Shown here piece after piece: positions 1 through 64,000 of a stretch of 64,000 bases of DNA (position 1 is its first letter; each line of letters opens with the position of its first letter). Location of the stretch: NCBI GenBank assembly GCA_021782815.1, contig JAJXUO010000001.1:62001-126000 (forward strand), given 5' to 3'. The DNA is from Pseudomonadota bacterium (GTDB lineage Bacteria; Pseudomonadota; Alphaproteobacteria; Rhodospirillales; Magnetospirillaceae). A program made the position numbers and the translations under genes. The notes under the pieces are model-generated. The model was given only the letters and a program-made list of their open reading frames with translations, did no database searches and was not told the DNA's origin.

Positions 1-225
1 GATGCCGGCAATCACCAGGCCCGCTACGATCTGGCCCTGGCGCTGTTCGCCGCCGGGCAGCGGGAACAGGCCATCGATCATCTGCTGGAGATCGTGCGCC
101 GCGACCGCGCCTGGAACGAGGACGGCGCCCGTAAACAGCTGCTGCGGCTGATGGAAGCCATCGGCTATTCCGATCCTTTGAGCGTGGCCACCCGTAAACG
201 GTTGTCCTCGCTTCTGTTTTCCTGA
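1..225 (+). CDS. ybbN: C-terminus of YbbN/CnoX-type thioredoxin-TPR co-chaperone (partial)
   Basis: The open frame runs from base 1 to a TGA at 223-225, giving the last 74 residues; the start lies outside the window. The piece is helical and TPR-like, with [12 protein letters not shown] followed by [20 protein letters not shown]. This is characteristic of the C-terminal domain of YbbN/CnoX proteins, which carry a thioredoxin fold at the N-terminus and act as chaperone partners of client proteins under oxidative stress. The thioredoxin domain itself is not visible here. The LON-domain gene follows 21 bp later on the same strand, so co-transcription is likely. Confidence 0.82.
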
Positions 226-246
226 ACCATCGAGGGGCGCGGCGCC

Positions 247-918
247 ATGGACCGGCCTTTTCATCCCCGCCTGGACGATCTGCCGGCCCTGCTGCCGGTA
301 TTTCCCTTGAGCGGCGTGCTGTTGCTGCCGGAAAGCCGTTTGCCCCTCAATATTTTCGAGCCGCGCTATCTGGCCATGGTGCAGGACGCCCTGGGCTGGG
401 GCCGCCTGATCGGCATGGTGCAGCCGGGCGACGGCCGGCGCGGCGGCATCGGCAAGGCCGTGCCCGACCTGTTCGAAACCGGTTGCGCCGGGCGCATCAG
501 CGCCTTTTCCGAAACCGAGGACGGCCGCATCCTGCTGACCCTGACCGGGGTTTGCCGCTTCACCATCACCAGCGAGGTGGACAGCCAGCGCGGCTACCGC
601 CGCATGGCGGTGGACTGGAGCCCCTTTCATCACGATCTGACCCCCGCCGCCGAACCGGAGTGGGACCGCGCCCATCTCCTGTCGCTCTTGAGGGCCTATC
701 TCAAACTGAAAAGCATCGATCTCAACTGGAAGGCCATCGAGGCGGCCAGCGATCTGGCCCTGTCGCTGTCCATGCCCATGGTGCTGCCGTTCGATGTCCG
801 CGAGAAACAGGCCATGCTGGAGGCCGCCGACGCCAATCAGCGCGGACAAACCCTGCTGGCCCTGCTGGAAATGGCCCTGGCCGAAGCGGCGGGCCACCGC
901 ACCACCACCAAACAATAA
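247..918 (+). CDS. LON substrate-binding domain protein (LonN-like)
   Basis: A 223-residue protein made almost entirely of the N-terminal substrate-binding domain of Lon protease. The opening [19 protein letters not shown] and [11 protein letters not shown] are typical of that fold, roughly residues 14-205. There is no AAA+ module and no protease Ser-Lys dyad, so it should bind polypeptides without degrading them. Its cellular role is not established. It follows the YbbN-type co-chaperone and precedes a Trm112-like gene by 11 bp, an arrangement common in alphaproteobacteria and consistent with a protein quality-control operon. The ATG at 247 fits the N-terminus of the family. Confidence 0.88.
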
Positions 919-929
919 AGGAACCCGTC

Positions 930-1127
930 ATGTCCGAGCGCGCCGTCGGCGTCGATGCCAAGCTGCTGGAAATTCTGGTCTGCCCCCTGACCAAGGGGCC
1001 GTTGCGCTACGACCGCGATGCCCAGGAACTGATCAGCGACAAGGCTGGGCTGGCCTATCCCATCCGCGACGGCATTCCCATCATGCTGCCCTCGGAAGCC
1101 CGCGCCCTCGATCAGACCTCCGCCTGA
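930..1127 (+). CDS. Trm112-like small protein
   Basis: A 65-residue protein beginning at ATG 930, with AAAGGA about 9 bases upstream as ribosome binding site. The core [17 protein letters not shown], followed by a hydrophobic [13 protein letters not shown] segment, is the signature of the bacterial Trm112/YcaR family. Eukaryotic Trm112 is a zinc-binding activator of methyltransferases; bacterial relatives often keep only part of the zinc site. Here only one cysteine (CP at about residue 18) is visible, so metal binding is doubtful. It sits between the LON-domain gene and a DUF971 gene that starts 6 bp after its stop. Confidence 0.85.
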
Positions 1128-1132
1128 CCGCC

Positions 1133-1486
1133 ATGGAGGCCCCCAGCGAGCTGCGCTACGACCGCGCCGCCAAAATTCTGCATGTGCGCTTTCCCGACGG
1201 CCAGAGCTTCGCTCTGCCCGCCGAACTTCTGCGGGTGGAAAGCCCCAGCGCCGAAGTGCAGGGCCATGGCCCCGGCCAGAAGACCCTGGTTTCCGGGCGA
1301 CGCCATGTCGGCCTCATCGGCATCGAGCCCGTGGGCCATTATGCCGTCAAACTGATCTTCGACGACCTGCACGACAGCGGCCTTTACACCTGGGACACCC
1401 TCTACGCCCTGGGGCAAAACCGCGACGCCCTGTGGCAGGACTATCTCGACGCCCTGGCCGAACGGGGCTTGAGCCGCGATCCTTAA
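1133..1486 (+). CDS. DUF971 (gamma-butyrobetaine hydroxylase-like N-terminal domain) protein
   Basis: A 117-residue protein. The pattern LRYDRAAKILHVRFPDGQSF, the ELLRVESPSAEVQGHG segment and the VGHYAVKLIFDDLHDSGLYTWDTLY tail are characteristic of DUF971, the small domain also found at the N-terminus of gamma-butyrobetaine hydroxylase and fused to Mrp-type Fe-S proteins. Its biochemical role as a stand-alone protein is unknown; a link to iron-sulfur cluster handling is inference from fusions. It is the last gene of the opening rightward operon, and its stop overlaps the convergent HD phosphohydrolase gene by 4 bp. Confidence 0.86.
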   Translation: MEAPSELRYDRAAKILHVRFPDGQSFALPAELLRVESPSAEVQGHGPGQKTLVSGRRHVGLIGIEPVGHYAVKLIFDDLHDSGLYTWDTLYALGQNRDALWQDYLDALAERGLSRDP

Positions 1487-2094
1487 TCCAGCTTGGGAAA
1501 ATCGCCCCGGCCCATGGAGGTTTCGATCATGGCGCGCAGGCGGCCCCACAGGCGGCGCGAGATGGGCGCCACCCGGCTTTCGCTGTGGCGCAGCACCGTT
1601 TCCGGCCGCACCTTGTTGGCCTGCCACGAGCCGCCGCCCGCCAGATGATTGTTCATGATGGGTTGGAAACGGTCGATGGCCTGGGCGAACCGGGCCTCGG
1701 CGCTGTCCCTGGCCTCGAACTCGTCCCATAGGGCGCGAAAAGCGGCGCCCTGGTCGGGCGGCAGCAGACCGAACAGTCGGTCGGCGGCGCGGCCCTCGCG
1801 CTCGGCCTTGTCGGCATTGCCCTTGTCGTCGTAGATGAAGGTGTCGCCGGCGTCGATTTCCACAACATCGTGGATCAGCAGCATCCTGGCCACCTTGAGG
1901 GCATCCACCGGCGCGTCGGCATGTTCGGCCAGCAACAGGGCCATCACCGCCACATGCCAGCTGTGCTCGGCGTCGGTTTCGCGGCGGCTGCCGTCCACCA
2001 ACGGCGTATGGCGGATGATGCTTTTCATGCGGTCCAGCTCGGCGATAAAGGCCAGCTGCGCCGCCAGCCGGGCCTCGGCCTCGGCGGCGCTCAC
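1483..2094 (-). CDS. HD-domain phosphohydrolase (YfbR/HDDC2-like)
   Basis: A 203-residue HD-superfamily protein. Metal ligands are visible in order: AEHSWHVAV (H), LLIHDVVEIDAGD (HD pair) and the later helical DRFQPIMNNH segment. The architecture matches the YfbR/HDDC2 group of 5'-deoxynucleotidases, which remove phosphate from deoxynucleoside monophosphates in nucleotide salvage. Substrate is inferred from family only. The start is a GTG at 2094-2092 whose last bases form a 4-bp GTGA overlap with the stop of the upstream UbiH-type gene, so the two are probably translationally coupled. The 3' end overlaps the convergent DUF971 gene. Confidence 0.85.
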   Translation of the reverse strand: MSAAEAEARLAAQLAFIAELDRMKSIIRHTPLVDGSRRETDAEHSWHVAVMALLLAEHADAPVDALKVARMLLIHDVVEIDAGDTFIYDDKGNADKAEREGRAADRLFGLLPPDQGAAFRALWDEFEARDSAEARFAQAIDRFQPIMNNHLAGGGSWQANKVRPETVLRHSESRVAPISRRLWGRLRAMIETSMGRGDFPKLD

Positions 2095-3317
2095 AATGCC
2101 TCTCCGCGCATCAGCCGGGGCAGTTCGCCCACCAGGCCCATGGCGTGGCGCATGAAGGTTTTCTTCAGTCCGGGCATGCGGTTGACCGCCGCCAGCCCCA
2201 GATCGCGGGCCAGCCGCACCGGGGCGATATCGTTGGAGAACAACCGCACCATGGCGTCGGTCAAACCCAGCATCAGCAGATTGTCGAAGCGGCGCCAGCG
2301 GGCGTAGCGCTCCAGCACGGCGGCGTTGCCGAGATCGAGGCCCAGGCGCTTGGCCTGCACCAGCACCTCGGCCAGGGCGGCCACGTCGCGCAGGCCCATA
2401 TTCATGCCCTGGCCGGCCACCGGATGCATGCCGTGCGCGGCATCCCCCACCAACGCCAGCCGGGGCGCGGTGTAGGCTTTAGCGAACTGCAGCGACAGCG
2501 GATAGGCGAAACGCGGCCCCTCCAAGGTCAGGCCGCCGAGGAAATCGCCGAAGCGCTCGTGCATCTCGGCCAGGAAGGCGGCATCGTCCTGGGCCATGAT
2601 GCCGGGCACCAGCGCCGATTTTTCCGTCCACACCACCGAGGAGCGGTTGCCCGGCAGGGGCAGAATGGCAAAGGGCCCCGAGGGCAGGAAATGCTCCTGC
2701 GCCACGTCGCCGTGCGGTTTTTCGTGGGCCACGGTACAGACGATAGCGGTCTGGCCGTACTCCCATTTGGTCAGGCCGATACCGGCTCCGGCCCGCACCG
2801 GCGAGCCCCGGCCATCGGCGGCCACCACCAGGGCGGCGCCGATACTGCGGCCGTCGTTCAAGGTGGCGACAACGCCGCCCGCCTCGCGCCGCAGGGCCTG
2901 GATCGAGGCCGGCGCCAGCACCCGGGCCAGGGGCAGGGCGGGCAGACGCCGGCTCAGGGCCTGACGGATGGCGCGGTTTTCCACAATCCAGCCGAAGGGA
3001 TCGCTGCCCAGCACCCGGTGATCATAATGCAGAAACAGCGGCGAAGCGCCGTCGCTGACGCGGATCTCCCGGATCGGCGCCGCCAGGGGCGCGATGGCCG
3101 GCCACAACCCGCAGCCCGCCAGCACCCGCTGCGGCCCCAGGGCCACCGCCGAGGCACGGCCGTCGAAAGCCGGGGCCAGCGCCGTTTCCGGCGCCTCGCG
3201 GTCCACCACCGCCACGGACACACCGTGGGCGGCCAGGGCGCAGGCCAGGGGCCCGCCCACCAGGCCGCCGCCCACGATCAGCACATCACATTGAAGATCG
3301 GTATCCATCATGGCCAT
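2091..3317 (-). CDS. UbiH/UbiF/VisC-family FAD-dependent hydroxylase
   Basis: A 408-residue flavoprotein monooxygenase. The N-terminus has the dinucleotide-binding motif DVLIVGGGLVGGPLACALA. A mid-protein VVAADGRGSPVR matches the DG motif, and LALVGDAAHGMHPVAGQGMN is the GD motif that contacts FAD ribityl. These place it in the UbiH/UbiF/Coq6 family, which hydroxylates the ubiquinone ring. Which ring carbon it acts on cannot be told from sequence alone. The open frame extends further upstream, but ATG 3317 is preferred because AGGGGG lies about 8 bases upstream and the Rossmann motif then falls at residue 14. It is coupled to the HD gene downstream. Confidence 0.87.
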   Translation of the reverse strand: MAMMDTDLQCDVLIVGGGLVGGPLACALAAHGVSVAVVDREAPETALAPAFDGRASAVALGPQRVLAGCGLWPAIAPLAAPIREIRVSDGASPLFLHYDHRVLGSDPFGWIVENRAIRQALSRRLPALPLARVLAPASIQALRREAGGVVATLNDGRSIGAALVVAADGRGSPVRAGAGIGLTKWEYGQTAIVCTVAHEKPHGDVAQEHFLPSGPFAILPLPGNRSSVVWTEKSALVPGIMAQDDAAFLAEMHERFGDFLGGLTLEGPRFAYPLSLQFAKAYTAPRLALVGDAAHGMHPVAGQGMNMGLRDVAALAEVLVQAKRLGLDLGNAAVLERYARWRRFDNLLMLGLTDAMVRLFSNDIAPVRLARDLGLAAVNRMPGLKKTFMRHAMGLVGELPRLMRGEAL

Positions 3318-3341
3318 AGAAATGCCCCCTGGCCGGCCAAT

Positions 3342-3393
3342 TGTCCAGTGACCCAGGGCAATCGGGCGAATCCGATGGCCCTGTCCAGTGACC
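3342..3393. repeat. 12-bp direct repeat pair between ubiH-type gene and glnK
   Basis: TGTCCAGTGACC occurs at 3342-3353 and again at 3382-3393, 40 bp apart (about four helical turns), in the divergent control region between the hydroxylase gene and glnK. Between the copies are CAGGGC and GCCCTG arms that could form a hairpin. The spacing would put both copies on the same face of the helix, as for a regulator binding tandem sites. It does not match the NtrC consensus that I would expect near glnK. Confidence 0.5.
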
Positions 3394-3505
3394 AGAGGTT
3401 TGAAATTACCTGGGGCGCGGATCATGAAAAATCTGTAAAATCGCCTCAGGCTCAACTCCACGGCCGCCCTTTCCGAGGCGGCCCCAGCGCACGGAAGGTC
3501 TTCTC

Positions 3506-3844
3506 ATGAAGCTCGTCATGGCCATCATCAAGCCCTTCAAACTGGAAGACGTCCGCCAGGCCCTGACGCCTTTGGGCATCCAGGGTCTGACCGCCAGCGA
3601 GGTCAAGGGCTATGGCCGCCAGAAAGGTCAGACCGAGATCTATCGCGGCGCCGAATACAATGTCAGCTTCCTGCCCAAGGTAAAGATCGAGGTGGCGGTC
3701 AGCGACGATCTGGCCGCCCGCGTGGTGGAAGCCATTCAGACCTCGGCCCACACCGGCAAGATCGGCGACGGCAAGATCTTCGTGTTCGATCTGGTCAACG
3801 CCATGCGCATCCGCACCGGCGAAACCAACGACGAAGCGCTGTAA
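3506..3844 (+). CDS. glnK: PII nitrogen regulatory protein GlnK
   Basis: A 112-residue PII protein, the normal length. It starts MKLVMAIIKPFKLEDVRQAL. The T-loop GQTEIYRGAEY puts the uridylylation site exactly at Tyr51, and KVKIEVAV plus TGKIGDGKIFV match the ATP/2-oxoglutarate-binding B-loop region. PII trimers sense energy and 2-oxoglutarate and bind AmtB to block ammonium uptake; glnK and amtB being adjacent here is the standard arrangement. I call it GlnK rather than GlnB from this linkage. GGAAGG upstream supports ATG 3506. A long hairpin-rich gap with a terminator separates it from amtB, which has its own promoter. Confidence 0.93.
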   Translation: MKLVMAIIKPFKLEDVRQALTPLGIQGLTASEVKGYGRQKGQTEIYRGAEYNVSFLPKVKIEVAVSDDLAARVVEAIQTSAHTGKIGDGKIFVFDLVNAMRIRTGETNDEAL

Positions 3845-3850
3845 GAGCAA

Positions 3851-3913
3851 GTCGCGGTGAGCAGGGCTCATCGCGACGCCGCTTGAGGGACTCCGGTGAT
3901 CGGGTCCGATCAC
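3851..3913 (+). other. glnK 3' untranslated hairpins
   Basis: Two inverted repeats follow the glnK stop. The first has 11-base arms GTCGCGGTGAG and CTCATCGCGAC (one G-U pair) around a 5-base loop, at 3851-3877. The second is GTGATCGG and CCGATCAC around GT at 3896-3913. They precede the terminator at 3962-3996. They may protect the 3' end of the glnK transcript or belong to a 3'-derived small RNA. The rest of the 377-bp gap before amtB holds the terminator, the sigma-54 promoter and nothing else I recognise. Confidence 0.45.
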
Positions 3914-3961
3914 TGCAATTTGGTATAAGTCTCTTTCCACGCCACGGCGCGGTCTTAAGGC

Positions 3962-3996
3962 GGCGCGGCCCTCCCGGGCCGCGCCGTTTGTTATTT
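3962..3996 (+). terminator. Intrinsic terminator after glnK
   Basis: A perfect 10-bp stem, GGCGCGGCCC and GGGCCGCGCC, encloses TCCC at 3962-3985 and is followed by the T-rich stretch GTTTGTTATTT. This should end most glnK transcripts before amtB. Confidence 0.75.
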
Positions 3997-4097
3997 GCCC
4001 GTCCTTTAAGCGGAAATTCGGCTGATTTGCTCTTTTTATAAGCAGGTATAAGGGCTCTCGGCCGCCTGATTCCCCGGGATTCCCCGAATTTCACACT

Positions 4098-4112
4098 TGG
4101 CACGATTTTTGT
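4098..4112 (+). promoter_or_regulatory. Sigma-54 (RpoN)-type promoter for amtB
   Basis: TGGCACG-ATTT-TTGT at 4098-4112 matches the sigma-54 consensus TGGCACG-N4-TTGC with one mismatch (GC to GT in the -12 element) and correct spacing. It lies about 110 bp upstream of the amtB start. Ammonium transporter genes are commonly controlled by NtrC with RpoN. I do not see a clean NtrC palindrome upstream. Confidence 0.62.
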
Positions 4113-4221
4113 TTGCCATAGCGCCTCAGCCTGCCTGTTTTCCAGCCAGAGCGGCCGTAAAAACAGGCGATCGAAAGGCCTAACAAGCCGGGCCAACGGC
4201 GCCCAGGGGAGTGTGCGAAGG

Positions 4222-5547
4222 ATGAAGTTGAACCGTTCCGTTGCGGCCGGGATCGCCCTGACCGCGGGTCTGTGCCTGACCGCCGGCGCCGCCATGGCGC
4301 AAAGCGCCACCCCGGCGCCCGTTCTCAACAAGGCGGATACCGCCTGGATGCTGGTCTCCACCGCCCTGGTGCTGATGATGACCATTCCCGGCCTGGCCCT
4401 GTTCTATGCCGGCATGGTGCGCAAGAAGAACATTCTCGCCACCCTCATGCAGAGCTTCAGCATCACCGCCCTGGTCACCGTGCTGTGGGGAGTGATCGGC
4501 TATTCCCTGGCCTTCACCGACGGCCATGGCGCCACCGCGCCGTTTTTCGGCGATTTTTCGCGCGTGCTGCTGTTCGGCATGGGCAAGGACACCCTGGCGC
4601 CGGGCACCACCATCCCGGAATCGGTGTTCATGATGTATCAGATGACCTTCGCCATCATCACTCCGGCCCTGCTGGTGGGCTCGCTGGCCGACCGCATCAA
4701 GTTTTCGGCGCTGATGGCCTTCGTCACCGGCTGGCTGCTGCTGGTCTACGCCCCCATCGCCCATATGGTGTGGGCCGCCAACACCGGCCTGTTGGGGAAA
4801 TGGGGCGTGCTGGATTTCGCCGGCGGCACCGTGGTGCATATCAATTCCGGCGTGGCCGGCCTGGTGGGCTGCCTTATCGTCGGCAAGCGCAAAGGCTTCG
4901 GCACGGAAAGCTTCGCCCCGGCCAACCTGTCCTACGCCCTGATCGGCGCCTCGCTGCTGTGGGTGGGCTGGTTCGGCTTCAACGCCGGTTCGGCCATGAC
5001 CGCCGACGGCCGCGCCGGCATGGCCATGACCGTGACCCAGCTGGCGGCCGGCGCCGCCGCCGTCTCGTGGATCGCCATCGAATGGCTGATCCGCAAGAAG
5101 CCCTCGGCCCTGGGCGCCGCCTCGGGCGCCGTGGCCGGGCTGGTGGCCATCACCCCGGCCTCGGGCTATGTGGCGCCGGCGGGCGGGCTGGTCATCGGCC
5201 TGGTGGCCGGCGCCGTCTGCTTCTGGGGCGCCACCGGCCTCAAGCACATGATGGGCTATGACGACAGCCTCGACAGCTTCGGCGTGCACGGCGTGGGCGG
5301 CATCGTCGGCGCCCTTCTCACCGGCGTCTTCGCCGACAAGGAGATCGGCGGCACCCCCGGCCTTCTGCAGGGCCATCCCGGCCAGGTGCTGCTGCAGGCG
5401 GAAGGGGTGATGGTCACCATCGTCTGGTGCGCCGTGGTTTCGTTCCTGCTCTACAAGCTGATCGACAAGACCATCGGTCTGCGCGTCAGCGTCGAGGAGG
5501 AAATCGAAGGCCTGGATTATTCGCTGCACGGCGAAATCCTGCACTGA
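4222..5547 (+). CDS. amtB: Ammonium transporter AmtB
   Basis: A 441-residue Amt/MEP/Rh channel that moves ammonium across the inner membrane. A cleavable signal peptide ends near AAMAQS (residue 28). About eleven hydrophobic segments follow. The twin-His pore is visible as GGTVVHINSGVAG and DSFGVHGVGGIVGALLTG, and the outer Phe gate region as MTFAIITPALL. ATG 4222 is preferred over the GTG at 4213 because GGGGAG is well placed and the signal peptide then begins MKLNRS. It should be gated by the neighbouring GlnK, and the upstream sigma-54 site suggests induction under nitrogen limitation. An intrinsic terminator follows. Confidence 0.93.
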   Translation: MKLNRSVAAGIALTAGLCLTAGAAMAQSATPAPVLNKADTAWMLVSTALVLMMTIPGLALFYAGMVRKKNILATLMQSFSITALVTVLWGVIGYSLAFTDGHGATAPFFGDFSRVLLFGMGKDTLAPGTTIPESVFMMYQMTFAIITPALLVGSLADRIKFSALMAFVTGWLLLVYAPIAHMVWAANTGLLGKWGVLDFAGGTVVHINSGVAGLVGCLIVGKRKGFGTESFAPANLSYALIGASLLWVGWFGFNAGSAMTADGRAGMAMTVTQLAAGAAAVSWIAIEWLIRKKPSALGAASGAVAGLVAITPASGYVAPAGGLVIGLVAGAVCFWGATGLKHMMGYDDSLDSFGVHGVGGIVGALLTGVFADKEIGGTPGLLQGHPGQVLLQAEGVMVTIVWCAVVSFLLYKLIDKTIGLRVSVEEEIEGLDYSLHGEILH

Positions 5548-5572
5548 AAATCCTCTTTCCCGATGCGAACGG

Positions 5573-5599
5573 AAAAGGGCGCCCATGGGCGCCCTTTTT
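5573..5599 (+). terminator. Intrinsic terminator after amtB
   Basis: AAAAGGGCGC and GCGCCCTTTTT flank CCATGG about 26 bp after the amtB stop. The GC-rich stem followed by a T run is a textbook Rho-independent terminator. Confidence 0.85.
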
Positions 5600-5690
5600 C
5601 ATGGCGTGCTAAAAATAAGCGCCATTTTCAAAGTTTTCGGTTAAAACTGGCCTCGTTCCGTTCTCACACTCGCGACTGTGCCCCGAACCG

Positions 5691-6881
5691 ATGCTTAACC
5701 CCCGTCTCGATCTCCTGACCGATTATCCGTTCCAGCGTCTGGCCGCCCTGCTGCAGACGCCGCCGGGCGGCGAACCCCTGGTCATGTCGATCGGCGAACC
5801 ACAGCACCGGCCGCCCTCCTTCGTGCCCGAGATCCTGGCCGCCAACGCCGCCGGCTGGAGCAAATATCCCCCCATGGCCGGCACCCCCGACTTCCGTCAG
5901 GCGGCGGGCGGCTGGCTGTGCCGGCGCTTCGGCCTGGCCGAGGGCGCGTTCGATCCCGAGACCCAGCTCCTGCCCCTGGCCGGCACCCGCGAAGGCCTTT
6001 ATCAGATCGCCCAGCTGGTGATCGCTCCGGCCGCGCCCGGCGCGCCGCCGCCGGTGGTGCTGCTGCCCAACCCCTTCTATCAGGTCTATGCCGGCGCCGC
6101 CCTGCTGGCCGGCGCCGAACCGGTGTTCGTGCCCGCCACCCCGGAAAGCGGATTCCTGCCCGATTTCGCGGCCCTGCCGGAAGAGATCCTGGACCGCGCC
6201 GCCCTGGCCTATCTGTGCACCCCGGCCAATCCGCAAGGGGCGGTGGCCGATCTGGCCCGCCTGCAAGAGGCCGTGCGCCTGGCCCGCCGCCACGATTTCG
6301 TGCTGGCGGTGGACGAATGCTATTCCGAAATCTACGACGGCGCGGCCCCGGCCGGCGCCTTGGAGGCCTGCCAGAGCCTGGGCGGCGGCTTCGACCGGGT
6401 GGTGGTGTTCCATTCCCTGTCGAAGCGCTCCAGCGCCCCCGGCCTGCGCTCGGGCTTCGTGGCCGGCGATGCCGCTCTCATCGCCCCCTTCGCCCGCCTG
6501 CGCGCTTATGGCGGCGCCGCTGTGCCCACGCCGATTCTGGCCGCCTCGGCCGCCTTGTGGCGCGACGAGGACCATGTGGCCGTCAACCGTGCCGAATACC
6601 GCCGCAAGATCGATGCCGCCGAACGTATTTTCGCCGGGCGCTTCGGTTTCTACCGCCCCCAGGGCGGCTTCTTCCTGTGGCTGGACGTGGGCGACGGCGA
6701 GGCCGCCGCCCGCCGCCTGTGGGAACGGGCCGGTATCCGCGTGCTGCCCGGCGCCTATCTGGCCCGCCCCGGCGCCGATGGCGTCAATCCCGGCCAGCGC
6801 TATATCCGCGTGGCCCTGGTGCATGATCTGGCCATCGTGGACACCGCCCTGACCCGCATGGCGGAGGTGCTGGAGGCGTGA
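5691..6881 (+). CDS. Class I/II PLP-dependent aminotransferase (DapC-like)
   Basis: A 396-residue fold-type I aminotransferase. The PLP Schiff-base lysine is in [16 protein letters not shown] (about residue 245), with the conserved downstream Arg. [12 protein letters not shown] contains the substrate-binding Asn and [11 protein letters not shown] the PLP-N1 Asp and Tyr. It most resembles alphaproteobacterial enzymes annotated as succinyldiaminopimelate transaminase (lysine and peptidoglycan precursor synthesis), but other substrates are possible. The stop TGA overlaps the ATG of ftsK (TGATG at 6879-6883), so the two genes are coupled. Confidence 0.8.
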
Positions 6882-9394
6882 TGGCCGGCCCCTCGTCCCA
6901 GAGCTCGAAAAAGAAAGGCGGCCGCTTCCTGCCGGAGGGCGTCTCGTCGCTGTTCCAGCGCTGGACGCTGCAGGGGGGCGGCCTGCTCCTGGTGTCGCTG
7001 GCCCTGCTGCTGACCGCCGCCCTGGTCACCTATCACCCCAAGGACCACAGCCTCAATACCGCCGCCGATGCCGCCTGGACCACCCACAACATGGTGGGCG
7101 GGGTGGGGGCCTTCCTTTCGGATCTGCTGTTGCAGCTGGTGGGCATCGCCGCCTGGCTCCCCGCCCTGGCCCTGCTGGCCTGGGGCGGCCGCATGATGGT
7201 CAGCGCCCGGCCGCTGGACAAGGTGTGGATCAAGATCCTGCTGCTGCTGTCGGGGCTGCTGCTCACCGCCATCGGCCTCGCCGCCGTGCCGGTGCCCGAC
7301 AGTCTGACCCTGCCCGGCGCCGGCGGCCAGCATCTGGGCGGCTCGGCCGGCACCTTGCTGCTGGACGGCTTCACCTCCTCGCTGGCCCTGTTCGGCGGCC
7401 AGGCCTTCGGCTGGGTCATGGCCCTGATCAGCGCCCTGCTGGGCGTGGTCTGCACCGTGGTCAGCATGGGGCTGTCGGTGGAGGAATGGCGGGCCATCGC
7501 CCGTTTGCTGCGCCGTTTCGCCCGTCTGGCCGCGCCCGGCCGCGCCCCGGCCGGAGATGAGGCGGCGGAGGAGGCTCCGCCGCCGGTTCGCCGCCGCCTG
7601 CCGCTGCTGGCCCGCCTGCTGCGTCGGCGACAAACCGCGGAAGAGGCTCCGGCGCGCGCAACACCCAGCCTGCGCCCCGCCGCCCCGCCCCGTCCCGCCC
7701 GCGCGGTGCGCGCCGAACCCAATCTGTTCCAGCCGGCCGAGACCGGAACCGACGACGACACGGCCGACGATCCCTTGCCCGCCGCCGAACGCGCCGAGCC
7801 GCTGGTGGCGCCGCGCGGCCAGCCCGCCAAGCCGGGACGGCGCGCCCAGGAGGCGGCGCAGGGACGGCTGCAACTGCCCGACCAGGGCGCCAGCCTCTAC
7901 GAATTGCCGCCGCCCCAGCTCCTGGCCCCGCCGCCGCCGCCCAGCAAGAGTTTCGGCCTCAACCAGGACGCCCTGGAACAGAACGCCCGCATGCTGGAAT
8001 CGGTGCTGGAGGATTTCGGGGTCAACGGCCAGATCGTCAAGGTGCGGCCCGGCCCGGTGGTGACCCTTTACGAACTGGAACCGGCGGCGGGCACCAAGAC
8101 CAGCCGCGTCATCGGCCTGGCCGACGATATCGCCCGTTCCATGTCGGCCCTGAGCGTGCGCATCGCCACGGTGCCGGGCCGCAACGTCATCGGCATCGAG
8201 CTGCCCAACGCCCGGCGCGAAACCGTATATTTGCGCGAGCTTTTGGATTCGGAAGCCTTCGAACGGGCGCCGTCGCGCCTGACCCTGGTGCTGGGCAAGG
8301 ATATCGGCGGCCAGCCGGTGATGGTGGATCTGGCCCGCATGCCGCATCTGCTGATCGCCGGCACCACCGGTTCGGGCAAGTCGGTGGCCATCAACACCAT
8401 GATCCTGTCGCTGCTCTACAAGCTGAAGCCGGAAGAGTGCCGCCTGATCATGATCGATCCCAAGATGCTGGAACTGTCGGTCTATGACGGCATTCCCCAT
8501 CTTCTGGCCCCGGTGGTGACCGAACCCGGCAAGGCGGTGGTGGCCTTGAAATGGGCGGTGCGCGAGATGGAAGACCGCTACCGCGCCATGAGCCAGCTCG
8601 GGGTGCGCAACATCACCGGCTATAATCAGCGCCTGGCCGAGGCCCGCCAGAAAGGGGAAAGCCTGTCGCGCACCGTGCAGACCGGCTTCGACAAGGAGAC
8701 CGGCAAGCCCATCTACGAGGATCAGGCCCTGGCCCTGGAGCCCTTGCCCTTCATCGTTATCGTGGTGGACGAAATGGCCGACCTCATGCTGGTGGCCGGC
8801 AAGGACGTGGAAGGGGCGGTGCAACGTCTGGCGCAGATGGCCCGCGCCGCCGGCATTCATATCATCATGGCCACGCAGCGGCCCTCGGTGGATGTCATCA
8901 CCGGCACCATCAAGGCCAATTTCCCCAGCCGCATCAGCTTCCAGGTGTCGTCCAAGATCGACAGCCGCACCATTCTGGGCGAGCAGGGGGCCGAACAGCT
9001 GCTGGGGCAGGGCGACATGCTTTATATGGCCTCGGGCGGGCGCATCACCCGCGTGCACGGCCCCTTCGTCTCCGATCAGGAGGTGGAAGGGGTGGTGGAG
9101 CATCTGCGCAACCAGGGCGAACCGGCCTATGTGGACAGCGTGACCGAGGAAGAGGCGGAAGACCCCGACATGATGGCCGGCGCTGGCGGAGCCAGCGGCG
9201 ACAGCCTATATGATCAGGCGGTGGCGCTGGTGGCGCGGGAAGGCAAGGCCTCCACCAGCTTCATCCAGCGCCATCTGCAGATCGGCTACAACAAGGCCGC
9301 CGGCATCATCGACAAGATGGAGCGGGAAGGCGTGGTCAGCAAAGCCAACCATGTGGGAAAACGCGAGGTTCTGGTCGGCCATCACGGCGACTGA
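6881..9394 (+). CDS. ftsK: DNA translocase FtsK
   Basis: An 837-residue FtsK/SpoIIIE translocase that pumps DNA at the septum and activates XerCD at dif. The N-terminus has about four membrane segments (residues 30-210). A Pro/Ala/Arg-rich linker spans roughly 215-340. The RecA-like motor carries Walker A GTTGSGKS (about 494-501) and Walker [13 protein letters not shown] (about 622-633). The C-terminal winged-helix gamma domain (about 770-834, with [18 protein letters not shown]) reads KOPS. The linker is short compared with E. coli. ATG 6881 overlaps the preceding stop; a GTG at 6878 would add one residue. Confidence 0.95.
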
Positions 9395-9424
9395 GGCCTT
9401 CGTCCCTTCGAGGAGAACAACACC

Positions 9425-10075
9425 GTGTTTGCATTGGGCAAAATCGTCCGCCGCGCCGGACTGGCCGCGCTGCTCGGCGCCGGACTGCTGACCCCGGCCT
9501 GGGCGCGCAGCACCGACGACAAGGCGGAGGTGGCCAAGGCCGAAGCCTACCTCAACGCCATCCATACCATGCGGGCCCATTTCGTGCAGATCAATCCCTC
9601 CGGCGACAACCTGGACGGTTCGTTCAGCCTGTGGCGGCCGGGCCGTCTGCGCCTGGATTACAATCCGCCCTCGCCGGTGCAGGTGATCGCCGACGGCGAT
9701 TCCCTGATCTATTACGACAAGCAGCTGAAGCAGGTGAGCTATCTCGATCTCGATTCCAGCATCGCCGGCGTGCTGGTGCGCGACAAGGTGAACCTCGACG
9801 GCCCCGATCTCAAGCTGCTGGGCATCAGCCATTCCCCCGATCTTCTGAAGATCACCGTGACCCAGCGCCACGACCCCAGCCAGGGCCAGATCACCCTGAT
9901 CTTCACCGAACGCCCCTTCGCCCTACGCCAGTGGAAGGTGATCGACGCCCAGGGCCAGGAAACCATGGTATCGCTTTACAATCCCGAGGTGGGGATCGCC
10001 CTGGACAAAAGCCTGTTCACCTTCGTGAACCCCGCCATGGGCAAAGGCCCCATCACCAACATGCACATGAAGTAA
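9425..10075 (+). CDS. lolA: Outer-membrane lipoprotein carrier protein LolA
   Basis: A 216-residue periplasmic chaperone that carries lipoproteins from LolCDE to the outer membrane. A signal peptide ends near LLTPAWA (residue 27). The family pattern is visible in AEAYLNAIHTMRAHFVQINP, GSFSLWRPGRLRLDYNPPSP and the IADGDSLIYYDKQLKQVSYLDL strands. The start is a GTG at 9425, with GAGGAG about 10 bases upstream. Order ftsK-lolA is conserved in many proteobacteria. A hairpin-rich stretch and a strong terminator follow, which may form a separate small RNA. Confidence 0.92.
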   Translation: MFALGKIVRRAGLAALLGAGLLTPAWARSTDDKAEVAKAEAYLNAIHTMRAHFVQINPSGDNLDGSFSLWRPGRLRLDYNPPSPVQVIADGDSLIYYDKQLKQVSYLDLDSSIAGVLVRDKVNLDGPDLKLLGISHSPDLLKITVTQRHDPSQGQITLIFTERPFALRQWKVIDAQGQETMVSLYNPEVGIALDKSLFTFVNPAMGKGPITNMHMK

Positions 10076-10104
10076 CCGCTCCCTATCCTGAAGAATTATC
10101 CCTA

Positions 10105-10268
10105 TGGAGCGCCTTGCAACGGCGCCCGCGGCAAACCATCTGCAAAGGACGGAGATCGGGTTGGCAACAGGCCCGATCGGTGGAAGTGGTCTCCCCTGCC
10201 ACTTCCCCCGCTCTGATCAAGAGCGAAGGCGCCCGGCTTCCTCCCCCCTGGCCGGGCGCCGTTTCTTG
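10105..10268 (+). ncRNA. Candidate sRNA or lolA 3'UTR RNA with C-rich hairpin loops
   Basis: Four hairpins lie in a row between lolA and the convergent ThiE-like gene. H1: GCGCC/GGCGC at 10109-10125. H2: GATCGGG/CCCGATC at 10154-10178. H3: GGAAGTGG/CCACTTCC with loop TCTCCCCTG at 10182-10206. H4: GGCGCCCGGC/GCCGGGCGCC with loop TTCCTCCCCCCTG at 10228-10260, then GTTTCTTGT as terminator tail. The loops of H3 and H4 are C-rich and H4 contains CCTCC, complementary to Shine-Dalgarno sequences. This resembles sRNAs with exposed CCUCC loops known in Rhodobacter (CcsR) and rhizobia. No clear promoter is seen, so processing from lolA mRNA is possible. Confidence 0.5.
10228..10268 (+). terminator. Intrinsic terminator after lolA/candidate sRNA
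   Basis: A perfect 10-bp stem at 10228-10237 and 10251-10260 encloses a 13-base C-rich loop and is followed by GTTTCTTGT. It lies at the end of the convergent ThiE-like gene, whose stop is at 10269. Confidence 0.72.
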
Positions 10269-10877
10269 TCAAAATCCCGAAATTCCCGCCAAACCCGCCA
10301 ATGCGCAAGCGCGCAAAGCCCGCGCCCGCGCCCCGTCGACGCCGCCCAGGGCATAGACCGGCAGCCGCGCCCCTTTGAGCAGGGCGCGCAGCCGCAACAG
10401 CCCCAGGCCCGGCGCGCCGGGATGACTGGCCGTGGCGAAGACCGGCGACAGCAAGGCGGCATCGCAGCCCAGCCCGGCGGCGCGGCCCAGGGCGGCGCGG
10501 CCATGCGCCGCCATGGTCAACAGCGCGCCACGGTGGCGATGCCACAGCCGCACCCGGCACAGCACCGTCCGTCCCCGGTATTCCGGCAGATGCAAGCCGG
10601 CGTTCAGCCGAACCGCCAGGGCGAAATCATCGGCCACCAGCAGACGCAGCCGCCGCGCCCGGCATAAAAGCGCCAGCCGTGCCGCCTGTTGGGCCCGCTC
10701 GGCATTCCCATAGGCGCGGAAGATCACCGCCGCCCCCGGCGGCAGCCGCCCCAGCAGCGGCGCCGGATCGGGCAGCCGTTGGGGATCGCTGAGCAGCACG
10801 GCGGCCAGCGCCGCCCCGCCGCCCTGACGGCGGTGGCGTAAATTGAGGCGGCGGGACAAGTCTGCTAGGCTGGACAT
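10269..10877 (-). CDS. Thiamine phosphate synthase/TenI-like protein
   Basis: A 202-residue protein of the ThiE/TenI TIM-barrel group. Recognisable parts are LLVADDFALAVRLNAGLHLPE (pyrophosphate/pyrimidine region), the SVHS-like TMAAHGRAALGRAAGLGCDAALLSPVFAT segment, the HPGAPGLG phosphate loop and YALGGVD near the C-terminus. ThiE joins thiazole and pyrimidine phosphates to make thiamine phosphate; TenI is a thiazole tautomerase. The usual hydroxyl and serine residues of the SVHS loop are altered here, so catalytic identity is uncertain. It is very rich in Arg and Leu. It is divergent from yggS, 32 bp away. Confidence 0.7.
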   Translation of the reverse strand: MSSLADLSRRLNLRHRRQGGGAALAAVLLSDPQRLPDPAPLLGRLPPGAAVIFRAYGNAERAQQAARLALLCRARRLRLLVADDFALAVRLNAGLHLPEYRGRTVLCRVRLWHRHRGALLTMAAHGRAALGRAAGLGCDAALLSPVFATASHPGAPGLGLLRLRALLKGARLPVYALGGVDGARARALRACALAGLAGISGF

Positions 10878-10909
10878 ACGCCCAACCCTAGCACGGACCT
10901 TATGTCATC

Positions 10910-11623
10910 GTGGCCGAATTTCCCCCCGCCGTTTCCCCGTCTTCCGATCATGCCGATGTGGTGGCGCAATGGCGCCAGGTGCGGGCCGAGCTGGCCGAAG
11001 CCGCCCGGGCCGCCGGACGCCCCGCCGAGGCGGTGGCGCTGGTGGCGGTGAGCAAGACCCATCCGGCCGAACGCATCCGGCCGCTGCTGGAGGCCGGGCA
11101 TCGTCTGTTCGGGGAGAACCGCGTGCAGGAGGCGGCGACGAAATGGCCGGCCTTGCGCGAGGCCTGGCCCGATCTGCGCCTGCATCTGATCGGACCTTTA
11201 CAAAGCAACAAGGTGCGCGAGGCCGTGGCCCTGTTCGACGCCATCGAAACCGTGGACCGCGAGAAACTGGCCCGCGCCCTGGTCGAGGAAATGGCCCGGC
11301 AGGGACGGCGGCTGGAAATCTTCATCCAGGTCAATACCGGGGCCGAGCCGCAGAAGGCCGGAGTGGCTCCCGCCGAGGCCGACGCCCTGATCGCCCTGTG
11401 CCGGCACCGCTACGGCCTGGACCCGGCCGGACTGATGTGCATTCCCCCCGTCGCCGAGGATCCCGCCCGCCATTTCGCCCTGCTGGCCGACATCGCCGCG
11501 CGCAACGGCATCGCCGGGCTCAGCATGGGCATGAGCGGCGATTACCGCCAGGCCATCGGCTGCGGCGCCACCCATGTGCGGGTGGGCACCGCCATCTTCG
11601 GTCATCGTCCTCCGCCGGCCTGA
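10910..11623 (+). CDS. YggS family PLP-binding protein (PLP homeostasis)
   Basis: A 237-residue single-domain PLP-binding TIM-barrel of the YggS/PROSC family. The PLP lysine is in VALVAVSKTHPAERI (about residue 49). GENRVQEA, HLIGPLQSNK, QVNTGAEPQKAG and GLSMGMSGDYRQAI are family signatures, as is THVRVGTAIFG near the end. These proteins buffer free PLP and affect amino-acid and vitamin B6 balance; they have no racemase activity. The N-terminus is about 10 residues longer than usual. The start codon is GTG at 10910. Confidence 0.9.
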   Translation: MAEFPPAVSPSSDHADVVAQWRQVRAELAEAARAAGRPAEAVALVAVSKTHPAERIRPLLEAGHRLFGENRVQEAATKWPALREAWPDLRLHLIGPLQSNKVREAVALFDAIETVDREKLARALVEEMARQGRRLEIFIQVNTGAEPQKAGVAPAEADALIALCRHRYGLDPAGLMCIPPVAEDPARHFALLADIAARNGIAGLSMGMSGDYRQAIGCGATHVRVGTAIFGHRPPPA

Positions 11624-12130
11624 TCAGGGCACCAGATCCGACAACGGCAGCGCATAGCTCATCAGCGCCGATTCCGAGCCGGGATTGCGGCTGGTCAGAC
11701 CGGCATTGGACAGGTGATAAAAAGCCACCCCCAGGCGCGAGGCGTTCTGAAAGCGATAGGCCAGTTCGCCGCCCTCGCGGAATTCCATATGGCTGCCCAG
11801 ACGGAAACCGCCGCCGCCATACAGTCCGGCATCGAGCACCGGTGTTAAAATGATATGGCTGGTCAAAGCAATATCGCTGGCCAGGCCGCCGAAGGCGTAA
11901 TAGTCGCCATCGCGCGCCGCCACCACCCCCACCTGCGGCCGCGCCACCCAAAGCTCCACATTGGAGCGGTAGGTCAAATCCACCTCCGGCTCGGTACGAT
12001 TTGGACGCAGGGTTTCCCAGGTTCCAGCAGAAATTTCGAGATAAGAGGGATCTTCTTCGGCTTGCGTGAAGGATCCCGTCCCCAGAAACGCGATAAACAA
12101 TCCTGCAAGCAGATATTTTCCCAGACGCAC
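11624..12130 (-). CDS. Acyloxyacyl hydrolase / PagL-like lipid A deacylase
   Basis: A 168-residue outer-membrane beta-barrel protein. A signal peptide ends near GSFTQA (residue 24). The C-terminal region FYHLSNAGLTSRNPGSESALMSYALPL contains the His-x-Ser motif and NPG of PagL, which removes the 3-linked acyl chain from lipid A and so alters outer-membrane permeability and immune recognition. Alternating hydrophobic strands support an eight-stranded barrel. It precedes an L,D-transpeptidase gene on the complement, with about 50 bp between them. The stop sits directly against the end of yggS. Confidence 0.82.
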   Translation of the reverse strand: MRLGKYLLAGLFIAFLGTGSFTQAEEDPSYLEISAGTWETLRPNRTEPEVDLTYRSNVELWVARPQVGVVAARDGDYYAFGGLASDIALTSHIILTPVLDAGLYGGGGFRLGSHMEFREGGELAYRFQNASRLGVAFYHLSNAGLTSRNPGSESALMSYALPLSDLVP

Positions 12131-12183
12131 CTGCCCCTCCTGCGATGAGGATTTTTATCCTTTCATCATGCCGGGGGTTTCCC

Positions 12184-12690
12184 CTAGCAACAAGCAGGGT
12201 TTATTTGGATTTTGCTGTCCGGAGTCAGATTTTTTAGAATTGTCCGCAAATCCTCGATATCGAACGCCACGCAACCCTGGGTGGGCGTGCCGTCGGGGGA
12301 GCGGACATGCAGGAAAATGGCGCTGCCCGCCCCCGGCCGGGGCGGAGAATCGTTATGGCCGATCACCAGGATCAGGTCATAGAGCCCGTCATCGCGCCAC
12401 AGCCGCTCGCAGCCGCCGGCATGGGGCAGGGTGACGGCGCGGTTGTAATCGGCATGGGCCGGATCATCGCACCAGCCGTCGGCGGTCTTGAGTGCCCGGA
12501 CCGGCAGAGCGGTGACGGGAGGGGATTGGCGGTCGGGGCGGTAATAGACCATCCGCACCGGAAACACCCCCACCGGGGTGCCGCCGTCGCCTTCACGCTT
12601 ATCGGCCACCAGGCCGGACCGACCCAGAGCGCAGGCAAACCGCTGTTCGCCCAGGAGCGCGGTGCCGTCGGGCCCGACCAGAAGATCCAT
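12184..12690 (-). CDS. L,D-transpeptidase family (YkuD) protein
   Basis: A 168-residue YkuD-domain protein. The catalytic motif is clear as HVRSPDGTPTQGCVAF, with the nucleophilic Cys and upstream His. GKREGDGGTPVGVFPVRMVYYRPDR-like sequence near residue 33 matches the family. Such enzymes cross-link peptidoglycan 3-3 or attach lipoproteins. No signal peptide is visible: the protein begins MDLLVGPDGTALLG. This is a known feature of the short DUF-type YkuD subgroup; an upstream start is not evident. It ends in two Cys. It lies between the PagL-like gene and an alanine-rich unknown, with 7 bp to the latter. Confidence 0.83.
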   Translation of the reverse strand: MDLLVGPDGTALLGEQRFACALGRSGLVADKREGDGGTPVGVFPVRMVYYRPDRQSPPVTALPVRALKTADGWCDDPAHADYNRAVTLPHAGGCERLWRDDGLYDLILVIGHNDSPPRPGAGSAIFLHVRSPDGTPTQGCVAFDIEDLRTILKNLTPDSKIQINPACC

Positions 12691-12697
12691 ACCCGGC

Positions 12698-13921
12698 TCA
12701 GTTCACCGGCAGGGCCGACTGATAGGCGGCGGCGCCGTTGCTGGCCTGCATGCGGTCCATCTTGTCCATGTTCTGGTTGAAGGTCTGGGCGAACCAATCG
12801 TTGGGCGGCGCCTTGGGGGCCGGATTGTTGACGGCCTGCGACTGCCCCCGGCCCACGGCGGCGGGGCCGGTGGTGGGCTGCGGCAGAATGGGCGAGGGCA
12901 TCATCGGCGCCCGACGCGGCGGTAGCGGCCTCAGATGGGGCTGCGTCTGCGAAAAGGCGGTTTCCGCGCTGTTCGCCGTACTTTGCGCCGTCGCGGCCTG
13001 GATCGGCGTTTCACTGGCGGCCGGGCTCTCGGCGGTGGCGGCGGCGGCGGCGGCGGCGGCGGCAGTGGGCACGGTGACCGCCGGAGCGGCCTCATTGCTG
13101 CCGCCGAAGACCACGTAATCACCCTGCCGCGCCGCAATGCCGGGGGCAGCCTCGGCGGTCTGGAATACCGGCGTGGCCGCGAGCGGCGAGGCGCTGGCAT
13201 TGGTGCCGACGCTGGTCGGCCGGGCCGGCAGCAGCGAGGTGGGGGTACGGTTCACGGTAATCGGCTTCTCGGCTCCGCCGAACACCAGATAGGGGCCTTC
13301 CTGCACCGCATCGTCCAGCTTGGCCGCCGTGCCGCCTCCCTGAGAAGGGGCGGCGGCGGCGACAGCCGGCGACTGGGCCGCGCTCAATGTGCTGGCCAGG
13401 GTTTGCACCGGCACCGGCGGCGCGGCGGCGGGCGGCGGCGGCTCGCTGTCGGCGGCGGATTGGGCGGCGGCGGTCTGGGTGGCTTCAGCCCCATTGCCGC
13501 TTTGCGCCGTTTTCGTTCCCTCGCCGTCCGAGCCGAACAAGGTATTGTAAATATGGTCGCCGATATCCTCGCCGGTGGCATCGCGCACCACCACATCCAC
13601 CAGCCCCACACCCAGGCCGATGATCCCGCCCAGGACGGCATTGCCGGCCATGCCCAGCAGGCTGCCATAGGCCGTACCGCCCGCCAGGGTGGAGGCCGCC
13701 CCCTCGGTATCGCCGGTCAAATGACGATAAAGCGTGCTGATGATCGGAATATGCTGGAGAGGATTGAGGGCATCGAGGACATCCGAGAACCCCGGACCAT
13801 CCTTATCGTACCAGGCCTGCACATGACTCTTGCCGTCCGCCGACGCGCCGGTCCGGCTGGAAGCGGTCTGGGGTGGAGCAGTCACCGGCGACGGTGTGAC
13901 GACGATAGCGGATTCTGACAT
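12698..13921 (-). CDS. Alanine/proline-rich protein of unknown function with repeated YxVFGG motif
   Basis: A 407-residue protein I do not recognise. Residues about 35-70 are globular (HVQAWYDKDGPGFSDVLDALNPLQHIP). Then comes a Gly/Ala-rich hydrophobic stretch (about 80-110, SLLGMAGNAVLGGIIGLGVGL) that could be a membrane hairpin, followed by a long low-complexity Ala/Pro/Ser/Gln tail. Two copies of a short motif occur in the tail: GPYLVFGG and GDYVVFGG, each followed by a Pro/Val-Thr segment. A run of about ten alanines is encoded by a GCC/GGC repeat. ATG 13921 is chosen; other in-frame starts exist at 13933 and 13948 and none has a clear ribosome site. Function is unknown. Confidence 0.6.
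   Translation of the reverse strand: MSESAIVVTPSPVTAPPQTASSRTGASADGKSHVQAWYDKDGPGFSDVLDALNPLQHIPIISTLYRHLTGDTEGAASTLAGGTAYGSLLGMAGNAVLGGIIGLGVGLVDVVVRDATGEDIGDHIYNTLFGSDGEGTKTAQSGNGAEATQTAAAQSAADSEPPPPAAAPPVPVQTLASTLSAAQSPAVAAAAPSQGGGTAAKLDDAVQEGPYLVFGGAEKPITVNRTPTSLLPARPTSVGTNASASPLAATPVFQTAEAAPGIAARQGDYVVFGGSNEAAPAVTVPTAAAAAAAAATAESPAASETPIQAATAQSTANSAETAFSQTQPHLRPLPPRRAPMMPSPILPQPTTGPAAVGRGQSQAVNNPAPKAPPNDWFAQTFNQNMDKMDRMQASNGAAAYQSALPVN
13037..13063. repeat. GGC trinucleotide run (9 units) coding polyalanine
   Basis: Nine uninterrupted GGC units on the plus strand encode most of a polyalanine tract in the minus-strand unknown gene. Such runs can change length by replication slippage, which here would alter the protein by whole alanines without shifting frame. 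Confidence 0.8.
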
Positions 13922-14057
13922 GGCGGGCATCCGGCACGGGGGTTTCATCCGGTTGGATAAATGCAAGCCCTATGCCAAAAGCCGTCCCATGCGATTTCAA
14001 CGCTTTAGCTTACCGGGCGGCAAGCCGGACCGCTTTTTGCCCGGCAAAGCCTGCCCA

Positions 14058-15161
14058 TCAGAACAGGTGACCCGAGCGGGTGGCCTTGGTGCGCAGGTAT
14101 TTTTCGTTATGGCCGTTGGACGGGAAGATATGCGGCACCCGTTCCGTCACCTCGATCTCGTGCTGCGCCAAACCGTTGACCTTGGCCGGATTGTTGGTCA
14201 TCAGCCGCACGCGGCGGATGCCCAAAAGCCGCAGCATTTCGGCGGCGGGCAGATAGACCCGTTCGTCGTCGTCGAAACCGAGCTGCAGATTGGCGTCCAG
14301 GGTATCGAAGCCGTTATCCTGCAGCTCGTAGGCGCGCAGCTTGTTGACCAGGCCGATGCCGCGCCCCTCCTGGGCCAGATAGAGCAGCACGCCGCCGCCG
14401 GCCTGGGAAATCTGGGCGATGGCGCCGCGCAGCTGATCGCCGCAATCGCAGCGCAGCGAGCCCAGCAGATCGCCGGTGAAACATTCGGAATGCAGGCGGG
14501 CCAGCACCGGGGCGTCGCGGTCGGGCGCGCCGATGACGATGGCCAGATGCTCGATGCCGCCATCGGCCGGACGAAAGGCCACGATACGGGCGTTCTCGGC
14601 GTCTTCCAGCGGCACCCGCGCCTCGGCCACCCGGCGCAGAGAACGCGAGGCGTTTTGCTGATAAGACAGCAGATCCTCGACGCCGACGCTGAACAGGCCG
14701 GGCTGCGGCCGCTCGGTGGCGGCCACCACCGCCGCCGGCAGCAGGCGGGCCAGCTTGCTGAGCGCCACCGCCCCCTCGGTCCAGGCCGGAGCCGGCCGCG
14801 CCGTCAGATCGGGCGTGGGCTCGCGCCGGTCCAGGGGATCGGCCAACGACAATACGTGCGACGAGGTCAGACCGGCCTCGGCGGCCATCAATACGGTTTT
14901 CTGGCCGCTGGCCAGGCCCAGCACCGTGGCGCGCCGCCCGGTCATCGCCACCATGGGCGCCGATCCCGCCGCCTCGGCCAAACGCTTCAGGGCCTCGCTG
15001 GTGGCGCCTTCGGCCGCCAGCACCAGGGCCACCACCCCACCGTCCTCCGTAAGGGCGATCAAGCCGCCCCGGCGCAGATCGGCGATGGCGCGGTCCACCG
15101 CCACCAGGGCGCTGGGCGGCAGGGGAACGGGAACGGGCTTAACGATCAGCGAACGGGTCAT
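14058..15161 (-). CDS. ribA: GTP cyclohydrolase II with degenerate RibB-like N-terminal domain
   Basis: A 367-residue protein. The C-terminal half (about 165-367) is GTP cyclohydrolase II, the first step of riboflavin synthesis. The zinc cysteines are C227, C238 and C240 (SECFTGDLLGSLRCDCGD), and QEGRGIGL at 264-271 holds the catalytic Arg. MTNNPAKVNGL is the conserved C-terminal motif. The N-terminal half has the length and position of a 3,4-dihydroxy-2-butanone-4-phosphate synthase (RibB), but the acidic DEDRENEGD loop is replaced by LTEDGGVVALVLAAEG, so it is probably not catalytic. The gene stands alone, divergent from a response regulator. Confidence 0.88.
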   Translation of the reverse strand: MTRSLIVKPVPVPLPPSALVAVDRAIADLRRGGLIALTEDGGVVALVLAAEGATSEALKRLAEAAGSAPMVAMTGRRATVLGLASGQKTVLMAAEAGLTSSHVLSLADPLDRREPTPDLTARPAPAWTEGAVALSKLARLLPAAVVAATERPQPGLFSVGVEDLLSYQQNASRSLRRVAEARVPLEDAENARIVAFRPADGGIEHLAIVIGAPDRDAPVLARLHSECFTGDLLGSLRCDCGDQLRGAIAQISQAGGGVLLYLAQEGRGIGLVNKLRAYELQDNGFDTLDANLQLGFDDDERVYLPAAEMLRLLGIRRVRLMTNNPAKVNGLAQHEIEVTERVPHIFPSNGHNEKYLRTKATRSGHLF

Positions 15162-15328
15162 CAGGGTCTCGGGTCGCGGCCAGGGCGCCGCACCATAGCG
15201 GCTTTTGTCCTTGGGAAAAAGAGGGCTGGACGCGAAGGGATCATCGGAGCGGGGCGGGGTGGCATCTGGTCATCTGCGCTTTATATGGGATAGCATGGCG
15301 CATTTTCCCGCATGAGCGATGAAAAAAG

Positions 15329-15976
15329 ATGGCGGCCGTCCGCAAAATCCTGTTTCTGCCCTCCACCTCCATCCTGGCCGGGATGCTGGCCGATCCCCTG
15401 GCCGCACAGGGCTATCAGCTCTGTTTGGCCGAGAGCGAGACCGCCCAGGCCGAGGCGGCGGGCTGCGGCCTGGTTCTGCTGGACGGCGGCGAGCTGCCGC
15501 CCGATGCCGTCGCCCGGCTGCGCCGGGACGGCGGCCCGGCCCTGCCGCTGCTGCTGCTGGCCGCCGATGCCGCCCAGGCCCGGGCCGGGTTGGACCAGGG
15601 CGCCACCGACTGCCTGCAAAAACCGGTGCGGCTGGCCCAGGTACTGGCCCGTATTGCCGTCTTGTTCCAGCCGCCGCCCGAAGACGGCCGTATCCGCATC
15701 GGCCGTTTCCAGTTCAGGCCCACCGCCCGCCAGATCGGCGAGGAGGGCGGTCCGATGCTGGCGCTGACCGAGAAAGAAACCGCCATCCTGCTGTTTTTGC
15801 ATCAGGCGGCGCCGCAATCCATCCCGCGCGACGCCCTGCTGCATCGGGTCTGGGGCTATGCCGCCGGGGCCACCACCCACACCGTGGAAACCCACATCTA
15901 TACCCTGCGCCGCAAATTGGGCGAGGGCGTGCTGCTCACCGACGCCGGCGGCTACCGTCTGGCGGAAGACTTATAG
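15329..15976 (+). CDS. OmpR-type response regulator with atypical receiver
   Basis: A 215-residue regulator. The N-terminal receiver (about 1-115) keeps the phospho-acceptor position Asp52 ([10 protein letters not shown]) and the Lys98 of LQKP, but the acidic pair normally after the first strand is absent (ILFLPSTSI). Phosphorylation may therefore be weak or lost. The C-terminal winged-helix (about 135-215) has the OmpR features [23 protein letters not shown] and [15 protein letters not shown]. It should bind DNA directly. No histidine kinase is adjacent; the convergent neighbour is gshB, overlapping by 6 bp. Target genes are unknown. Confidence 0.83.
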
Positions 15977-16909
15977 CCGCCGTTCGATGGCGTCCCACAC
16001 CAGGCTTTCCAGTTTGCTGCCGTCGAAGCGGTTGATCTCCTGAATGCCGGTGGGCGAGGTGACGTTGATCTCGGTCAGGTAGTCGCCGATCACATCGATA
16101 CCGACGAAGATCAGGCCGCGTTCCTTCAAGGTGGGGCCGATGGCCTCGCAGATCTCCAGTTCGCGCCGGGTCAGCGCGCTTTTTTCCGGCCGCCCGCCCA
16201 CATGCATGTTGGAACGGGCCTCGCCCGCCGCCGGCACGCGGTTGACCGCGCCCGCCGCCTGACCGTCCACCAGGATAATGCGCTTGTCGCCCTGACGCAC
16301 CGCCGGCAGATAGCGCTGCACCATCACCGGCTCGCGCGAATGCTGGGTGAACAGTTCCAGCAGGGAATTGAGATTTTCGTCATCCTGTTTCACATGAAAC
16401 ACCCCGGCGCCGCCGTTGCCGTACAAGGGTTTCAGGATGATATCCCGGTGCTCGGCGCGGAACTCCAGGATCTGGCGGCGGTCGGTCGAGATCAGGGTGG
16501 GCGGCATCAGCTGGGGAAAATGGGTGGCCAGCAACTTTTCCGGAGCGTTGCGCACCTGCACCGGATCGTTCACCACCAGGGTCTTCGGCTGCAGATGCTC
16601 CAGCAGATGGGTGGCGGTGATATAGGCCATGTCGAAGGGCGGATCCTGACGCATCAGCACCACGTCCATCGTCGCCAGATCGATCTGGCGGGCCTCGCCC
16701 AGGCTGAAATGATTGCCGGGCTCGCGCCGCACCGACAACGGCTGGGCATAGGCCGACACCACGCCTTCGCGGAAGGTGAGATGCTGGGGCAGATAATGGA
16801 ACAGCGCATGACCCCGCGCCTCTGCCTCCAAGGCCAGCACGAAGGTGCTGTCGGCATCGATATTGATCGACTGGATGGGATCCATCTGGATGGCAACGGA
16901 CAAGGTCAT
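15971..16909 (-). CDS. gshB: Glutathione synthase
   Basis: A 312-residue ATP-grasp enzyme that adds glycine to gamma-glutamylcysteine. Recognised from [26 protein letters not shown] at the N-terminus, [33 protein letters not shown] (ATP-binding loop), [10 protein letters not shown] and [16 protein letters not shown]. Length is normal. It is the last gene of a leftward FIST-thpR-gshB operon, 9 bp after thpR. Within the coding sequence, TGTTTCACATGAAACA at 16386-16401 differs from parS by one base. The 3' end overlaps the convergent response regulator. Confidence 0.94.
16386..16401. other. Degenerate parS-like site within gshB
   Basis: TGTTTCACATGAAACA differs from the perfect parS in this window at one central base (CACGTG to CACATG). 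It encodes FHVKQ in GshB, about 12 kb left of oriC. The change breaks the central symmetry, so ParB binding may be reduced or absent. Confidence 0.35.
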
Positions 16910-16918
16910 GGCGGGTCC

Positions 16919-17476
16919 TTACGGCGACGGAGCGGAAAACGGGGTCAGGGGATACTCGGCTTCGACGCGATACAGGGGATCGCCCTTGCCGAGATGGCTG
17001 GAAAACAGGGTAAAGGCGGCGGCGGTAAAGTCCAGCGTCAGCAGGGCGTGCGCCGCCAGAAAGGCGGCCAGCCGCTCGGGCGCCACCGCCCGCGACAGCC
17101 GGGCCAGGGTAACGTGGGGGGAATAGCGGCGCGGTCCGGCGGCCAGACCGGCCCGGCGCGCCGCCCGTTCCACCCGCTCCTGCAGACGCAGCAGAGCGGC
17201 ATCGGCGGCAACCCCGGCCCACAGGGTATGCACATGGCGGCCGTCGGCGAAGGTGCCGCAGCCCTTGAGGGTGATGGGCAGGGGCGGGGCGGCGATGGCG
17301 CTGAGGGCATCGTGCAGATCGGCGGCCTGGTCTTCCGGCATCTCTCCGGCGAAACGCAGGGTCAGATGCAGACTGTCCGGCGGGCTCCAGCGGGCGCCGG
17401 GCAGACCGCCGCAAGCCCCCGCCAGGGCGGCGCGCACCGCTGGCGGCAAGGCGATGCCCACGAACAGACGGATCAT
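16919..17476 (-). CDS. thpR: RNA 2',3'-cyclic phosphodiesterase (2'-5' RNA ligase family)
   Basis: A 185-residue 2H-phosphoesterase. The two HxTx motifs are HLTL (His37) and HVTL (His121), spaced as in ThpR/LigT. The family opens cyclic phosphates and can ligate 2'-5' RNA ends in vitro; its physiological substrate is unclear. The start MIRLFVGIALP is typical. ATG 17476 overlaps the stop of the FIST gene by 4 bp (ATGA), so it is translationally coupled, and gshB follows 9 bp downstream. The open frame continues far upstream in an antisense-like manner, but this start gives the normal family length. Confidence 0.9.
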   Translation of the reverse strand: MIRLFVGIALPPAVRAALAGACGGLPGARWSPPDSLHLTLRFAGEMPEDQAADLHDALSAIAAPPLPITLKGCGTFADGRHVHTLWAGVAADAALLRLQERVERAARRAGLAAGPRRYSPHVTLARLSRAVAPERLAAFLAAHALLTLDFTAAAFTLFSSHLGKGDPLYRVEAEYPLTPFSAPSP

Positions 17477-18603
17477 AGGAACAGCGCCAGCACGCCGGTA
17501 TAACCGTAGAGGCGGTCGTGCCAGATCTCGCCCGAGGCGGAAAAACCGATCAATGGAAAATCCCCCAGATGCTCGCGGATCATTTCGGCCTCGCGGCCGT
17601 CGTCGCCGAACATATGGGCGCCCCGGCCCATGCAGGCAATATAAAGCCCGCCCTTGGGCGTGCGTCCCTCCAGCCGCCGCGACAGATCCTCCAGCATGCG
17701 CGCCAGATCGGCGCGGGCGGCGTTGGCGTCGCGCCGCACGAACATCAGGCGGTCCCCCGGCCGCAGATAGTCGCCCACCGCCAGCCAGGCCCGCTGGGGA
17801 TCGATGCCCAGCAGGTTGCGCACGGCATAATCGGGACCATCGTTCGCCCCCGGCAGCGCCACATGGATATAGCCCGCCGCCCGCGCCAGACGCCGGGCGA
17901 TGATCTCGCCCGCCTCGTCCTTCAGCACCTCCAGGGCCGGGCGGCCATCCAGGGTCATCACCACATTGTCGAGAGCCTCCTCCACCACGTGGCAGGGACC
18001 GATGGGCTGGCACCCCTGACTGATGCCCACCAGCAGCGGCACCGCATCCCCCAGCACCAGGCCCGACAGCGACGCCGGACTGATCTGACCCGCCACATGG
18101 CCGCCGCCGGGAAAAGCCAGCCCACCCACCAGAAAGGCGCCGCTTTGCCCGGCCAGGGCCTCCAGCTGCCGCGGCAGATCGACGGCCTGGGCGTCGCCAT
18201 GCACCAGGGCGTGCGCCTCGGTCTGGCCGCGCAGCCAAATATCGTGCTGGCGGGCGAATTGCGGCGGATCGGAACCATCGAAGGGTTTCAGGCCCTGAGG
18301 ATCGAGATGGCCGGCCATCAGCACCAGGGCGGCGCCGTCGCTCACGGCGCCGTCGGGCCCGATCACCCCATGACCCACGGCGCCGAACCAATGCCCCACC
18401 GGCGTGGCGCCGCGCAGCAGGGTGACGATGGAGGAAAAATCATCGGCCAGGGCCGGCGTGACATAGACGAAACCCACATTGGCATCGGCCGTTAAAGGAC
18501 CCAGGGATTCCAGGGCGGCCTTGACCACCAACCCCCAATGAGCGCCTTCGGCCTGACCCACCGCCAGATAATCGCCGCCGGAGCCGGCGGAGGGACTATG
18601 CAT
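17473..18603 (-). CDS. FIST N and C domain sensory protein
   Basis: A 376-residue protein with FIST-N (about 35-205) followed by FIST-C (about 215-360). Signs are NVGFVYVTPALADDFSSIVTLLR, HWFGAVGHGVIG, the FLVGGLAFPGG segment, and in the C-part GLYIACMGRGAHMFGDDGREAEMIREHLGDFPLIGFSASGEI, including the cysteine commonly conserved in FIST-C. FIST proteins are proposed ligand sensors, often for small molecules such as amino acids, and often sit with chemotaxis or GGDEF genes; here the partners are thpR and gshB. No output domain is present. It starts the operon; the divergent control region contains a dispersed repeat. Confidence 0.85.
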   Translation of the reverse strand: MHSPSAGSGGDYLAVGQAEGAHWGLVVKAALESLGPLTADANVGFVYVTPALADDFSSIVTLLRGATPVGHWFGAVGHGVIGPDGAVSDGAALVLMAGHLDPQGLKPFDGSDPPQFARQHDIWLRGQTEAHALVHGDAQAVDLPRQLEALAGQSGAFLVGGLAFPGGGHVAGQISPASLSGLVLGDAVPLLVGISQGCQPIGPCHVVEEALDNVVMTLDGRPALEVLKDEAGEIIARRLARAAGYIHVALPGANDGPDYAVRNLLGIDPQRAWLAVGDYLRPGDRLMFVRRDANAARADLARMLEDLSRRLEGRTPKGGLYIACMGRGAHMFGDDGREAEMIREHLGDFPLIGFSASGEIWHDRLYGYTGVLALFL

Positions 18604-18717
18604 GATCGTGTTCTGTCCTTCCGAGGCAAATCATGGGCCGGACCGGATATGAGGATCAGCTTGTCGGCTGCGCCCCCGTTCGTCAAGCCGACTGCCCCGA
18701 TTGCCTGGCAAACCCCC

Positions 18718-18911
18718 AGGGTGATCGCAAGTGCGCTCACCCTGGCTTCTTTATTGTCCCTCAAGCGCCGGGCGCTGGCGTTCCGCCAGCTTGGCTGTCC
18801 TCGCTTATGCCTGCGCTTTCGCTGTCCGCCTTCGGCGTTCGTCTGCGACTCCCGGCAACGCTCCGGCGCGCGAGAAAGCGCTAGTCAGCCGCATAAAGCG
18901 GCTTCCATATG
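18718..18911 (+). repeat. Dispersed hairpin element, copy A
   Basis: A 194-bp non-coding sequence related to 48008-48170. Both begin AGGGTGATCGCA, share CTCAAGCGCCGGGCG, TCCTCGCTT, CCGGCAACGCT and CTAGTCAGCCGC, and end AAGCGGCTTCCATATG. Hairpins in this copy: AGGGTG/CACCCT around CGCA-AG-TGCG; GCTGGCG/CGCCAGC; CGCC/GGCG; GCGC/GCGC; GCCGC/GCGGC. Several stems have different sequence in copy B yet remain paired, which is the pattern expected of a conserved RNA or DNA secondary structure. It lies between divergent genes, 30 bp before a promoter. Confidence 0.75.
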
Positions 18912-18940
18912 CGATCACTCCGGCAAACCCCGCCCTGGCG

Positions 18941-18970
18941 TTGACCTCGGCCGATTCCGTGCCATATTAA
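18941..18970 (+). promoter_or_regulatory. Sigma-70-type promoter for Bax inhibitor-1 gene
   Basis: TTGACC at 18941-18946 as -35 and CATATT (18963-18968) or TATTAA (18965-18970) as -10, with 16-18 bp spacing. The start codon is about 35 bp further on, after AGAGAGG. Confidence 0.5.
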
Positions 18971-19005
18971 GGCCAAGAGTTCATTTTGCTTACAGAGAGG
19001 ATACC

Positions 19006-19755
19006 ATGGCCTTCGAGAGCGGACGGCGGACCTGGGCGCAAAGCCAGACGGACGCCAGGCAGATTGACGCCGGTCTGCGCCAGTACATGCTGCGGGTCTA
19101 TAATTATATGGCCTCGGGTCTGGCCCTCACCGGCATGACCGCCGCCCTGGTGGCCGGCGTACCCTCGCTGCAGGCGCTGTTCTTCCAGCATACCGTGAAC
19201 GGCGGCGTCGGTCTGTCGGGCCTGGGCTGGATCGCCCTCATCGCCCCGGTGGTGATGGTGATGGGCCTGTCCTTCGGCATCAACCGCATGCAGGCCAGCA
19301 CCGCCCAGGCGCTGTTCTGGGCCTATGCCGCCCTGATGGGGGTATCGCTGGCACCCATTTTCCTGGTTTATACCGGCACCTCCATCGCCCGGGTGTTCTT
19401 CATCACCGCCGCCTCCTTCGCCTCCTTGAGCCTGTGGGGTTATACCACCCGCCGCAATCTGGACGCCTTCGGCAGCTTCCTGGTGATGGGGCTGATCGGC
19501 ATGCTGATCGCCTCGGTGGTCAACATCTTCCTGGGCAGCCCGGGCTTGAGCTTCGTGGTCTCGGTGGTGGGCGTGCTGGTATTCGCCGGCCTCACCGCCT
19601 GGGATACCCAGAAGATCCGCCAGATGTACTGGGAAGGCGCCGGCTACGAGGCCTCGACCAAGACCGCGGTCATGGGCGCCCTGGCCCTTTATCTGGATTT
19701 CATCAACCTCTTCATCCTGCTGATGCGCTTCATGGGCGACCGCCGCAGCAACTGA
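19006..19755 (+). CDS. Bax inhibitor-1/YccA family membrane protein
   Basis: A 249-residue integral membrane protein with seven hydrophobic segments between about residues 30 and 245. Family marks are LRVYNYMASGLALTGMTAALVAG near the first helix, FLVMGLIGMLIASVVNIFL, AGLTAWDTQKIRQMY and ALALYLDFINLFILLMRF at the end, including the conserved Asp residues of the closure sensor. Relatives are pH-sensitive calcium leak channels or interact with FtsH; the role here is inferred. AGAGAGG precedes ATG 19006. The open frame extends upstream through the repeat element but that part is not protein-like. A bidirectional terminator follows. Confidence 0.91.
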   Translation: MAFESGRRTWAQSQTDARQIDAGLRQYMLRVYNYMASGLALTGMTAALVAGVPSLQALFFQHTVNGGVGLSGLGWIALIAPVVMVMGLSFGINRMQASTAQALFWAYAALMGVSLAPIFLVYTGTSIARVFFITAASFASLSLWGYTTRRNLDAFGSFLVMGLIGMLIASVVNIFLGSPGLSFVVSVVGVLVFAGLTAWDTQKIRQMYWEGAGYEASTKTAVMGALALYLDFINLFILLMRFMGDRRSN

Positions 19756-19776
19756 TCCTGACGCAGGGCTAAACAG

Positions 19777-19811
19777 AAAGGGCCGGAGGGCGAAAGCGCT
19801 CCGGCCCTTTT
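19777..19811. terminator. Bidirectional intrinsic terminator
   Basis: AAAGGGCCGGAG and CTCCGGCCCTTT flank a 10-base GGCGAAAGCG loop between convergent genes. T runs lie on both sides, so it can serve both the Bax inhibitor gene and the RlmJ-like gene. Confidence 0.85.
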
Positions 19812-19822
19812 GCGTTGCCGGA

Positions 19823-20569
19823 TCAGATGACGTAGGAAAAAGCCTGGGGCAGACGGGGCTGGAACCGCCCCTCCAGAAGCGCCGCCAGCCGCTTGAGATC
19901 GGGCAACAGTTCCAGCAGCGCCTGTTCGGCGCCGCCGCCCAGAAGCACTCCGGCCGACATCGATCCCGCCAGCAGCTCCAGCCCGGTGCGGCCGATCTGA
20001 TCGATGGAGTCCTGCGCCTCCACCGCCGGATAGCTCACCATGTAGGGAACCTTCAGGGTATCCAGCAGAATGGCGGCATCGATGGCATAAGCCGGACCGC
20101 GGGCATCGTCGGGCGGCGGATCGATGAAAACGAACTGCGGCGGCCGGGCCAGCTCCAAGCGGCTGCGCAGGAAGGAAAACCAATCGTGTTGCCAGAAGCG
20201 CGCCCACAGACCTTCACGGTGAAGGCGCGCCGCCGCCAGGGCCGCGGCGTCGATATCGTTAACGTCGATCTCCGGCTCCCGTCCCGCCGCCGTCAGCACC
20301 CGTCCCGCCAGCACCCAGGAGCCGGGATGGTGGACGGCCTCCGCGCCCTGCAACGCCTGAAAGAAGGCACGGCTGTGAAAGTCGCCGCCCGCCGCCAGAA
20401 CCCCGGCCAAACGGGGAAGCGGACCGGGCAACCGCCCCGATCCGGCATGGGTGTCGGTATAGGCGAAAGGACCGTCGCCGCCCCGCGCCACCGCCGCCAG
20501 GGCGGCGGCCAGAATGAACTGGCTCCACAGAATCCGGCGGGCCGCGCCGGGTGGAAGCGCCGCGTTCAT
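19823..20569 (-). CDS. RlmJ-like (DUF519) methyltransferase-like protein
   Basis: A 248-residue protein resembling RlmJ, the 23S rRNA A2030 N6-methyltransferase. FAYTDTHAGSGRLP corresponds to the RlmJ YxDTHAGxG motif and FVFIDPPPDDARGPAY to the catalytic DPPY. Here the Tyr is Pro (DPPP), and the C-terminal half is poorly conserved, so it may be a divergent or inactive relative, or act on another substrate. AFFQALQG and the W-rich linker also fit. The start overlaps the stop of the XRE gene by 4 bp (ATGA), making it the third gene of a Smr-XRE-RlmJ-like set. Confidence 0.65.
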   Translation of the reverse strand: MNAALPPGAARRILWSQFILAAALAAVARGGDGPFAYTDTHAGSGRLPGPLPRLAGVLAAGGDFHSRAFFQALQGAEAVHHPGSWVLAGRVLTAAGREPEIDVNDIDAAALAAARLHREGLWARFWQHDWFSFLRSRLELARPPQFVFIDPPPDDARGPAYAIDAAILLDTLKVPYMVSYPAVEAQDSIDQIGRTGLELLAGSMSAGVLLGGGAEQALLELLPDLKRLAALLEGRFQPRLPQAFSYVI

Positions 20570-20925
20570 GAAAGGGGCTCCCGCAGCAGGGCCAGCAGCC
20601 GGGCGATGCGCTCGGGCGGCAGGGTCCGGATGTGCTGCTGCAGACGGTTGGCCAGCTCCACCGCCTCAGGCGAAAGACCCGAGGTATCCAGGGTCACCTT
20701 GGGATGACTGAGCTCGGCCAGCCGCTTCAGATCCTCGCCCTCGTCCCAGATCACGTTGAAATAGCCCAGGATCTGCATGACCAGACCGGGGCTGGGCCGC
20801 CCGCGCCGGCCATGTTCCAGCGCCGACAGATAAGCCGAGGACAGATTGAGATCCTGCGCCATCTGTTTCAGGCTGACGCCACGCTGGTCACGCAAGGCGC
20901 GGATTTTACGGCCGAAGGGAGTCAT
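20566..20925 (-). CDS. XRE-family helix-turn-helix transcription regulator
   Basis: A 119-residue protein. The N-terminal HTH (about 1-65) reads MTPFGRKIRALRDQRGVSLKQMAQDL followed by LNLSSAYLSALEHGRRGRP, a classic cI/Xre fold. The rest is helical with no ligand domain, ending in ERIARLLALLREPLS. Targets are unknown; autoregulation of its own operon is likely for such genes. ATG 20925 overlaps the Smr stop by 4 bp, and its own stop overlaps the RlmJ-like start. The longer open frame upstream is inside the Smr gene and is not used. Confidence 0.88.
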   Translation of the reverse strand: MTPFGRKIRALRDQRGVSLKQMAQDLNLSSAYLSALEHGRRGRPSPGLVMQILGYFNVIWDEGEDLKRLAELSHPKVTLDTSGLSPEAVELANRLQQHIRTLPPERIARLLALLREPLS

Positions 20926-21473
20926 CGCCGCCTCTTCAGCAGCACATAAAGGGCGCCTTCGCCGCCATCGCGGGGCTGGGCGTAGGAAAACGCCAGAATG
21001 AAAGGCCGCAAGGAAGCCTCGTTCAGCCAACGCGGCACCTGGCCGCGCAGCACGCCGCTGCCTTCGCGCGTGCCCTTGCCGGTGATCACCAGCAGGCAGC
21101 GCCGCTCCCGTTCGTAAGAGGCCAGGAGAAAGCGGCGCAGGGCGCCATAGGCCTCGTCCTGGGTCAGGCCATGCAGATCGAGGCGGGCCTCGATGGCCAT
21201 GCCGCCCTTTTTCAGCCGATCGGCGGTGCGGCGGTCGATGCCCACGGTTTTACCGTGATCGAGAGCATGCGCCGACCGGGCCGGGCCGGGCGGCACCGGT
21301 TCACGCAAAGGCGGCTGCTCCGGCGGCACCGGCAAGGGCGACAGATCGGGGGGAGGCGGCGCCTCGTCCGCCTCGGGCAGGCGTCCCTCGTAGGGCGTGG
21401 CGCCCTTCATGGCCTCGCGCCACAGCCGCGCCTCGTCGCGGCTGACCAGACGGCGGCGGCGATCGCCGCTCAT
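20922..21473 (-). CDS. Smr domain protein
   Basis: A 183-residue protein with a C-terminal Smr domain (about 95-180): LDLHGLTQDEAYGALRRFL, then VITGKGTREGSGVLRGQVPRWL. The LDLHG and TGKG motifs are those of the small MutS-related nuclease fold, which nicks DNA or cleaves RNA; recent family members act on stalled ribosomes. The N-terminal part is Pro-rich and probably disordered, as in YdaL-type proteins. ATG 21473 is chosen (MSGDRRRRLVS). The 3' end overlaps the XRE gene by 4 bp. Confidence 0.86.
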   Translation of the reverse strand: MSGDRRRRLVSRDEARLWREAMKGATPYEGRLPEADEAPPPPDLSPLPVPPEQPPLREPVPPGPARSAHALDHGKTVGIDRRTADRLKKGGMAIEARLDLHGLTQDEAYGALRRFLLASYERERRCLLVITGKGTREGSGVLRGQVPRWLNEASLRPFILAFSYAQPRDGGEGALYVLLKRRR

Positions 21474-21492
21474 GACAGCTCCGGCGCGGCCA

Positions 21493-21957
21493 TCACGCCC
21501 CGTCCGGCGGCGGTTCGGGATCGATGAGGAAATCACCGGCAAAGGCCTGCCAGTCGCCGAACGGCGCCACGCAGTTCTTTTCCGGCCAGTCCTTCAGGGC
21601 CACGGCGATGCCGCCCATCTGCCACAGCAGCTTCATATTGTAGAGATTGCGCACCACCGCCGTCACCGTCCGGCGGTGCAGCCGCCATTCGACGAAATAG
21701 CGGGCGCCGTAGGCCTGCCACAGCACGATCAGCACCAGGGCCACCAGCCATTGCACCAGACCGAAGGCGAACAGCAGGGTCAGGCTGCTGGCCATCAGCA
21801 CCAGGGTGGGCACGAACACGTCGAGCGGGGAATAAACCGGTGAACCCGGCCGGTTGAGGATATGGGCATCGGTGAAGATCACCACCCGCCCCATCATATG
21901 GGCGCGGCGCAAGGCCTCATACGCCACGGTTTCCGGAGGGGCGGGCTGGCGCGGCAT
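21493..21957 (-). CDS. Small membrane protein of unknown function
   Basis: A 154-residue protein beginning MPRQPAPPETVAYEALRRAHMMGR. Two hydrophobic helices lie at about 50-67 (VFVPTLVLMASSLTLLFAF) and 69-85 (LVQWLVALVLIVLWQAY). The rest is a soluble tail with VEWRLHRRTVTAVVRNLYNMKLLWQMG. I do not recognise the family. Its ATG overlaps the mltA stop (TGATG at 21959-21955), so it is translated with mltA and may have an envelope role, which is inference. The Smr gene begins about 20 bp after its stop. Confidence 0.7.
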   Translation of the reverse strand: MPRQPAPPETVAYEALRRAHMMGRVVIFTDAHILNRPGSPVYSPLDVFVPTLVLMASSLTLLFAFGLVQWLVALVLIVLWQAYGARYFVEWRLHRRTVTAVVRNLYNMKLLWQMGGIAVALKDWPEKNCVAPFGDWQAFAGDFLIDPEPPPDGA

Positions 21958-23102
21958 CAGTTCCCGTCCCAGGCCACCGGCGACGAACGCTGGCGCGGCA
22001 GAAGCAGAAAGTAACGGCCCCGGCTGCGCATGCGGCCGGCCTGATCGAAGGCGGTTTCCCCCGGACCCCAGAAATAATCGCCGCGCACCACGCCGACGAT
22101 CCCCTTGCCGCTGTCTTGCGCCACCATCAGGCGGCGCAGCGGGCGCCCTTGCGGATCGGTGGTATCGAGCCACAGCGGCATGCCCAACGGGATATAGCGC
22201 GGATCCACCGCCAGACTGCGGCCCGGCGTCAACGCCACCCCTTCCGCGCCCACCGGCCCTTCGCCGTTGAGGGCGCGGAAGAAGATATAGCGGGGATTTT
22301 CGCTCATCAGGGCGGGCGCCTGGGCCGGATGCGCCTTCAGCCAGGCGCGGATGGCCGGCATGTTGCTTTGATGGCGGCCGATCAGGCGATGACGGCGCAA
22401 AATGGTGCCGAGCCCCACCCACTCGCGGCCGTTATTGCCGTCGTAGCCCACTTGCACCACCGAGCCATCGTCCAGCCGCACCTGGCCGGAGCCTTGAATT
22501 TGCAGGATGTTGGCATCCACCAGATCATCCACCCACAACAGCACCCGGGCCCGGCCGCGCAAGGCGCCCGCGTCGATCTCGCGGTGACTGGGCAGGCGCT
22601 CGCCGTAGCGGGCCGGATTGGCCGGCCAACCGGCGGGACGGGCATACAGGGGATAGCGGTAACGGGCGCTGGGCTGGCGCGCGCCGTTCAGCGCCGCCTC
22701 GCAATAGCCGGTGAAGGTTCCCTCGGGCGAGCCGCCCGCCGTCACCAGATAGGGCTGCAGCCAGCGTTCGGCCCAATCCCGCGCCGATTGTTCGTCTTCC
22801 ACCCCGCGCAGGGCGCCACAGGGACCGGTCCAGTCGCTGGCGGCCCCGGCCAGGCCCAGCAGCCGGCCTTCCGGCAGAGCGGTGATCTTACGACAGCTGC
22901 GGCGCAGGGCGGGCAGGGCGGCCACCACCCCATCCTCCTGCCAGCCCGGCAGTTGCTGGAAGGACACCGGCTCCAGACTGATGGCGCCGTTGCCCAAGGG
23001 CGCCGTTGCCGGCGCGCCCTGGTTGAGGCTGGGTCCCGAGGAACAGGCGGCCAGACCGGCCAGGACCGTCAGCAGCAGGGGATAAAAGCCAAGCCGCTTC
23101 AT
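21957..23102 (-). CDS. mltA: Membrane-bound lytic murein transglycosylase A
   Basis: A 381-residue lipoprotein that cleaves peptidoglycan glycan chains. The lipobox LAAC puts the lipidated Cys at residue 20. MltA hallmarks are FTGYCEAALNGARQPSARYRYPLYARP, IQGSGQVRLDDGSVVQVGYDGNNGREW, and the 3D-domain sequence LMVAQDSGKGIVGVVRGDYFWGPG with catalytic Asp. ATG 23102 gives a good signal peptide (MKRLGFYPLLLTVLAG). Overlap with the following small membrane protein gene and only 2 bp from the Tim44-like gene upstream indicate an operon. Confidence 0.92.
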   Translation of the reverse strand: MKRLGFYPLLLTVLAGLAACSSGPSLNQGAPATAPLGNGAISLEPVSFQQLPGWQEDGVVAALPALRRSCRKITALPEGRLLGLAGAASDWTGPCGALRGVEDEQSARDWAERWLQPYLVTAGGSPEGTFTGYCEAALNGARQPSARYRYPLYARPAGWPANPARYGERLPSHREIDAGALRGRARVLLWVDDLVDANILQIQGSGQVRLDDGSVVQVGYDGNNGREWVGLGTILRRHRLIGRHQSNMPAIRAWLKAHPAQAPALMSENPRYIFFRALNGEGPVGAEGVALTPGRSLAVDPRYIPLGMPLWLDTTDPQGRPLRRLMVAQDSGKGIVGVVRGDYFWGPGETAFDQAGRMRSRGRYFLLLPRQRSSPVAWDGN

Positions 23103-23104
23103 GA

Positions 23105-23746
23105 TCAGGCGTCGTGGCTTTGGGTGGCGACCAGCCGCCAGTTGGGATCGCTGCTGGGCAGAGGCCGGGCGAAGGTCCAGAGATCGCGGATCTCCACGGC
23201 GCGGTCGGGATCGCCGAACAGCAGGGCGCCGTCGGCGCTCCTCTGGCAAATGATCTGGCGGCTGACGAAGCGCACGGTGACCAGCGCCGTGCCGCCTTGC
23301 AGGCTTCCCTCGGTGATATCGGCGTCGAGAATGCCTTCCAGGCGGTTGGCGCAGCTTTCGCCGTTGGCGCGCCGGGCGCGCAGGGCCTGGGAGAAATGAC
23401 CGAACACCTCGTCGGACAGCAGCGGCCGCAAGGTCGCCTCGTCGCCGTCGATGAAGGCCTTCACGATCATTTCAAAGGCGGCGGCGGCCCCTTGCAGGAA
23501 GGCGTCGGGCGTGAAATCGCGGTCGACGGCGGCAATGGCGTCCAACCCCTTGCCGAAGTGGGGCGCGTCCGGCGCCGGGCGCTGCGGAAGCGGCACGGCC
23601 GGCCGAAGCGGCGCCTGACCGAAGCCGCCCTGCGGCTGATCCTGATCCTCGGGCCGGCTGCCGAGCACGCCACGCAGACGCAGACCGATGAACACCGCCA
23701 GCAGGGCGAAGAAGATAAGTTCGATGAATTGCGATCCGTCTTGCAT
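23105..23746 (-). CDS. Tim44-like domain protein
   Basis: A 213-residue protein. One N-terminal membrane anchor at about 8-26 (IELIFFALLAVFIGLRL) is followed by a Pro/Gln-rich linker and a Tim44-like domain (about 75-210): FEMIVKAFIDGDEATLRPLLSDEVFGHFSQAL and ITEGSLQGGTALVTVRFVSRQI. Mitochondrial Tim44 anchors Hsp70 at the import channel; the bacterial protein (TimA) is a probable membrane-associated relative of unclear role. The gene lies immediately upstream of mltA, and next to secB/fxsA across a divergent region, an origin-proximal arrangement seen in other alphaproteobacteria. Confidence 0.88.
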   Translation of the reverse strand: MQDGSQFIELIFFALLAVFIGLRLRGVLGSRPEDQDQPQGGFGQAPLRPAVPLPQRPAPDAPHFGKGLDAIAAVDRDFTPDAFLQGAAAAFEMIVKAFIDGDEATLRPLLSDEVFGHFSQALRARRANGESCANRLEGILDADITEGSLQGGTALVTVRFVSRQIICQRSADGALLFGDPDRAVEIRDLWTFARPLPSSDPNWRLVATQSHDA

Positions 23747-23925
23747 GGAGGCCCCAAGTTTTTCCGCCTGCCCAGGACCTTTTCGCACCGGAGCAACGCC
23801 CGGTTTTCCGCCTTGGGCCGTGTTATAACGGTCGGTACGTGACAAACCCCTTGATGATGGGGCGACGCATCCCGGCCGAAAAAACGCCTGTTCGTACATA
23901 AGCGGTTGTAAGGTAAAGAGCAAGC

Positions 23926-24438
23926 ATGGCCTGGATCTTCTTCATTTTCCTTCTGGCGTGGCCTTTCCTGGAGCTCTTCGTCCTGGTGGAAATTGCCGGG
24001 ATTCTCGGCTGGCCGGGCGCGATTTTCGGCCTGTTCGCCTCGGCTCTGCTGGGACTGGTGGTATTGCAGAAAAACAATCTGTCCGTCGCCGCCGGTTTTC
24101 AGCGCGATCTCAACCGCGGCGAACTGCCTATGCGCGCCCTGTTCGATGCCGCCGCCGCCGCCTTTTCCGGTCTGCTGCTGCTGATTCCCGGCTATCTCGG
24201 CACCGGTTTGGCGCTGCTGCTGTTCCTGCCGCCGGTGCGCAGCCTGGTCTATGGCGAGATGGCCCTGAAGGCGAAGACCCGCATGTATGCCGCCCGCACC
24301 GAAGCCCGATGGGGCCCGGCCCGCTCCGAAAGCGGCGACACCACCATCATCGACGGCGATTTCACCGTGGTTCAAACCGGCGAAAAGAAAGCCGCCGACA
24401 AGAAAAACGATAAAACACCGCCGCTTCTCTTATTGTAA
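23926..24438 (+). CDS. fxsA: FxsA family membrane protein
   Basis: A 170-residue protein with the FxsA pattern: MAWIFFIFLLAWPFLELFVLVEIAGILG, then GLVVLQKN, and LLLLIPGYLGTGLALLLFLPPVRSLV. Three membrane helices occupy residues 1-115 and a charged, Lys-rich tail ends in LLLL. E. coli FxsA relieves phage T7 exclusion by F plasmid when overproduced; the normal role is unknown. The gene is divergent from the Tim44-like gene and is followed by secB. Confidence 0.9.
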   Translation: MAWIFFIFLLAWPFLELFVLVEIAGILGWPGAIFGLFASALLGLVVLQKNNLSVAAGFQRDLNRGELPMRALFDAAAAAFSGLLLLIPGYLGTGLALLLFLPPVRSLVYGEMALKAKTRMYAARTEARWGPARSESGDTTIIDGDFTVVQTGEKKAADKKNDKTPPLLLL

Positions 24439-24550
24439 CCCCTCCTGTTGTGCCCCTGAACGTTCCGTGCTAGTGGTCAAGTCCCGTTTCAACGGCGTTT
24501 CCGGGCCGACCCGCCCGTGACATGACGTTCCGCAAGACTTGGAGTCCGCG

Positions 24551-25012
24551 ATGTCTGAACAAGAGTCCCAGCAGGCGCTGCCGCCGCTTTTGGTCAATAT
24601 GCAATATGTGAAGGATCTGTCGTTCGAAGCCCCGAACGCCCCGGCCATCTTCACCGATATGCAGACCACCGCGCCGGAAATCGGCATCAAGGTCAACGTT
24701 CAGGCCAATCCGGTGCAGGGCAATCTGTTCGAAGTGTCGCTGCTGCTCAATGTCGAGGCCAAGCTGGCCGACAAAAGCGCCTTCATTCTGGAACTGATCT
24801 ATGCCGGTCTGTTCACCCTGAACGTGCCCGAGGAACATGTGCAGCCCATGCTGCTGATCGAATGCCCGCGCATGCTGTTCCCCTTCGCCCGCGCCATCGT
24901 GGCCGAAGCCACCCAGAACGGCGGCTTCCCGCCCTTGATGCTGCAGCCTCTCGATTTCGTGACGCTCTATCGCCAGCGCATGGAACAGCAGGGGCCGGTG
25001 GGCACCGCCTGA
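24551..25012 (+). CDS. secB: Protein-export chaperone SecB
   Basis: A 153-residue cytoplasmic tetrameric chaperone that keeps preproteins unfolded and delivers them to SecA. Signatures are VKDLSFEAPNAPAIF, FEVSLLLNVEAKL, ELIYAGLFTLN and IECPRMLFPFARAIVAEATQNGGFPPLMLQPLDF. ATG 24551 with GGAG upstream is preferred over an in-frame TTG at 24539. A strong bidirectional terminator follows, shared with dnaQ. Confidence 0.96.
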   Translation: MSEQESQQALPPLLVNMQYVKDLSFEAPNAPAIFTDMQTTAPEIGIKVNVQANPVQGNLFEVSLLLNVEAKLADKSAFILELIYAGLFTLNVPEEHVQPMLLIECPRMLFPFARAIVAEATQNGGFPPLMLQPLDFVTLYRQRMEQQGPVGTA

Positions 25013-25027
25013 TCCGCCTCCGATGAG

Positions 25028-25064
25028 AAAAAAGGCCGCCGTTTTTAAAACGGCGGCCTTTTTT
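25028..25064. terminator. Bidirectional terminator between secB and dnaQ
   Basis: AAAAAAGGCCGCCGT and ACGGCGGCCTTTTTT form a long stem around TTTTAAA. The stem is flanked by A and T runs, so it works in both directions between these convergent genes. Confidence 0.9.
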
Positions 25065-25759
25065 CATTCCCGGGTCCACAGAGGGTTTTTCAGTTTACCG
25101 AGGAAAGCCTCGTGCGCCGCCAGTTCCTCGGGCAGGGGCTGATGCAGCCGGGGCGGACGGAAGCTGCGCGCCGCCGGGGCCGCCGGGTTGGCCGGAGCCG
25201 CGGCGCTTTGCGCCGCCGCCGGGGTGCCGAGGAGGGTGAGGCCGGGTTCGCGGCCGCCGATCAGTTCCAGATAGACTTCCGCCAGCAATTCGGAATCGAG
25301 CAGGGCGCCGTGTTTGTCGCGGGCGGAATTATCGATCTCGAAGCGGCGGCACAGGGCATCGAGATTGGCCGGTGAGCCGGGAAAGCGCTTGCGGGCGATT
25401 TTCACCGTATCGATGGCCCGTTCCAGCGGAATAGGCGCCTGGCCCAGCAGCTTCAGTTCCCAATTGAGGAATTTGATATCGAATTCGGCGTTGTGGATGA
25501 TCAGCGGCGCATCGCCGATGAAATCGAGAAACTCTCCGGCGATCTCGGCGAACAGCGGCTGGGTACTGAGAAATTCCTCCGACAGGCCGTGCACGTTGAA
25601 GGCCTCGGTCGGCATGTCGCGTTCGGGATTGAGATATTTGTGAAAGACCCGGTCGGTGGCCAGATGGTTGATCAGCTCCACGCAGCCGATTTCCACCACG
25701 CGATGGCCCGAGGCCGGATCGAGGCCGGTGGTTTCGGTATCGAGCACCACTTCGCGCAT
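25064..25759 (-). CDS. dnaQ: DNA polymerase III subunit epsilon
   Basis: A 231-residue proofreading exonuclease. ExoI motif [11 protein letters not shown] (about 5-15), Exo[16 protein letters not shown] (about 86-99) and Exo[20 protein letters not shown] (about 149-165, with the catalytic His and Asp) are intact. The C-terminal tail, rich in Ala/Pro, leads to the alpha-binding end. It is the last gene of the ppsR-maf-aroE-coaE-dnaQ operon and its ATG overlaps the coaE stop (TGATG). Confidence 0.95.
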
Positions 25760-26352
25760 CAGCCGCGCTCCCGCAGCCGGGCCAGGGCGGCCCGCAGTTT
25801 CCGCAAGGTCAAGCGCCGGCCCAGGCCGGTGGGCAGGATGAAATCGGCGCGGCGGCGCTTTTCATGATCGGCCATCTGCCGGCGGCGGATCACCGCCAGC
25901 TTGGCATGGGTCATGCCGTGCCGGGCCATCACCCTTTGTTCCTGCAAAAAGGCCGGACAGCTGACCACCGCCACGGCGTCGCAGCGGTCTTGGCCATGGG
26001 TTTCAAACAGCAGGGGAATATCCAGGGCCACCACCGGGCGGCGGCGGCGGCGCTGCCGCTGCAGGAAGGCCACCTCCTCGCGCCGCACCATGGGGTGCAG
26101 GATCTCCTCGAGGATCTTCAGGGCGTGATCATCGCCGAACACCCGCGCCGCCAGGCGCGGACGGTCGACGGCGCCGCCCCAGACGGTATGGGGAAAGGCC
26201 GCCTCGATCAGCGGCACGGCGGCGCCGCCCTTGGCCAACAGCCGGTGCACCGCGTCGTCGGCGTCATGCACCGGCACCTTCAGGCGGCGCAGCAGATTGG
26301 CCGCCGTGGTCTTGCCCATGCCGATGGAGCCGGTCAGTCCCAGAATGATCAT
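25759..26352 (-). CDS. coaE: Dephospho-CoA kinase
   Basis: A 197-residue P-loop kinase for the last step of coenzyme A synthesis. P-loop [12 protein letters not shown] at about 5-16; [12 protein letters not shown] (substrate Asp pair), [13 protein letters not shown] and [14 protein letters not shown] also match the family. The protein is slightly shorter than usual because of a compact C-terminus. Both ends overlap their neighbours (aroE by 4 bp, dnaQ by 1 bp). Confidence 0.95.
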
Positions 26353-27188
26353 GCATCCTCCACAAAACGCCGCAAGCCGTCGTCCACCGCCGGCATCACC
26401 CCAAACCAGGCGGCGAAACCGGGCCGGGCCTGGTGCAGCAGCATGCCCAGACCATCCACCACCGGATTGCCGCGCGCCGCCGCCGCCAGCAACAGCGGCG
26501 TTTGCAACGGCGCATAAACGATATCGGTCACCAGGGCCGTCACCGGCAACGCCTCCAGCCGCAACTCCAACGGCGGCTGTCCGCTCATGCCGAGCGTGGT
26601 GGTATTGACCAGCAGGGCCGCGCCGTCCAGGGCTTCGGCCCGGCTTTCCCAGGGCAGCACGGTGACGGGGCCGCCCAGGGCCGCCGCCACCTCCTCGGCC
26701 CGGCCTTGCGTGCGGTTGAGCAGACGGATTTCGGGACAGCCCTCGTCCTGCAGGGCGGCGATCACCGCCCGCGCCGCGCCGCCCGCCCCCAGCACCACCG
26801 CCGGGCCTTGCCCCCCTTTAAAGCCGGGGCGGCCCTGACGCAGATTTTCCAGAAAGCCGAAGGCGTCGGTATTACGGCCTTCCAGGCTGCCATCGGGCGC
26901 CACCACCAGGGTATTGACGGCGCCGATGCGCCGGGCCAGCGGCTCCACATGATCGGCCAGGGCCAAAGCCTGTTCCTTGTGCGGCACCGTCACGTTGGCG
27001 CCGCGAAAGCCCATGCGCGGCAGAGCGCGCAGCACCTCGGCGAAGTCCTCGGGCCGTACCGCCAGCGGCAGATAGGCGCCATCGATGCCGTGCCGCTCCA
27101 GCCAATATCCATGCAGACGCGGCGAGCGCGAATGGCCCACCGGCCAACCGATCACCCCGGCCAGCAGGGCTTTGCCCGATAGGGTCAT
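26349..27188 (-). CDS. aroE: Shikimate dehydrogenase
   Basis: A 279-residue NADPH-dependent enzyme of the shikimate pathway. VIGWPVGHSRSPRLHGYWL binds shikimate, NVTVPHKE carries the catalytic Lys, GRNTDAFGFLENL the Asp, and VVLGAGGAARAVIAAL is the NADP Rossmann motif. ATG 27188 overlaps the maf stop by 4 bp; the longer open frame upstream lies inside maf and is not used. All expected residues are present. Confidence 0.95.
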   Translation of the reverse strand: MTLSGKALLAGVIGWPVGHSRSPRLHGYWLERHGIDGAYLPLAVRPEDFAEVLRALPRMGFRGANVTVPHKEQALALADHVEPLARRIGAVNTLVVAPDGSLEGRNTDAFGFLENLRQGRPGFKGGQGPAVVLGAGGAARAVIAALQDEGCPEIRLLNRTQGRAEEVAAALGGPVTVLPWESRAEALDGAALLVNTTTLGMSGQPPLELRLEALPVTALVTDIVYAPLQTPLLLAAAARGNPVVDGLGMLLHQARPGFAAWFGVMPAVDDGLRRFVEDA

Positions 27189-27781
27189 GTAAGGATCACT
27201 CCGTGGTGGCGCAAAATATCCAAAAGCGGCAGCAGCGGCAGACCGAGAATGGTGAAATGATCGCCGTCGATGCTGGAAAACAACTGGCTGCCCAATCCTT
27301 CCAGCTGATAGGCCCCCACCGAGGTGAGAATGGCGGGACCGGCCTTTTCCAGATAGGTTTCGAGAAAGGCCTCGGAAAAGGGCCGCATGGTCAGGGTGGC
27401 GCCGGCGGTGTGATGCCACAGGCGAACGCCGTTTTGCATCAGCACCACCGAACTGACCAGCCGGTGACGGCGACCGCGCAGGTCCAGAAGCTGCCGACGC
27501 GCCGCCTCGGGATCGGCCGGTTTATCAAACCAGCGGTTTTCACACTCCAGCATCTGATCGGCACCCAGCACCAGGGCTTCCGGCCAGCGCCGGGACAGCC
27601 GCGTCGCTTTCAGTTCGGCCAGGGCCTCGGCGGCGGCCTCGGGACTGGCGCCTTCGCCGCGCAGCGCCTGTTTGACCGCCTCCTCATCGACACCGGGAGG
27701 AAAGGCCTCGATGGGCACCCCGGCGGCCATCAAAAGGGAGATCCGCGTCCGGCTGGTGGAGGCGAGAATGACGGTTTTCAT
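27185..27781 (-). CDS. maf: Maf family nucleotide pyrophosphatase
   Basis: A 198-residue Maf/HAM1-like protein. ILASTSRTRISLLMAAGV (substrate-binding loop), VDEEAVK, LVLGADQML (catalytic Asp), and SSIDGDHFTILGLPLLPLLDIL match the family, which hydrolyses dTTP/UTP or modified nucleotides; the exact subgroup is not certain. It overlaps both ppsR and aroE by 4 bp (ATGA), in the origin-proximal operon. Confidence 0.9.
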   Translation of the reverse strand: MKTVILASTSRTRISLLMAAGVPIEAFPPGVDEEAVKQALRGEGASPEAAAEALAELKATRLSRRWPEALVLGADQMLECENRWFDKPADPEAARRQLLDLRGRRHRLVSSVVLMQNGVRLWHHTAGATLTMRPFSEAFLETYLEKAGPAILTSVGAYQLEGLGSQLFSSIDGDHFTILGLPLLPLLDILRHHGVILT

Positions 27782-28608
27782 ACGATCTGCCCGGGATTTT
27801 GGCCGTTGCGCCGGGCATAAAGCTGCAGAATCGCCGCCGAGGCCTCTTCGATGGAACGGCGCGACACATCGATCACCGGCCAGCCCTGACGGGCAAACAG
27901 CCGGCGGGCCATGGCCACCTCCTCGCGCACCTTGTCGAGATCGGCGTAATCGGATTCGGGGTCGTCGTTCAACAGCTGCAGGCGCGATTTGCGGATATCG
28001 CTGAGACTTTTCGGCTCCTTGGTCAGGCCGACGATCAGCGGACGGCGCGCCGCGAACAGATCCGGCGGCGGGTCGATGCCCGGCACCAGCGGAATATTGG
28101 CGGCCTTCAGGCCGCGATTGGCCAGATACATGCAGGTGGGAGTTTTCGAGGTGCGGGAAATCCCCACCAGGATGATGTCGGCCTTGTCGAGATCATGCAG
28201 CATCTGGCCGTCATCATGGGCCAGGGTGAAATGCATGGCGTCGATGCGCTTGAAATATTCGGCGTCGAGAACATGCTGCCGGCCCGGTTCGGTGCCGAAT
28301 TCGCTGTCGAGATAGCCCGAGAGCGCCGCCATCACCGGGTCCAGCACCGCCACATAGGGCACATGCATCTGCCGGCAGGCCTCTTCCAGAAGGCCGCGCA
28401 CGCCGCCATCGAGAACCGTAGCCAGCACCAGGCCGGGATTGGCCTCGATGCCGCTGATCACCCGTTCCACCTGGCCCTCGGTACGCACCAGACACCACAA
28501 ATGCGTGATGGCCTCGACCTTTTCGAACTGCACCAGACAGGCGCGGGCGGCGGCGGAAACGGTTTCGCCGGTGGCGTCCGACACCAGATGCAAATGGAAC
28601 TTTTTCAC
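27778..28608 (-). CDS. ppsR: Pyruvate, phosphate dikinase regulatory protein (DUF299)
   Basis: A 276-residue kinase/pyrophosphorylase that controls PEP synthase or PPDK by phosphorylating a Thr. It opens FHLHLVSDATGET, has the P-loop-like VGISRTSKTPTCMYLANRGLKAANIPLVPG, and ends with EVAMARRLFARQGWPVIDVSRRSIEEASAAIL. The GTG start at 28608 gives the normal N-terminus (VKKFHLHLVSD) and has GAAGG upstream; a longer upstream frame runs into oriC and is unlikely. It is the first gene leftward from the origin and heads the maf-aroE-coaE-dnaQ operon. Confidence 0.93.
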   Translation of the reverse strand: MKKFHLHLVSDATGETVSAAARACLVQFEKVEAITHLWCLVRTEGQVERVISGIEANPGLVLATVLDGGVRGLLEEACRQMHVPYVAVLDPVMAALSGYLDSEFGTEPGRQHVLDAEYFKRIDAMHFTLAHDDGQMLHDLDKADIILVGISRTSKTPTCMYLANRGLKAANIPLVPGIDPPPDLFAARRPLIVGLTKEPKSLSDIRKSRLQLLNDDPESDYADLDKVREEVAMARRLFARQGWPVIDVSRRSIEEASAAILQLYARRNGQNPGQIV

Positions 28609-29057
28609 CTTGCGTCCTTCACGCTCCGTCCGCGCCTCTTCCTGTGGATAAGAGCGAACGTCGGGGATAACTGCCTGTTTCGCCGAAGTGTGCCCAATTT
28701 GATGCAGGCTTGCCATCCCCTAATCACCAAGCCGGTACGGCTGTGCGCGATTTTGCCGCCAGGGGGGGTGAAAAAGCCGGACAATCGCCGCCGGCTAGAG
28801 GAACCCCGGCATTCCACAAAGACTTTATCCAGATGTTTTATGATGTAATTTCAATAAGATACCGATCTTTTCCCCTTGACTTATCCACCGTTTTTCCGAA
28901 CCCTCCGCTCGCGTGGACAAACATCGGGAAAAACCGTGGGCAGAGTCCGATCCCCGTTATCCACAGGCATCCACCATCACAGCTACCTTTCCTAAACCTT
29001 ATAAGATCTGTATTGAATGACCCCAGATCCTCCCTGTCAGACGGAAAGGCATTCCCC
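28609..29057. other. Chromosomal replication origin (oriC)
   Basis: A 449-bp non-coding gap between divergent ppsR and hemE. DnaA boxes: perfect TTATCCACA at 28957-28965 (plus) and its complement TGTGGATAA at 28643-28651; near-matches TTATCCACC at 28881-28889 and TTATCCAGA at 28825-28833; a weak one CGGGGATAA at 28662-28670. AT-rich patches lie at about 28835-28862 and 28991-29016, suited to duplex opening. The hemE side is where oriC lies in Caulobacter and Rickettsia. Gene orientation mostly diverges from here, and parABS is nearby. Binding by DnaA is inferred. Confidence 0.85.
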
Positions 29058-30098
29058 TTGTCCAACGCTCCCGCCAAGGCCTTCCTGCGCGCTCTCGCCG
29101 GTGAAACCGTCACGCCGCCGCCGTTCTGGCTGATGCGCCAGGCCGGCCGCTATCTGCCGGAATACCGCGCCGTGCGTGCCGGTTGTCGGGGTTTCCTCGA
29201 TCTTTGCTACAGCCCGGACAAGGCCACCGAGGTGACCCTGCAGCCCCTGCGCCGCTACGGCTTCAGCGCCGCCATCCTGTTTTCCGATATCCTGGTGGTC
29301 CCCGACGCCCTCGGGCAGGCGGTGGCTTTCAAGGAAGGCGAGGGGCCGAAACTGTCGCCGATCCGCGATGCCAAGGCCCTGGAGGCGCTGTCCCTCGACG
29401 GTTTCAAACAGCATCTGGCGCCAGTTTTTGAAACCGTTTCCCGTCTATCGAAAGCCATCCCGACAGAAACCGCCCTGATCGGCTTCGCCGGGGCCCCCTG
29501 GACGGTGGCCACCTATATGGTGGAGGGGGCCGGCTCCAAGGACTTTGTTGAGACGAAAAAGCTGGCCTACGGCCAGCCGGCTGTTTTCAAGGCGTTGATC
29601 GACCTTCTGGTGCAGGCCACCGGCGATTATCTCATCACCCAGATCGATCACGGCGCCGAAGCCGTTCAGCTGTTCGATTCCTGGGCCGGGGTCTTGCCGG
29701 AGGACGAGTTCGAAAAATGGGTGATCGAGCCCACCCGGCGTCTGGTGGAACGGCTGAAAAGCGAACGGCCGGGCATTCCGGTGATCGGCTTCCCGCGCGG
29801 GGCCGGGGCCTTGCTGCTGCCTTTCGTGGAGAAAACCGGGGTCGACGCCGTCAGTCTCGATACCAGCGTGCCGCTGACCTGGGCCGCCGAGGTTTTGCAG
29901 CCGAAAGTCACCCTGCAGGGCAATCTCGATCCCATTCTGCTGGTGACCGGCGGCGAAGCCATGGACCGGGCCATCGATCGCATTCTCACCACCCTGGGCC
30001 GGGGTCCGTTCATTTTCAATCTCGGCCATGGCATCATCCCCGCCACCCCGCCCGAACATGTCGCCCGGCTGGCGGATCGGGTCAAAGCCTGGAGATAA
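29058..30098 (+). CDS. hemE: Uroporphyrinogen decarboxylase
   Basis: A 346-residue enzyme that converts uroporphyrinogen III to coproporphyrinogen III in haem synthesis. [18 protein letters not shown] is the substrate-binding motif, with [16 protein letters not shown] and [16 protein letters not shown]. The TTG at 29058 is chosen: GGAAAGG lies about 8 bases upstream and the N-terminus [12 protein letters not shown] then has the family length. It is the first gene rightward from oriC and is followed 5 bp later by hemH. Confidence 0.94.
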
Positions 30099-30103
30099 CG
30101 CAC

Positions 30104-31165
30104 ATGACGGAGCGAACGGAAAAACTGGCGGTCGTTCTGTTCAATCTGGGCGGCCCGGACAGCCTGGCGGCAGTGCGCCCCTTTCTGTTCAATCTGTTCA
30201 ATGATGCCGCCATCATTGGGGCGCCCCAGCCTGTTCGCTGGCTCCTCGCCCGGTTCATCTCCGGGCGGCGGGCTCCCGTGGCCCGCGCCATTTATGAAAA
30301 AATCGGCGGAAAGTCGCCGTTGCTGGAGCTGACCCGTCAGCAGGCGGCGGCACTGGAACAGGCCGTGGGGCAGACCGGTATCGCCGCCGAGACGCGCTGT
30401 TTCATCGCCATGCGCTACTGGCATCCGCTGACGGAGGAAACCGTGGCGGCGGTCAAGGCCTGGGGACCCGACCGGATCGTTCTGCTGCCGCTTTATCCGC
30501 AGTATGCCGGACCCACCACCGGTTCATCGCTGCGGGCCTGGGAAGAGGAGGCCCGTCGCGCCGGTCTGCGCACACCGACAAAAACCCTGTGCTGCTGGCC
30601 CAGCGAAGCGGGGATGATCGCCGCCCAGGCCGATCTTTTGTCCGCCGCGCTGGCCGAGGCCGGACCGCACGCCCGGGTGTTGTTTTCGGCGCATGGTCTG
30701 CCGCAGGCGGTGATCGATAAGGGCGATCCCTATCAGGCGCAGATCGAACGCTCGGCGGCGGCTGTTGTGGCGGCTCTGGGACGATCGGATCTCGACTGGC
30801 GTATCAGCTATCAAAGCCGGGTGGGCCCGATGCGCTGGCTGGGGCCTTCCACCGACGACGAGATCCGCCGTGCCGGAGAGGAGGGAAAAGCCCTGGTGGT
30901 GCTGCCCATCGCCTTCGTTTCCGAGCATTCGGAAACCCTGGTGGAGCTGGATCTGGAATATGGTCACCTGGCCAAAACCTGCGGCGTGCCCCGTTATGTG
31001 CGGGTCCCGGCCCTGGGCTGTCATCCCGCCTTTATCGGCGGCCTGGCAGGCCTGGTGCGGCGGGCCCTGGCCAGCGACAGGAGCCCGTGTTCGCATCTGG
31101 ACGGCCGTCTTTGCACCCGGGATCGCACGGCCTGTCCCCATTCTGGCCCCTCTCTGGAAGGCTGA
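30104..31165 (+). CDS. hemH: Ferrochelatase
   Basis: A 353-residue enzyme inserting Fe2+ into protoporphyrin IX. LFNLGGPDSLAAVRPFLFNLF at the N-terminus, PLYPQYAGPTTGSSL, the catalytic His in VLFSAHGLPQ (about residue 196) and FVSEHSETLVELDLEY are intact. The C-terminus has a Cys cluster (CSHLDGRLC, then C near TACPHSG) that may bind a [2Fe-2S] cluster, as in some alphaproteobacterial ferrochelatases; this is inference. It lies between hemE and hemJ in a haem operon starting at oriC. Confidence 0.95.
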   Translation: MTERTEKLAVVLFNLGGPDSLAAVRPFLFNLFNDAAIIGAPQPVRWLLARFISGRRAPVARAIYEKIGGKSPLLELTRQQAAALEQAVGQTGIAAETRCFIAMRYWHPLTEETVAAVKAWGPDRIVLLPLYPQYAGPTTGSSLRAWEEEARRAGLRTPTKTLCCWPSEAGMIAAQADLLSAALAEAGPHARVLFSAHGLPQAVIDKGDPYQAQIERSAAAVVAALGRSDLDWRISYQSRVGPMRWLGPSTDDEIRRAGEEGKALVVLPIAFVSEHSETLVELDLEYGHLAKTCGVPRYVRVPALGCHPAFIGGLAGLVRRALASDRSPCSHLDGRLCTRDRTACPHSGPSLEG

Positions 31166-31171
31166 TCCCCC

Positions 31172-31603
31172 ATGAGCGCGTATTTTTTGTGGTTCAAGGC
31201 CGTTCACGTCATCGCGGTGATTTCCTGGATGGCCGGGCTTCTCTACATGCCGCGGCTTCTGGTGTATCACGCCGGGGTTCCGGTGGGTTCGGAGCAGTCG
31301 GAACTGTTCAAGGTGATGGAACGCAGGCTGATGCATGCCATTACCATTCCGGCCGGTCTGGTGGCCTGGATCATGGGTCTTTTGATGGTGAACGAGATCG
31401 GTTTGGCCGGAAATGCCTGGCTGCATGCCAAGCTGGCGCTGGTGGTGGCCATGACCCTGGTGAATGTGGCGTTGGAACGCTACCGATTGGCCTTCGCCCA
31501 TGATCGCAATAAAAAGAGCGCCCGCTTCTTTCGCATGTTCAACGAGGTGCCCACCGTTCTGATGATCGGCATCGTCATTCTGGTGATCACCAAGCCCTTT
31601 TAA
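31172..31603 (+). CDS. hemJ: Protoporphyrinogen oxidase HemJ
   Basis: A 143-residue four-helix membrane protein. FLWFKAVHVIAVISWMAGLLYMPRLLVYH and ERRLMHAITIPAGLVAWIMG contain the conserved His residues of HemJ; WLHAKLALVVAMTLVN and FRMFNEVPTVLMIGIVILVI complete the fold. It oxidises protoporphyrinogen IX, the step before ferrochelatase, which is encoded just upstream (6 bp). Together hemE-hemH-hemJ supply late haem steps. rho follows 175 bp later. Confidence 0.92.
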   Translation: MSAYFLWFKAVHVIAVISWMAGLLYMPRLLVYHAGVPVGSEQSELFKVMERRLMHAITIPAGLVAWIMGLLMVNEIGLAGNAWLHAKLALVVAMTLVNVALERYRLAFAHDRNKKSARFFRMFNEVPTVLMIGIVILVITKPF

Positions 31604-31778
31604 GATTTGACTTGCCGGAGACGATTCGCTAATCCTTCGGGCATCGGTCGGCGCTCGCCCCGGTTCTCATGTCTTTTCGCATCGTCCGGCATCAATGCCA
31701 AGATCCCGGCGATCGCTCTTTCCCAGGCTTTTGCGCCAAACCTCCCCGTTTCCTGTTTTCCAGATTATTGGATCCGCT

Positions 31779-33035
31779 ATGAATCTTCAGGAATTGAAGG
31801 CCAAGTCTCCGGCTGAACTGCTCGCCTACGCCGAGGAGTTGCAGATCGAAAACGCATCGACCCTGCGCAAGCAGGACATGATGTTCGCCATCCTGAAGCA
31901 GCTGGCGGAGAACGACACCCCCATCTATGGCGATGGCGTGCTGGAAATCCTGCCCGACGGCTTCGGCTTTCTGCGCTCGCCCCAGGCCAATTATCTGCCG
32001 GGTCCCGACGACATTTACGTTTCGCCCAGCCAGGTGCGCCGCTTCGGCCTGCGTACCGGCGACACGGTGGAGGGGCAAATCCGCGCGCCTAAGGACGGCG
32101 AGCGCTATTTCGCCCTGCTGAAGGTCAACACCATCAATTTCGAGCCGCCGGACAATGTGCGGCACCGCATCAATTTCGACAATCTGACCCCGCTTTATCC
32201 CGACGAACGGCTGAAGCTGGAGCTGGAGGATCCCACCAAGAAGGATCTGACCACCCGGGTCATCGATCTGATTTCGCCTCTGGGCAAGGGCCAGCGCGCC
32301 CTGATCGTGGCGCCGCCGCGGACCGGTAAGACGGTGATGCTGCAAAATATCGCCCATGCCATTTCCGCCAATCATCCGGAAGTCTATCTCATCGTTCTCT
32401 TGATCGATGAGCGGCCCGAGGAAGTGACCGACATGGCCCGTTCGGTGAAGGGCGAGGTCATCAGCTCCACCTTCGACGAACCGGCGGCCCGCCATGTGCA
32501 GGTGACCGAGATGGTGCTGGAGAAGGCCAAGCGTCTGGTGGAGCACAAGCGCGATGTGGTGATCCTGCTGGATTCCATCACCCGCCTGGCCCGCGCCTAC
32601 AACACCGTGGTGCCGAGCTCGGGCAAGGTGCTGACCGGCGGTGTGGATGCCAACGCCCTGCAGCGTCCCAAGCGCTTTTTCGGCGCCGCCCGCAATATCG
32701 AGGAAGGCGGCAGCCTGACCATCATCGCCACGGCGCTGATCGATACCGGCAGCCGCATGGACGAAGTGATTTTCGAGGAATTCAAGGGCACCGGCAATTC
32801 CGAGCTGATCCTCGACCGCAAGCTTTCCGACAAGCGCACCTTCCCGGCCATCGACATCACCAAGTCGGGCACCCGCAAGGAGGAACTGCTGGTGGATCGC
32901 GGCGTGTTGTCGAAGATGTGGGTGCTGCGCCGCGTGCTGATGCCCATGGGCGTGGTGGACGCCATGGAGTTCCTGGTGGACAAGCTGAAGCATTCGAAGA
33001 CCAATTCCGATTTCTTCGATGCCATGAACAGCTGA
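31779..33035 (+). CDS. rho: Transcription termination factor Rho
   Basis: A 418-residue hexameric RNA helicase. The N-terminal RNA-binding part includes [21 protein letters not shown] and [36 protein letters not shown]. The motor has Walker A APPRTGKT at 178-185, the Q-loop/R-loop region [29 protein letters not shown] and [22 protein letters not shown] 31779 is the family start. rho next to hemJ near oriC is common in alphaproteobacteria. Downstream lie two inverted repeats and a parS-containing terminator. Confidence 0.97.
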
Positions 33036-33052
33036 GTTCGATCGGCTTCATG

Positions 33053-33093
33053 CCGGTCGGCACTTGATTTGGCTCAAAAGACGCGCCGACCGG
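33053..33093. repeat. Inverted repeat after rho
   Basis: CCGGTCGGC at 33053-33061 and GCCGACCGG at 33085-33093 could fold the 3' end of the rho transcript into a stem with a 23-base loop. No T run follows directly, so it is not a standard terminator. Confidence 0.45.
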
Positions 33094-33144
33094 TAAGCCC
33101 GCGCGGCGCTTGAGCGGCCCCGGGACGGGGCTCACCGTCTCGGC

Positions 33145-33171
33145 ATGATTTGACCCAACGGGTCAAATCAT
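33145..33171. repeat. 12-bp perfect palindrome between rho and qor-like gene
   Basis: ATGATTTGACCC and GGGTCAAATCAT flank AAC. It has the form of an operator for a dimeric regulator, but it is between two 3' ends, where promoters are not expected. It does not resemble parS, DnaA or CtrA sites. It may also fold as RNA at the end of rho mRNA, though no T run follows. Confidence 0.6.
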
Positions 33172-33193
33172 TGGCCGGGCGGTTTCAGACTCA

Positions 33194-33227
33194 AAAAGGC
33201 GCTGTTTCACGTGAAACAGCGCCTTTT
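33194..33227. terminator. Bidirectional terminator with embedded parS
   Basis: A perfect 34-bp palindrome with 17-base arms. It runs from AAAAGGCGC through the parS core to GCGCCTTTT, between the convergent rho and qor-like genes. The A/T runs at its ends make it a plausible terminator in both directions, while its centre is a perfect parS. Confidence 0.7.
33203..33218. other. parS centromere site 1
   Basis: TGTTTCACGTGAAACA, a perfect 16-bp ParB-binding site about 4.4 kb right of oriC, at the centre of the terminator palindrome. Confidence 0.88.
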
Positions 33228-33230
33228 CCA

Positions 33231-34208
33231 TCAGGGCAGCAGCAGAGTGGAGCCGGTGGTTTTGCGGGCTTCCAGATCGTGATGGGCCTGGGCGGCATCG
33301 GCCAGGGCGTAGGTCTGGTTGATCTCGACCTTGACGGCGCCGCTTTCCACCACGTCGAACAGATCGTGGGCGCTGGCCACCAGATCGGCGCGGCTGGCCA
33401 CATAATGGCCCAGGCTGGGGCGGGTCAGGAACAGGGAGCCCTTGGTGGCGAGGATACTGATATCCACCGGGCCGATGGAGCCGGAGCTTTGTCCGAACGC
33501 CACCATCATGCCCCGCGGCTTCAGGCAATCGAGCGATCCATAGAAGGTATCCTTGCCGATGGAATCATAGACCACCGGCACCCCTTCGCCCGCGGTGATC
33601 TCGCGCACCCGGGCCACGAAATCCTCCTCTTTGCTGATGATGGGATAATCGCAGCCATGCGCCCGGGCCAGGGCGGCCTTTTCCGGGGTGCCGACGGTGC
33701 CGATGACCGTGGCGCCCAGATGCTTGGCCCACTGGCAGACCAGCAATCCCACACCGCCGGCGGCGGCATGAATGAGGATGGTGTCGCCGCTTTTGACGCG
33801 ATGGATGCTGCGCAGCAGATAGCGCGCCGTCATGCCCTGCAGCATCATGGCCGCGGCCTGGCGGTCGGAGATGCCTTCGGGCAGGCGCACCAGGCGGGCG
33901 GCGGGGAACAGGCGTTCCTGGGCATAGGCGCCGGGAGTGCCCATGGCGTAAGCCACACGGTCGCCGGGTTCCAGATCCTGAACGCCGGGGCCCACCTCCA
34001 CAACCTCACCGGCGGCTTCCATGCCGATACTGCCGGGCAGGGCGGGCAGGGGGTAAAGACCGGTGCGATGATAGACGTCGATGAAATTGAGACCGATGGC
34101 GGTGTGGCGCAACAGCACCTCGCCGGGGCCGGGTTTGCCCACCGGCGCCTCTTCCCAGCGCATTGCCTCGGGGCCGCCATAGGCATGGATGCGGATGGCC
34201 TTGCTCAT
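33231..34208 (-). CDS. NADPH:quinone oxidoreductase family protein
   Basis: A 325-residue zinc-free medium-chain dehydrogenase. IRIHAYGGPEAMRWEEAPVGKPGPGEVLLRHTAIGLNFIDVYHRTGLY is the characteristic N-terminus of quinone oxidoreductase 1 (Qor). HAAAGGVGLLVCQWAKHLGATVIGTV is the NADP-binding Rossmann region with the AAxGGVG motif. Substrate is probably a quinone, inferred from family. ATG 34208 overlaps the ogt stop (ATGA). It ends beside the parS-containing terminator. Confidence 0.9.
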   Translation of the reverse strand: MSKAIRIHAYGGPEAMRWEEAPVGKPGPGEVLLRHTAIGLNFIDVYHRTGLYPLPALPGSIGMEAAGEVVEVGPGVQDLEPGDRVAYAMGTPGAYAQERLFPAARLVRLPEGISDRQAAAMMLQGMTARYLLRSIHRVKSGDTILIHAAAGGVGLLVCQWAKHLGATVIGTVGTPEKAALARAHGCDYPIISKEEDFVARVREITAGEGVPVVYDSIGKDTFYGSLDCLKPRGMMVAFGQSSGSIGPVDISILATKGSLFLTRPSLGHYVASRADLVASAHDLFDVVESGAVKVEINQTYALADAAQAHHDLEARKTTGSTLLLP

Positions 34209-34657
34209 GACTGTTCTCCCTGTTCCAGATGAAGAAGAAAGCGTTTGGTCTCGATGCCGTCCTGGCCGGAATATCCCCCCAGAGCGCCGTGGCTGCCGAC
34301 GATGCGGTGGCAGGGAATGAGGATGGGCAGGGGATTGCGCCCGCAGGCGCCGCCCACGGCCCGGGGGCCGCTTGCGAGCAGGCGGGCCACATCGCCATAA
34401 CGCAGCACCTGACCGTAGGGAATGGTTTGCATCACCGCCCATACCCGTTTTTGAAATGCGGTCCCGGCGGGAGCCAACGGCAGATCGAACCGACGCAGGC
34501 GGCCGTCGAAATAGGCCTCCAGTTGCCGGGCGGCTTCCTCCAGCAGCGGGGTTTCGCTCTCTCCCTCGACGGCTCCCCAGTCGAGAGCCACCAAGTGGCC
34601 GTTGTCCTCGAACAGGGTAAGATCGCCGAGAGGGCTGGGAACGGTAAGATAGGGCAT
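34205..34657 (-). CDS. ogt: Methylated-DNA--protein cysteine methyltransferase
   Basis: A 150-residue suicide protein that removes methyl groups from O6-methylguanine. Active-site PCHR is at about 115-118 (ILIPCHRIVG, nucleophile Cys116), with RAVGGACGRNPL just before and GYSGQDGIETKRFLLHLE after. The HTH DNA-binding segment is VMQTIPYGQVLRYGDVARLL. There is no Ada N-terminal domain. ATG 34657 with AAGGA upstream is chosen over the longer frame. It lies between the YyaL-like gene and the quinone oxidoreductase gene. Confidence 0.93.
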   Translation of the reverse strand: MPYLTVPSPLGDLTLFEDNGHLVALDWGAVEGESETPLLEEAARQLEAYFDGRLRRFDLPLAPAGTAFQKRVWAVMQTIPYGQVLRYGDVARLLASGPRAVGGACGRNPLPILIPCHRIVGSHGALGGYSGQDGIETKRFLLHLEQGEQS

Positions 34658-34665
34658 GACGTCCT

Positions 34666-36681
34666 TTATGGGGTCAGAGAAAGGGCCAGGGATAAGGCGG
34701 CGGCATCGCTGACAGGCAGGCCGCAAACCTGTTCCTGACAGAGAAAAGCGGTGGCGCCAGTGCCGCCCAGTCTTGCCGCCGCCGGATGGCCGGGCGGCAG
34801 AGTTTGATCCGGGGTGAGGATCTGCAGCACCAGACCGCTGCGATCGGCCTCGGCGGCGGCGCGCAGGAGGGCGGCGCGGCTGGGATCGTCGGCCAGTCCA
34901 ACGATGATAAGCTGCCTCCCGGCGCTTAACAGCTCCCAGCCGCTTAAAAAGCTGGCCATGGCGGGAAAATCGCGGTCCATCGCTCCGCCGCAGGCAATGA
35001 TGATCTGTTCGGCGCGTTGGCGGAAGGGCTCCTCGCCGGTGAGCAGGAACATCCGGGCCAGCACCTCGACCATGACGCCGTTGCCGCAGGGGGTGGCGCT
35101 ATCGTGCAGGATCTTGCCGCGGAGGATCAGGCCGGGGGCATCGTCGGCGGTAAAATAATAGCCGCCGCTTTTCGCATCCCAGTAGTGCTGGTCCAGTGCG
35201 CCCAGCCATAACCGCGCCTGATCGAGATAATCGCCGCGTCCGGTGGTCTCATAAAGGGCGAGGGCGGCGCGGATCATGAAGGCGTAATCGTCCAGCATGG
35301 CCTCGGCCTGAACCCGGCCCTGGCAGAAGGAATGAAACAGACGATGATCGCGCCCCAGATGGGTTTGCACCGCCTGATAGGCCCGTTCCGCCAGATTGAG
35401 CCAATCGGGGCGGTCGAAGCGGAAGGCGGCCTGGGCCAGAGCATGAATGGCCAGGCCGTTCCAGTCGGCCAGACATTTGTCGTCCCGTGCCGGCGGCGTG
35501 CGTTCGGCGCGGTGCGGCAATAAAAGGCGGAGGGCCTCGGTCAGCAGGAAATCGTCGCGGGGGTCGGGGGGACATTTCAGCCGCAGGATGGTTTTATGCT
35601 CCCAGTTTCCCTGCGGCGTGATGTCGAAATAGCGGAAAAAGACCTCGCGCAGCGGCGGGGGCAGAGCGTCCTCCAACGCGTGGTAGGACCAGACGTAGTA
35701 TCGACCTTCCTCCCCCTCGCTGTCGGCGTCGAGGCTGGCGCAGAAGGCGCCGGTGGCATCGGTCATCTCGCGCCGCAGCCAGTCGATGGCCGTTTCCACC
35801 GCCTGGGCGTAAAGCCGGCTGTCGGGCTGGCAGGAGAGGGTGGTCAGCAGATCGATGAGTTGGGCGGTGTCGTAAAGCATTTTTTCGAAATGCGGCACCA
35901 GCCATTCCTCGTCGGTGGAATAGCGGGCGAAACCGCCGCCCAGGTGATCATGAATCCCGCCCAGACAGAGATTGTCCAAGGTGAGGCGCACCGCCTTGGC
36001 GAAGGCCGGATCGCGGCTGCGGGCATAGGCGCGCCATAGCAGGGACAGTAACGGCACCTGGGGGAATTTGGGGGCGCCCTTCGTGCCGCCGAATAGGGGA
36101 TCGATCATCGCCAGCAAGGCGCGGCCATAATCGTCGAAGCGCTCGGGTCCAAGGCCGTCGCCGGGTTTGGCCTGGAAATGCCGGATCAGGGTCTGTTGCA
36201 GAACGTCGGCATTGCGCCGGATACGGTCCGGGTTCCGCGTCCAGACTTTGACGATTTCGTTGAGGACCTCGCTGAAGGAGGGCCGCCCATACCGGGGTTG
36301 GGGGGGGAAATAGGTGCCGCCCCAGAAGGGCCGTCCGTCGGGCAGCAGGAACATGGTCAGCGGCCAGCCGCCCTGCTGTCCCATTAAAGCCAGGGCGTTT
36401 TGATAAAGGCTGTCGATATCGGGACGTTCCTCGCGATCCACCTTGACGGCGATGAAGTGATCGTTGATGAACCGGGCCACGGCCGCATCCTCGAAGCTTT
36501 CATGGGCCATGACATGGCACCAGTGGCAGGCGGCATAGCCCACCGACAGCAGAATGGGGCGATTTTGCCCCCGCGCCTCGGTGAGAACGGTGGGACTCCA
36601 GGGCCGCCAATGCACCGGGTTGCCGCGATGCTGCAGGAGGTAGGGACTGGTTTCCCGGTCAAGAAGATTGCGGCTGGTCAA
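34666..36681 (-). CDS. YyaL-like thioredoxin domain protein (DUF255)
   Basis: A 671-residue protein of the YyaL/SPATA20 family. The N-terminal thioredoxin-like domain reads RETSPYLLQHRGNPVHWRPW and GYAACHWCHVMAHESF, with the CxxC at 52-55, then GGWPLTMFLLPDGRPFWGGTYFPP. The large C-terminal part is an alpha/alpha toroid like glycosidases (QARLWLGALDQHYWDAKSGGYYFT). Function is unknown, possibly redox-related. The start is TTG 36681, with GAGGAAA upstream giving MTSRNLLDRETSPYLL; the frame continues upstream without family similarity. Divergent from a small DUF protein gene. Confidence 0.88.
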   Translation of the reverse strand: MTSRNLLDRETSPYLLQHRGNPVHWRPWSPTVLTEARGQNRPILLSVGYAACHWCHVMAHESFEDAAVARFINDHFIAVKVDREERPDIDSLYQNALALMGQQGGWPLTMFLLPDGRPFWGGTYFPPQPRYGRPSFSEVLNEIVKVWTRNPDRIRRNADVLQQTLIRHFQAKPGDGLGPERFDDYGRALLAMIDPLFGGTKGAPKFPQVPLLSLLWRAYARSRDPAFAKAVRLTLDNLCLGGIHDHLGGGFARYSTDEEWLVPHFEKMLYDTAQLIDLLTTLSCQPDSRLYAQAVETAIDWLRREMTDATGAFCASLDADSEGEEGRYYVWSYHALEDALPPPLREVFFRYFDITPQGNWEHKTILRLKCPPDPRDDFLLTEALRLLLPHRAERTPPARDDKCLADWNGLAIHALAQAAFRFDRPDWLNLAERAYQAVQTHLGRDHRLFHSFCQGRVQAEAMLDDYAFMIRAALALYETTGRGDYLDQARLWLGALDQHYWDAKSGGYYFTADDAPGLILRGKILHDSATPCGNGVMVEVLARMFLLTGEEPFRQRAEQIIIACGGAMDRDFPAMASFLSGWELLSAGRQLIIVGLADDPSRAALLRAAAEADRSGLVLQILTPDQTLPPGHPAAARLGGTGATAFLCQEQVCGLPVSDAAALSLALSLTP

Positions 36682-36772
36682 CAGTTTCCTCGCACCACGG
36701 ACGGCGGTTCTGCTATTAGTTTGGAGCTTTGTCCGCTGGTTGCAACTGTGATCCCTTGGCAGGAGCTGGTCG

Positions 36773-37033
36773 ATGAAAATTACCTTCGATGTGGATTGTA
36801 CGCCGGAGGAGGCCCGGACATTTCTCGGCCTGCCCGACGTCAAGCCCATGCAGGATTCGCTGATGGCCAAGATCGAGGAGCGCATGAGCGCCAATCTTGA
36901 CGCCATGAGCCCGGAAGCCTTGCTGAAGACCTGGCTCCCCGCCGGGGTGCAGGGCATGGAGCAACTTCAGAAAATGTTCTGGACCGCCTTTCAGAGTGCC
37001 GGCCAGAAAACCGCGAGAAAGACCTCACCGTGA
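36773..37033 (+). CDS. Small conserved protein (DUF6489-like)
   Basis: An 86-residue acidic/helical protein: MKITFDVDCTPEEARTFLGLPDVKPMQDSLMAKIEERM, ending in LPAGVQGMEQLQKMFWTAFQSAG. I recognise it as a conserved small protein of alphaproteobacteria (DUF6489-type); function unknown. GGAG lies 7-10 bases upstream of ATG 36773. Its end overlaps the start of the next gene (GTG 37030) by 4 bp, so the two are coupled and lie just before mnmE. Confidence 0.78.
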   Translation: MKITFDVDCTPEEARTFLGLPDVKPMQDSLMAKIEERMSANLDAMSPEALLKTWLPAGVQGMEQLQKMFWTAFQSAGQKTARKTSP

Positions 37034-37386
37034 GCCCATCCGCCGATCCCTCTCCTTATTACCGCCTGCATCTGTTCATCTGCACCAATCAGCGTCCGGA
37101 AGGGCATGCGCGCGGCTCCTGCGCCCGCCAGGGTTCGGAAGGTTTGCGCGACTATCTGAAGGCCCGCGCCAAGGAGTTGGGGCTGGGGGATGTGCGCGTC
37201 AACGCCGCCGGCTGCCTGGATCGTTGCGAATTGGGGCCGGTGCTGGTGATCTACCCGGACGGGGTTTGGTACAAACTGTCCACCCACGAGGATGCCGAGG
37301 AGATCCTTACCACCCATCTGCGGCAAGGCGGCCGGGTGGAGCGTTTGCTGCTGCGGCCCGAGGATGGCCCCCGGCCGCTGGCATAG
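37030..37386 (+). CDS. Thioredoxin-like [2Fe-2S] ferredoxin
   Basis: A 118-residue protein of the Shethna/thioredoxin-like ferredoxin fold. The four cluster cysteines are C18 (FICTN), C31 (GSCARQGSEGL), C62 and C66 (NAAGCLDRCELGPVLVIYPDGVWY). Such proteins bind one [2Fe-2S] cluster and transfer electrons; partners here are unknown. The start codon is GTG at 37030, overlapping the preceding gene. mnmE begins 5 bp after its stop. Confidence 0.88.
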   Translation: MSPSADPSPYYRLHLFICTNQRPEGHARGSCARQGSEGLRDYLKARAKELGLGDVRVNAAGCLDRCELGPVLVIYPDGVWYKLSTHEDAEEILTTHLRQGGRVERLLLRPEDGPRPLA

Positions 37387-37391
37387 GGGCC

Positions 37392-38732
37392 GTGCCCACC
37401 GTGACCTTCTTGCAGGATAGTATTTATGCCCTGGCCAGCGGCGCCGGCCGGGCCGGGGTGGCGGTGTTTCGTCTGTCCGGGCCGCTGGCCGGACCGGCGC
37501 TGGCGGCGCTGACCGGCCAGGCCGTGCCGCCGCCGCGCCAGGCCGTCTATCGCCGCCTTGTCTGGCAGGGCGAGGTCATCGATCATGGCCTGGCGCTGTG
37601 GTTTCCCGGCCCGGCCAGTTTCACCGGCGAGGACGTGGCGGAGTTTCAGCTGCATGGCGGCCGTGCCGTGGCCCAGGCCCTGGCCACGGCGCTGACGGCC
37701 CTGGGCTTGCGTCCGGCCGAACCGGGAGAGTTCAGCCGCCGGGCCTTCGACGCCGGCAAGCTGGATCTGACCCAGGCCGAAGCCATCGCCGATCTGGTGG
37801 CGGCGGAGACGGCGGCGCAGCGCCGTCAGGCCCTGCGCCAGATGGATGGCGCCTTGTTGCGGCTTTACGAGGATTGGCGTGGGCGCTTGCTGCGGGCGCA
37901 GGCGCATGTGGAAGCCGGCATCGATTTTTCCGACGAGGATCTGCCCGGCGGTTTGGATGACGGCGCGCGTCGGGCTTTGCAGGCGGTGGCGGCGGAGATG
38001 GCGGCGCATCTGGCCGACAGTCATCGCGGCGAACGTCTGCGCGACGGCCTGCATGTGGCCATTCTGGGGGCGCCCAATGTGGGCAAATCCAGTTTGTTGA
38101 ACCGCATCGCCGGTCGCGAGGCGGCCATCGTTTCCGGCACCGCCGGCACCACCCGCGACATTATCGAGGTGCATCTCGATCTGGGCGGCTATCCGGTGGT
38201 GCTGGCCGATACCGCCGGCCTGCGCGAGGCCGCCGAGGCGGTGGAGGAGGAGGGGGTCAGGCGCGCTCTCGATCGCGCCGACCGCGCCGATCTGAAAGTG
38301 CTGGTCTTTGCCGTCGAGGCGCTGGACGATCCCGATGCGGCGGTGCTGGCGCTGCTGGATAAGGACAGCCTGGTGCTGATCAATAAATGCGATGCGGCTG
38401 CGCCCGCCCGTCCCGCCTGGGCCGGGGAAACCGAGACCCTGACGGTCTCGGCCCGTACCGGCCTGGGCCTGGATGCCCTGATGGCGGCCTTGACGGAGCG
38501 GGCCGCCAGGGCGCTGGAGAGTGACGGCGCTCCGGCCCTGACCCGCGAGCGTCACCGTCGCGCCATCGAGGAGGCTTTGGCCTGTTTGCGTCAGGCGGCC
38601 ACGGCGGGACTTCCCGAACTGGCGGCGGAAGATGTAAGACTGGCGGCGCGCGCTCTGGGCCGCATTACCGGGCGGGTGGATGTGGAAGAGATGCTGGATG
38701 TGATCTTTCGTGAGTTCTGCATCGGCAAATGA
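37392..38732 (+). CDS. mnmE: tRNA uridine-5-carboxymethylaminomethyl synthesis GTPase MnmE
   Basis: A 446-residue GTPase that with MnmG installs cmnm5U at the wobble position. The N-terminal folate-binding domain includes [22 protein letters not shown] and [14 protein letters not shown]. The G domain is inserted in a helical domain: G1 GAPNVGKSS (about 226-234), TAGTTRD, DTAGLRE, NKCD. The C-terminus ends FREFCIGK with the conserved Cys. The start is GTG 37392 after AGGGG; GTG 37401 is an alternative three codons in. The stop overlaps the mnmG start. Confidence 0.95.
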
Positions 38733-40630
38733 CGGTGTTTCACGTGAAACAGTGCAGGAATATGGAAACAGTAGACGTTATCGTCATCGGCGCCGGTCAT
38801 GCCGGCTGTGAAGCCGCCGCCGCCGCCGCGCGGTTGGGCGCCAAAACCCTGCTGCTGACCCACCGCCTGGAAACGGTGGGCGAGATGAGCTGCAATCCGG
38901 CCATCGGCGGTTTGGCCAAGGGACAATTGGTGCGTGAGATCGATGCCCTGGATGGCCTGATGGGTCGGGTGATCGATCAGGCCGGTATACAATTCCGCAT
39001 GCTGAACCGCAGCAAGGGCCCGGCGGTGCAGGGGCCCCGCGCCCAGGCCGATCGTAAGCTCTACCGCGCCGCCATGCGCCGGGCCCTGGAGGACACGCCG
39101 TCTCTCGAGGTGCGGGCGGCCACGGTGGAAGGTTTGCTAACGGTGGAAGAGGGGCATCGCGTGTGCGGCGTGGAACTGGCCGATGGCCGGGTGATCGGCG
39201 CCGGAGCCGTGGTGTTGACCACCGGCACCTTCCTGCGCGGCCTGGTGCATATCGGCGAGGTGACCTATGCCGCCGGGCGCATGGGCGATCCGCCCAGCCT
39301 CGGCCTGTCGGCGGCGCTGCAACGGCTGGGCTTTACCCTGGGTCGCCTGAAGACCGGAACGCCCTGCCGCCTGGACGGCCGCAGCATTGACTGGGCCGCT
39401 CTCGACAGCCAGAAGGGCGATGATCCGCCGACGCCCTTTTCCTATTTGACCGAGCGGATCACCACGCCGCAGATTGCCTGCGGCGTGACTGCCACCACGC
39501 CGGCCAGCCATGCGCTGATCCGGGACAATCTGCATCGGGCGCCGATGTATTCCGGACAGATCGGCAGCGTGGGGCCGCGGTACTGCCCCAGTATCGAGGA
39601 TAAGGTGGTGCGCTTCGCCGAGCGCGACCGCCATCAGATTTTTCTGGAACCGGAAGGGCTGGACGACCACACCGTCTATCCCAACGGTATTTCCACCAGT
39701 CTGCCCGAGGATGTGCAGCGGGCCTTGTTGCAGACCATTCCCGGTCTGGAGCGGGCGGTGATGCTGCGGCCCGGCTATGCCATCGAATACGACTTCATCG
39801 ATCCGCGCGAATTGCTGCCTACGCTGGAAACCCGGCGCGCTCCCGGCCTGTTTCTCGCCGGACAGATCAACGGCACCACCGGTTACGAGGAAGCGGGAGC
39901 GCAGGGGCTGATGGCGGGACTGAACGCCGCCTTGACGGCCGGCGGGGGCGGGGCCTTTACCCTGGACCGCGCCGATGCCTATATCGGCGTGCTCATCGAC
40001 GATCTCATCACCCGGGGCACCAGCGAACCCTACCGCATGTTTACCTCGCGCGCCGAATATCGCCTGATCCTCAGGGCCGACAATGCCGATCAACGGCTGA
40101 CGGGCAAGGGTCTGGCGCTGGGTTGTGTGGGCGAGGAGCGGCGCCGGGCCTATTCGGCGAAGGCCGAGGCTCTGGCGGCGGGACGGGTGTTGATGAACGA
40201 TCTGGCGGCGACGCCGACGGTGTTGCGCGACAAGGGCTTCAACGTCAATCTCGACGGGGTGCGCCGCTCCGCCTTCGCCCTATTACGCTATCCCGATATC
40301 AGCTGGGAGCAGATCGCGGCGCTGTGGCCCGATCTGCAAGGGCTGCGGCGGGATGTGGCCGAGCAGCTGGAGATCGAGGGGCGTTATGCCGGTTACCTCG
40401 ACCGCCAGGCCGGGGATATCGCCGCCTTTCGTCGCGATGAGGCCCTGCTGCTGCCCGAGGATCTGGACTATGCCGAGATCGGCAGCCTGTCCACCGAGGT
40501 GCGTCTGAAGCTGGAAACGGCCCGGCCCGCCACCTTAGGCGCGGCCAGCCGTATTCCCGGCGTCACGCCGGCGGCGATCACCGCCTTGCTGGCGCATGTC
40601 AAACGGGCGCAACGGGCGGGAGCGGCCTGA
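38729..40630 (+). CDS. mnmG: tRNA uridine-5-carboxymethylaminomethyl synthesis enzyme MnmG (GidA)
   Basis: A 633-residue FAD protein, partner of Mnm[31 protein letters not shown] is the FAD motif, followed by [23 protein letters not shown], the [11 protein letters not shown] loop and [20 protein letters not shown]. The C-terminal helical domain is complete. ATG 38729 overlaps the mnmE stop (ATGA); a second ATG at 38762 gives [10 protein letters not shown] and is also possible. The first eleven codons contain a perfect parS, read as VFHVKQ. Confidence 0.95.
38736..38751. other. parS centromere site 2
   Basis: TGTTTCACGTGAAACA, perfect parS, at the mnmE-mnmG junction, about 10 kb from oriC. 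It is within the first codons of mnmG if ATG 38729 is used, or just upstream of ATG 38762. Confidence 0.88.
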
Positions 40631-41259
40631 TGGTTTCACGTGAAACATCCAGCTTCAACGACTTCGCCGCCGTTCTCCCTGTTTCACGTGAAACAGAGGA
40701 GCGCCTGCGCGCCTATGCCGATTTACTGGTGAAATGGCAGGCCCGCATCAATCTGGTGGGGCCAGCCACGTTGCCCGATTTGTGGCGCCGTCATATGCTG
40801 GACTCTGCCCAGCTTGCCGCCCACCTTCCCGCCGGGCCCATTCTCGACCTGGGCAGCGGTGCCGGTTTCCCCGGCCTGGTTCTGGCCATAGTGCGGGGCG
40901 GGCCGGTGCATCTGGTGGAATCCGATGCCCGCAAGGGGGCCTTCCTGCGCGAGGCGGCGCGAATCACCGGGGCCGAGGCGGTGGTGCATACGCAGCGGAT
41001 CGAGCGGCTGGAACCCTTTCCGGTGGCCGCCATAACCGCCCGCGCCCTGGCGCCGGTGGCGCAATTGCTGGATTGGGCCGCGCCCTTTTTGCAACAGGGG
41101 GTCCACTGTCTGTTTTTGAAGGGCCGCAGCTGCGAAGAGGAATTGACCCAGGCGGCGGAACATTGGAAGATCACCGCGGAACGGATCCCGTCCGTCACCG
41201 ACCCATCCGGCATCATCCTTCATTTGAGTGAGGTTCATCGTGGTCAAGATCAGCGATAA
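40630..41259 (+). CDS. rsmG: 16S rRNA (guanine527-N7)-methyltransferase RsmG (GidB)
   Basis: A 209-residue SAM-dependent methyltransferase. ILDLGSGAGFPGLVLAIV is the SAM motif, followed by LVESDARKGAFLREAARITG and ITARALAPVAQLLDWAAPFLQ. The start ATG 40630 overlaps the mnmG stop (TGATG). The N-terminal extension contains VSRET twice, at about residues 2-6 and 18-22, each encoded by a parS site, so the protein sequence there reflects centromere constraint. Order mnmG-rsmG-parA-parB is conserved near origins. Its 3' end overlaps the parA start region. Confidence 0.94.
   Translation: MVSRETSSFNDFAAVLPVSRETEERLRAYADLLVKWQARINLVGPATLPDLWRRHMLDSAQLAAHLPAGPILDLGSGAGFPGLVLAIVRGGPVHLVESDARKGAFLREAARITGAEAVVHTQRIERLEPFPVAAITARALAPVAQLLDWAAPFLQQGVHCLFLKGRSCEEELTQAAEHWKITAERIPSVTDPSGIILHLSEVHRGQDQR
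40632..40647. other. parS-like site 3 (one mismatch)
   Basis: GGTTTCACGTGAAACA keeps the 14-bp core GTTTCACGTGAAAC and differs from perfect parS only at the first base. It lies in the second to sixth codons of rsmG. Confidence 0.8.
40680..40695. other. parS centromere site 4
   Basis: TGTTTCACGTGAAACA, perfect parS, 48 bp after site 3 and inside rsmG, read as VSRET. Confidence 0.88.
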
Positions 41260-42049
41260 CCACGGTCCGTTGGCGTCTTCGCGTATCATCGCCATCGCCA
41301 ATCAGAAGGGTGGGGTGGGCAAGACCACCACCGCCATCAATCTGGCAACGGCCATAGCCGCGAGCAAAAAGCGGGTTCTGGTGATCGATCTCGATCCGCA
41401 GGGCAATGCCAGCACCGGGTTGGGGCTGGATCGGGCCTCCCGCGCCATCAGCTCCTATCATGTACTGATGGGCGAGGCCGAGCTGGGGCAGGCGGTGCAA
41501 GGCACCACCATTCCCAATCTGTGGCTGGTGCCGTCCTCCATCGATCTGTCGGGCGCCGAGGTGGAGCTGGTGGATGCGGCGGCGCGGGAATCCCGCTTGC
41601 GCACCGCCCTGGCCGCGGCTCACGACTGGGATCTGATCCTGATCGATTGCCCGCCCTCGCTCAATCTGCTGACCCTGAACGCCCTGGTGGCGGCGCAGGC
41701 GGTGCTGGTGCCGCTGCAATGCGAATTCTTCGCCCTGGAGGGTATCAGCCATCTGGTCAAGACCATCGAACGGGTCAAGGCCGCCTTCAACCCCGATCTG
41801 GAACTGCACGGCATCGTGCTGACCATGTTCGACAAGAGAAACAATCTCTCCGACATGGTGGCCGCCGATGTGCGCGATTATTTTGGCGACAAGGTTTATA
41901 AAACAGTGATTCCGAGAAATGTCCGCGTCTCCGAGGCGCCCTCCCACGGTAAGCCGGTGCTGCTCTATGATGTGCGCTGCGCCGGGTCGGAAGCCTATAT
42001 TCATCTGGCCAGCGAAGTGTTGAAGCGGGAACGGGAGATGCGGGCATGA
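41240..42049 (+). CDS. parA: Chromosome partitioning ATPase ParA (Soj)
   Basis: A 269-residue deviant Walker ATPase that moves ParB-parS complexes along the nucleoid. The deviant Walker A motif KGGVGKTT is at 23-30, VLVIDLDPQGNAS is Walker A-prime, and LILIDCPPSLNLLTLNAL is Walker B. VIPRNVRVSEAPSHGKPVLLYD is typical of chromosomal ParA. The start GTG 41240 has GAGG 6 bases upstream; GTG 41228 would add four residues. It overlaps rsmG slightly and its stop overlaps parB (ATGA). Confidence 0.95.
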   Translation: MVKISDNHGPLASSRIIAIANQKGGVGKTTTAINLATAIAASKKRVLVIDLDPQGNASTGLGLDRASRAISSYHVLMGEAELGQAVQGTTIPNLWLVPSSIDLSGAEVELVDAAARESRLRTALAAAHDWDLILIDCPPSLNLLTLNALVAAQAVLVPLQCEFFALEGISHLVKTIERVKAAFNPDLELHGIVLTMFDKRNNLSDMVAADVRDYFGDKVYKTVIPRNVRVSEAPSHGKPVLLYDVRCAGSEAYIHLASEVLKREREMRA

Positions 42050-43041
42050 GCGGCGAGGCACCGCGCCGCGGCCTGGGCCGCGGCCTGTCGGCCCTGTTGG
42101 GGGATCCGGCGCCGGTGGCGCCGGCGGTTGTGGCGGGCAGCGGGACGGGGGCGGGGACGCCCGTCGGCGAAGCGGTCAGCGATCCCAGCCGCATCGTGCG
42201 CCTTTTGGCCATTACCACCTTACAGCCGGGAAAATTCCAGCCGCGCCGGGTCTTCGATGCCGAGGCCATTGCCGATCTGGTGGAGTCGGTGCGCGAGAAG
42301 GGCATCCTGCAGCCCATCCTGGTGCGGCCGCTGCCGGGATTTGCGGAAAAGTACGAGATCATCGCCGGGGAACGGCGCTGGCGGGCCGCTCAGCAGGCGG
42401 CGCTGCATCAGGTTCCGGTGATCGTGCGCAGCCTGAACGATCAGGAAGCCCTGGAAGTGGCCCTGATCGAAAATCTGCAACGCCAGGATCTGTCGCCTCT
42501 GGAAGAGGCGGAGGGGTACCGCCGTTTGATGACCGAGTTCTCCCACACCCAGGAGGAGTTGGCCAAGTCGGTGGGGAAAAGCCGCAGCCATGTGGCCAAT
42601 ACCATGCGTCTCCTGGCCTTACCCGATGCGGTCAAACGTCTGCTGGATGACGGCACCCTGTCGGCGGGCCATGCCCGCGCCCTGCTGACCAGCGCCGATC
42701 CGGCCGCCCTGGCCGAGCAGGTGGTGAGTCGCGGTCTCAATGTGCGGCAGACCGAAGCCCTGGCGCAGAAGCAGCCCGGCAAGAGCAAAACGCCGAAAGC
42801 GCCGCGCACTGGTGTCGATGGCGAAGCCGGTGACAAGGATACCGACGTCCTGGCCCTGGAGCGCGATCTCTCCAACCTGCTGGGTCTGACGGTGTCGATC
42901 CGCAATGAGGGCGGCGGTGGTGAACTGTCGGTGCACTATGCCACGCTGGAACAGCTGGACGATATCCTGCACCGGCTGTCGGGCGGCCTGCATGGCAAGC
43001 CGGGGCTGCCGGCTGGCTTCTCGTCCGACGACCCTCTTTAA
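42046..43041 (+). CDS. parB: Chromosome partitioning protein ParB (Spo0J)
   Basis: A 331-residue CTP-dependent clamp that loads at parS and spreads. The N-terminus RRGLGRGLSALLG holds the Arg-rich ParA-stimulating motif. The CTP-binding domain contains [37 protein letters not shown] and GERRWRAAQQA at 108-118. The HTH parS-binding region is TQEELAKSVGKSRSHVANTMRLLALP. A charged linker leads to the C-terminal dimer domain with LERDLSNLLGLTVSI. Four parS or parS-like sites lie within 10 kb. Confidence 0.96.
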   Translation: MSGEAPRRGLGRGLSALLGDPAPVAPAVVAGSGTGAGTPVGEAVSDPSRIVRLLAITTLQPGKFQPRRVFDAEAIADLVESVREKGILQPILVRPLPGFAEKYEIIAGERRWRAAQQAALHQVPVIVRSLNDQEALEVALIENLQRQDLSPLEEAEGYRRLMTEFSHTQEELAKSVGKSRSHVANTMRLLALPDAVKRLLDDGTLSAGHARALLTSADPAALAEQVVSRGLNVRQTEALAQKQPGKSKTPKAPRTGVDGEAGDKDTDVLALERDLSNLLGLTVSIRNEGGGGELSVHYATLEQLDDILHRLSGGLHGKPGLPAGFSSDDPL

Positions 43042-43071
43042 CCTATTGAAAAATAACGAACATCAATTCTA

Positions 43072-43117
43072 GCGCCGCTGATCGCTGCCGCTTGTGCCAA
43101 GCCATGATCAGCGGCGC
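43072..43117. repeat. Inverted repeat between parB and holA
   Basis: GCGCCGCTGATC at 43072-43083 and GATCAGCGGCGC at 43106-43117 flank a 22-base spacer between the convergent genes. The right arm overlaps the end of holA. It may terminate or stabilise transcripts, though no clear T run follows in either direction. Confidence 0.5.
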
Positions 43118-44145
43118 GGCACCGGACGCCGGGCACCGAAGCGCGCCAGCGACATGATGGCCCGTCCGGTCAGTTCGTCACCGGGCATGCCGGTGGTCTT
43201 GCAATCGATCTCGGTATTGACCAGCAACTCCAGGGCCTGGCCCAGCCGTTCCGGCGACCAGCGGGCCAGCTGGCTCTTGATGTCGGCGGCCACACGGAAG
43301 TGTGGCGGCGGCTTCAAGGCGGCCACCGCCTGATCGGCGGTCTTGCCGTTGCTGATATGGCCGGCGCAAAGATGCAGGCGCTGAAAGTGGCGCTGCAGGC
43401 TGCGCAGGATGGCCACGGCATGGGTGCCTTCCAGCAGCAGGCGGTCCAGCACCCGCTGCGCCGTGGTCTGATCGCCGTTGGCGGTGGCCATGCACAGGCT
43501 GTCCAGCGACAGGGCGGCGGTATCGCCGACACAGGCCACGGCGTCCTCCAGTTTGACCCGGCCGGGGCCGCCCATATAAAGGGCCAGTTTGTCCAGCTCG
43601 GCGCGGGTAAGTTTGCGGTCGCCGCCCAAGTGATCGGCGAGAAAGGCCACGGCGTCGGGGTCGGCGGTCAGCTGATGGCCGCGCAGGGTTTCATGGATCA
43701 CCGCCTCCAGTCCGCCACCCTCGTCGGCGTAGCAGGGCAGGGCCACGGCATTTTCGGCGGTCTCGAACACTTTGCGCAGGCTGGAACGGGGGGAAAGTTC
43801 GCCGGCTTCGACCAACACCAGGGCATCGCCCATGGGATGGCCGAGAAAGCTCGTCAGAGCCGCGGTGGCGGCATCTCCGGCCTCGCGCACCCGGACCACC
43901 CGCCGCCCGCCGGTCAGGGCGATGGCGGCGGCCTCATCGGCCAGACGGGCCGGATCTTCCCTGAGGATCGAGGCCGGGAGATCGGTGAAGCGGAAGGGGT
44001 CGGCAAGGTCGGTCAGAACGGTCCGGGCCAGCCGTTCCAGCCGTTCCTTGACCAGTCCGGCATCGGGCCCATAGACCAGCACCGCCCGCATCGCCGCATC
44101 GGGGCGGTTCAGAAAGGCCTCGATGCGGTTTCCTGCCAGCTTCAT
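43108..44145 (-). CDS. holA: DNA polymerase III subunit delta
   Basis: A 345-residue clamp-loader wrench subunit that opens the sliding clamp. MKLAGNRIEAFLNRPDAAMRAVLVYGPDAGLVKERLERLARTV is typical of the start, and GDALVLVEAGELSPRSSLRKVFE, FLADHLGGDRKLTRAELDKLALYMG and ILRSLQRHFQRLHL match the delta domains. It has a degenerate P-loop region, as expected. It follows lptE in the leftward leuS-lptE-holA set. Confidence 0.92.
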   Translation of the reverse strand: MKLAGNRIEAFLNRPDAAMRAVLVYGPDAGLVKERLERLARTVLTDLADPFRFTDLPASILREDPARLADEAAAIALTGGRRVVRVREAGDAATAALTSFLGHPMGDALVLVEAGELSPRSSLRKVFETAENAVALPCYADEGGGLEAVIHETLRGHQLTADPDAVAFLADHLGGDRKLTRAELDKLALYMGGPGRVKLEDAVACVGDTAALSLDSLCMATANGDQTTAQRVLDRLLLEGTHAVAILRSLQRHFQRLHLCAGHISNGKTADQAVAALKPPPHFRVAADIKSQLARWSPERLGQALELLVNTEIDCKTTGMPGDELTGRAIMSLARFGARRPVPRR

Positions 44146-44167
44146 TGCATGCGGCTCTTATCGTTCT

Positions 44168-44698
44168 TTAGGGAACCGGCGCCAGTTGGCCGGAATAGAC
44201 CTTGCCGGCACGGATGAAATAGGCGGCAAGATCGTTGCGGATCTCCTGAGCCAACAACGTCGCCGAGCGGTTCTGGATATCGCTTTCGGCAGTGATATCG
44301 GCGTAATGCTCGGCCAGGAAGTCGTAACTGACGTTGGAGGTGGCAAGGCCCTGGGCGATGACGATGTTGCCTTTAAGAAGCTTGTAGGTGGCGCTATAGG
44401 CCACCACGTTGCGGGTGGCGTCGTCTTCGCGGCTGGTGGCCAGGGGATTGTCCGAATAGGTCAGGATGATCTGCAGGTGGTAAAGCGGCTTGGCCGGTTC
44501 ACCGCGCGGGTTGAGCTCGGTCAGCAGGGCATTGTGCAACAGCTGGCCGGCCCGCTCCGCCACCGGATCGACGGCGATGCTGGCCAATTGCAGATTGACC
44601 GCCGGATCGGCGGAAAACTTGCCGTACATGGGCCGGAAGCCGCAGGCCGACAGGGCCAGCAGCAGTCCGGCGGCGAGGAGGCGGTTACGCCACCACAT
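44168..44698 (-). CDS. lptE: LPS assembly lipoprotein LptE
   Basis: A 176-residue lipoprotein. The lipobox is ALSAC with Cys19. The sequence CGFRPMYG after the lipobox is characteristic of LptE, which plugs LptD and helps insert LPS into the outer membrane. Further family features are [15 protein letters not shown] and [11 protein letters not shown]. Its start overlaps the end of leuS by 14 bp, and holA follows 22 bp later; leuS-lptE-holA is a widespread order. Confidence 0.9.
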
Positions 44699-47267
44699 TG
44701 ACGATCCTGTTGGGCACGACGATGACCTTGCGCGGGGCCTTGCCGTCCAGGGCGGCGGCCACGGCGGGCAGGGCCAGGGCGGCGGCCTGGGCCTGGTCCT
44801 GCGGCGCGTCCTTGGGCAGCTCCAGGGTGCCGCGCAGCTTGCCGTTGATCTGCACCGCCACCGTCACGCTGTCTTCCGCCAGCAGGGCGGTTTCGGCCAC
44901 CGGCCAGGGGGTTTCCACCAGCAGGGCGGTATGACCCAGCTCGGCCCACAGTTCCTCGGCCAGATGCGGCAGCATGGGGTTGATCAGGATCACCAGGGCG
45001 TCCAGGCCTTCGCGCAGGGCCCAGGCGGCGCCCTCTTCGCCGGCTTTCAGCTCGGCCAGGCTGTTGGTGAGTTCGCGCAGGCGGGCCACGGCCTTGTTGA
45101 AGTGGAAGCGCTCCAGATCCTCGCCCACCAGGGCGATGGTCTTATGGGTCTGGCGGCGCAGCTTGTCCACGGCGGGAGCGAAGGCGGCGGGAGCGGGGCT
45201 GCCCACCGGCGGCAACGGCATCTGCGGCGCCACCACCATGCGCCACAGGCGATTGACGTAGCGGAAGGCGCCGTCGATACCGGCCTCGGTCCAATCCAGA
45301 TCGCGCTCGGGCGGGCTGTCCGACAGCATGAACAGGCGGGCGGTGTCGGCGCCGTAGGTGTCGATGATCCAGGCGGGATCCACCACGTTCTTCTTGGATT
45401 TCGACATCTTTTCCGAGCGGCCCTGGGTCACCGGCTTGCCGCTGCCCACTTCCTGCAAGCGACCGTCGGCGGCTTTTTCCACATCGCTGGGGAACAGCCA
45501 TTTGCCGTCGTCGGACTTGTAGGTTTCGTGGCAGATCATGCCCTGGGTCAGCAGCCCGGCGAAAGGCTCGGCGACGTCGAGATAGCCGCAGGTCTTCAAG
45601 GCGCGGGTGAAGAAGCGCGAATAGAGCAGATGCAGCACGGCATGTTCGATGCCGCCGATATATTGATCCACCGGCAGCCAGTAATCGGCGGCTTCCTTGG
45701 TGAAGCCACGCCCGGTTTCCTGCGGCGCGGCATAGCGGGCGAAATACCACGACGATTCGAAGAAGGTGTCGAAGGTATCGGTTTCGCGCCGGGCCGCGGC
45801 GCCGCAGCAGGGGCAGGTGGTGTGCTTCCAGCTGGGGTGGTGGTCCAGGGGATTGCCCGGTTTGTCGAAGGAGACATCCTCGGGCAGGGTCACCGGCAGC
45901 TGGTCCTCGGGCACCGGCACCACGCCGCATGTCTGGCAGTGGATGACCGGAATGGGGCAGCCCCAATAGCGCTGGCGCGACACGCCCCAGTCGCGCAGAC
46001 GGTAATTGACCGAACGCTGGCCGATGCCGCGCTCTTCCATCATGGCGATGACCCGGGCCTTGGCCTCGGGAACGCTCAGTCCGTTGAGGGCGCCGGAATT
46101 GACCAGAACGCCGTCTTCACTGTAGGCCTCGTCGCCGATGACGATGCCGGCGGGGTCGACGCCCTCGGGCGCCACCACCACCTTGACCGGCAGATCGTAT
46201 TTGCGGGCGAAGTCGAGATCGCGCTGATCGTGCGCCGGGCAGCCGAAGATGGCCCCGGTGCCGTAGTCCATCAACACGAAATTGGCGACGTAAACCGGCA
46301 GCTTCTGGCCGTCCACCAGGGGGTTCAGGGCGTAAAGCCCGGTCTTGAAGCCCTTTTTCTCGGCGGTTTCCAGAGCCGCCTCGCTGGTGCCCATGCGGTT
46401 GCATTCGGCGATGAACTCGGCCAGGGCGGCATCGTCCCGCGCCAGTTTGGCGGCCAGGGGATGATTGGCGGCGATGGCCAGGAAGGCGGCGCCGTGCAGG
46501 GTGTCGGGGCGGGTGGTGTAAATCTCCAGGGTTTCATCGGGCTGGCCGTCCAACCCGAACACCAGACGCAGGCCTTCCGAGCGGCCGATCCAGTTTTCCT
46601 GCATCACCAGCACCCGTTCGGGCCAGCGGTCCAGGGTCTTCAAGCCCTGCAGAAGATCCTCGGCATAAGCGGTGATCTTCAGGAACCACTGGCTGAGAAG
46701 GCGCTTTTCCACCAGAGCGCCCGAGCGCCAGCCGCGCCCGTCGATAACCTGCTCGTTGGCCAGAACGGTATGTTCCTCGGGGTCCCAGTTCACCCAGGAT
46801 TCCTTGCGGTAGACCAGACCGGCCTTGAGGAAATCCAGAAACATCTTCTGTTCATGGCGATAATAGTCGGGTTCGCAGGTGGCGACCTCGCGATTCCAGT
46901 CGTAAGAGAGGCCCATGGACTTCAACTGGGTGCGCATGGCGGCGATGTTCTCGCGCGTCCATTGGGCGGGCGGCACATTGTTCTGGATGGCGGCGTTCTC
47001 GGCGGGCAGGCCGAAGGCGTCCCAGCCCATGGGATGCAAGACGTTGAAGCCCTTGGCGCGCTTGTAACGCGCCACCACGTCGCCCAGGGTATAGTTGCGC
47101 ACATGGCCCATATGGATGCGCCCCGACGGATAGGGGAACATCTCCAGCACATAATATTTGGGGCGCGTCGCGTCCTCGCGGGCCAGGAAGCTGTTACGCT
47201 CTTCCCAGATCTTCTGCCATTTGGCTTCCGTTTCCCTTACGTTGTAACGCTCATCGCTGCGCGACAT
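44685..47267 (-). CDS. leuS: Leucyl-tRNA synthetase
   Basis: An 860-residue class I aminoacyl-tRNA synthetase. [21 protein letters not shown] includes the HIGH-type motif at 52-55. The editing domain carries [26 protein letters not shown], and [13 protein letters not shown] at about 618-630 is KMSKS. A zinc-like Cys cluster (TCPCCGA) sits in the catalytic insert. The length is normal. It heads the leuS-lptE-holA run, about 95 bp after the DUF3576 lipoprotein gene. Confidence 0.97.
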
Positions 47268-47361
47268 GATCGAGGCTTCTTCTTTTCGTCTTGAATGAAA
47301 TCGAACGGCAGGCGGCGGCGGCCTGGAGACAAGGGCCGCCGCGACACCGAAACCCGGCGGC

Positions 47362-47910
47362 TTAGTTGGGGTTCTGCGCCGCCACCGCGTCGGCCCGCAT
47401 TTCGCGGGCGCGGGTCAGGATGGTGTTTTCCAGATCGGTCGAGGTTTTGGCGTCGACGGGGCTGTCTTCCCACTGGCCGTTGCTGTTCTGCACCTGACGG
47501 AAGGTGGAGACATGCAGGCTGTCGGCGCGCAGGGTACGGTCCTGGATCACCACGGTCAGCTTGAAGCGTTCGTTGGCGGCCTCGGGCGAGCTATACCAGT
47601 CGGTGATGATGACGCCGCCGAAGGGGTCGGCCGAGGCCAGAGGCATGAAGGACAGGGTGTCCAGGGTGGCGCGCCACAGATAGGCGTTGACGCCGATGCC
47701 GTTGCCCTGCTGGTTGGTGTCGCTCTTCTTGCCGCCGAACAGATTGAGGCCGCCTTCACCGAAGATGGTCGGCTTCTTCTGGTCGCCCCAGGTGGGGGTG
47801 GTATCGCCGGGATCACGGGAGGGCGCGAGGGTTTGGCCTTCGCCACAGGCGGCGAGGGTGAAAAGGAGGGTCAGCGCCAGGGCCTTCCGCATCTTGCTGT
47901 GGATCACCAT
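47362..47910 (-). CDS. DUF3576 lipoprotein
   Basis: A 182-residue protein with an N-terminal signal [25 protein letters not shown]; the lipobox Cys is at about 22. The mature part contains [50 protein letters not shown], which is the DUF3576 signature. It is common in alphaproteobacteria directly before leuS; function unknown but probably at the outer membrane with LptE. ATG 47910 (GGAG upstream) is preferred; ATG 47892 is an alternative. Confidence 0.87.
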
Positions 47911-48280
47911 TATTGCTCCAAGACCGTCGTTTCCGGACATGGGACCGGAATGATGCAAACCTTCTCGTACCATAGGAGCGAGGGGAACCCAAGAGTACAG
48001 TTGTTTTAGGGTGATCGCATTTGCGTCCACCCTGGCTTTTTTGTCCACTCAAGCGCCGGGCGTCGGGCTTTGCCCGACGGGGCTATCCTCGCTTTTGCCT
48101 CCGCGCCTGCTCCGGCAACGCTGCGGCGGCCTCAACGGCCTAGTCAGCCGCCAAAAGCGGCTTCCATATGAGACCACCATGCCGGTTGTCCCATCGATAC
48201 ATCCCTTTGCCTCGAACCGGCGGTTTCACCTCTGTGCTATGAGGGGAAACCGGTGTTTCGACCAGCATGATGGAGCCCCC
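47911..48280. other. Divergent intergenic region DUF3576 / FAH gene
   Basis: A 370-bp gap. It contains dispersed repeat copy B (48008-48170). I see no credible gene, and no clear promoter for the FAH gene in 48171-48280. Confidence 0.6.
48008..48170 (+). repeat. Dispersed hairpin element, copy B
   Basis: A 163-bp relative of 18718-18911, in the same orientation. Hairpins: AGGGTG/CACCCT around CGCA-TT-TGCG; CGTCGGGC/GCCCGACG (copy A has GCTGGCG/CGCCAGC); GGCC/GGCC (copy A GCGC/GCGC); GCCGC/GCGGC. It is about 30 bp shorter than copy A, missing the part around the small CGCC/GGCG hairpin. As in copy A, it lies between divergent genes, with its end about 110 bp before the rightward start codon. 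Confidence 0.75.
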
Positions 48281-48964
48281 ATGACCCATTTCGTTCTCCC
48301 TCCCGCCGCCCCCACGGTTCTGGCCGTTTCCGGGGGGGGGCTTTTCCCGGTGCGGCGCATTTTCTGCGTCGGTCAGAATTATGCCGATCATACCCGCGAA
48401 ATGGGCGGTGATCCCAGCCGTGAACCGCCGTTTTTCTTCGCCAAGCCCACCGATGCCGCGACCTCGGCCCCCACCGTGCCCTATCCGCCGGCCACCCAGC
48501 GTCTGGATTACGAGGGTGAACTGGTGGTGGCCATCGGCAAAGGCGGCGCCGGCATCGCCGTGGCCGAGGCCGAATCCCACATCTACGGCTATGCCGTGGG
48601 CTGCGACCTGACCCGCCGCGACCTGCAGGCCGAGGCCCGCAAGATCGGCCGCCCCTGGGATATGGCCAAGGGCTTCGACGCCTCGGCCGCCATCGGCGTG
48701 CTCTATCCCGCCGACGAGGTGGGGCATCCCGGCAGAGGGGCCATCACCCTGTCGGTCAATGGCGTGGAAAAGCAGCGCAGCGATCTGTCCTGCATGATCT
48801 GGTCGGTGCCGGAAATCGTCGCCACCCTGTCCGCCTATGTCACCCTGGCGCCGGGCGATCTGATTTTCAGCGGCACGCCCGCCGGTATCGGTCCGCTGTT
48901 CCGCGATGATCGGGTGGATATCCGCATCGACGGCGTCGGCGCCCATGTCTTCACCGTGGTGTGA
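48281..48964 (+). CDS. Fumarylacetoacetate hydrolase family protein
   Basis: A 227-residue FAH-fold enzyme. FCVGQNYADHTREMG, FFFAKPTDAA, DYEGELVVAIGKGG (metal-binding Glu pair) and GYAVGCDLTRRDLQ are intact, as is GDLIFSGTPAGIGPL. The short single-domain type suggests fumarylpyruvate or acylpyruvate hydrolase, but oxaloacetate tautomerase or decarboxylase activity is also possible. ATG 48281 with GGAG is chosen; upstream frame is repeat. xthA follows after 9 bp. Confidence 0.88.
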   Translation: MTHFVLPPAAPTVLAVSGGGLFPVRRIFCVGQNYADHTREMGGDPSREPPFFFAKPTDAATSAPTVPYPPATQRLDYEGELVVAIGKGGAGIAVAEAESHIYGYAVGCDLTRRDLQAEARKIGRPWDMAKGFDASAAIGVLYPADEVGHPGRGAITLSVNGVEKQRSDLSCMIWSVPEIVATLSAYVTLAPGDLIFSGTPAGIGPLFRDDRVDIRIDGVGAHVFTVV

Positions 48965-48973
48965 TATCCGGCC

Positions 48974-49762
48974 ATGACATTGCGGATCGTTACCTGGAAC
49001 TGTAATTCCGTGCGGCTGCGTCTGGCGCAGCTGGCGGAGATCGATCACAAACTGCGGCCCGACGTGCTGTGCCTGCAGGAAACCAAGGTCGTCGACGCGC
49101 TGTTTCCCAGCCAGGCCCTGAGCGAGCTGGGCTATGGCCATCTCGCCGTACGCGGCATGAAAAGCTATAACGGTGTGGCCATCGCCTCGAAACGCCCGCT
49201 TGCCGAGGTGCAGCGGCCCGTCTGGTGCGAGCGCGACGATTGCCGCCACCTGTCGGCGGTGATCGACGGCATCACCGTGCATAACCTTTATATCCCCGCC
49301 GGCGGCGATGTGCCCGACGCGGCGGTGAACGACAAGTTCGCCCACAAGCTGGCGTTTCTCGACGCGCTGACGGCGTGGTTTTCCGCCCAGGATGCCGGGC
49401 AGCCCATGGTCATGCTGGGGGATTTCAATATCGCGCCCCTGGAAACCGACGTGTGGTCGCACAAGCAGCTGCTGAAGGTGGTCAGCCATACCCCGGTGGA
49501 AGTGGCGCGGCTGGGGGCCTTGCAGGCCTCGCTGGACTGGGTGGACGGGGTGCGGGCGGTGATCCCGCCGGCCGAGAAACTCTATAGCTGGTGGAGCTAC
49601 CGCTCATCCGACTGGTCGGCGGCCGACAAGGGCCGCCGGCTCGACCATATCTGGCTGACCCGGCCGCTGGCGCCGCGCATCCGCCATGCCGAGGTCTTGC
49701 GGGAAAGCCGGGGCTGGAGTCCGCCCTCGGATCATGCGCCGGTGCTGTTAGAGCTCGGGTAG
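48974..49762 (+). CDS. xthA: Exodeoxyribonuclease III
   Basis: A 262-residue AP endonuclease/3' exonuclease for base-excision repair. RIVTWNCNSVRLRLAQL, LCLQETKVVD (metal Glu), GVAIASK, VMLGDFNIAPLETDVW and the C-terminal SDHAPVLLEL with catalytic His are intact. It lies 9 bp after the FAH gene, so they are probably co-transcribed. The last 15 bp overlap the convergent cysteine-containing unknown. Confidence 0.94.
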   Translation: MTLRIVTWNCNSVRLRLAQLAEIDHKLRPDVLCLQETKVVDALFPSQALSELGYGHLAVRGMKSYNGVAIASKRPLAEVQRPVWCERDDCRHLSAVIDGITVHNLYIPAGGDVPDAAVNDKFAHKLAFLDALTAWFSAQDAGQPMVMLGDFNIAPLETDVWSHKQLLKVVSHTPVEVARLGALQASLDWVDGVRAVIPPAEKLYSWWSYRSSDWSAADKGRRLDHIWLTRPLAPRIRHAEVLRESRGWSPPSDHAPVLLELG

Positions 49763-50422
49763 GCCGAAAAGGGCCCGCAATTCGTTCAGGCGGTCCTCGA
49801 TCACCAGGGGCACCGCCTGGGCGAAACTGTCCAGGGTGATGATGGCATTGACCATGACATCCTTGCGGAAGGCGGCGCGCAGCCGTTCGGCCATGCCGTG
49901 ATTGACCTCACAGGCGGCGGCGGCATGGGTGGTGAGCGCGGCCAGATCCATCGTGCCGTTTTCCAGAAAGCGCGACAGCAGAACCATGGAAAACACCCGG
50001 TAGAGGGTTTCGTCGTCGCGGGCGAAAGGCAGATGGAAGCGCGCCATGGGCCGGTAGAAGGCCAGATGCGGACAGCCCGAGGTGGCGCCGATCAGCCCGA
50101 TCAGCGAGGCCACGGCATGTTGCAGCGGCTTGCGGGCGACGATGGTGCGCGTGCGGGTCTCCACCTCGATCAGGGCTTCCTCGTAGGAATAGAAGCGGTC
50201 GAAGTCGGCCACGAAGCCGGAAAACGCGGCGGCGAAGGGGCAGAACGGGGTGGTTTGCGGCAGCGGACAGTGGCCGCAGCGGTGGAAATCGAGGTGGGCC
50301 CAGTCCGGCGGGGTTCCACCGGCTTCCGGGCAAAGGGTGAAGCTGGTGGTGTCGAACAGCAGGGTGACGGATTCGACGCCGTCGGGCAGGTGAAAGCGAT
50401 AGGTGATCCGCTCTGCCGGCAT
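49748..50422 (-). CDS. Conserved protein of unknown function with Cys cluster
   Basis: A 224-residue protein I cannot assign with confidence. The N-terminal part carries four cysteines (C31, C49, C52 and C61; CPEAGG, RCGHCPLP and PFCPF) that could bind a metal or cluster. The remainder is helical: GLIGATSGCPHLAFYRPMARFHLPF and AIITLDSFAQAVPLVIEDRLNELRALFGL. MPAERITYRFHLPDGVESVTLLFDT suggests a beta-rich start. The gene is between xthA and the large glutamate dehydrogenase gene, 84 bp after the latter's stop, with a terminator between. Confidence 0.65.
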   Translation of the reverse strand: MPAERITYRFHLPDGVESVTLLFDTTSFTLCPEAGGTPPDWAHLDFHRCGHCPLPQTTPFCPFAAAFSGFVADFDRFYSYEEALIEVETRTRTIVARKPLQHAVASLIGLIGATSGCPHLAFYRPMARFHLPFARDDETLYRVFSMVLLSRFLENGTMDLAALTTHAAAACEVNHGMAERLRAAFRKDVMVNAIITLDSFAQAVPLVIEDRLNELRALFGLPEL

Positions 50423-50460
50423 GGCGGTTCTCCCTTGGCCAGTCCTTTTTCACCCTATCA

Positions 50461-50491
50461 GAAAGAACGGGGCCGCCGAAACGGCGGCCCC
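50461..50491 (-). terminator. Intrinsic terminator after glutamate dehydrogenase gene
   Basis: GGGGCCGCCG and CGGCGGCCCC flank AAA at 50469-50491. Read leftward, the stem is followed by GTTCTTTC, a short T-rich tail, just after the stop at 50507. Confidence 0.75.
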
Positions 50492-50506
50492 GCAGGCGTG
50501 AGGGTA

Positions 50507-53500
50507 TTATTTGTCGGTCAGGGCGCGGAACTGATGGCTGGCCACCGTCAGCACCGCCAGATCCAGCATGCCGGCGGCCTTGAGTTCGCCCATCAGCTGA
50601 TCGGCGCGGGTAATGGCCGAACCGCGGCTGTCGCTCCAGACGGCCAGGGCCTGATCGGCGTCGATGCCGCCGGTTTCGCGGGCGATGCTCTCGGTCATGG
50701 CGGCCTGACGCAGATAAAGGTCCTCGATCACCGCGTCGGTGGCCAGTTTCTGCCAATGGCCGCCGCCGGACAGGCGTTCGGCGGCGCCGCGCAGCCAGCC
50801 CAGGCCGAACCGTCCGCCCACCAGGAAGTACAGCCGGCCGATGGCGTCCACCGGCTGGTCGGTCTTCAGGGCGATGCGGGCGATGTCGGTGGCCGAGGCC
50901 AGGACGATCAGGCTGGCCACGGTATGGGCCAGATCTTCCGGCACGCCCTGTTCGCGGAAGGCGGCGATGCGGGTGGCCAGCAAGGCGGCGGTTTCGGCCG
51001 GCATGACCTGATCGAGCTCGGCCCGCACGGCGGCGATGCCGGGGGCCAGTTCGGCCCTGAGGCGCACCATGTCGGCCGAGCGGGGAGCATGGGTCACCAC
51101 CCAGCTCATGGCCCGTTCCACCAAACGGTTGATTTCGATCAGCATGGCGGTCTGCACGGCGGCCGGTACCTGATTGTCCAGAGCCTCGATGGCGTCCCAG
51201 ATTTCGCGCAGGCCGAAGGAATCCCGCACGATGAGATAGGCGCGGGCGATTTCGGCGGGCGGGGTGCCGGTGCGTTCCATCAGCCGCGCCACCACCGATC
51301 CGCCGATGCGGTTGACCATGCTGTTGGTGGCGGCGGTGGCGACGATCTCACGGCGCAGGCGGTGTGAGGCCATGCGCTCGCGCCACTCGGCGGTGTGGAG
51401 GCGCCGCGGGAAGTAGCGCGGCAGATCTTCCGCCAGCAGCGGATCGTCGGGCAGGTCCGACTCCAGGATGGCCTCGTAGAGCCACATCTTGGAATAGGCC
51501 AGCAGCACCGAGATTTCCGGCCGGGTCAGGCCGCGTCCGGCATGGGCGCGGCGGCCCAGTTCGGCGTCGTCGGGCAGGAATTCCACGGCGCGGTCGAGCC
51601 GTCCGGCCCGTTCCAGCAGGCGCATGAAGCGGTCCTGCTGGTCCAGCATGGCCGGGGCCTGAGCCTCGAACAGGGAAATGGCCTGGGTCTGCAGATAATT
51701 GTCGCGCAGCACCAGATGGCCCACATCCTCGGTCATGGCCGCCAGCAACTCGTTGCGCTGCTTGCCGGTAAGATCCCCGGCGGCCGTGGCGGCATCCAGC
51801 AGGATCTTGATATTGACCTCGTGGTCCGAGCAGTCCACCCCGGCGGAATTGTCGATGGCGTCGGTATTGCCGCGCCCGCCGGCCAGGGCGTATTCGATAC
51901 GGCCCAGCTGGGTCATGGCCAGGTTGGCCCCTTCGCCCACCACTTTGCAGCGCAGTTCGGCACCGTCGACACGCAAGGACTCGTTGGCGCGATCGCCGAC
52001 CTCGGCATTGCTTTCCTCGGCGGATTTCACATAGGTGCCGATGCCGCCGAACCACAGGAGATCCACTTCGGCGGTGAGCAGGCGGCGGATCAGGTCGGTG
52101 GGGGTGAGATGGTCCTCGGCAATGCCGAAGCGGGCCTTGACCTGGGGCGAGAGGGCGATGGTCTTGGCATCGCGCGGGAAAATGCCGCCGCCGGCCGAGA
52201 GTTTGCTCTTGTCGTAATCGGCCCAGCTGGAACGGGGCAGGGCGAACATGCGCTCCCGTTCAATAAAGCCGGTCTCGGCGTCCGGATCGGGATCGAGGAA
52301 GATATGGCGGTGGTCGAAGGCGGCCAGCAGGCGGGTATGGCGCGAGCGCAGCATGCCGTTGCCGAACACGTCGCCCGACATGTCGCCGACGCCGATGGCG
52401 GTGAAATCCTCCGTCTGCACGTCGCGGCCCATCTCGCGGAAATGGCGCTTGACCGATTCCCAGGCGCCGCGCGCGGTGATGCCCATGACCTTGTGGTCGT
52501 AGCCCACCGAGCCGCCCGAGGCGAAGGCGTCGCCCAGCCAGAAGCCGTAATCGGCCGAAACGCCGTTGGCGATATCCGAGAAGGTGGCCGTGCCCTTATC
52601 GGCGGCCACCACCAGATAGGGATCGTCCTCGTCCAGGCGCACCACCCGGGGCGGCGGCACCACCTGACCGTTCACCAGATTGTCGGTGATGTCGAGCAGA
52701 CCGCGCATCAGGGTTTTGTAGCAGGCGATGCCCTCTTCCAGCAGCGCCTCGCGGCCGCCGTCCTTCGGCGGCGCCTTGACGACGAACCCGCCCTTCGAGC
52801 CCACCGGCACGATCACGGCGTTTTTCACCATCTGCGCCTTGATCAGACCGAGGATTTCGGTACGGAAGTCCTCGGGGCGGTCCGACCAGCGGATGCCGCC
52901 GCGCGCCACCTTGCCGCCGCGCAGATGGATGCCCTCCATGCGCGGGCTGTAGACGAACACTTCCACATTGGGGCGGGGCAGGGGCAGGCCCAGCACTTTT
53001 TTACTGTCCAGCTTGACCGACAGATAAGGCTTGGCCTGGCCGTTTTCCCGTTGGAAGTAGTTGGTGCGCAGCGAGCTGTCCACCAGATTGAGGAACCAGC
53101 GCAGGATGCGGTCCTCGTCGGCGCTGACGATGCGTTCCAGGGCCTGATCGAGGGCGGCGCGCAAGGGGGCCTCGTCCTGGGGGCCGTCGGGGTCGAAGCG
53201 GGCCTCGAACAGGCGCACCAGCAGGGCGGCGGCTTCCGGATTCCCGGTCACGCTGCGCTCCACATAGGACTGGCTGAAGGTGGAGCCGGCCTGACGCAGA
53301 TATTTGGCATAGGCCCTGAGCACCATGACCTGACGCCAGCTCAGCCCGGCATTGACCACCAGACGGTTGAAGCCGTCGTCCTCGGCGTCTTTTTGCCAGA
53401 CGGCGCGGAAAGCCTCCTCGAAATTGCCGCGCAAGGCCTCGATATCCACCGCGGCGCCATCGGGGCTGGTCATGGTGAAATCATGAATCCATACCGGGGC

Positions 53501-55306
53501 CGACGCGGACGCCGTCAGGGCGTGCGGCACTTCCGAAATGGCCTTGAAGCTTAAATGTTCGAAAATCGGCAGGACGTCGGACAGCGGCACCGGCTCATCC
53601 CGGCGATAGATCTTGAGGCGCACTTCCGACTCCGCCGCCTCCAGCGGCCGGTAGAGATGCAGGCCGATGCTGGACCCGGCCGAGGCTTCGATGCGGTCGA
53701 TGTCCACCAGCGCGGTGCGCGGGGTGTAGGTTTCTCGATAGGCGGCGGGAAAGGCGCGGCCCCAGCGGCGATAAAGGGCCAGACCGCGGTCCTCGCCATG
53801 TTCGTCCACCAGGGCTTCCCGAAGGCGGTCGGTCCAGGAACGGATGAGATCGGCCAGCCGGCTTTCCAGGGCCAGGGGATCCACCTCGCGCGGGGCGCCG
53901 GCGGTGGTTTTCACGATGAAATGCAGCCGGGCCAGCGGGCTGTCGGCCACCTGGGTGTGCCAGGTGTCCACCTTGCCGTTCAAGGCCTCCTCCAGCATCT
54001 CGACGATCTGCAGGCGCAGACGGGTGTCGTAGCGATCGCGCGGCACGAACACCAGGGCGGAAACGAAGCGTTCGAACTCGTCGCGGCGCAGGAAAACGGC
54101 GGCGCGCTGACGTTCCTGCAGGCGCAGGATGGCCAGTGCGGTGTCGAACAGCACCTCCTCGCCGGCCTGCATCAGTTCGTCGCGCGGATAGTTCTCCAAG
54201 ATCACCTGCAGGGCGCGGCCGTCATGGCTGTCGGCGCGGAATCCGGCCTGTTCCACCACTTTCTGCACCTTGCGGCGCAGCAGCGGGATCAGGGCGGGCG
54301 GGCGGGTATAGGCGGCGGCGGCATAAAGGCCGGCCAGCAGATGCAGGCCCACAACCCGGCCCTCGGAATCGAGCCGCTTGATGCCGATCAGGTCCATGGG
54401 CACCGGGCGATGCACGGTGGACATGCGTTCGGCCTTGGTCAGCAGCAGCAGCGAGGGGCGGCGCAGAAAGGCCTGCACGTCGGGCGGCATGGACGCCAGA
54501 TCGCGCTCTTGATGGAAAATGCGCTGGTCGGCATCACGCAGCAGGCCGAGGCCGCTGTTTTCCTCCACCAGGATGGTCTCGTCGGCGAAACGATAGCTGC
54601 GGCAGCCAAGGAAAGTGAAATGATCGTCGTGGACCCATTCCAGAAAATCACGGGCCTCGGTCAGTTCGTCCAACGGGGTTTGCGGCAGATCCTCCGAGAG
54701 TTCCGCCAGCACGGTTTCCGCCCAGCCGCGCATGGCCGCCCAATCATCCACGGCGGCGCGCACATCGGCCAGGGTGGCGGTCAGCGCCTGCTCGATCTGG
54801 GGGAAATGCGCGGGAGTCTGGCGGTCGATTTCCAGATGAATGAAGCTTTCCAGGCGGCTGTCGGGGCCGGCCTCGGCGTTGATGGCGGTCAATTGACCCT
54901 TGGCGTCGCGGCTCACCGGCAGGATGGGATGCACCACCAGATGCACGGCGATATCCAGCCGTTGCAAGGCGCCGGTAACGGAATCCACCAGAAACGGCAT
55001 GTCGTCGTTGATGATTTCCACCACGGTGTGTTCGCAGTCCCAGCCGCCTTCGTCCGGGCGGGGCTGGGTGATGCGGATTTTCGGCTGGCCGGACGGGCGC
55101 TGGCGGGAAAAGCCGTAAAGCGCCATGGCGGCGCCGTAAAGCGCCTCGGGATCACGCCGTAAAATATCCTCGGGCGCCACATTGGCGTAAAAGGCCCGCA
55201 GCAATCTTTCCACCGGTCCCAGCGCGTCGGGGGGCAGGCGTTCGGCGGCCAGGCCGGCCACCTTATCGATAAGCGTACGTTTTAAATGATCAATGCGCTG
55301 AACCAT
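50507..55306 (-). CDS. NAD-specific glutamate dehydrogenase (large, GDH-180 type)
   Basis: A 1599-residue enzyme of the large GDH family (about 180 kDa), converting glutamate to 2-oxoglutarate and ammonium. The N-terminal ACT-like regulatory region includes [25 protein letters not shown]. The catalytic core holds [46 protein letters not shown] and [18 protein letters not shown]. The C-terminus is a long helical segment. ATG 55306 with GGGAGA upstream is preferred. The gene has an unusual AT-rich leader with overlapping inverted repeats at its ribosome site. With glnK-amtB, it connects the window to nitrogen metabolism. Confidence 0.95.
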   Translation of the reverse strand: [1599 protein letters not shown]

Positions 55307-55716
55307 TATCGTCTCCCAAATAGGCATATAGCCTATTTTTTAGGCTAGGCCATCCGAGAGAAAATGCAAGGGCCGCGAAAGGACTTTAATCCACTTTTTT
55401 ACGCTGCATTGCATTAAAAAATCCTAGGAAAACCGGGGTTTCGTGGGCCACGCAAACAAAGTTCGCATTTTACCCGTCAAACGAAACGATCAACCTTTCA
55501 GCCGGATCTATTTGCAAAATGCAAAGATTTTAGGAATTCCAGGACAAAAATTAGGCCATTAGATATAGAAAAAGACCAATCGAAATATTAAACAGTACGT
55601 TTAAAAATTAAACATTTTCCGGGTGGCATCGCCTGTTTGCGATGTGATTTCGTTGCCTTTCGCCGCCGCATCGGGCATCACCGCCCCTCATCATCAGGAC
55701 CGTAAGGCAGATCCCC
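55307..55716. other. AT-rich divergent intergenic region before gdh and hsp70-like gene
   Basis: A 410-bp gap, strikingly AT-rich (especially 55380-55640) compared with the GC-rich genes on either side. Inverted repeats include AAATAGGC/GCCTATTT at 55318-55338, TAGCCTA/TAGGCTA at 55329-55347, TTTGCA/TGCAAA at 55511-55525 and TTAAAC/GTTTAA at 55588-55604. Both flanking genes should start transcription here. I see no gene and no single convincing -35/-10 pair. Confidence 0.65.
55318..55347 (-). promoter_or_regulatory. Overlapping mutually exclusive inverted repeats in the gdh leader
   Basis: Two stems share bases 55329-55338. Stem 1 is TAGCCTA/TAGGCTA around TTTTT (55329-55347). Stem 2 is AAATAGGC/GCCTATTT around ATATA (55318-55338), directly upstream of the gdh ribosome site (55312-55317). 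In RNA only one can form at a time, an arrangement typical of leader switches; it could equally be tandem binding sites for a DNA-binding regulator. Confidence 0.5.
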
Positions 55717-57003
55717 ATGTTCGCAGGCATCGATTTCGGCACCACCAATAGCGCCGCTGCCCTGGCCGGGCGCGATGGCGCGGCGCGGGTGGTGGGGATT
55801 CCCGCCGCCGCCGCCCCGGCCGAGACCATGCGCTCGTTGCTGGCCTTCGATCCCGACCACCGCGACCATCACCGCCGGCTGATTCCGCTGGTGGGACACG
55901 AGGCGGTGGAGGCCTATCTCGACGGCGGCGGCGCCGTGCGTCTGCTGCAAAGCTTCAAAAGCTATCTGACCAGCCGCATCTTCAACAGCGCCTCGCTGTT
56001 CGGCGCCACCTACAGCCTGGAGGAGATGATCGCCCTGGTGGTGGGGCGTCTGCGCGTCCTGGCCGAAGCCGAGGGCGGGGAACCGCTGCGCCGGGTGGTG
56101 GCGGGACGTCCGGTGCGGTTCGTGGCCGAGGACGGCCGGGCCGAGGATGATTTCGCCCTGGACCGTCTGCGCCGGGCCTTCGCCGCCGCCGGTCTGGACG
56201 ACGTGGTGTTCGAATACGAGCCCATCGCCGCCGCCTGTTATTACGAACAGGGTCTGACGCGGGACGAAACGGTGCTGGTGGCCGATTTCGGCGGCGGCAC
56301 CAGCGATTTCTGTCTGGTGCGGCTGGGGCCGGGCCGACGCGGCCGGGCCGATCCGGCCGAGGCCATCCTCGGCACCGATGGGGTGGGGCTGGCGGGCGAC
56401 GCCTTCGACCGCCGCATCGTCGAACAGGGGCTGGGCGATCTCTTTGGCCGCGACGCCACGTTTCAAAGCGGCGGCAAGGATCTGCCGGTGCCCGCCTGGC
56501 TTTACGGCAAACTGGCCCGCTGGCACCATATTTCCTTTCTCAATACCGGCGCCACCTTGCGCATGCTGCGCGATATTCAGCGTCATTGCGATCGCCCCGA
56601 GGCCATCGCCCGGCTGTTGACCCTGATCGAGGCCGACCTCGGCTATCCCCTTTATCGCGCCGTGCAGGGCGTCAAGCAGGCGTTGTCGGGGCAGGAGGAG
56701 GTGGTGCTGGACTTCCGCCAGCAGGGCCTGGACCTGCACCGCCGCATCACCCGGACCGAGTTCGAAGCCTGGATCGCTCCCGATCTGGCCGAGATGGATG
56801 CCGCCCTCGATCGGTTGCTGACGGCGTCCGGGGTAAAAGCCGATCAGGTGGGTCGGGTGTTCATGACCGGCGGCACCTCGTTGGTGCCGGCGGTGCGGGA
56901 TTTGTTCGCCCGGCGATTCGGCGCCGGGCGGCTGGAAGGCGGGGGTGAATTCGTTTCGGTTGCAAGTGGCCTGGCCTATCGTGCCAGAGAGCTGTTTTCC
57001 TGA
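55717..57003 (+). CDS. Hsp70 family protein (YegD-like)
   Basis: A 428-residue Hsp70-like ATPase domain without the usual substrate-binding C-terminal domain. Phosphate 1 is AGIDFGTTNSAAAL, connect 1 VVAGRPVRF..., phosphate 2 LVADFGGGTSDFCL, and the adenosine motif FMTGGTSLVPAVRDLF. It resembles the YegD subgroup, whose substrates are unknown. Length is in the normal range for that type. It starts in the AT-rich gap and is divergent from gdh. Confidence 0.88.
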   Translation: MFAGIDFGTTNSAAALAGRDGAARVVGIPAAAAPAETMRSLLAFDPDHRDHHRRLIPLVGHEAVEAYLDGGGAVRLLQSFKSYLTSRIFNSASLFGATYSLEEMIALVVGRLRVLAEAEGGEPLRRVVAGRPVRFVAEDGRAEDDFALDRLRRAFAAAGLDDVVFEYEPIAAACYYEQGLTRDETVLVADFGGGTSDFCLVRLGPGRRGRADPAEAILGTDGVGLAGDAFDRRIVEQGLGDLFGRDATFQSGGKDLPVPAWLYGKLARWHHISFLNTGATLRMLRDIQRHCDRPEAIARLLTLIEADLGYPLYRAVQGVKQALSGQEEVVLDFRQQGLDLHRRITRTEFEAWIAPDLAEMDAALDRLLTASGVKADQVGRVFMTGGTSLVPAVRDLFARRFGAGRLEGGGEFVSVASGLAYRARELFS

Positions 57004-57163
57004 GTCTTTTGCTGTAGGGGCGTTGGGCAAAGCCGGGCTTTGATCAAACGAAAGAGCAGGGAATTTCCCCCATATGGTACGGGGTTACCGTTTCCCCCGC
57101 TTCCCGGCTTGCGCTATTCTGTGCGGCGATTGAGGTGACCCATCCGGATTGAATGCTGACGTC

Positions 57164-59698
57164 ATGGTTTTGTCTGATCGCGCCCTGCAGACGGAAGACA
57201 ACCCGGCCACGGGTGGGGACAAGGTGACGCAGCACAGCGTGGCGTTTTGGCAGACCATCAGCCGCAATCTGCCCGGTGTGGTCTTTCAACGGACCCTGGC
57301 TGCCGATGGTACCCTGCGCTATCCCTTCTTTTCCGAAGGGGTGCGCGCCATTCTGGGCTATGAGCCCGAGGAGATGCGGGTCACCGGACAGGGCTATCTC
57401 GACGTTACCCATTGGGCCGACCGCGCCGAGCACATGCAGTCGGTTCTGCAGTCGGCCCGCACCTTGCAGCCCTGCCTGGAGGAATTTCGCGCCATTACCC
57501 GCGACGGCGAGGTGCGCTGGCTGCGCGGCACCTCCCAGCCCCGTCCCGAGGGCGAGGGCGGCGTGCGCTGGGACGGCGTGCTCATCGACGTTACCGAAAG
57601 CCGCCGCGCCGAGCAGACCCTGCAAATGATCATGGATCATGCGGCCGACAGCATCATCACCCTGGATGACGACGGCAGGATCGTTTCGGTCAATGCGGCG
57701 GTGGAACGTCTGTTCGGCTATCAAAGCGCCGATCTGCTCGGCCAGTCCGTCTCGCTGCTGATGCCCGAACCGTTCCGCGGCGGCCACGACGACTATATCG
57801 CCCGCTATCAACAAACCGGCGAAGGACGGATTTTGGGGCAGGGTCCGCGCGAACTGGTGGGGCGCCGCAAGGACGGCACCGCCTTCCCGTTCGAGATTTC
57901 CACCAGCGAGGTGCGGCTGGAGGGACAGCGCCTGTTCATCGGCATCGGCCGCGACATCACCAAGCGCAAGGAAACCGAGGCCGCCCTGTTCGAAACCGAG
58001 CAGCGGCTTCTGGATATTTCCGTCAATATGCCGGGTATCGTCTTCCAGCGCAGCCTCTCACCCGACGGGCGGATCGGCTATCCTTATGTCAGCCGCGCCA
58101 TCCGGGATATTCTCGGTCTGGATCCGGCCCAGGCTCCCTTCGATCCCGAGCCGTTCCTGCACGCCATTTCCGCCGACATGCGCGAGGCCTTCATCGCCAA
58201 GGTGCATCGTTCGGCCCGCACCCTGGAGCCGCTGGAAGACGATCTTTTGCTGACTGACATCAACGGCGGCAAACGCTGGATGCGCTCCTGGTCGCGGCCG
58301 CGCCGCCTGACCGACGGCACGGTGATGTGGGATGGGGTCATGCTGGACGTGACCGATCGCAAGCGGGCCGAGGATCAGCTGAGCTTCCTGGCCTATCACG
58401 ATCCGCTGACCAAGGCCTCCACCCGGACGCATCTGCTGGGATGCTTCGATAAGCTGGCCGGCAAGATGCTGAAGGACGGCCAGCTTCTGGCCCTGGTGTC
58501 GCTGGGCATCGATCGTTTCAGCTCCATCAACACCACCCTGGGCCACGACGTGGGCGATCAGTTGCTGATCCGGCTGGCGGAACGATTGTTCGGCTGCCTG
58601 AACGACGGCGATGTGCTGGCCCGTGTCGGCGGCGACCGCTTCCTGCTGCTGCTCACCGGCATGCCCGATGCGGCGGAAATCACCATCACCGTCGAGCAGT
58701 TCATGACCCGGCTGCGTGATCCCTTCGCCCTGGAGGATGAGGAGATCGAAATTTCCGCCTGCGCCGGCATCAGCATTTTTCCGCACGACGGCATCAACGG
58801 CGAAACCCTGGCCCGCGACGCCGATGTGGCCCTGGCCCGCGCCAAAGCCCTGGGGCCGGGGACCATCTTAAGCTTCATGCCCGAGATGAATGCGCAGACC
58901 TCGCGGACCCTTACTTTACAGAACCGGCTGCGCCGCGCCCTGGAGCGCGAGGAATTCGTGCCGTTCTATCAGCCGCAGGTGGATCTCATCAGCGGCGAAA
59001 TCATCGGGTTGGAGGCGTTGGTACGCTGGATGACCCCCGACGACGGTATGATTCCGCCCGGCGATTTCATTCCGGTGGCCGAGGAGTTCGGGCTCATCGA
59101 CGGTATTTGCGAACAGATGCTGCGGGCCTGCAGCCGCCAGCTGTTGCAGTGGCGGCAGGACGGGGTGCCGGTGGTGCCGGTGGCCGTCAATATTTCCGGA
59201 CGGCAATTCCATCAGCCCAAGCGGCTGGTGCAGTCGCTGGAGGCGATTTTGGCCGAAACCGGCCTGCCGCCGGCGCTGCTGGAGCTGGAATTGACCGAAA
59301 GTTCGGCCATGAGCGATCCGGAACAGGCGGTTTCGGTGATTTCCACCCTGCGCGAACGCGGCCTGGTCTGTTCCATCGACGATTTCGGCACCGGCTATTC
59401 CTCGCTGTCGGTGCTGAAAAGCTTTCCCATCGGCAAGCTGAAGATCGACCGCAGCTTCGTGCTCGATATCGCCAACGACCCCAACGACGCCGCCATCGTC
59501 GCCGCCATCGTCGCCATGGCGCACGCCTTGAAGCTGAAGGTGGTGGCGGAAGGGGTGGAGACTCAGGAACACCTTGAATTTCTTAGAAATCTTGGCTGCG
59601 ATCAGATCCAGGGCTATCTTTTCAGCCGGCCGCTTCCCGCCGCCGAGATGGGGCGCATGCTGGCCGAAGGCCGCCGCCTGACCCTGCCGGGGGTCTGA
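57164..59698 (+). CDS. PAS-PAS-PAS-GGDEF-EAL cyclic-di-GMP protein
   Basis: An 844-residue cytoplasmic signalling protein. Three PAS domains with PAC tails occupy about 30-150, 155-275 and 280-400. The GGDEF domain (about 405-570) has the degenerate active site VGGDRF at about 488-493 (Glu replaced by Arg), so it is probably not a cyclase. The EAL domain (about 585-835) keeps EALVRW, ELTESS, SIDDFGTGYSS, KIDRSFV, VVAEGVET and QGYLFSRPLP, so c-di-GMP hydrolysis is expected. No membrane segment is seen. ATG 57164 is chosen; TTG 57149 would add five residues. Confidence 0.93.
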   Translation: MVLSDRALQTEDNPATGGDKVTQHSVAFWQTISRNLPGVVFQRTLAADGTLRYPFFSEGVRAILGYEPEEMRVTGQGYLDVTHWADRAEHMQSVLQSARTLQPCLEEFRAITRDGEVRWLRGTSQPRPEGEGGVRWDGVLIDVTESRRAEQTLQMIMDHAADSIITLDDDGRIVSVNAAVERLFGYQSADLLGQSVSLLMPEPFRGGHDDYIARYQQTGEGRILGQGPRELVGRRKDGTAFPFEISTSEVRLEGQRLFIGIGRDITKRKETEAALFETEQRLLDISVNMPGIVFQRSLSPDGRIGYPYVSRAIRDILGLDPAQAPFDPEPFLHAISADMREAFIAKVHRSARTLEPLEDDLLLTDINGGKRWMRSWSRPRRLTDGTVMWDGVMLDVTDRKRAEDQLSFLAYHDPLTKASTRTHLLGCFDKLAGKMLKDGQLLALVSLGIDRFSSINTTLGHDVGDQLLIRLAERLFGCLNDGDVLARVGGDRFLLLLTGMPDAAEITITVEQFMTRLRDPFALEDEEIEISACAGISIFPHDGINGETLARDADVALARAKALGPGTILSFMPEMNAQTSRTLTLQNRLRRALEREEFVPFYQPQVDLISGEIIGLEALVRWMTPDDGMIPPGDFIPVAEEFGLIDGICEQMLRACSRQLLQWRQDGVPVVPVAVNISGRQFHQPKRLVQSLEAILAETGLPPALLELELTESSAMSDPEQAVSVISTLRERGLVCSIDDFGTGYSSLSVLKSFPIGKLKIDRSFVLDIANDPNDAAIVAAIVAMAHALKLKVVAEGVETQEHLEFLRNLGCDQIQGYLFSRPLPAAEMGRMLAEGRRLTLPGV

Positions 59699-60047
59699 TC
59701 CGCCCCGTCGTCTCCCATGGTCCATATGTAGTTGGAAAGTCGGGTATTAACACCGATTGATGGGGGCTTATGCCAAAGAGATACAACTTCATTTGAAGTT
59801 TCTGCGTTTTGGCGGCATCATCCCGTTTGCGCGGCGGACCACCGCGGCGAGAGGGGTTTGCCAAGGCCTTTTTAAACCTTCATTAACTCAAGTGGTTGCA
59901 GGATTAAGTTCAGATGATGGACGATCATCGACTTTTGTAGTTGAAGCCCCTGCGCAACGGCCTTATTCGTTACGCAGCAGACACGCATCGCCCCGGTCCG
60001 GGGCGGTTCACACTTTCGGTTGAGGGACGTCGAGCGCGGTTCCGATC
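59699..60047. other. Intergenic region before J-domain-like gene
   Basis: A 349-bp gap with no credible gene. It contains a CtrA-type box (59872-59887) about 160 bp before the next start. The remainder shows no other motif I can support. Confidence 0.6.
59872..59887 (+). promoter_or_regulatory. Candidate CtrA binding site
   Basis: TTAA-ACCTTCA-TTAAC at 59872-59887 matches the CtrA consensus TTAA-N7-TTAAC. It is the only such match I noticed in an intergenic region here. CtrA is the cell-cycle or motility response regulator of alphaproteobacteria. The downstream gene is the J-domain-like one. Confidence 0.45.
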
Positions 60048-60725
60048 ATGGCAAGCAGCGTACTGAAACATTCCTATACCATTCCCTGCGCGTCCGATTT
60101 CCGCGATGCGGTCGAGGCCCTGGCGGCCCGGCGCAAGGTCAATGTGGGCGATCTGGCCCGTTCGATCCTGCTGGTGGTGCCGGCCGAGACGGTGGAGATG
60201 TTTTCCGACCCCGGCGAGCCGTTGCCGGAAGACCGTGAAACCGTGGTTCTGAAGTCGGGTCCGGCCGAGGGGCGGCCGTGGCGGCGTAAGCCGCGCCTGC
60301 AGGTGCGGATGCCGCCGGGCCACGAAATTCCGTTTATTCGCAAGGCGTTGGGTTTGGCCCTGTCCATGGATAGCGGCGTTTTGAAGATCAAGTTGTGGGA
60401 TGGCGAGGAAAAAAAGGCCGAGGTGCGCCCCAAGGCCGATCCCGAGATGAGCACCAAGCTGGTGGAGATCAACGAGGAACTGGAACGGATGAAGGTGATC
60501 ATCAACGTTCTGGCCTTCGAGCCCTTGCCCGACGGTATCCGCAGCCGTGAAGACGCCCTGCACGTGCTGGGTTTCCCTCCCAGTTCCGATCCCGACAGCC
60601 GGACCTTGCGGGCCAAATTCCGCATGCTGGCCACCATCCATCATCCCGACAGCCACTATGGCAGCCACCAGCGCATGAGCCAGCTCAATCAGGCCATGGA
60701 ATTCCTGCGCCGCTACGCCGCCTGA
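60048..60725 (+). CDS. Protein with C-terminal J domain
   Basis: A 225-residue protein. The C-terminal part (about 165-225) is J-domain-like: ALHVLGFPPSSDPDSRTLRAKFRMLATIHHPDSHYGSHQRMSQLNQAMEFLRRY, with the HPD motif at 199-201. The N-terminal part (residues 9-60, YTIPCASDFRDAVEALAARRKVNVGDLARSILLVVP) looks like a helical ribbon-helix-type region, of unknown function. The J domain should stimulate a DnaK, perhaps at a specific client. A CtrA-type box lies upstream. The end is convergent with hemY. Confidence 0.82.
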   Translation: MASSVLKHSYTIPCASDFRDAVEALAARRKVNVGDLARSILLVVPAETVEMFSDPGEPLPEDRETVVLKSGPAEGRPWRRKPRLQVRMPPGHEIPFIRKALGLALSMDSGVLKIKLWDGEEKKAEVRPKADPEMSTKLVEINEELERMKVIINVLAFEPLPDGIRSREDALHVLGFPPSSDPDSRTLRAKFRMLATIHHPDSHYGSHQRMSQLNQAMEFLRRYAA

Positions 60726-60726
60726 C

Positions 60727-62064
60727 CTATTCGGCCGTCAGCTTGGGCGTGCCGGACACCAGACGGTCCAACGCGCCGCAGTGCGGACAGGCCCAATGCC
60801 AGTCCGGGCTGGTCTTGCCGCAATCGGCGCAGACCCAGGTGGGGTCGGGTTGGGCTTCGGCCCGTTTGGCCTCCCAGGCGCGGGCGGCGTCCTCGTTCTT
60901 GTATTCCTGGCGTTCCAACTGGGCCAGCAGGCGGTAGGGCGTCTGGCTGGGGCGCAGCGATACCGCTTCCAGCAGATGCTTGCGCGCCTGGCCCCACAGC
61001 TTGGCCGACAGGGCGGCCTCGGCCAGCACCAAATGGCTTTCGGGGACGTTGGGTTTGCCCGCCACCAGCTTTTCCAGGCGGCGCAGGCGCGGCAAGGGTT
61101 CGTCCTCGGGCTTCAGGGCGGCATAGGCCGCGGCCAGGGCCGGGGCCGGGTTATGGCTCCAGGCCTGTTCCAGCACGGCGGCGGCCGGGCGGGGGCGCTG
61201 CCGTTCCTGATAGGCGCGGGCCAGCAGCAGGGCGGCGGCGGTCAATCCCTTGTCGGCGGCCATCGCCTTTTTACCCAGGCTCCGCACCTCGTCCCAGGCG
61301 CCGTCGGCGGCGGCGGCCTCGGCGCGTGCCGTCAGCAACAGGGCGGTCCGGCGCCTGGCCTCTTGCGGCGAAATGGTCTTGTGGCGGCGGGCCTCGGTGA
61401 TCAGGGCCTGCACGTCGGACCAATGCCCGGCCTTCACCGCCAGACGGTATTGCAGATCCAGAAGCCAGCCGTCGCCGGGGCTGATCAGACGGGCGCGGGC
61501 GGCCAGATCGGCGGCGGCGGTGTCGTCGCCGCGCTCCAGCGCCTGCTTCAAGAGGCCGCGCAAGCCCAGAGCGGCGGTTTCCGGCCGTTCCAGCATGGCC
61601 TTGAAATGATCGCGGGCGGTATCGGCATCGCCGGCCAACTGGGCGCTTTGCGCCGAGAGGAAGCTGGTGAGGGCGGGATCGGCCAGCAGCTTGCGGGCCT
61701 TGCCGGCCAGCCGCGTCGCCTCGCGCCGGTCGCCGCCGGCGGCGGCGGCCAGACCGTCGGACAGCGCCTGGTAGCCCCGGCGCAGGCGGCGGCCGCGCAG
61801 GCCGTCGCGCCAGTGGCCGGGCAGGCGGACCAGTCCGGCCAGCAGGCGCCACAGGAACAACAGGGCGCCGGTCAGCAGAATCAGCCCAGCCAAAGCCAGC
61901 GGCACCGGGGTTTCCAGATGCCAGCCCAGCCACTCCACCATCACGGTGCCGGGATGGTCGGCCAGCCAGACGGCGCCGGTCACCAGCAGGGCCACCAGCG
62001 CGGCATAAGCGAGAAGTCTCAGCACGAACACGCTCCCATCCCGGTAGAGCCGTTTCCGATTCAT
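60727..62064 (-). CDS. hemY: HemY-like TPR protein with C-terminal zinc ribbon
   Basis: A 445-residue membrane protein. Two N-terminal membrane helices (about 13-35 and 53-74) are followed by a helical TPR-like region with HemY_N features (WRDGLRGRRLRRGYQALSDGLAAAAGGDRREATRLAGKARKLL). The C-terminus carries two CxxC pairs, CADC and CPHC (WVCADCGKTSPDWHWACPHCGALD), like a rubredoxin or LapB-type ribbon. HemY is linked to haem synthesis by its place after hemC-hemD, but is not an enzyme of known activity. The coiled region and ribbon suggest a scaffold role, which is inference. Confidence 0.85.
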   Translation of the reverse strand: MNRKRLYRDGSVFVLRLLAYAALVALLVTGAVWLADHPGTVMVEWLGWHLETPVPLALAGLILLTGALLFLWRLLAGLVRLPGHWRDGLRGRRLRRGYQALSDGLAAAAGGDRREATRLAGKARKLLADPALTSFLSAQSAQLAGDADTARDHFKAMLERPETAALGLRGLLKQALERGDDTAAADLAARARLISPGDGWLLDLQYRLAVKAGHWSDVQALITEARRHKTISPQEARRRTALLLTARAEAAAADGAWDEVRSLGKKAMAADKGLTAAALLLARAYQERQRPRPAAAVLEQAWSHNPAPALAAAYAALKPEDEPLPRLRRLEKLVAGKPNVPESHLVLAEAALSAKLWGQARKHLLEAVSLRPSQTPYRLLAQLERQEYKNEDAARAWEAKRAEAQPDPTWVCADCGKTSPDWHWACPHCGALDRLVSGTPKLTAE

Positions 62065-62157
62065 CGGAACCAGCTCTCAATTTATCTCAAACGGCCCGTT
62101 CAGCGCCGCGCGGGCTTGATGCGTTTTCTCACCGACTCCTTCAGCTCGAAGAACGCA

Positions 62158-62868
62158 CTAGACTCCGGTCAATCCCGCCAGCAGGGCTTCCTGCGTCGGC
62201 CGGGCGGCGGTCACCACCGCCCGCCAGGGCAGGGCGGCCAGCCGTTCGGCCACCGCCGGGCTCAAGGCATGGGCCGTCAAAGCGGCGCAACATCCCGCGA
62301 TACCGGCGGCCTGGGCCAGGGTAACAAAGGTTGCGGCGGTGCGGGGAGAGAAAAACAGCGCCAGCTCAATCTCTTGCCGGGTCAGGGCGGCGCATAGGGC
62401 CGGCGTGAGGGCGGTGCTGGTCCGCGCCTCGTACAGCACTTCGCGGCGCACCTGAAAGCCTTGCGCCGCCAGGGCGGTGGAAATATCTCCGGCCACCACC
62501 GTGCCGGCGGCGTGCAGCAGGCTGCCGGCGGCGGGATCGGCGTTCCGCGCCACCAGGGCGGTAAGGGCGGCGGCATCGCCGTTGGCGCTCATCACCCGGA
62601 TGAAGCCCAGGCCCCGGGCGGTACGGGCGGTGGCATCGCCCACCGCCCACAGCGGCAGGCTGCGGTCGGGGCAGGCGGCGGCCAGGGCGCGCACGCCGTT
62701 GGCGCTGGTGGCGAGAAAGCCCTGCACGCCGGCCAGATCGAGCGCCGCCGTGTTGTTTAAGGCGACGGACAGCATGGGTTCCAGAAAAACCCCGATGCCG
62801 CGCGCCGTCAGGGCGGCGATCAGGGGGGCGGCATCCTCGGCCGGACGGGTGACCAGGGCGGTGGTCAT
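62158..62868 (-). CDS. hemD: Uroporphyrinogen-III synthase
   Basis: A 236-residue enzyme that cyclises hydroxymethylbilane with inversion of ring D. Sequence identity in this family is low, but TRPAEDAAPLIAALTARGIGVFLEPML, ATSANGVRALAAAC, AVGDATARTARGLGF and LFFSPRTAATFVTLAQAAG fit. It lies between hemC (31 bp) and hemY (93 bp), which supports the call. Between hemD and hemY I see no mitofilin-like gene, which many alphaproteobacteria have at this spot. Confidence 0.88.
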   Translation of the reverse strand: MTTALVTRPAEDAAPLIAALTARGIGVFLEPMLSVALNNTAALDLAGVQGFLATSANGVRALAAACPDRSLPLWAVGDATARTARGLGFIRVMSANGDAAALTALVARNADPAAGSLLHAAGTVVAGDISTALAAQGFQVRREVLYEARTSTALTPALCAALTRQEIELALFFSPRTAATFVTLAQAAGIAGCCAALTAHALSPAVAERLAALPWRAVVTAARPTQEALLAGLTGV

Positions 62869-62899
62869 ACGTACGCCTTTCCGCCGCCGGGCCCGGGCA

Positions 62900-64000
<1,101 letters not shown>

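Follow-up and report, generated by a model that had tools for sequence, protein, structure and literature searches.

REP and BIME elements, which are associated with the RAYT transposase, are abundant intergenic palindromes that occur in clusters and have a conserved tetranucleotide beside the hairpin. MITEs, as portrayed in the sections of PMC10969869 drawn on here, are short, non-coding, intergenic and palindromic, have terminal inverted repeats and target-site duplications, and encode no transposase of their own. ERIC elements possess terminal inverted repeats with a terminal TA (PMC10969869, PMC2229807, both in part). The CIR elements of Caulobacter, Brucella and other Alphaproteobacteria are about 110 bp in length and intergenic, and consist of hairpin arms with a linker; their mechanism of mobility is given as unknown in the part of PMC2229807 used here. 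The BOX elements of the pneumococcus are modular and rich in hairpins, form tandem arrays of an internal module and are likely to affect genes with which they are cotranscribed (PMC3049150, in excerpt).

The 64,000-nucleotide stretch of DNA analyzed here (the window) contains two copies, A and B, of an element that shares features with each of these. We consider it probable that both are decayed copies of a MITE-like mobile DNA element that is non-coding and non-autonomous and has as its body a string of hairpins with conserved linkers. Extended to the other genomes in which the core was found, the best reading is a putative family of palindromic mobile elements that are non-autonomous and spread over the class. 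Like a MITE, the form represented by A and B has terminal inverted repeats (CAGGGTGATCGCA at both ends) and target-site duplications and is non-coding and intergenic. In contrast to the MITEs of the excerpted description, no partner insertion sequence was recognized in the host genome, the core is class-wide, simple forms lack terminal repeats, and the stems vary while the linkers are fixed. The likeness to ERIC lies in small size, palindromes, intergenic position and high copy number; the element differs in being a chain of separate hairpins, a distinction made by description only, from the same partial accounts. The likeness to BOX is one of architecture, not of the boxA-boxB-boxC sequences, and the organism is unrelated; in the element described here, unlike BOX as there characterized, stems covary across genera. 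A first-pass annotation had not recognized the element as a named family, and we agree: there was no Rfam match, and searches with core strings and names retrieved no description from the open-access literature searched, where six core strings of 12-13 bases led to no paper on bacterial repeats, as judged by listing. Most surprising are the stems, which change freely and yet remain paired throughout the class, and the repeated occurrence of the element at stop-start overlaps in operons, with no transposase identifiable.

Copies A (18717-18921) and B (48007-48181) align over 203 columns at about 69% identity (blastn of the window, E about 2e-18), and the same search detected no third copy of comparable score in the window. 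The relatedness of 18718-18911 and 48008-48170 proposed by the first-pass annotation is thus borne out; its edges were slightly short, as the inverted-repeat ends lie at 18717 and about 18921. Copy A, read on the plus strand, is preceded by the left target-site duplication GGCAAACCCC (18707-18716), an exact 10-bp repeat of the right one (18922-18931). It opens with the left terminal inverted repeat, behind which the same sequence recurs in inverted orientation (18717-18744, hairpin CAGGGTGATCGCAAGTGCGCTCACCCTG), and closes with a decayed right terminal inverted repeat on the minus strand (18909-18921). Between the ends lie hairpin 1 (18767-18795; GCC-GGGC-GCTGGCG-TTC-CGCCAGC-TT-GGC), the inner stem of which covaries (arms 18774-18780/18784-18790), hairpin 2 (18868-18881; GCGC-GAGAAA-GCGC, arms 18868-18871/18878-18881) and hairpin 3 (18887-18903; AGCCGC-ATAAA-GCGGCT). 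Copy B, also on the plus strand, has the left inverted repeat TAGGGTGATCGCA, a decayed right end and no recognizable target duplication. Its hairpin 1 (48061-48079; CGTCGGGC-TTT-GCCCGACG) contains the arms GTCGGGC/GCCCGAC at 48062-48068/48072-48078, and is followed by hairpin 2 (48128-48140; GGCC-TCAAC-GGCC, arms 48128-48131/48137-48140) and hairpin 3 (48146-48162; AGCCGC-CAAAA-GCGGCT). The hairpins named in the annotation are therefore present and have changed in both arms while remaining paired, GCTGGCG/CGCCAGC against GTCGGGC/GCCCGAC and GCGC/GCGC against GGCC/GGCC. Each copy sits between divergent genes with start codons on both sides pointing at the element: for A, genes for a FIST-domain protein (17473-18603, minus strand) and a Bax1-I family protein (19006-19755, plus strand), and for B, genes for a DUF3576 protein (47362-47910, minus strand) and an FAA hydrolase family protein (48281-48964, plus strand), by gene prediction and Pfam.

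From the two copies the earlier reader had concluded that the element was mobile or recurrent. Mobility and recurrence both stand; a copy number of two does not. The host genome contains at least 136 covariance-model matches at E<=0.1, a lower bound with 150 candidates scored; 87 of them fall below 1e-12, and the weakest has an E of 0.044. The model was built on 52 units. Units were read in 47 stretches fetched around the places found by blastn of the host genome (61 with B and 82 with A at E<=10, many being pieces of one array). The end sequence CAGGGTGATCGCA occurs at 62 sites in the genome with at most one mismatch, compared with none for the reversed-pattern control. The search of the host genome and its relatives that the annotation had proposed thus returned many further copies, in the host and in other Alphaproteobacteria.

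Two forms of the element can be distinguished. Form 1, which includes A and B, is mostly 175-206 bp long and ends in CAGGGTGATCGCA; on the left, the end sequence is repeated in inverted orientation, so that this end forms a hairpin of its own. Form 2 corresponds to the inner unit, of about 120-150 bp and without the form-1 ends, and is often present as two to four units in tandem with short spacers, and no terminal inverted repeats were seen in tandem or simple units. A unit begins with hairpin 1, in the order CCTCARGCGCCGGGCG, stem, (N)TCC, stem, CTTGGCT, in which the variable stem and an internal loop (GGGC/TT) lie within an outer GCC/GGC pairing. There follow a middle part that differs between forms, hairpin 2 (GSSC, then TCAAY or GAGAAA, then GSSC), CTAGTC and hairpin 3. 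Outside the family, the middle part is by our reading often another hairpin, for example CGCGGC-ATAA-GCCGCG, succeeded by one such as GGGC-GGTC-GCCC. The body can therefore be described as a chain of separate hairpins whose loops and linkers are rather fixed and whose stems are free. None of 137 elements lies inside a predicted gene by our own gene prediction, and many copies lie within operons or adjoin start or stop codons and are probably cotranscribed. Open frames cross copy A; the possibility of a decayed coding gene was set aside, since the units are intergenic and are conserved by hairpin rather than by frame. In three loci of the host genome (L089, L119 and L125) a different hairpin, of type CAGGGCAATCGGGCGAAGCCGATTGCCCTGG, occupies or adjoins the position of the usual left end, as if end modules had been exchanged.

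The core was detected by blastn in 16 of 61 genomes (the host and its relatives) and by the covariance model in at least 29 of 385 genomes sampled over the class, the host included, again a lower bound with about nine candidates scored per genome. In titled genomes there were at least 117 matching stretches; of the 80 loci listed, 77 carry alphaproteobacterial names and three are named only 'Proteobacteria bacterium'. The genera represented among these loci include Magnetospirillum, Paramagnetospirillum, Azospirillum, Nitrospirillum, Niveispirillum, Roseomonas and relatives, Telmatospirillum, Caenispirillum, Erythrobacter, Croceicoccus and others, all of which we take to belong to the Alphaproteobacteria. 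A range confined to the Alphaproteobacteria is what was seen among the matches listed, and is not proven. Copy A had no match in the plasmid or phage collections, and one related element had weak matches to two Niveispirillum plasmids. On one of these (NZ_CP025614.1:84168-84216, H2) a partial match of the related element overlies an annotated acyl-CoA dehydrogenase gene and may be an intragenic or gene-end copy.

Mobility is indicated first by the flanks of form 1. In strict register, 8 of 21 end pairs have exact 10-bp direct repeats, compared with 0 of 420 crossed left-right pairings (also 0 at 8 and 9 bp); with offsets of up to 2 allowed, direct repeats of 10-12 bp flank 12 of the 21, 10 of them exact and two with a single mismatch, a count to which the crossed control, made in strict register, does not apply. 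Two of the 21 pairs (L091 plus strand and L128 minus strand) look like false pairings and were kept in the count. The GGCAAACCCC repeats on both sides of copy A are offset by one base. In a genome of another genus (G028, locus L066), similar ends (CAGGGYRATYGC) are flanked on both sides by an apparent direct repeat, CAGGACAAG, so the form with terminal repeats may extend beyond one genus.

Filled and empty orthologous sites provide a second indication, and the elements compared there are forms without terminal repeats from a related genus. In that genus, the junction of ribH and nusB (by Pfam, DMRL_synthase and NusB) was compared in 15 aligned sequences from 14 genomes, an alignment that leaves out matches from G443, G444 and G448: four have the element, two a remnant and nine neither. 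One of the four, from G447, is shorter and possibly independent. Five insertions in the genome G449 were compared with six relatives, and for all five an empty site exists in at least one relative. These presence/absence patterns may include losses, and the loss of an ancestral copy could explain part of them. By reading, the empty junctions are mostly ATGA, the overlap of a stop and a start codon, and once GTGA, and the filled junctions carry TCAT (ATGA reversed) on both sides. A pattern search of the 11 loci of the type-I sub-form, defined in this genus by TCCTCCGC after CTTGGCT, finds TCAT upstream in ten and on both sides in seven; three of the 11 are orthologues of one locus, and reading of the sequences adds L343, L347 and L314. 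At locus L351 the empty sites have TCAC, and TCAT is present on both flanks of the filled site. It is likely that the simple form generates a 4-bp target duplication, TCAT, although this is not proven, because start and stop codons force part of the motif.

Covariation of the stems was assessed in three alignments. The 52-unit alignment (51 distinct rows) has 88.3% of cells paired, compared with 75.8% when shuffled, and a covariation score of 0.280 compared with 0.095, a value reached by none of 500 shuffles; sliding the partner reduced the score to 0.017-0.050. Two of five measures in this alignment were not above the shuffles, namely both-side changes (12, a value that 74 of the 500 shuffles attained) and further pair types (19 against 24.8 shuffled). 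For 125 model-aligned matches (121 distinct) the covariation score was 0.408 against 0.103 shuffled and at most 0.064 slid, and for 36 matches from other families of the class it was 0.367 against 0.089; in both of these alignments, which were fitted to the structure and hence are biased toward it, all five measures exceeded all 500 shuffles. The shuffles in the pair counts leave shared ancestry in place. Helix P2 (TTGCC/GGCAA) is weak, with 66.7 to 73.1% of cells paired. The covarying hairpins of the first-pass annotation are thus upheld, with paired change above controls on the 52 units, the 125 matches and the 36 matches from other families.

The same annotation took paired change as evidence for selection on a folded form. 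The paired change is sound; to regard it as proof of selection is too strong, because template switching during replication also restores the arms of palindromes, and is described, in the part of PMC8794818 drawn on here, as creating and maintaining stems without passing through G-U steps. The rival explanation that follows is that the paired change is purely mutational, with template switching or the exchange of whole hairpins keeping the arms complementary and neither a DNA nor an RNA structure under selection. As a complete account we regard it as rather unlikely. In its favor, G.T intermediates are very few in the main hairpins, and within the arrays L103 and L109 neighboring units share the loop and not the stem. 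Exchange of whole hairpins would, however, carry the loop along, and compensatory double changes at a fixed locus in two orthologous pairs from one genus (G-C/T-A in hairpin 1 of L309 and L310; G-C/A-T in the middle hairpin of L356 and L361) indicate that such exchange is not the sole source of paired change. Moreover, linkers and loops are conserved class-wide while stems vary freely, and a constraint around the hairpins is more easily explained if the hairpins matter.

It is improbable, in our judgment, that the element is instead a structured RNA, whereby the copies would be transcribed and the hairpins would act in RNA as a cis-regulatory leader, an mRNA stability element, a ribosome-binding leader or a small RNA. 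The strong covariation and the many copies in operons and near start and stop codons, where cotranscription is probable, would suit such a role. The pairs themselves speak against it. In hairpins 1-3 of the 125 matches, 1713 cells comprise 1656 Watson-Crick pairs, 11 G.T, 4 A.C and 42 others, with no marked preference for one strand (11 G.T against 4 A.C), whereas 11 tRNAs in fetched loci have 230 Watson-Crick pairs and 15 G.T in 245 cells; these tRNAs were taken from loci of the host, the class and the window, the family loci of alignment A3 contributing none, and the Fisher tests treat cells as independent. Across the class, 83 distinct stems of hairpin 1, counted once each, comprise 496 Watson-Crick pairs, 3 G.T, 8 A.C and 16 others. 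The middle hairpin (69 of 86 distinct segments) comprises 433 Watson-Crick pairs, 2 G.T and 1 other, as returned by a finder that penalizes all mismatches equally. A structured RNA is expected to have more G-U on its strand, and one-strand tolerance of G-U was not found in the main hairpins. The exceptions are helix P2 in A3 (16 G.T and 13 A.C among 524 cells) and, in the class alignment A2, the third helix (21 G.T and 7 A.C among 147 cells), where the alignment is forced onto a hairpin that may not be homologous in these genomes.

Overall orientation and distribution lean against an RNA. Between tandem genes the element lies against or with transcription in 14 and 12 cases in the host genome and in 25 and 26 across the class, and copies are present or absent among close relatives. 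Rfam returned no match in the window at the gathering score or in 18650-18990 at E<=1, and its sole match on eight class loci was the tmRNA beside one array; no tRNA or tmRNA was found in the window. The type-I sub-form is different, being antisense to its tandem gene pair in 10 of 11 loci, which favors the RNA reading and would not be predicted of a purely neutral DNA element. In several class loci, GAGGG at the end of the element's minus strand lies about 9-17 nt from a predicted start codon, also a point for RNA, and the one-sidedness of type I may exist because only that orientation provides a ribosome-binding sequence. The annotation had left the choice between RNA and single-stranded DNA open. 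The scarcity of G.T and the overall even orientation favor DNA palindromes over an RNA gene, the target duplications and presence/absence patterns lean the same way, and one sub-form keeps a fixed orientation; the balance of these points suggests that the palindromes are maintained as DNA. Strong covariation need not therefore mean RNA, and scarcity of G.T offers a simple test for other candidate RNA families.

If the element is DNA, the nature of its mobilizer has to be considered. A REP-type element moved by an HUH transposase (Y1, RAYT or IS200/IS605) that reads single-stranded hairpins would account for the hairpins near the ends, the simple form without terminal inverted repeats, insertion beside the fixed tetranucleotide TCAT, and the combination of free stem sequence with fixed loops and linkers. 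With REP and BIME the element shares intergenic palindromes, clusters and a tetranucleotide at the hairpin. Y1_Tnp genes are present in 20 of 41 genomes (the host and relatives) and in 4 of 17 genomes tested from another genus. There is, however, no RAYT linkage, and no Y1 or RAYT gene flanked by the repeat, in the genomes examined. No Y1_Tnp match was obtained in the carriers G001 and G006, which have 25 and 14 blastn matches to the element, or in G019, G446 and G449. The single Y1 transposase gene of the host genome lies between copies of a different repeat and has no more of the present element than a degenerate fragment of hairpin 1 downstream, and the fetched class flanks contained no Y1 signature by regular expression, as distinct from a profile. 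Nor are terminal repeats with 10-bp duplications HUH-like, and we judge this explanation distinctly improbable. In the host genome, six near-matches to the terminal repeat do not belong to an element, five being inside predicted genes and one between genes; their locations revealed no recognizable autonomous insertion sequence with form-1 ends, and neither they nor the Y1 matches identified a mobilizer. That the element is a CIR element (the Caulobacter CcrM-associated intergenic repeat) is very improbable: size, class, intergenic position and hairpin arms with a linker all agree with the partial account in PMC2229807, but the element forms tandem arrays and shows no conservation of GANTC, which occurs in 2 of 52 family units and in 11 of 88 class elements, the latter much like the 13.4% of 2000 random stretches, a separation made by description and motif.

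We return, then, to a MITE-like mobile DNA element and present a hypothetical model for it. The form with terminal repeats would be moved in trans by a transposase. The conserved linkers, the loops ((N)TCC in hairpin 1) and the paired stems may be what a mobilizing nuclease reads in single-stranded or cruciform DNA, and two factors, that constraint and the copying of one arm onto the other by template switching during replication, would jointly keep the arms complementary. Landing sites would survive mostly at gene boundaries. The minus-strand end, CTTGAGGG, could act as a Shine-Dalgarno sequence, which would explain the persistence of one sub-form at operon stop-start overlaps and its near-constant orientation. 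Against the model stand the failure to find a mobilizer, the simple unit with its lack of terminal repeats and its partly codon-forced TCAT, the missing duplication of copy B, the TCAC at L351, the weak plasmid match over an acyl-CoA dehydrogenase gene and the G.T pairs in P2 and the third helix of A2, in addition to the type-I orientation.

A more far-reaching version, which we consider unlikely, is that class-wide mobile hairpin chains move without any known type of host transposase and are read by structure, the stems being free as long as they pair and the loops and linkers fixed. One sub-form would then enter operons exactly at ATGA overlaps and duplicate TCAT, such that the upstream stop and the downstream start survive, and would bring its own GAGGG ribosome-binding sequence, rewiring translational coupling without breaking either gene. 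The family would add to the Alphaproteobacteria a large group of small mobile elements, unnamed as far as we have searched, with about 100 or more matches in one genome and differences at operon junctions between sister species. It also represents a natural system for separating selection on hairpins from template-switch correction.

Several minor observations accompany these results. The lone Y1 transposase gene of the host genome (L134 1400-2210, contig C73) is flanked by ATTACGGTGACAGTTTACT-type repeats, which belong to a different repeat family. At least five contigs of the host assembly (C6, C34, C49, C90 and C91) end within about 30 nt of an element. In two tandem arrays of a related genus (L335 and L396), TCAT and its filler are repeated along with the unit. 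A five-unit array with a period of about 100 bp (L148 1138-2024, genome G329) starts about 10 nt past the end of a tmRNA gene.
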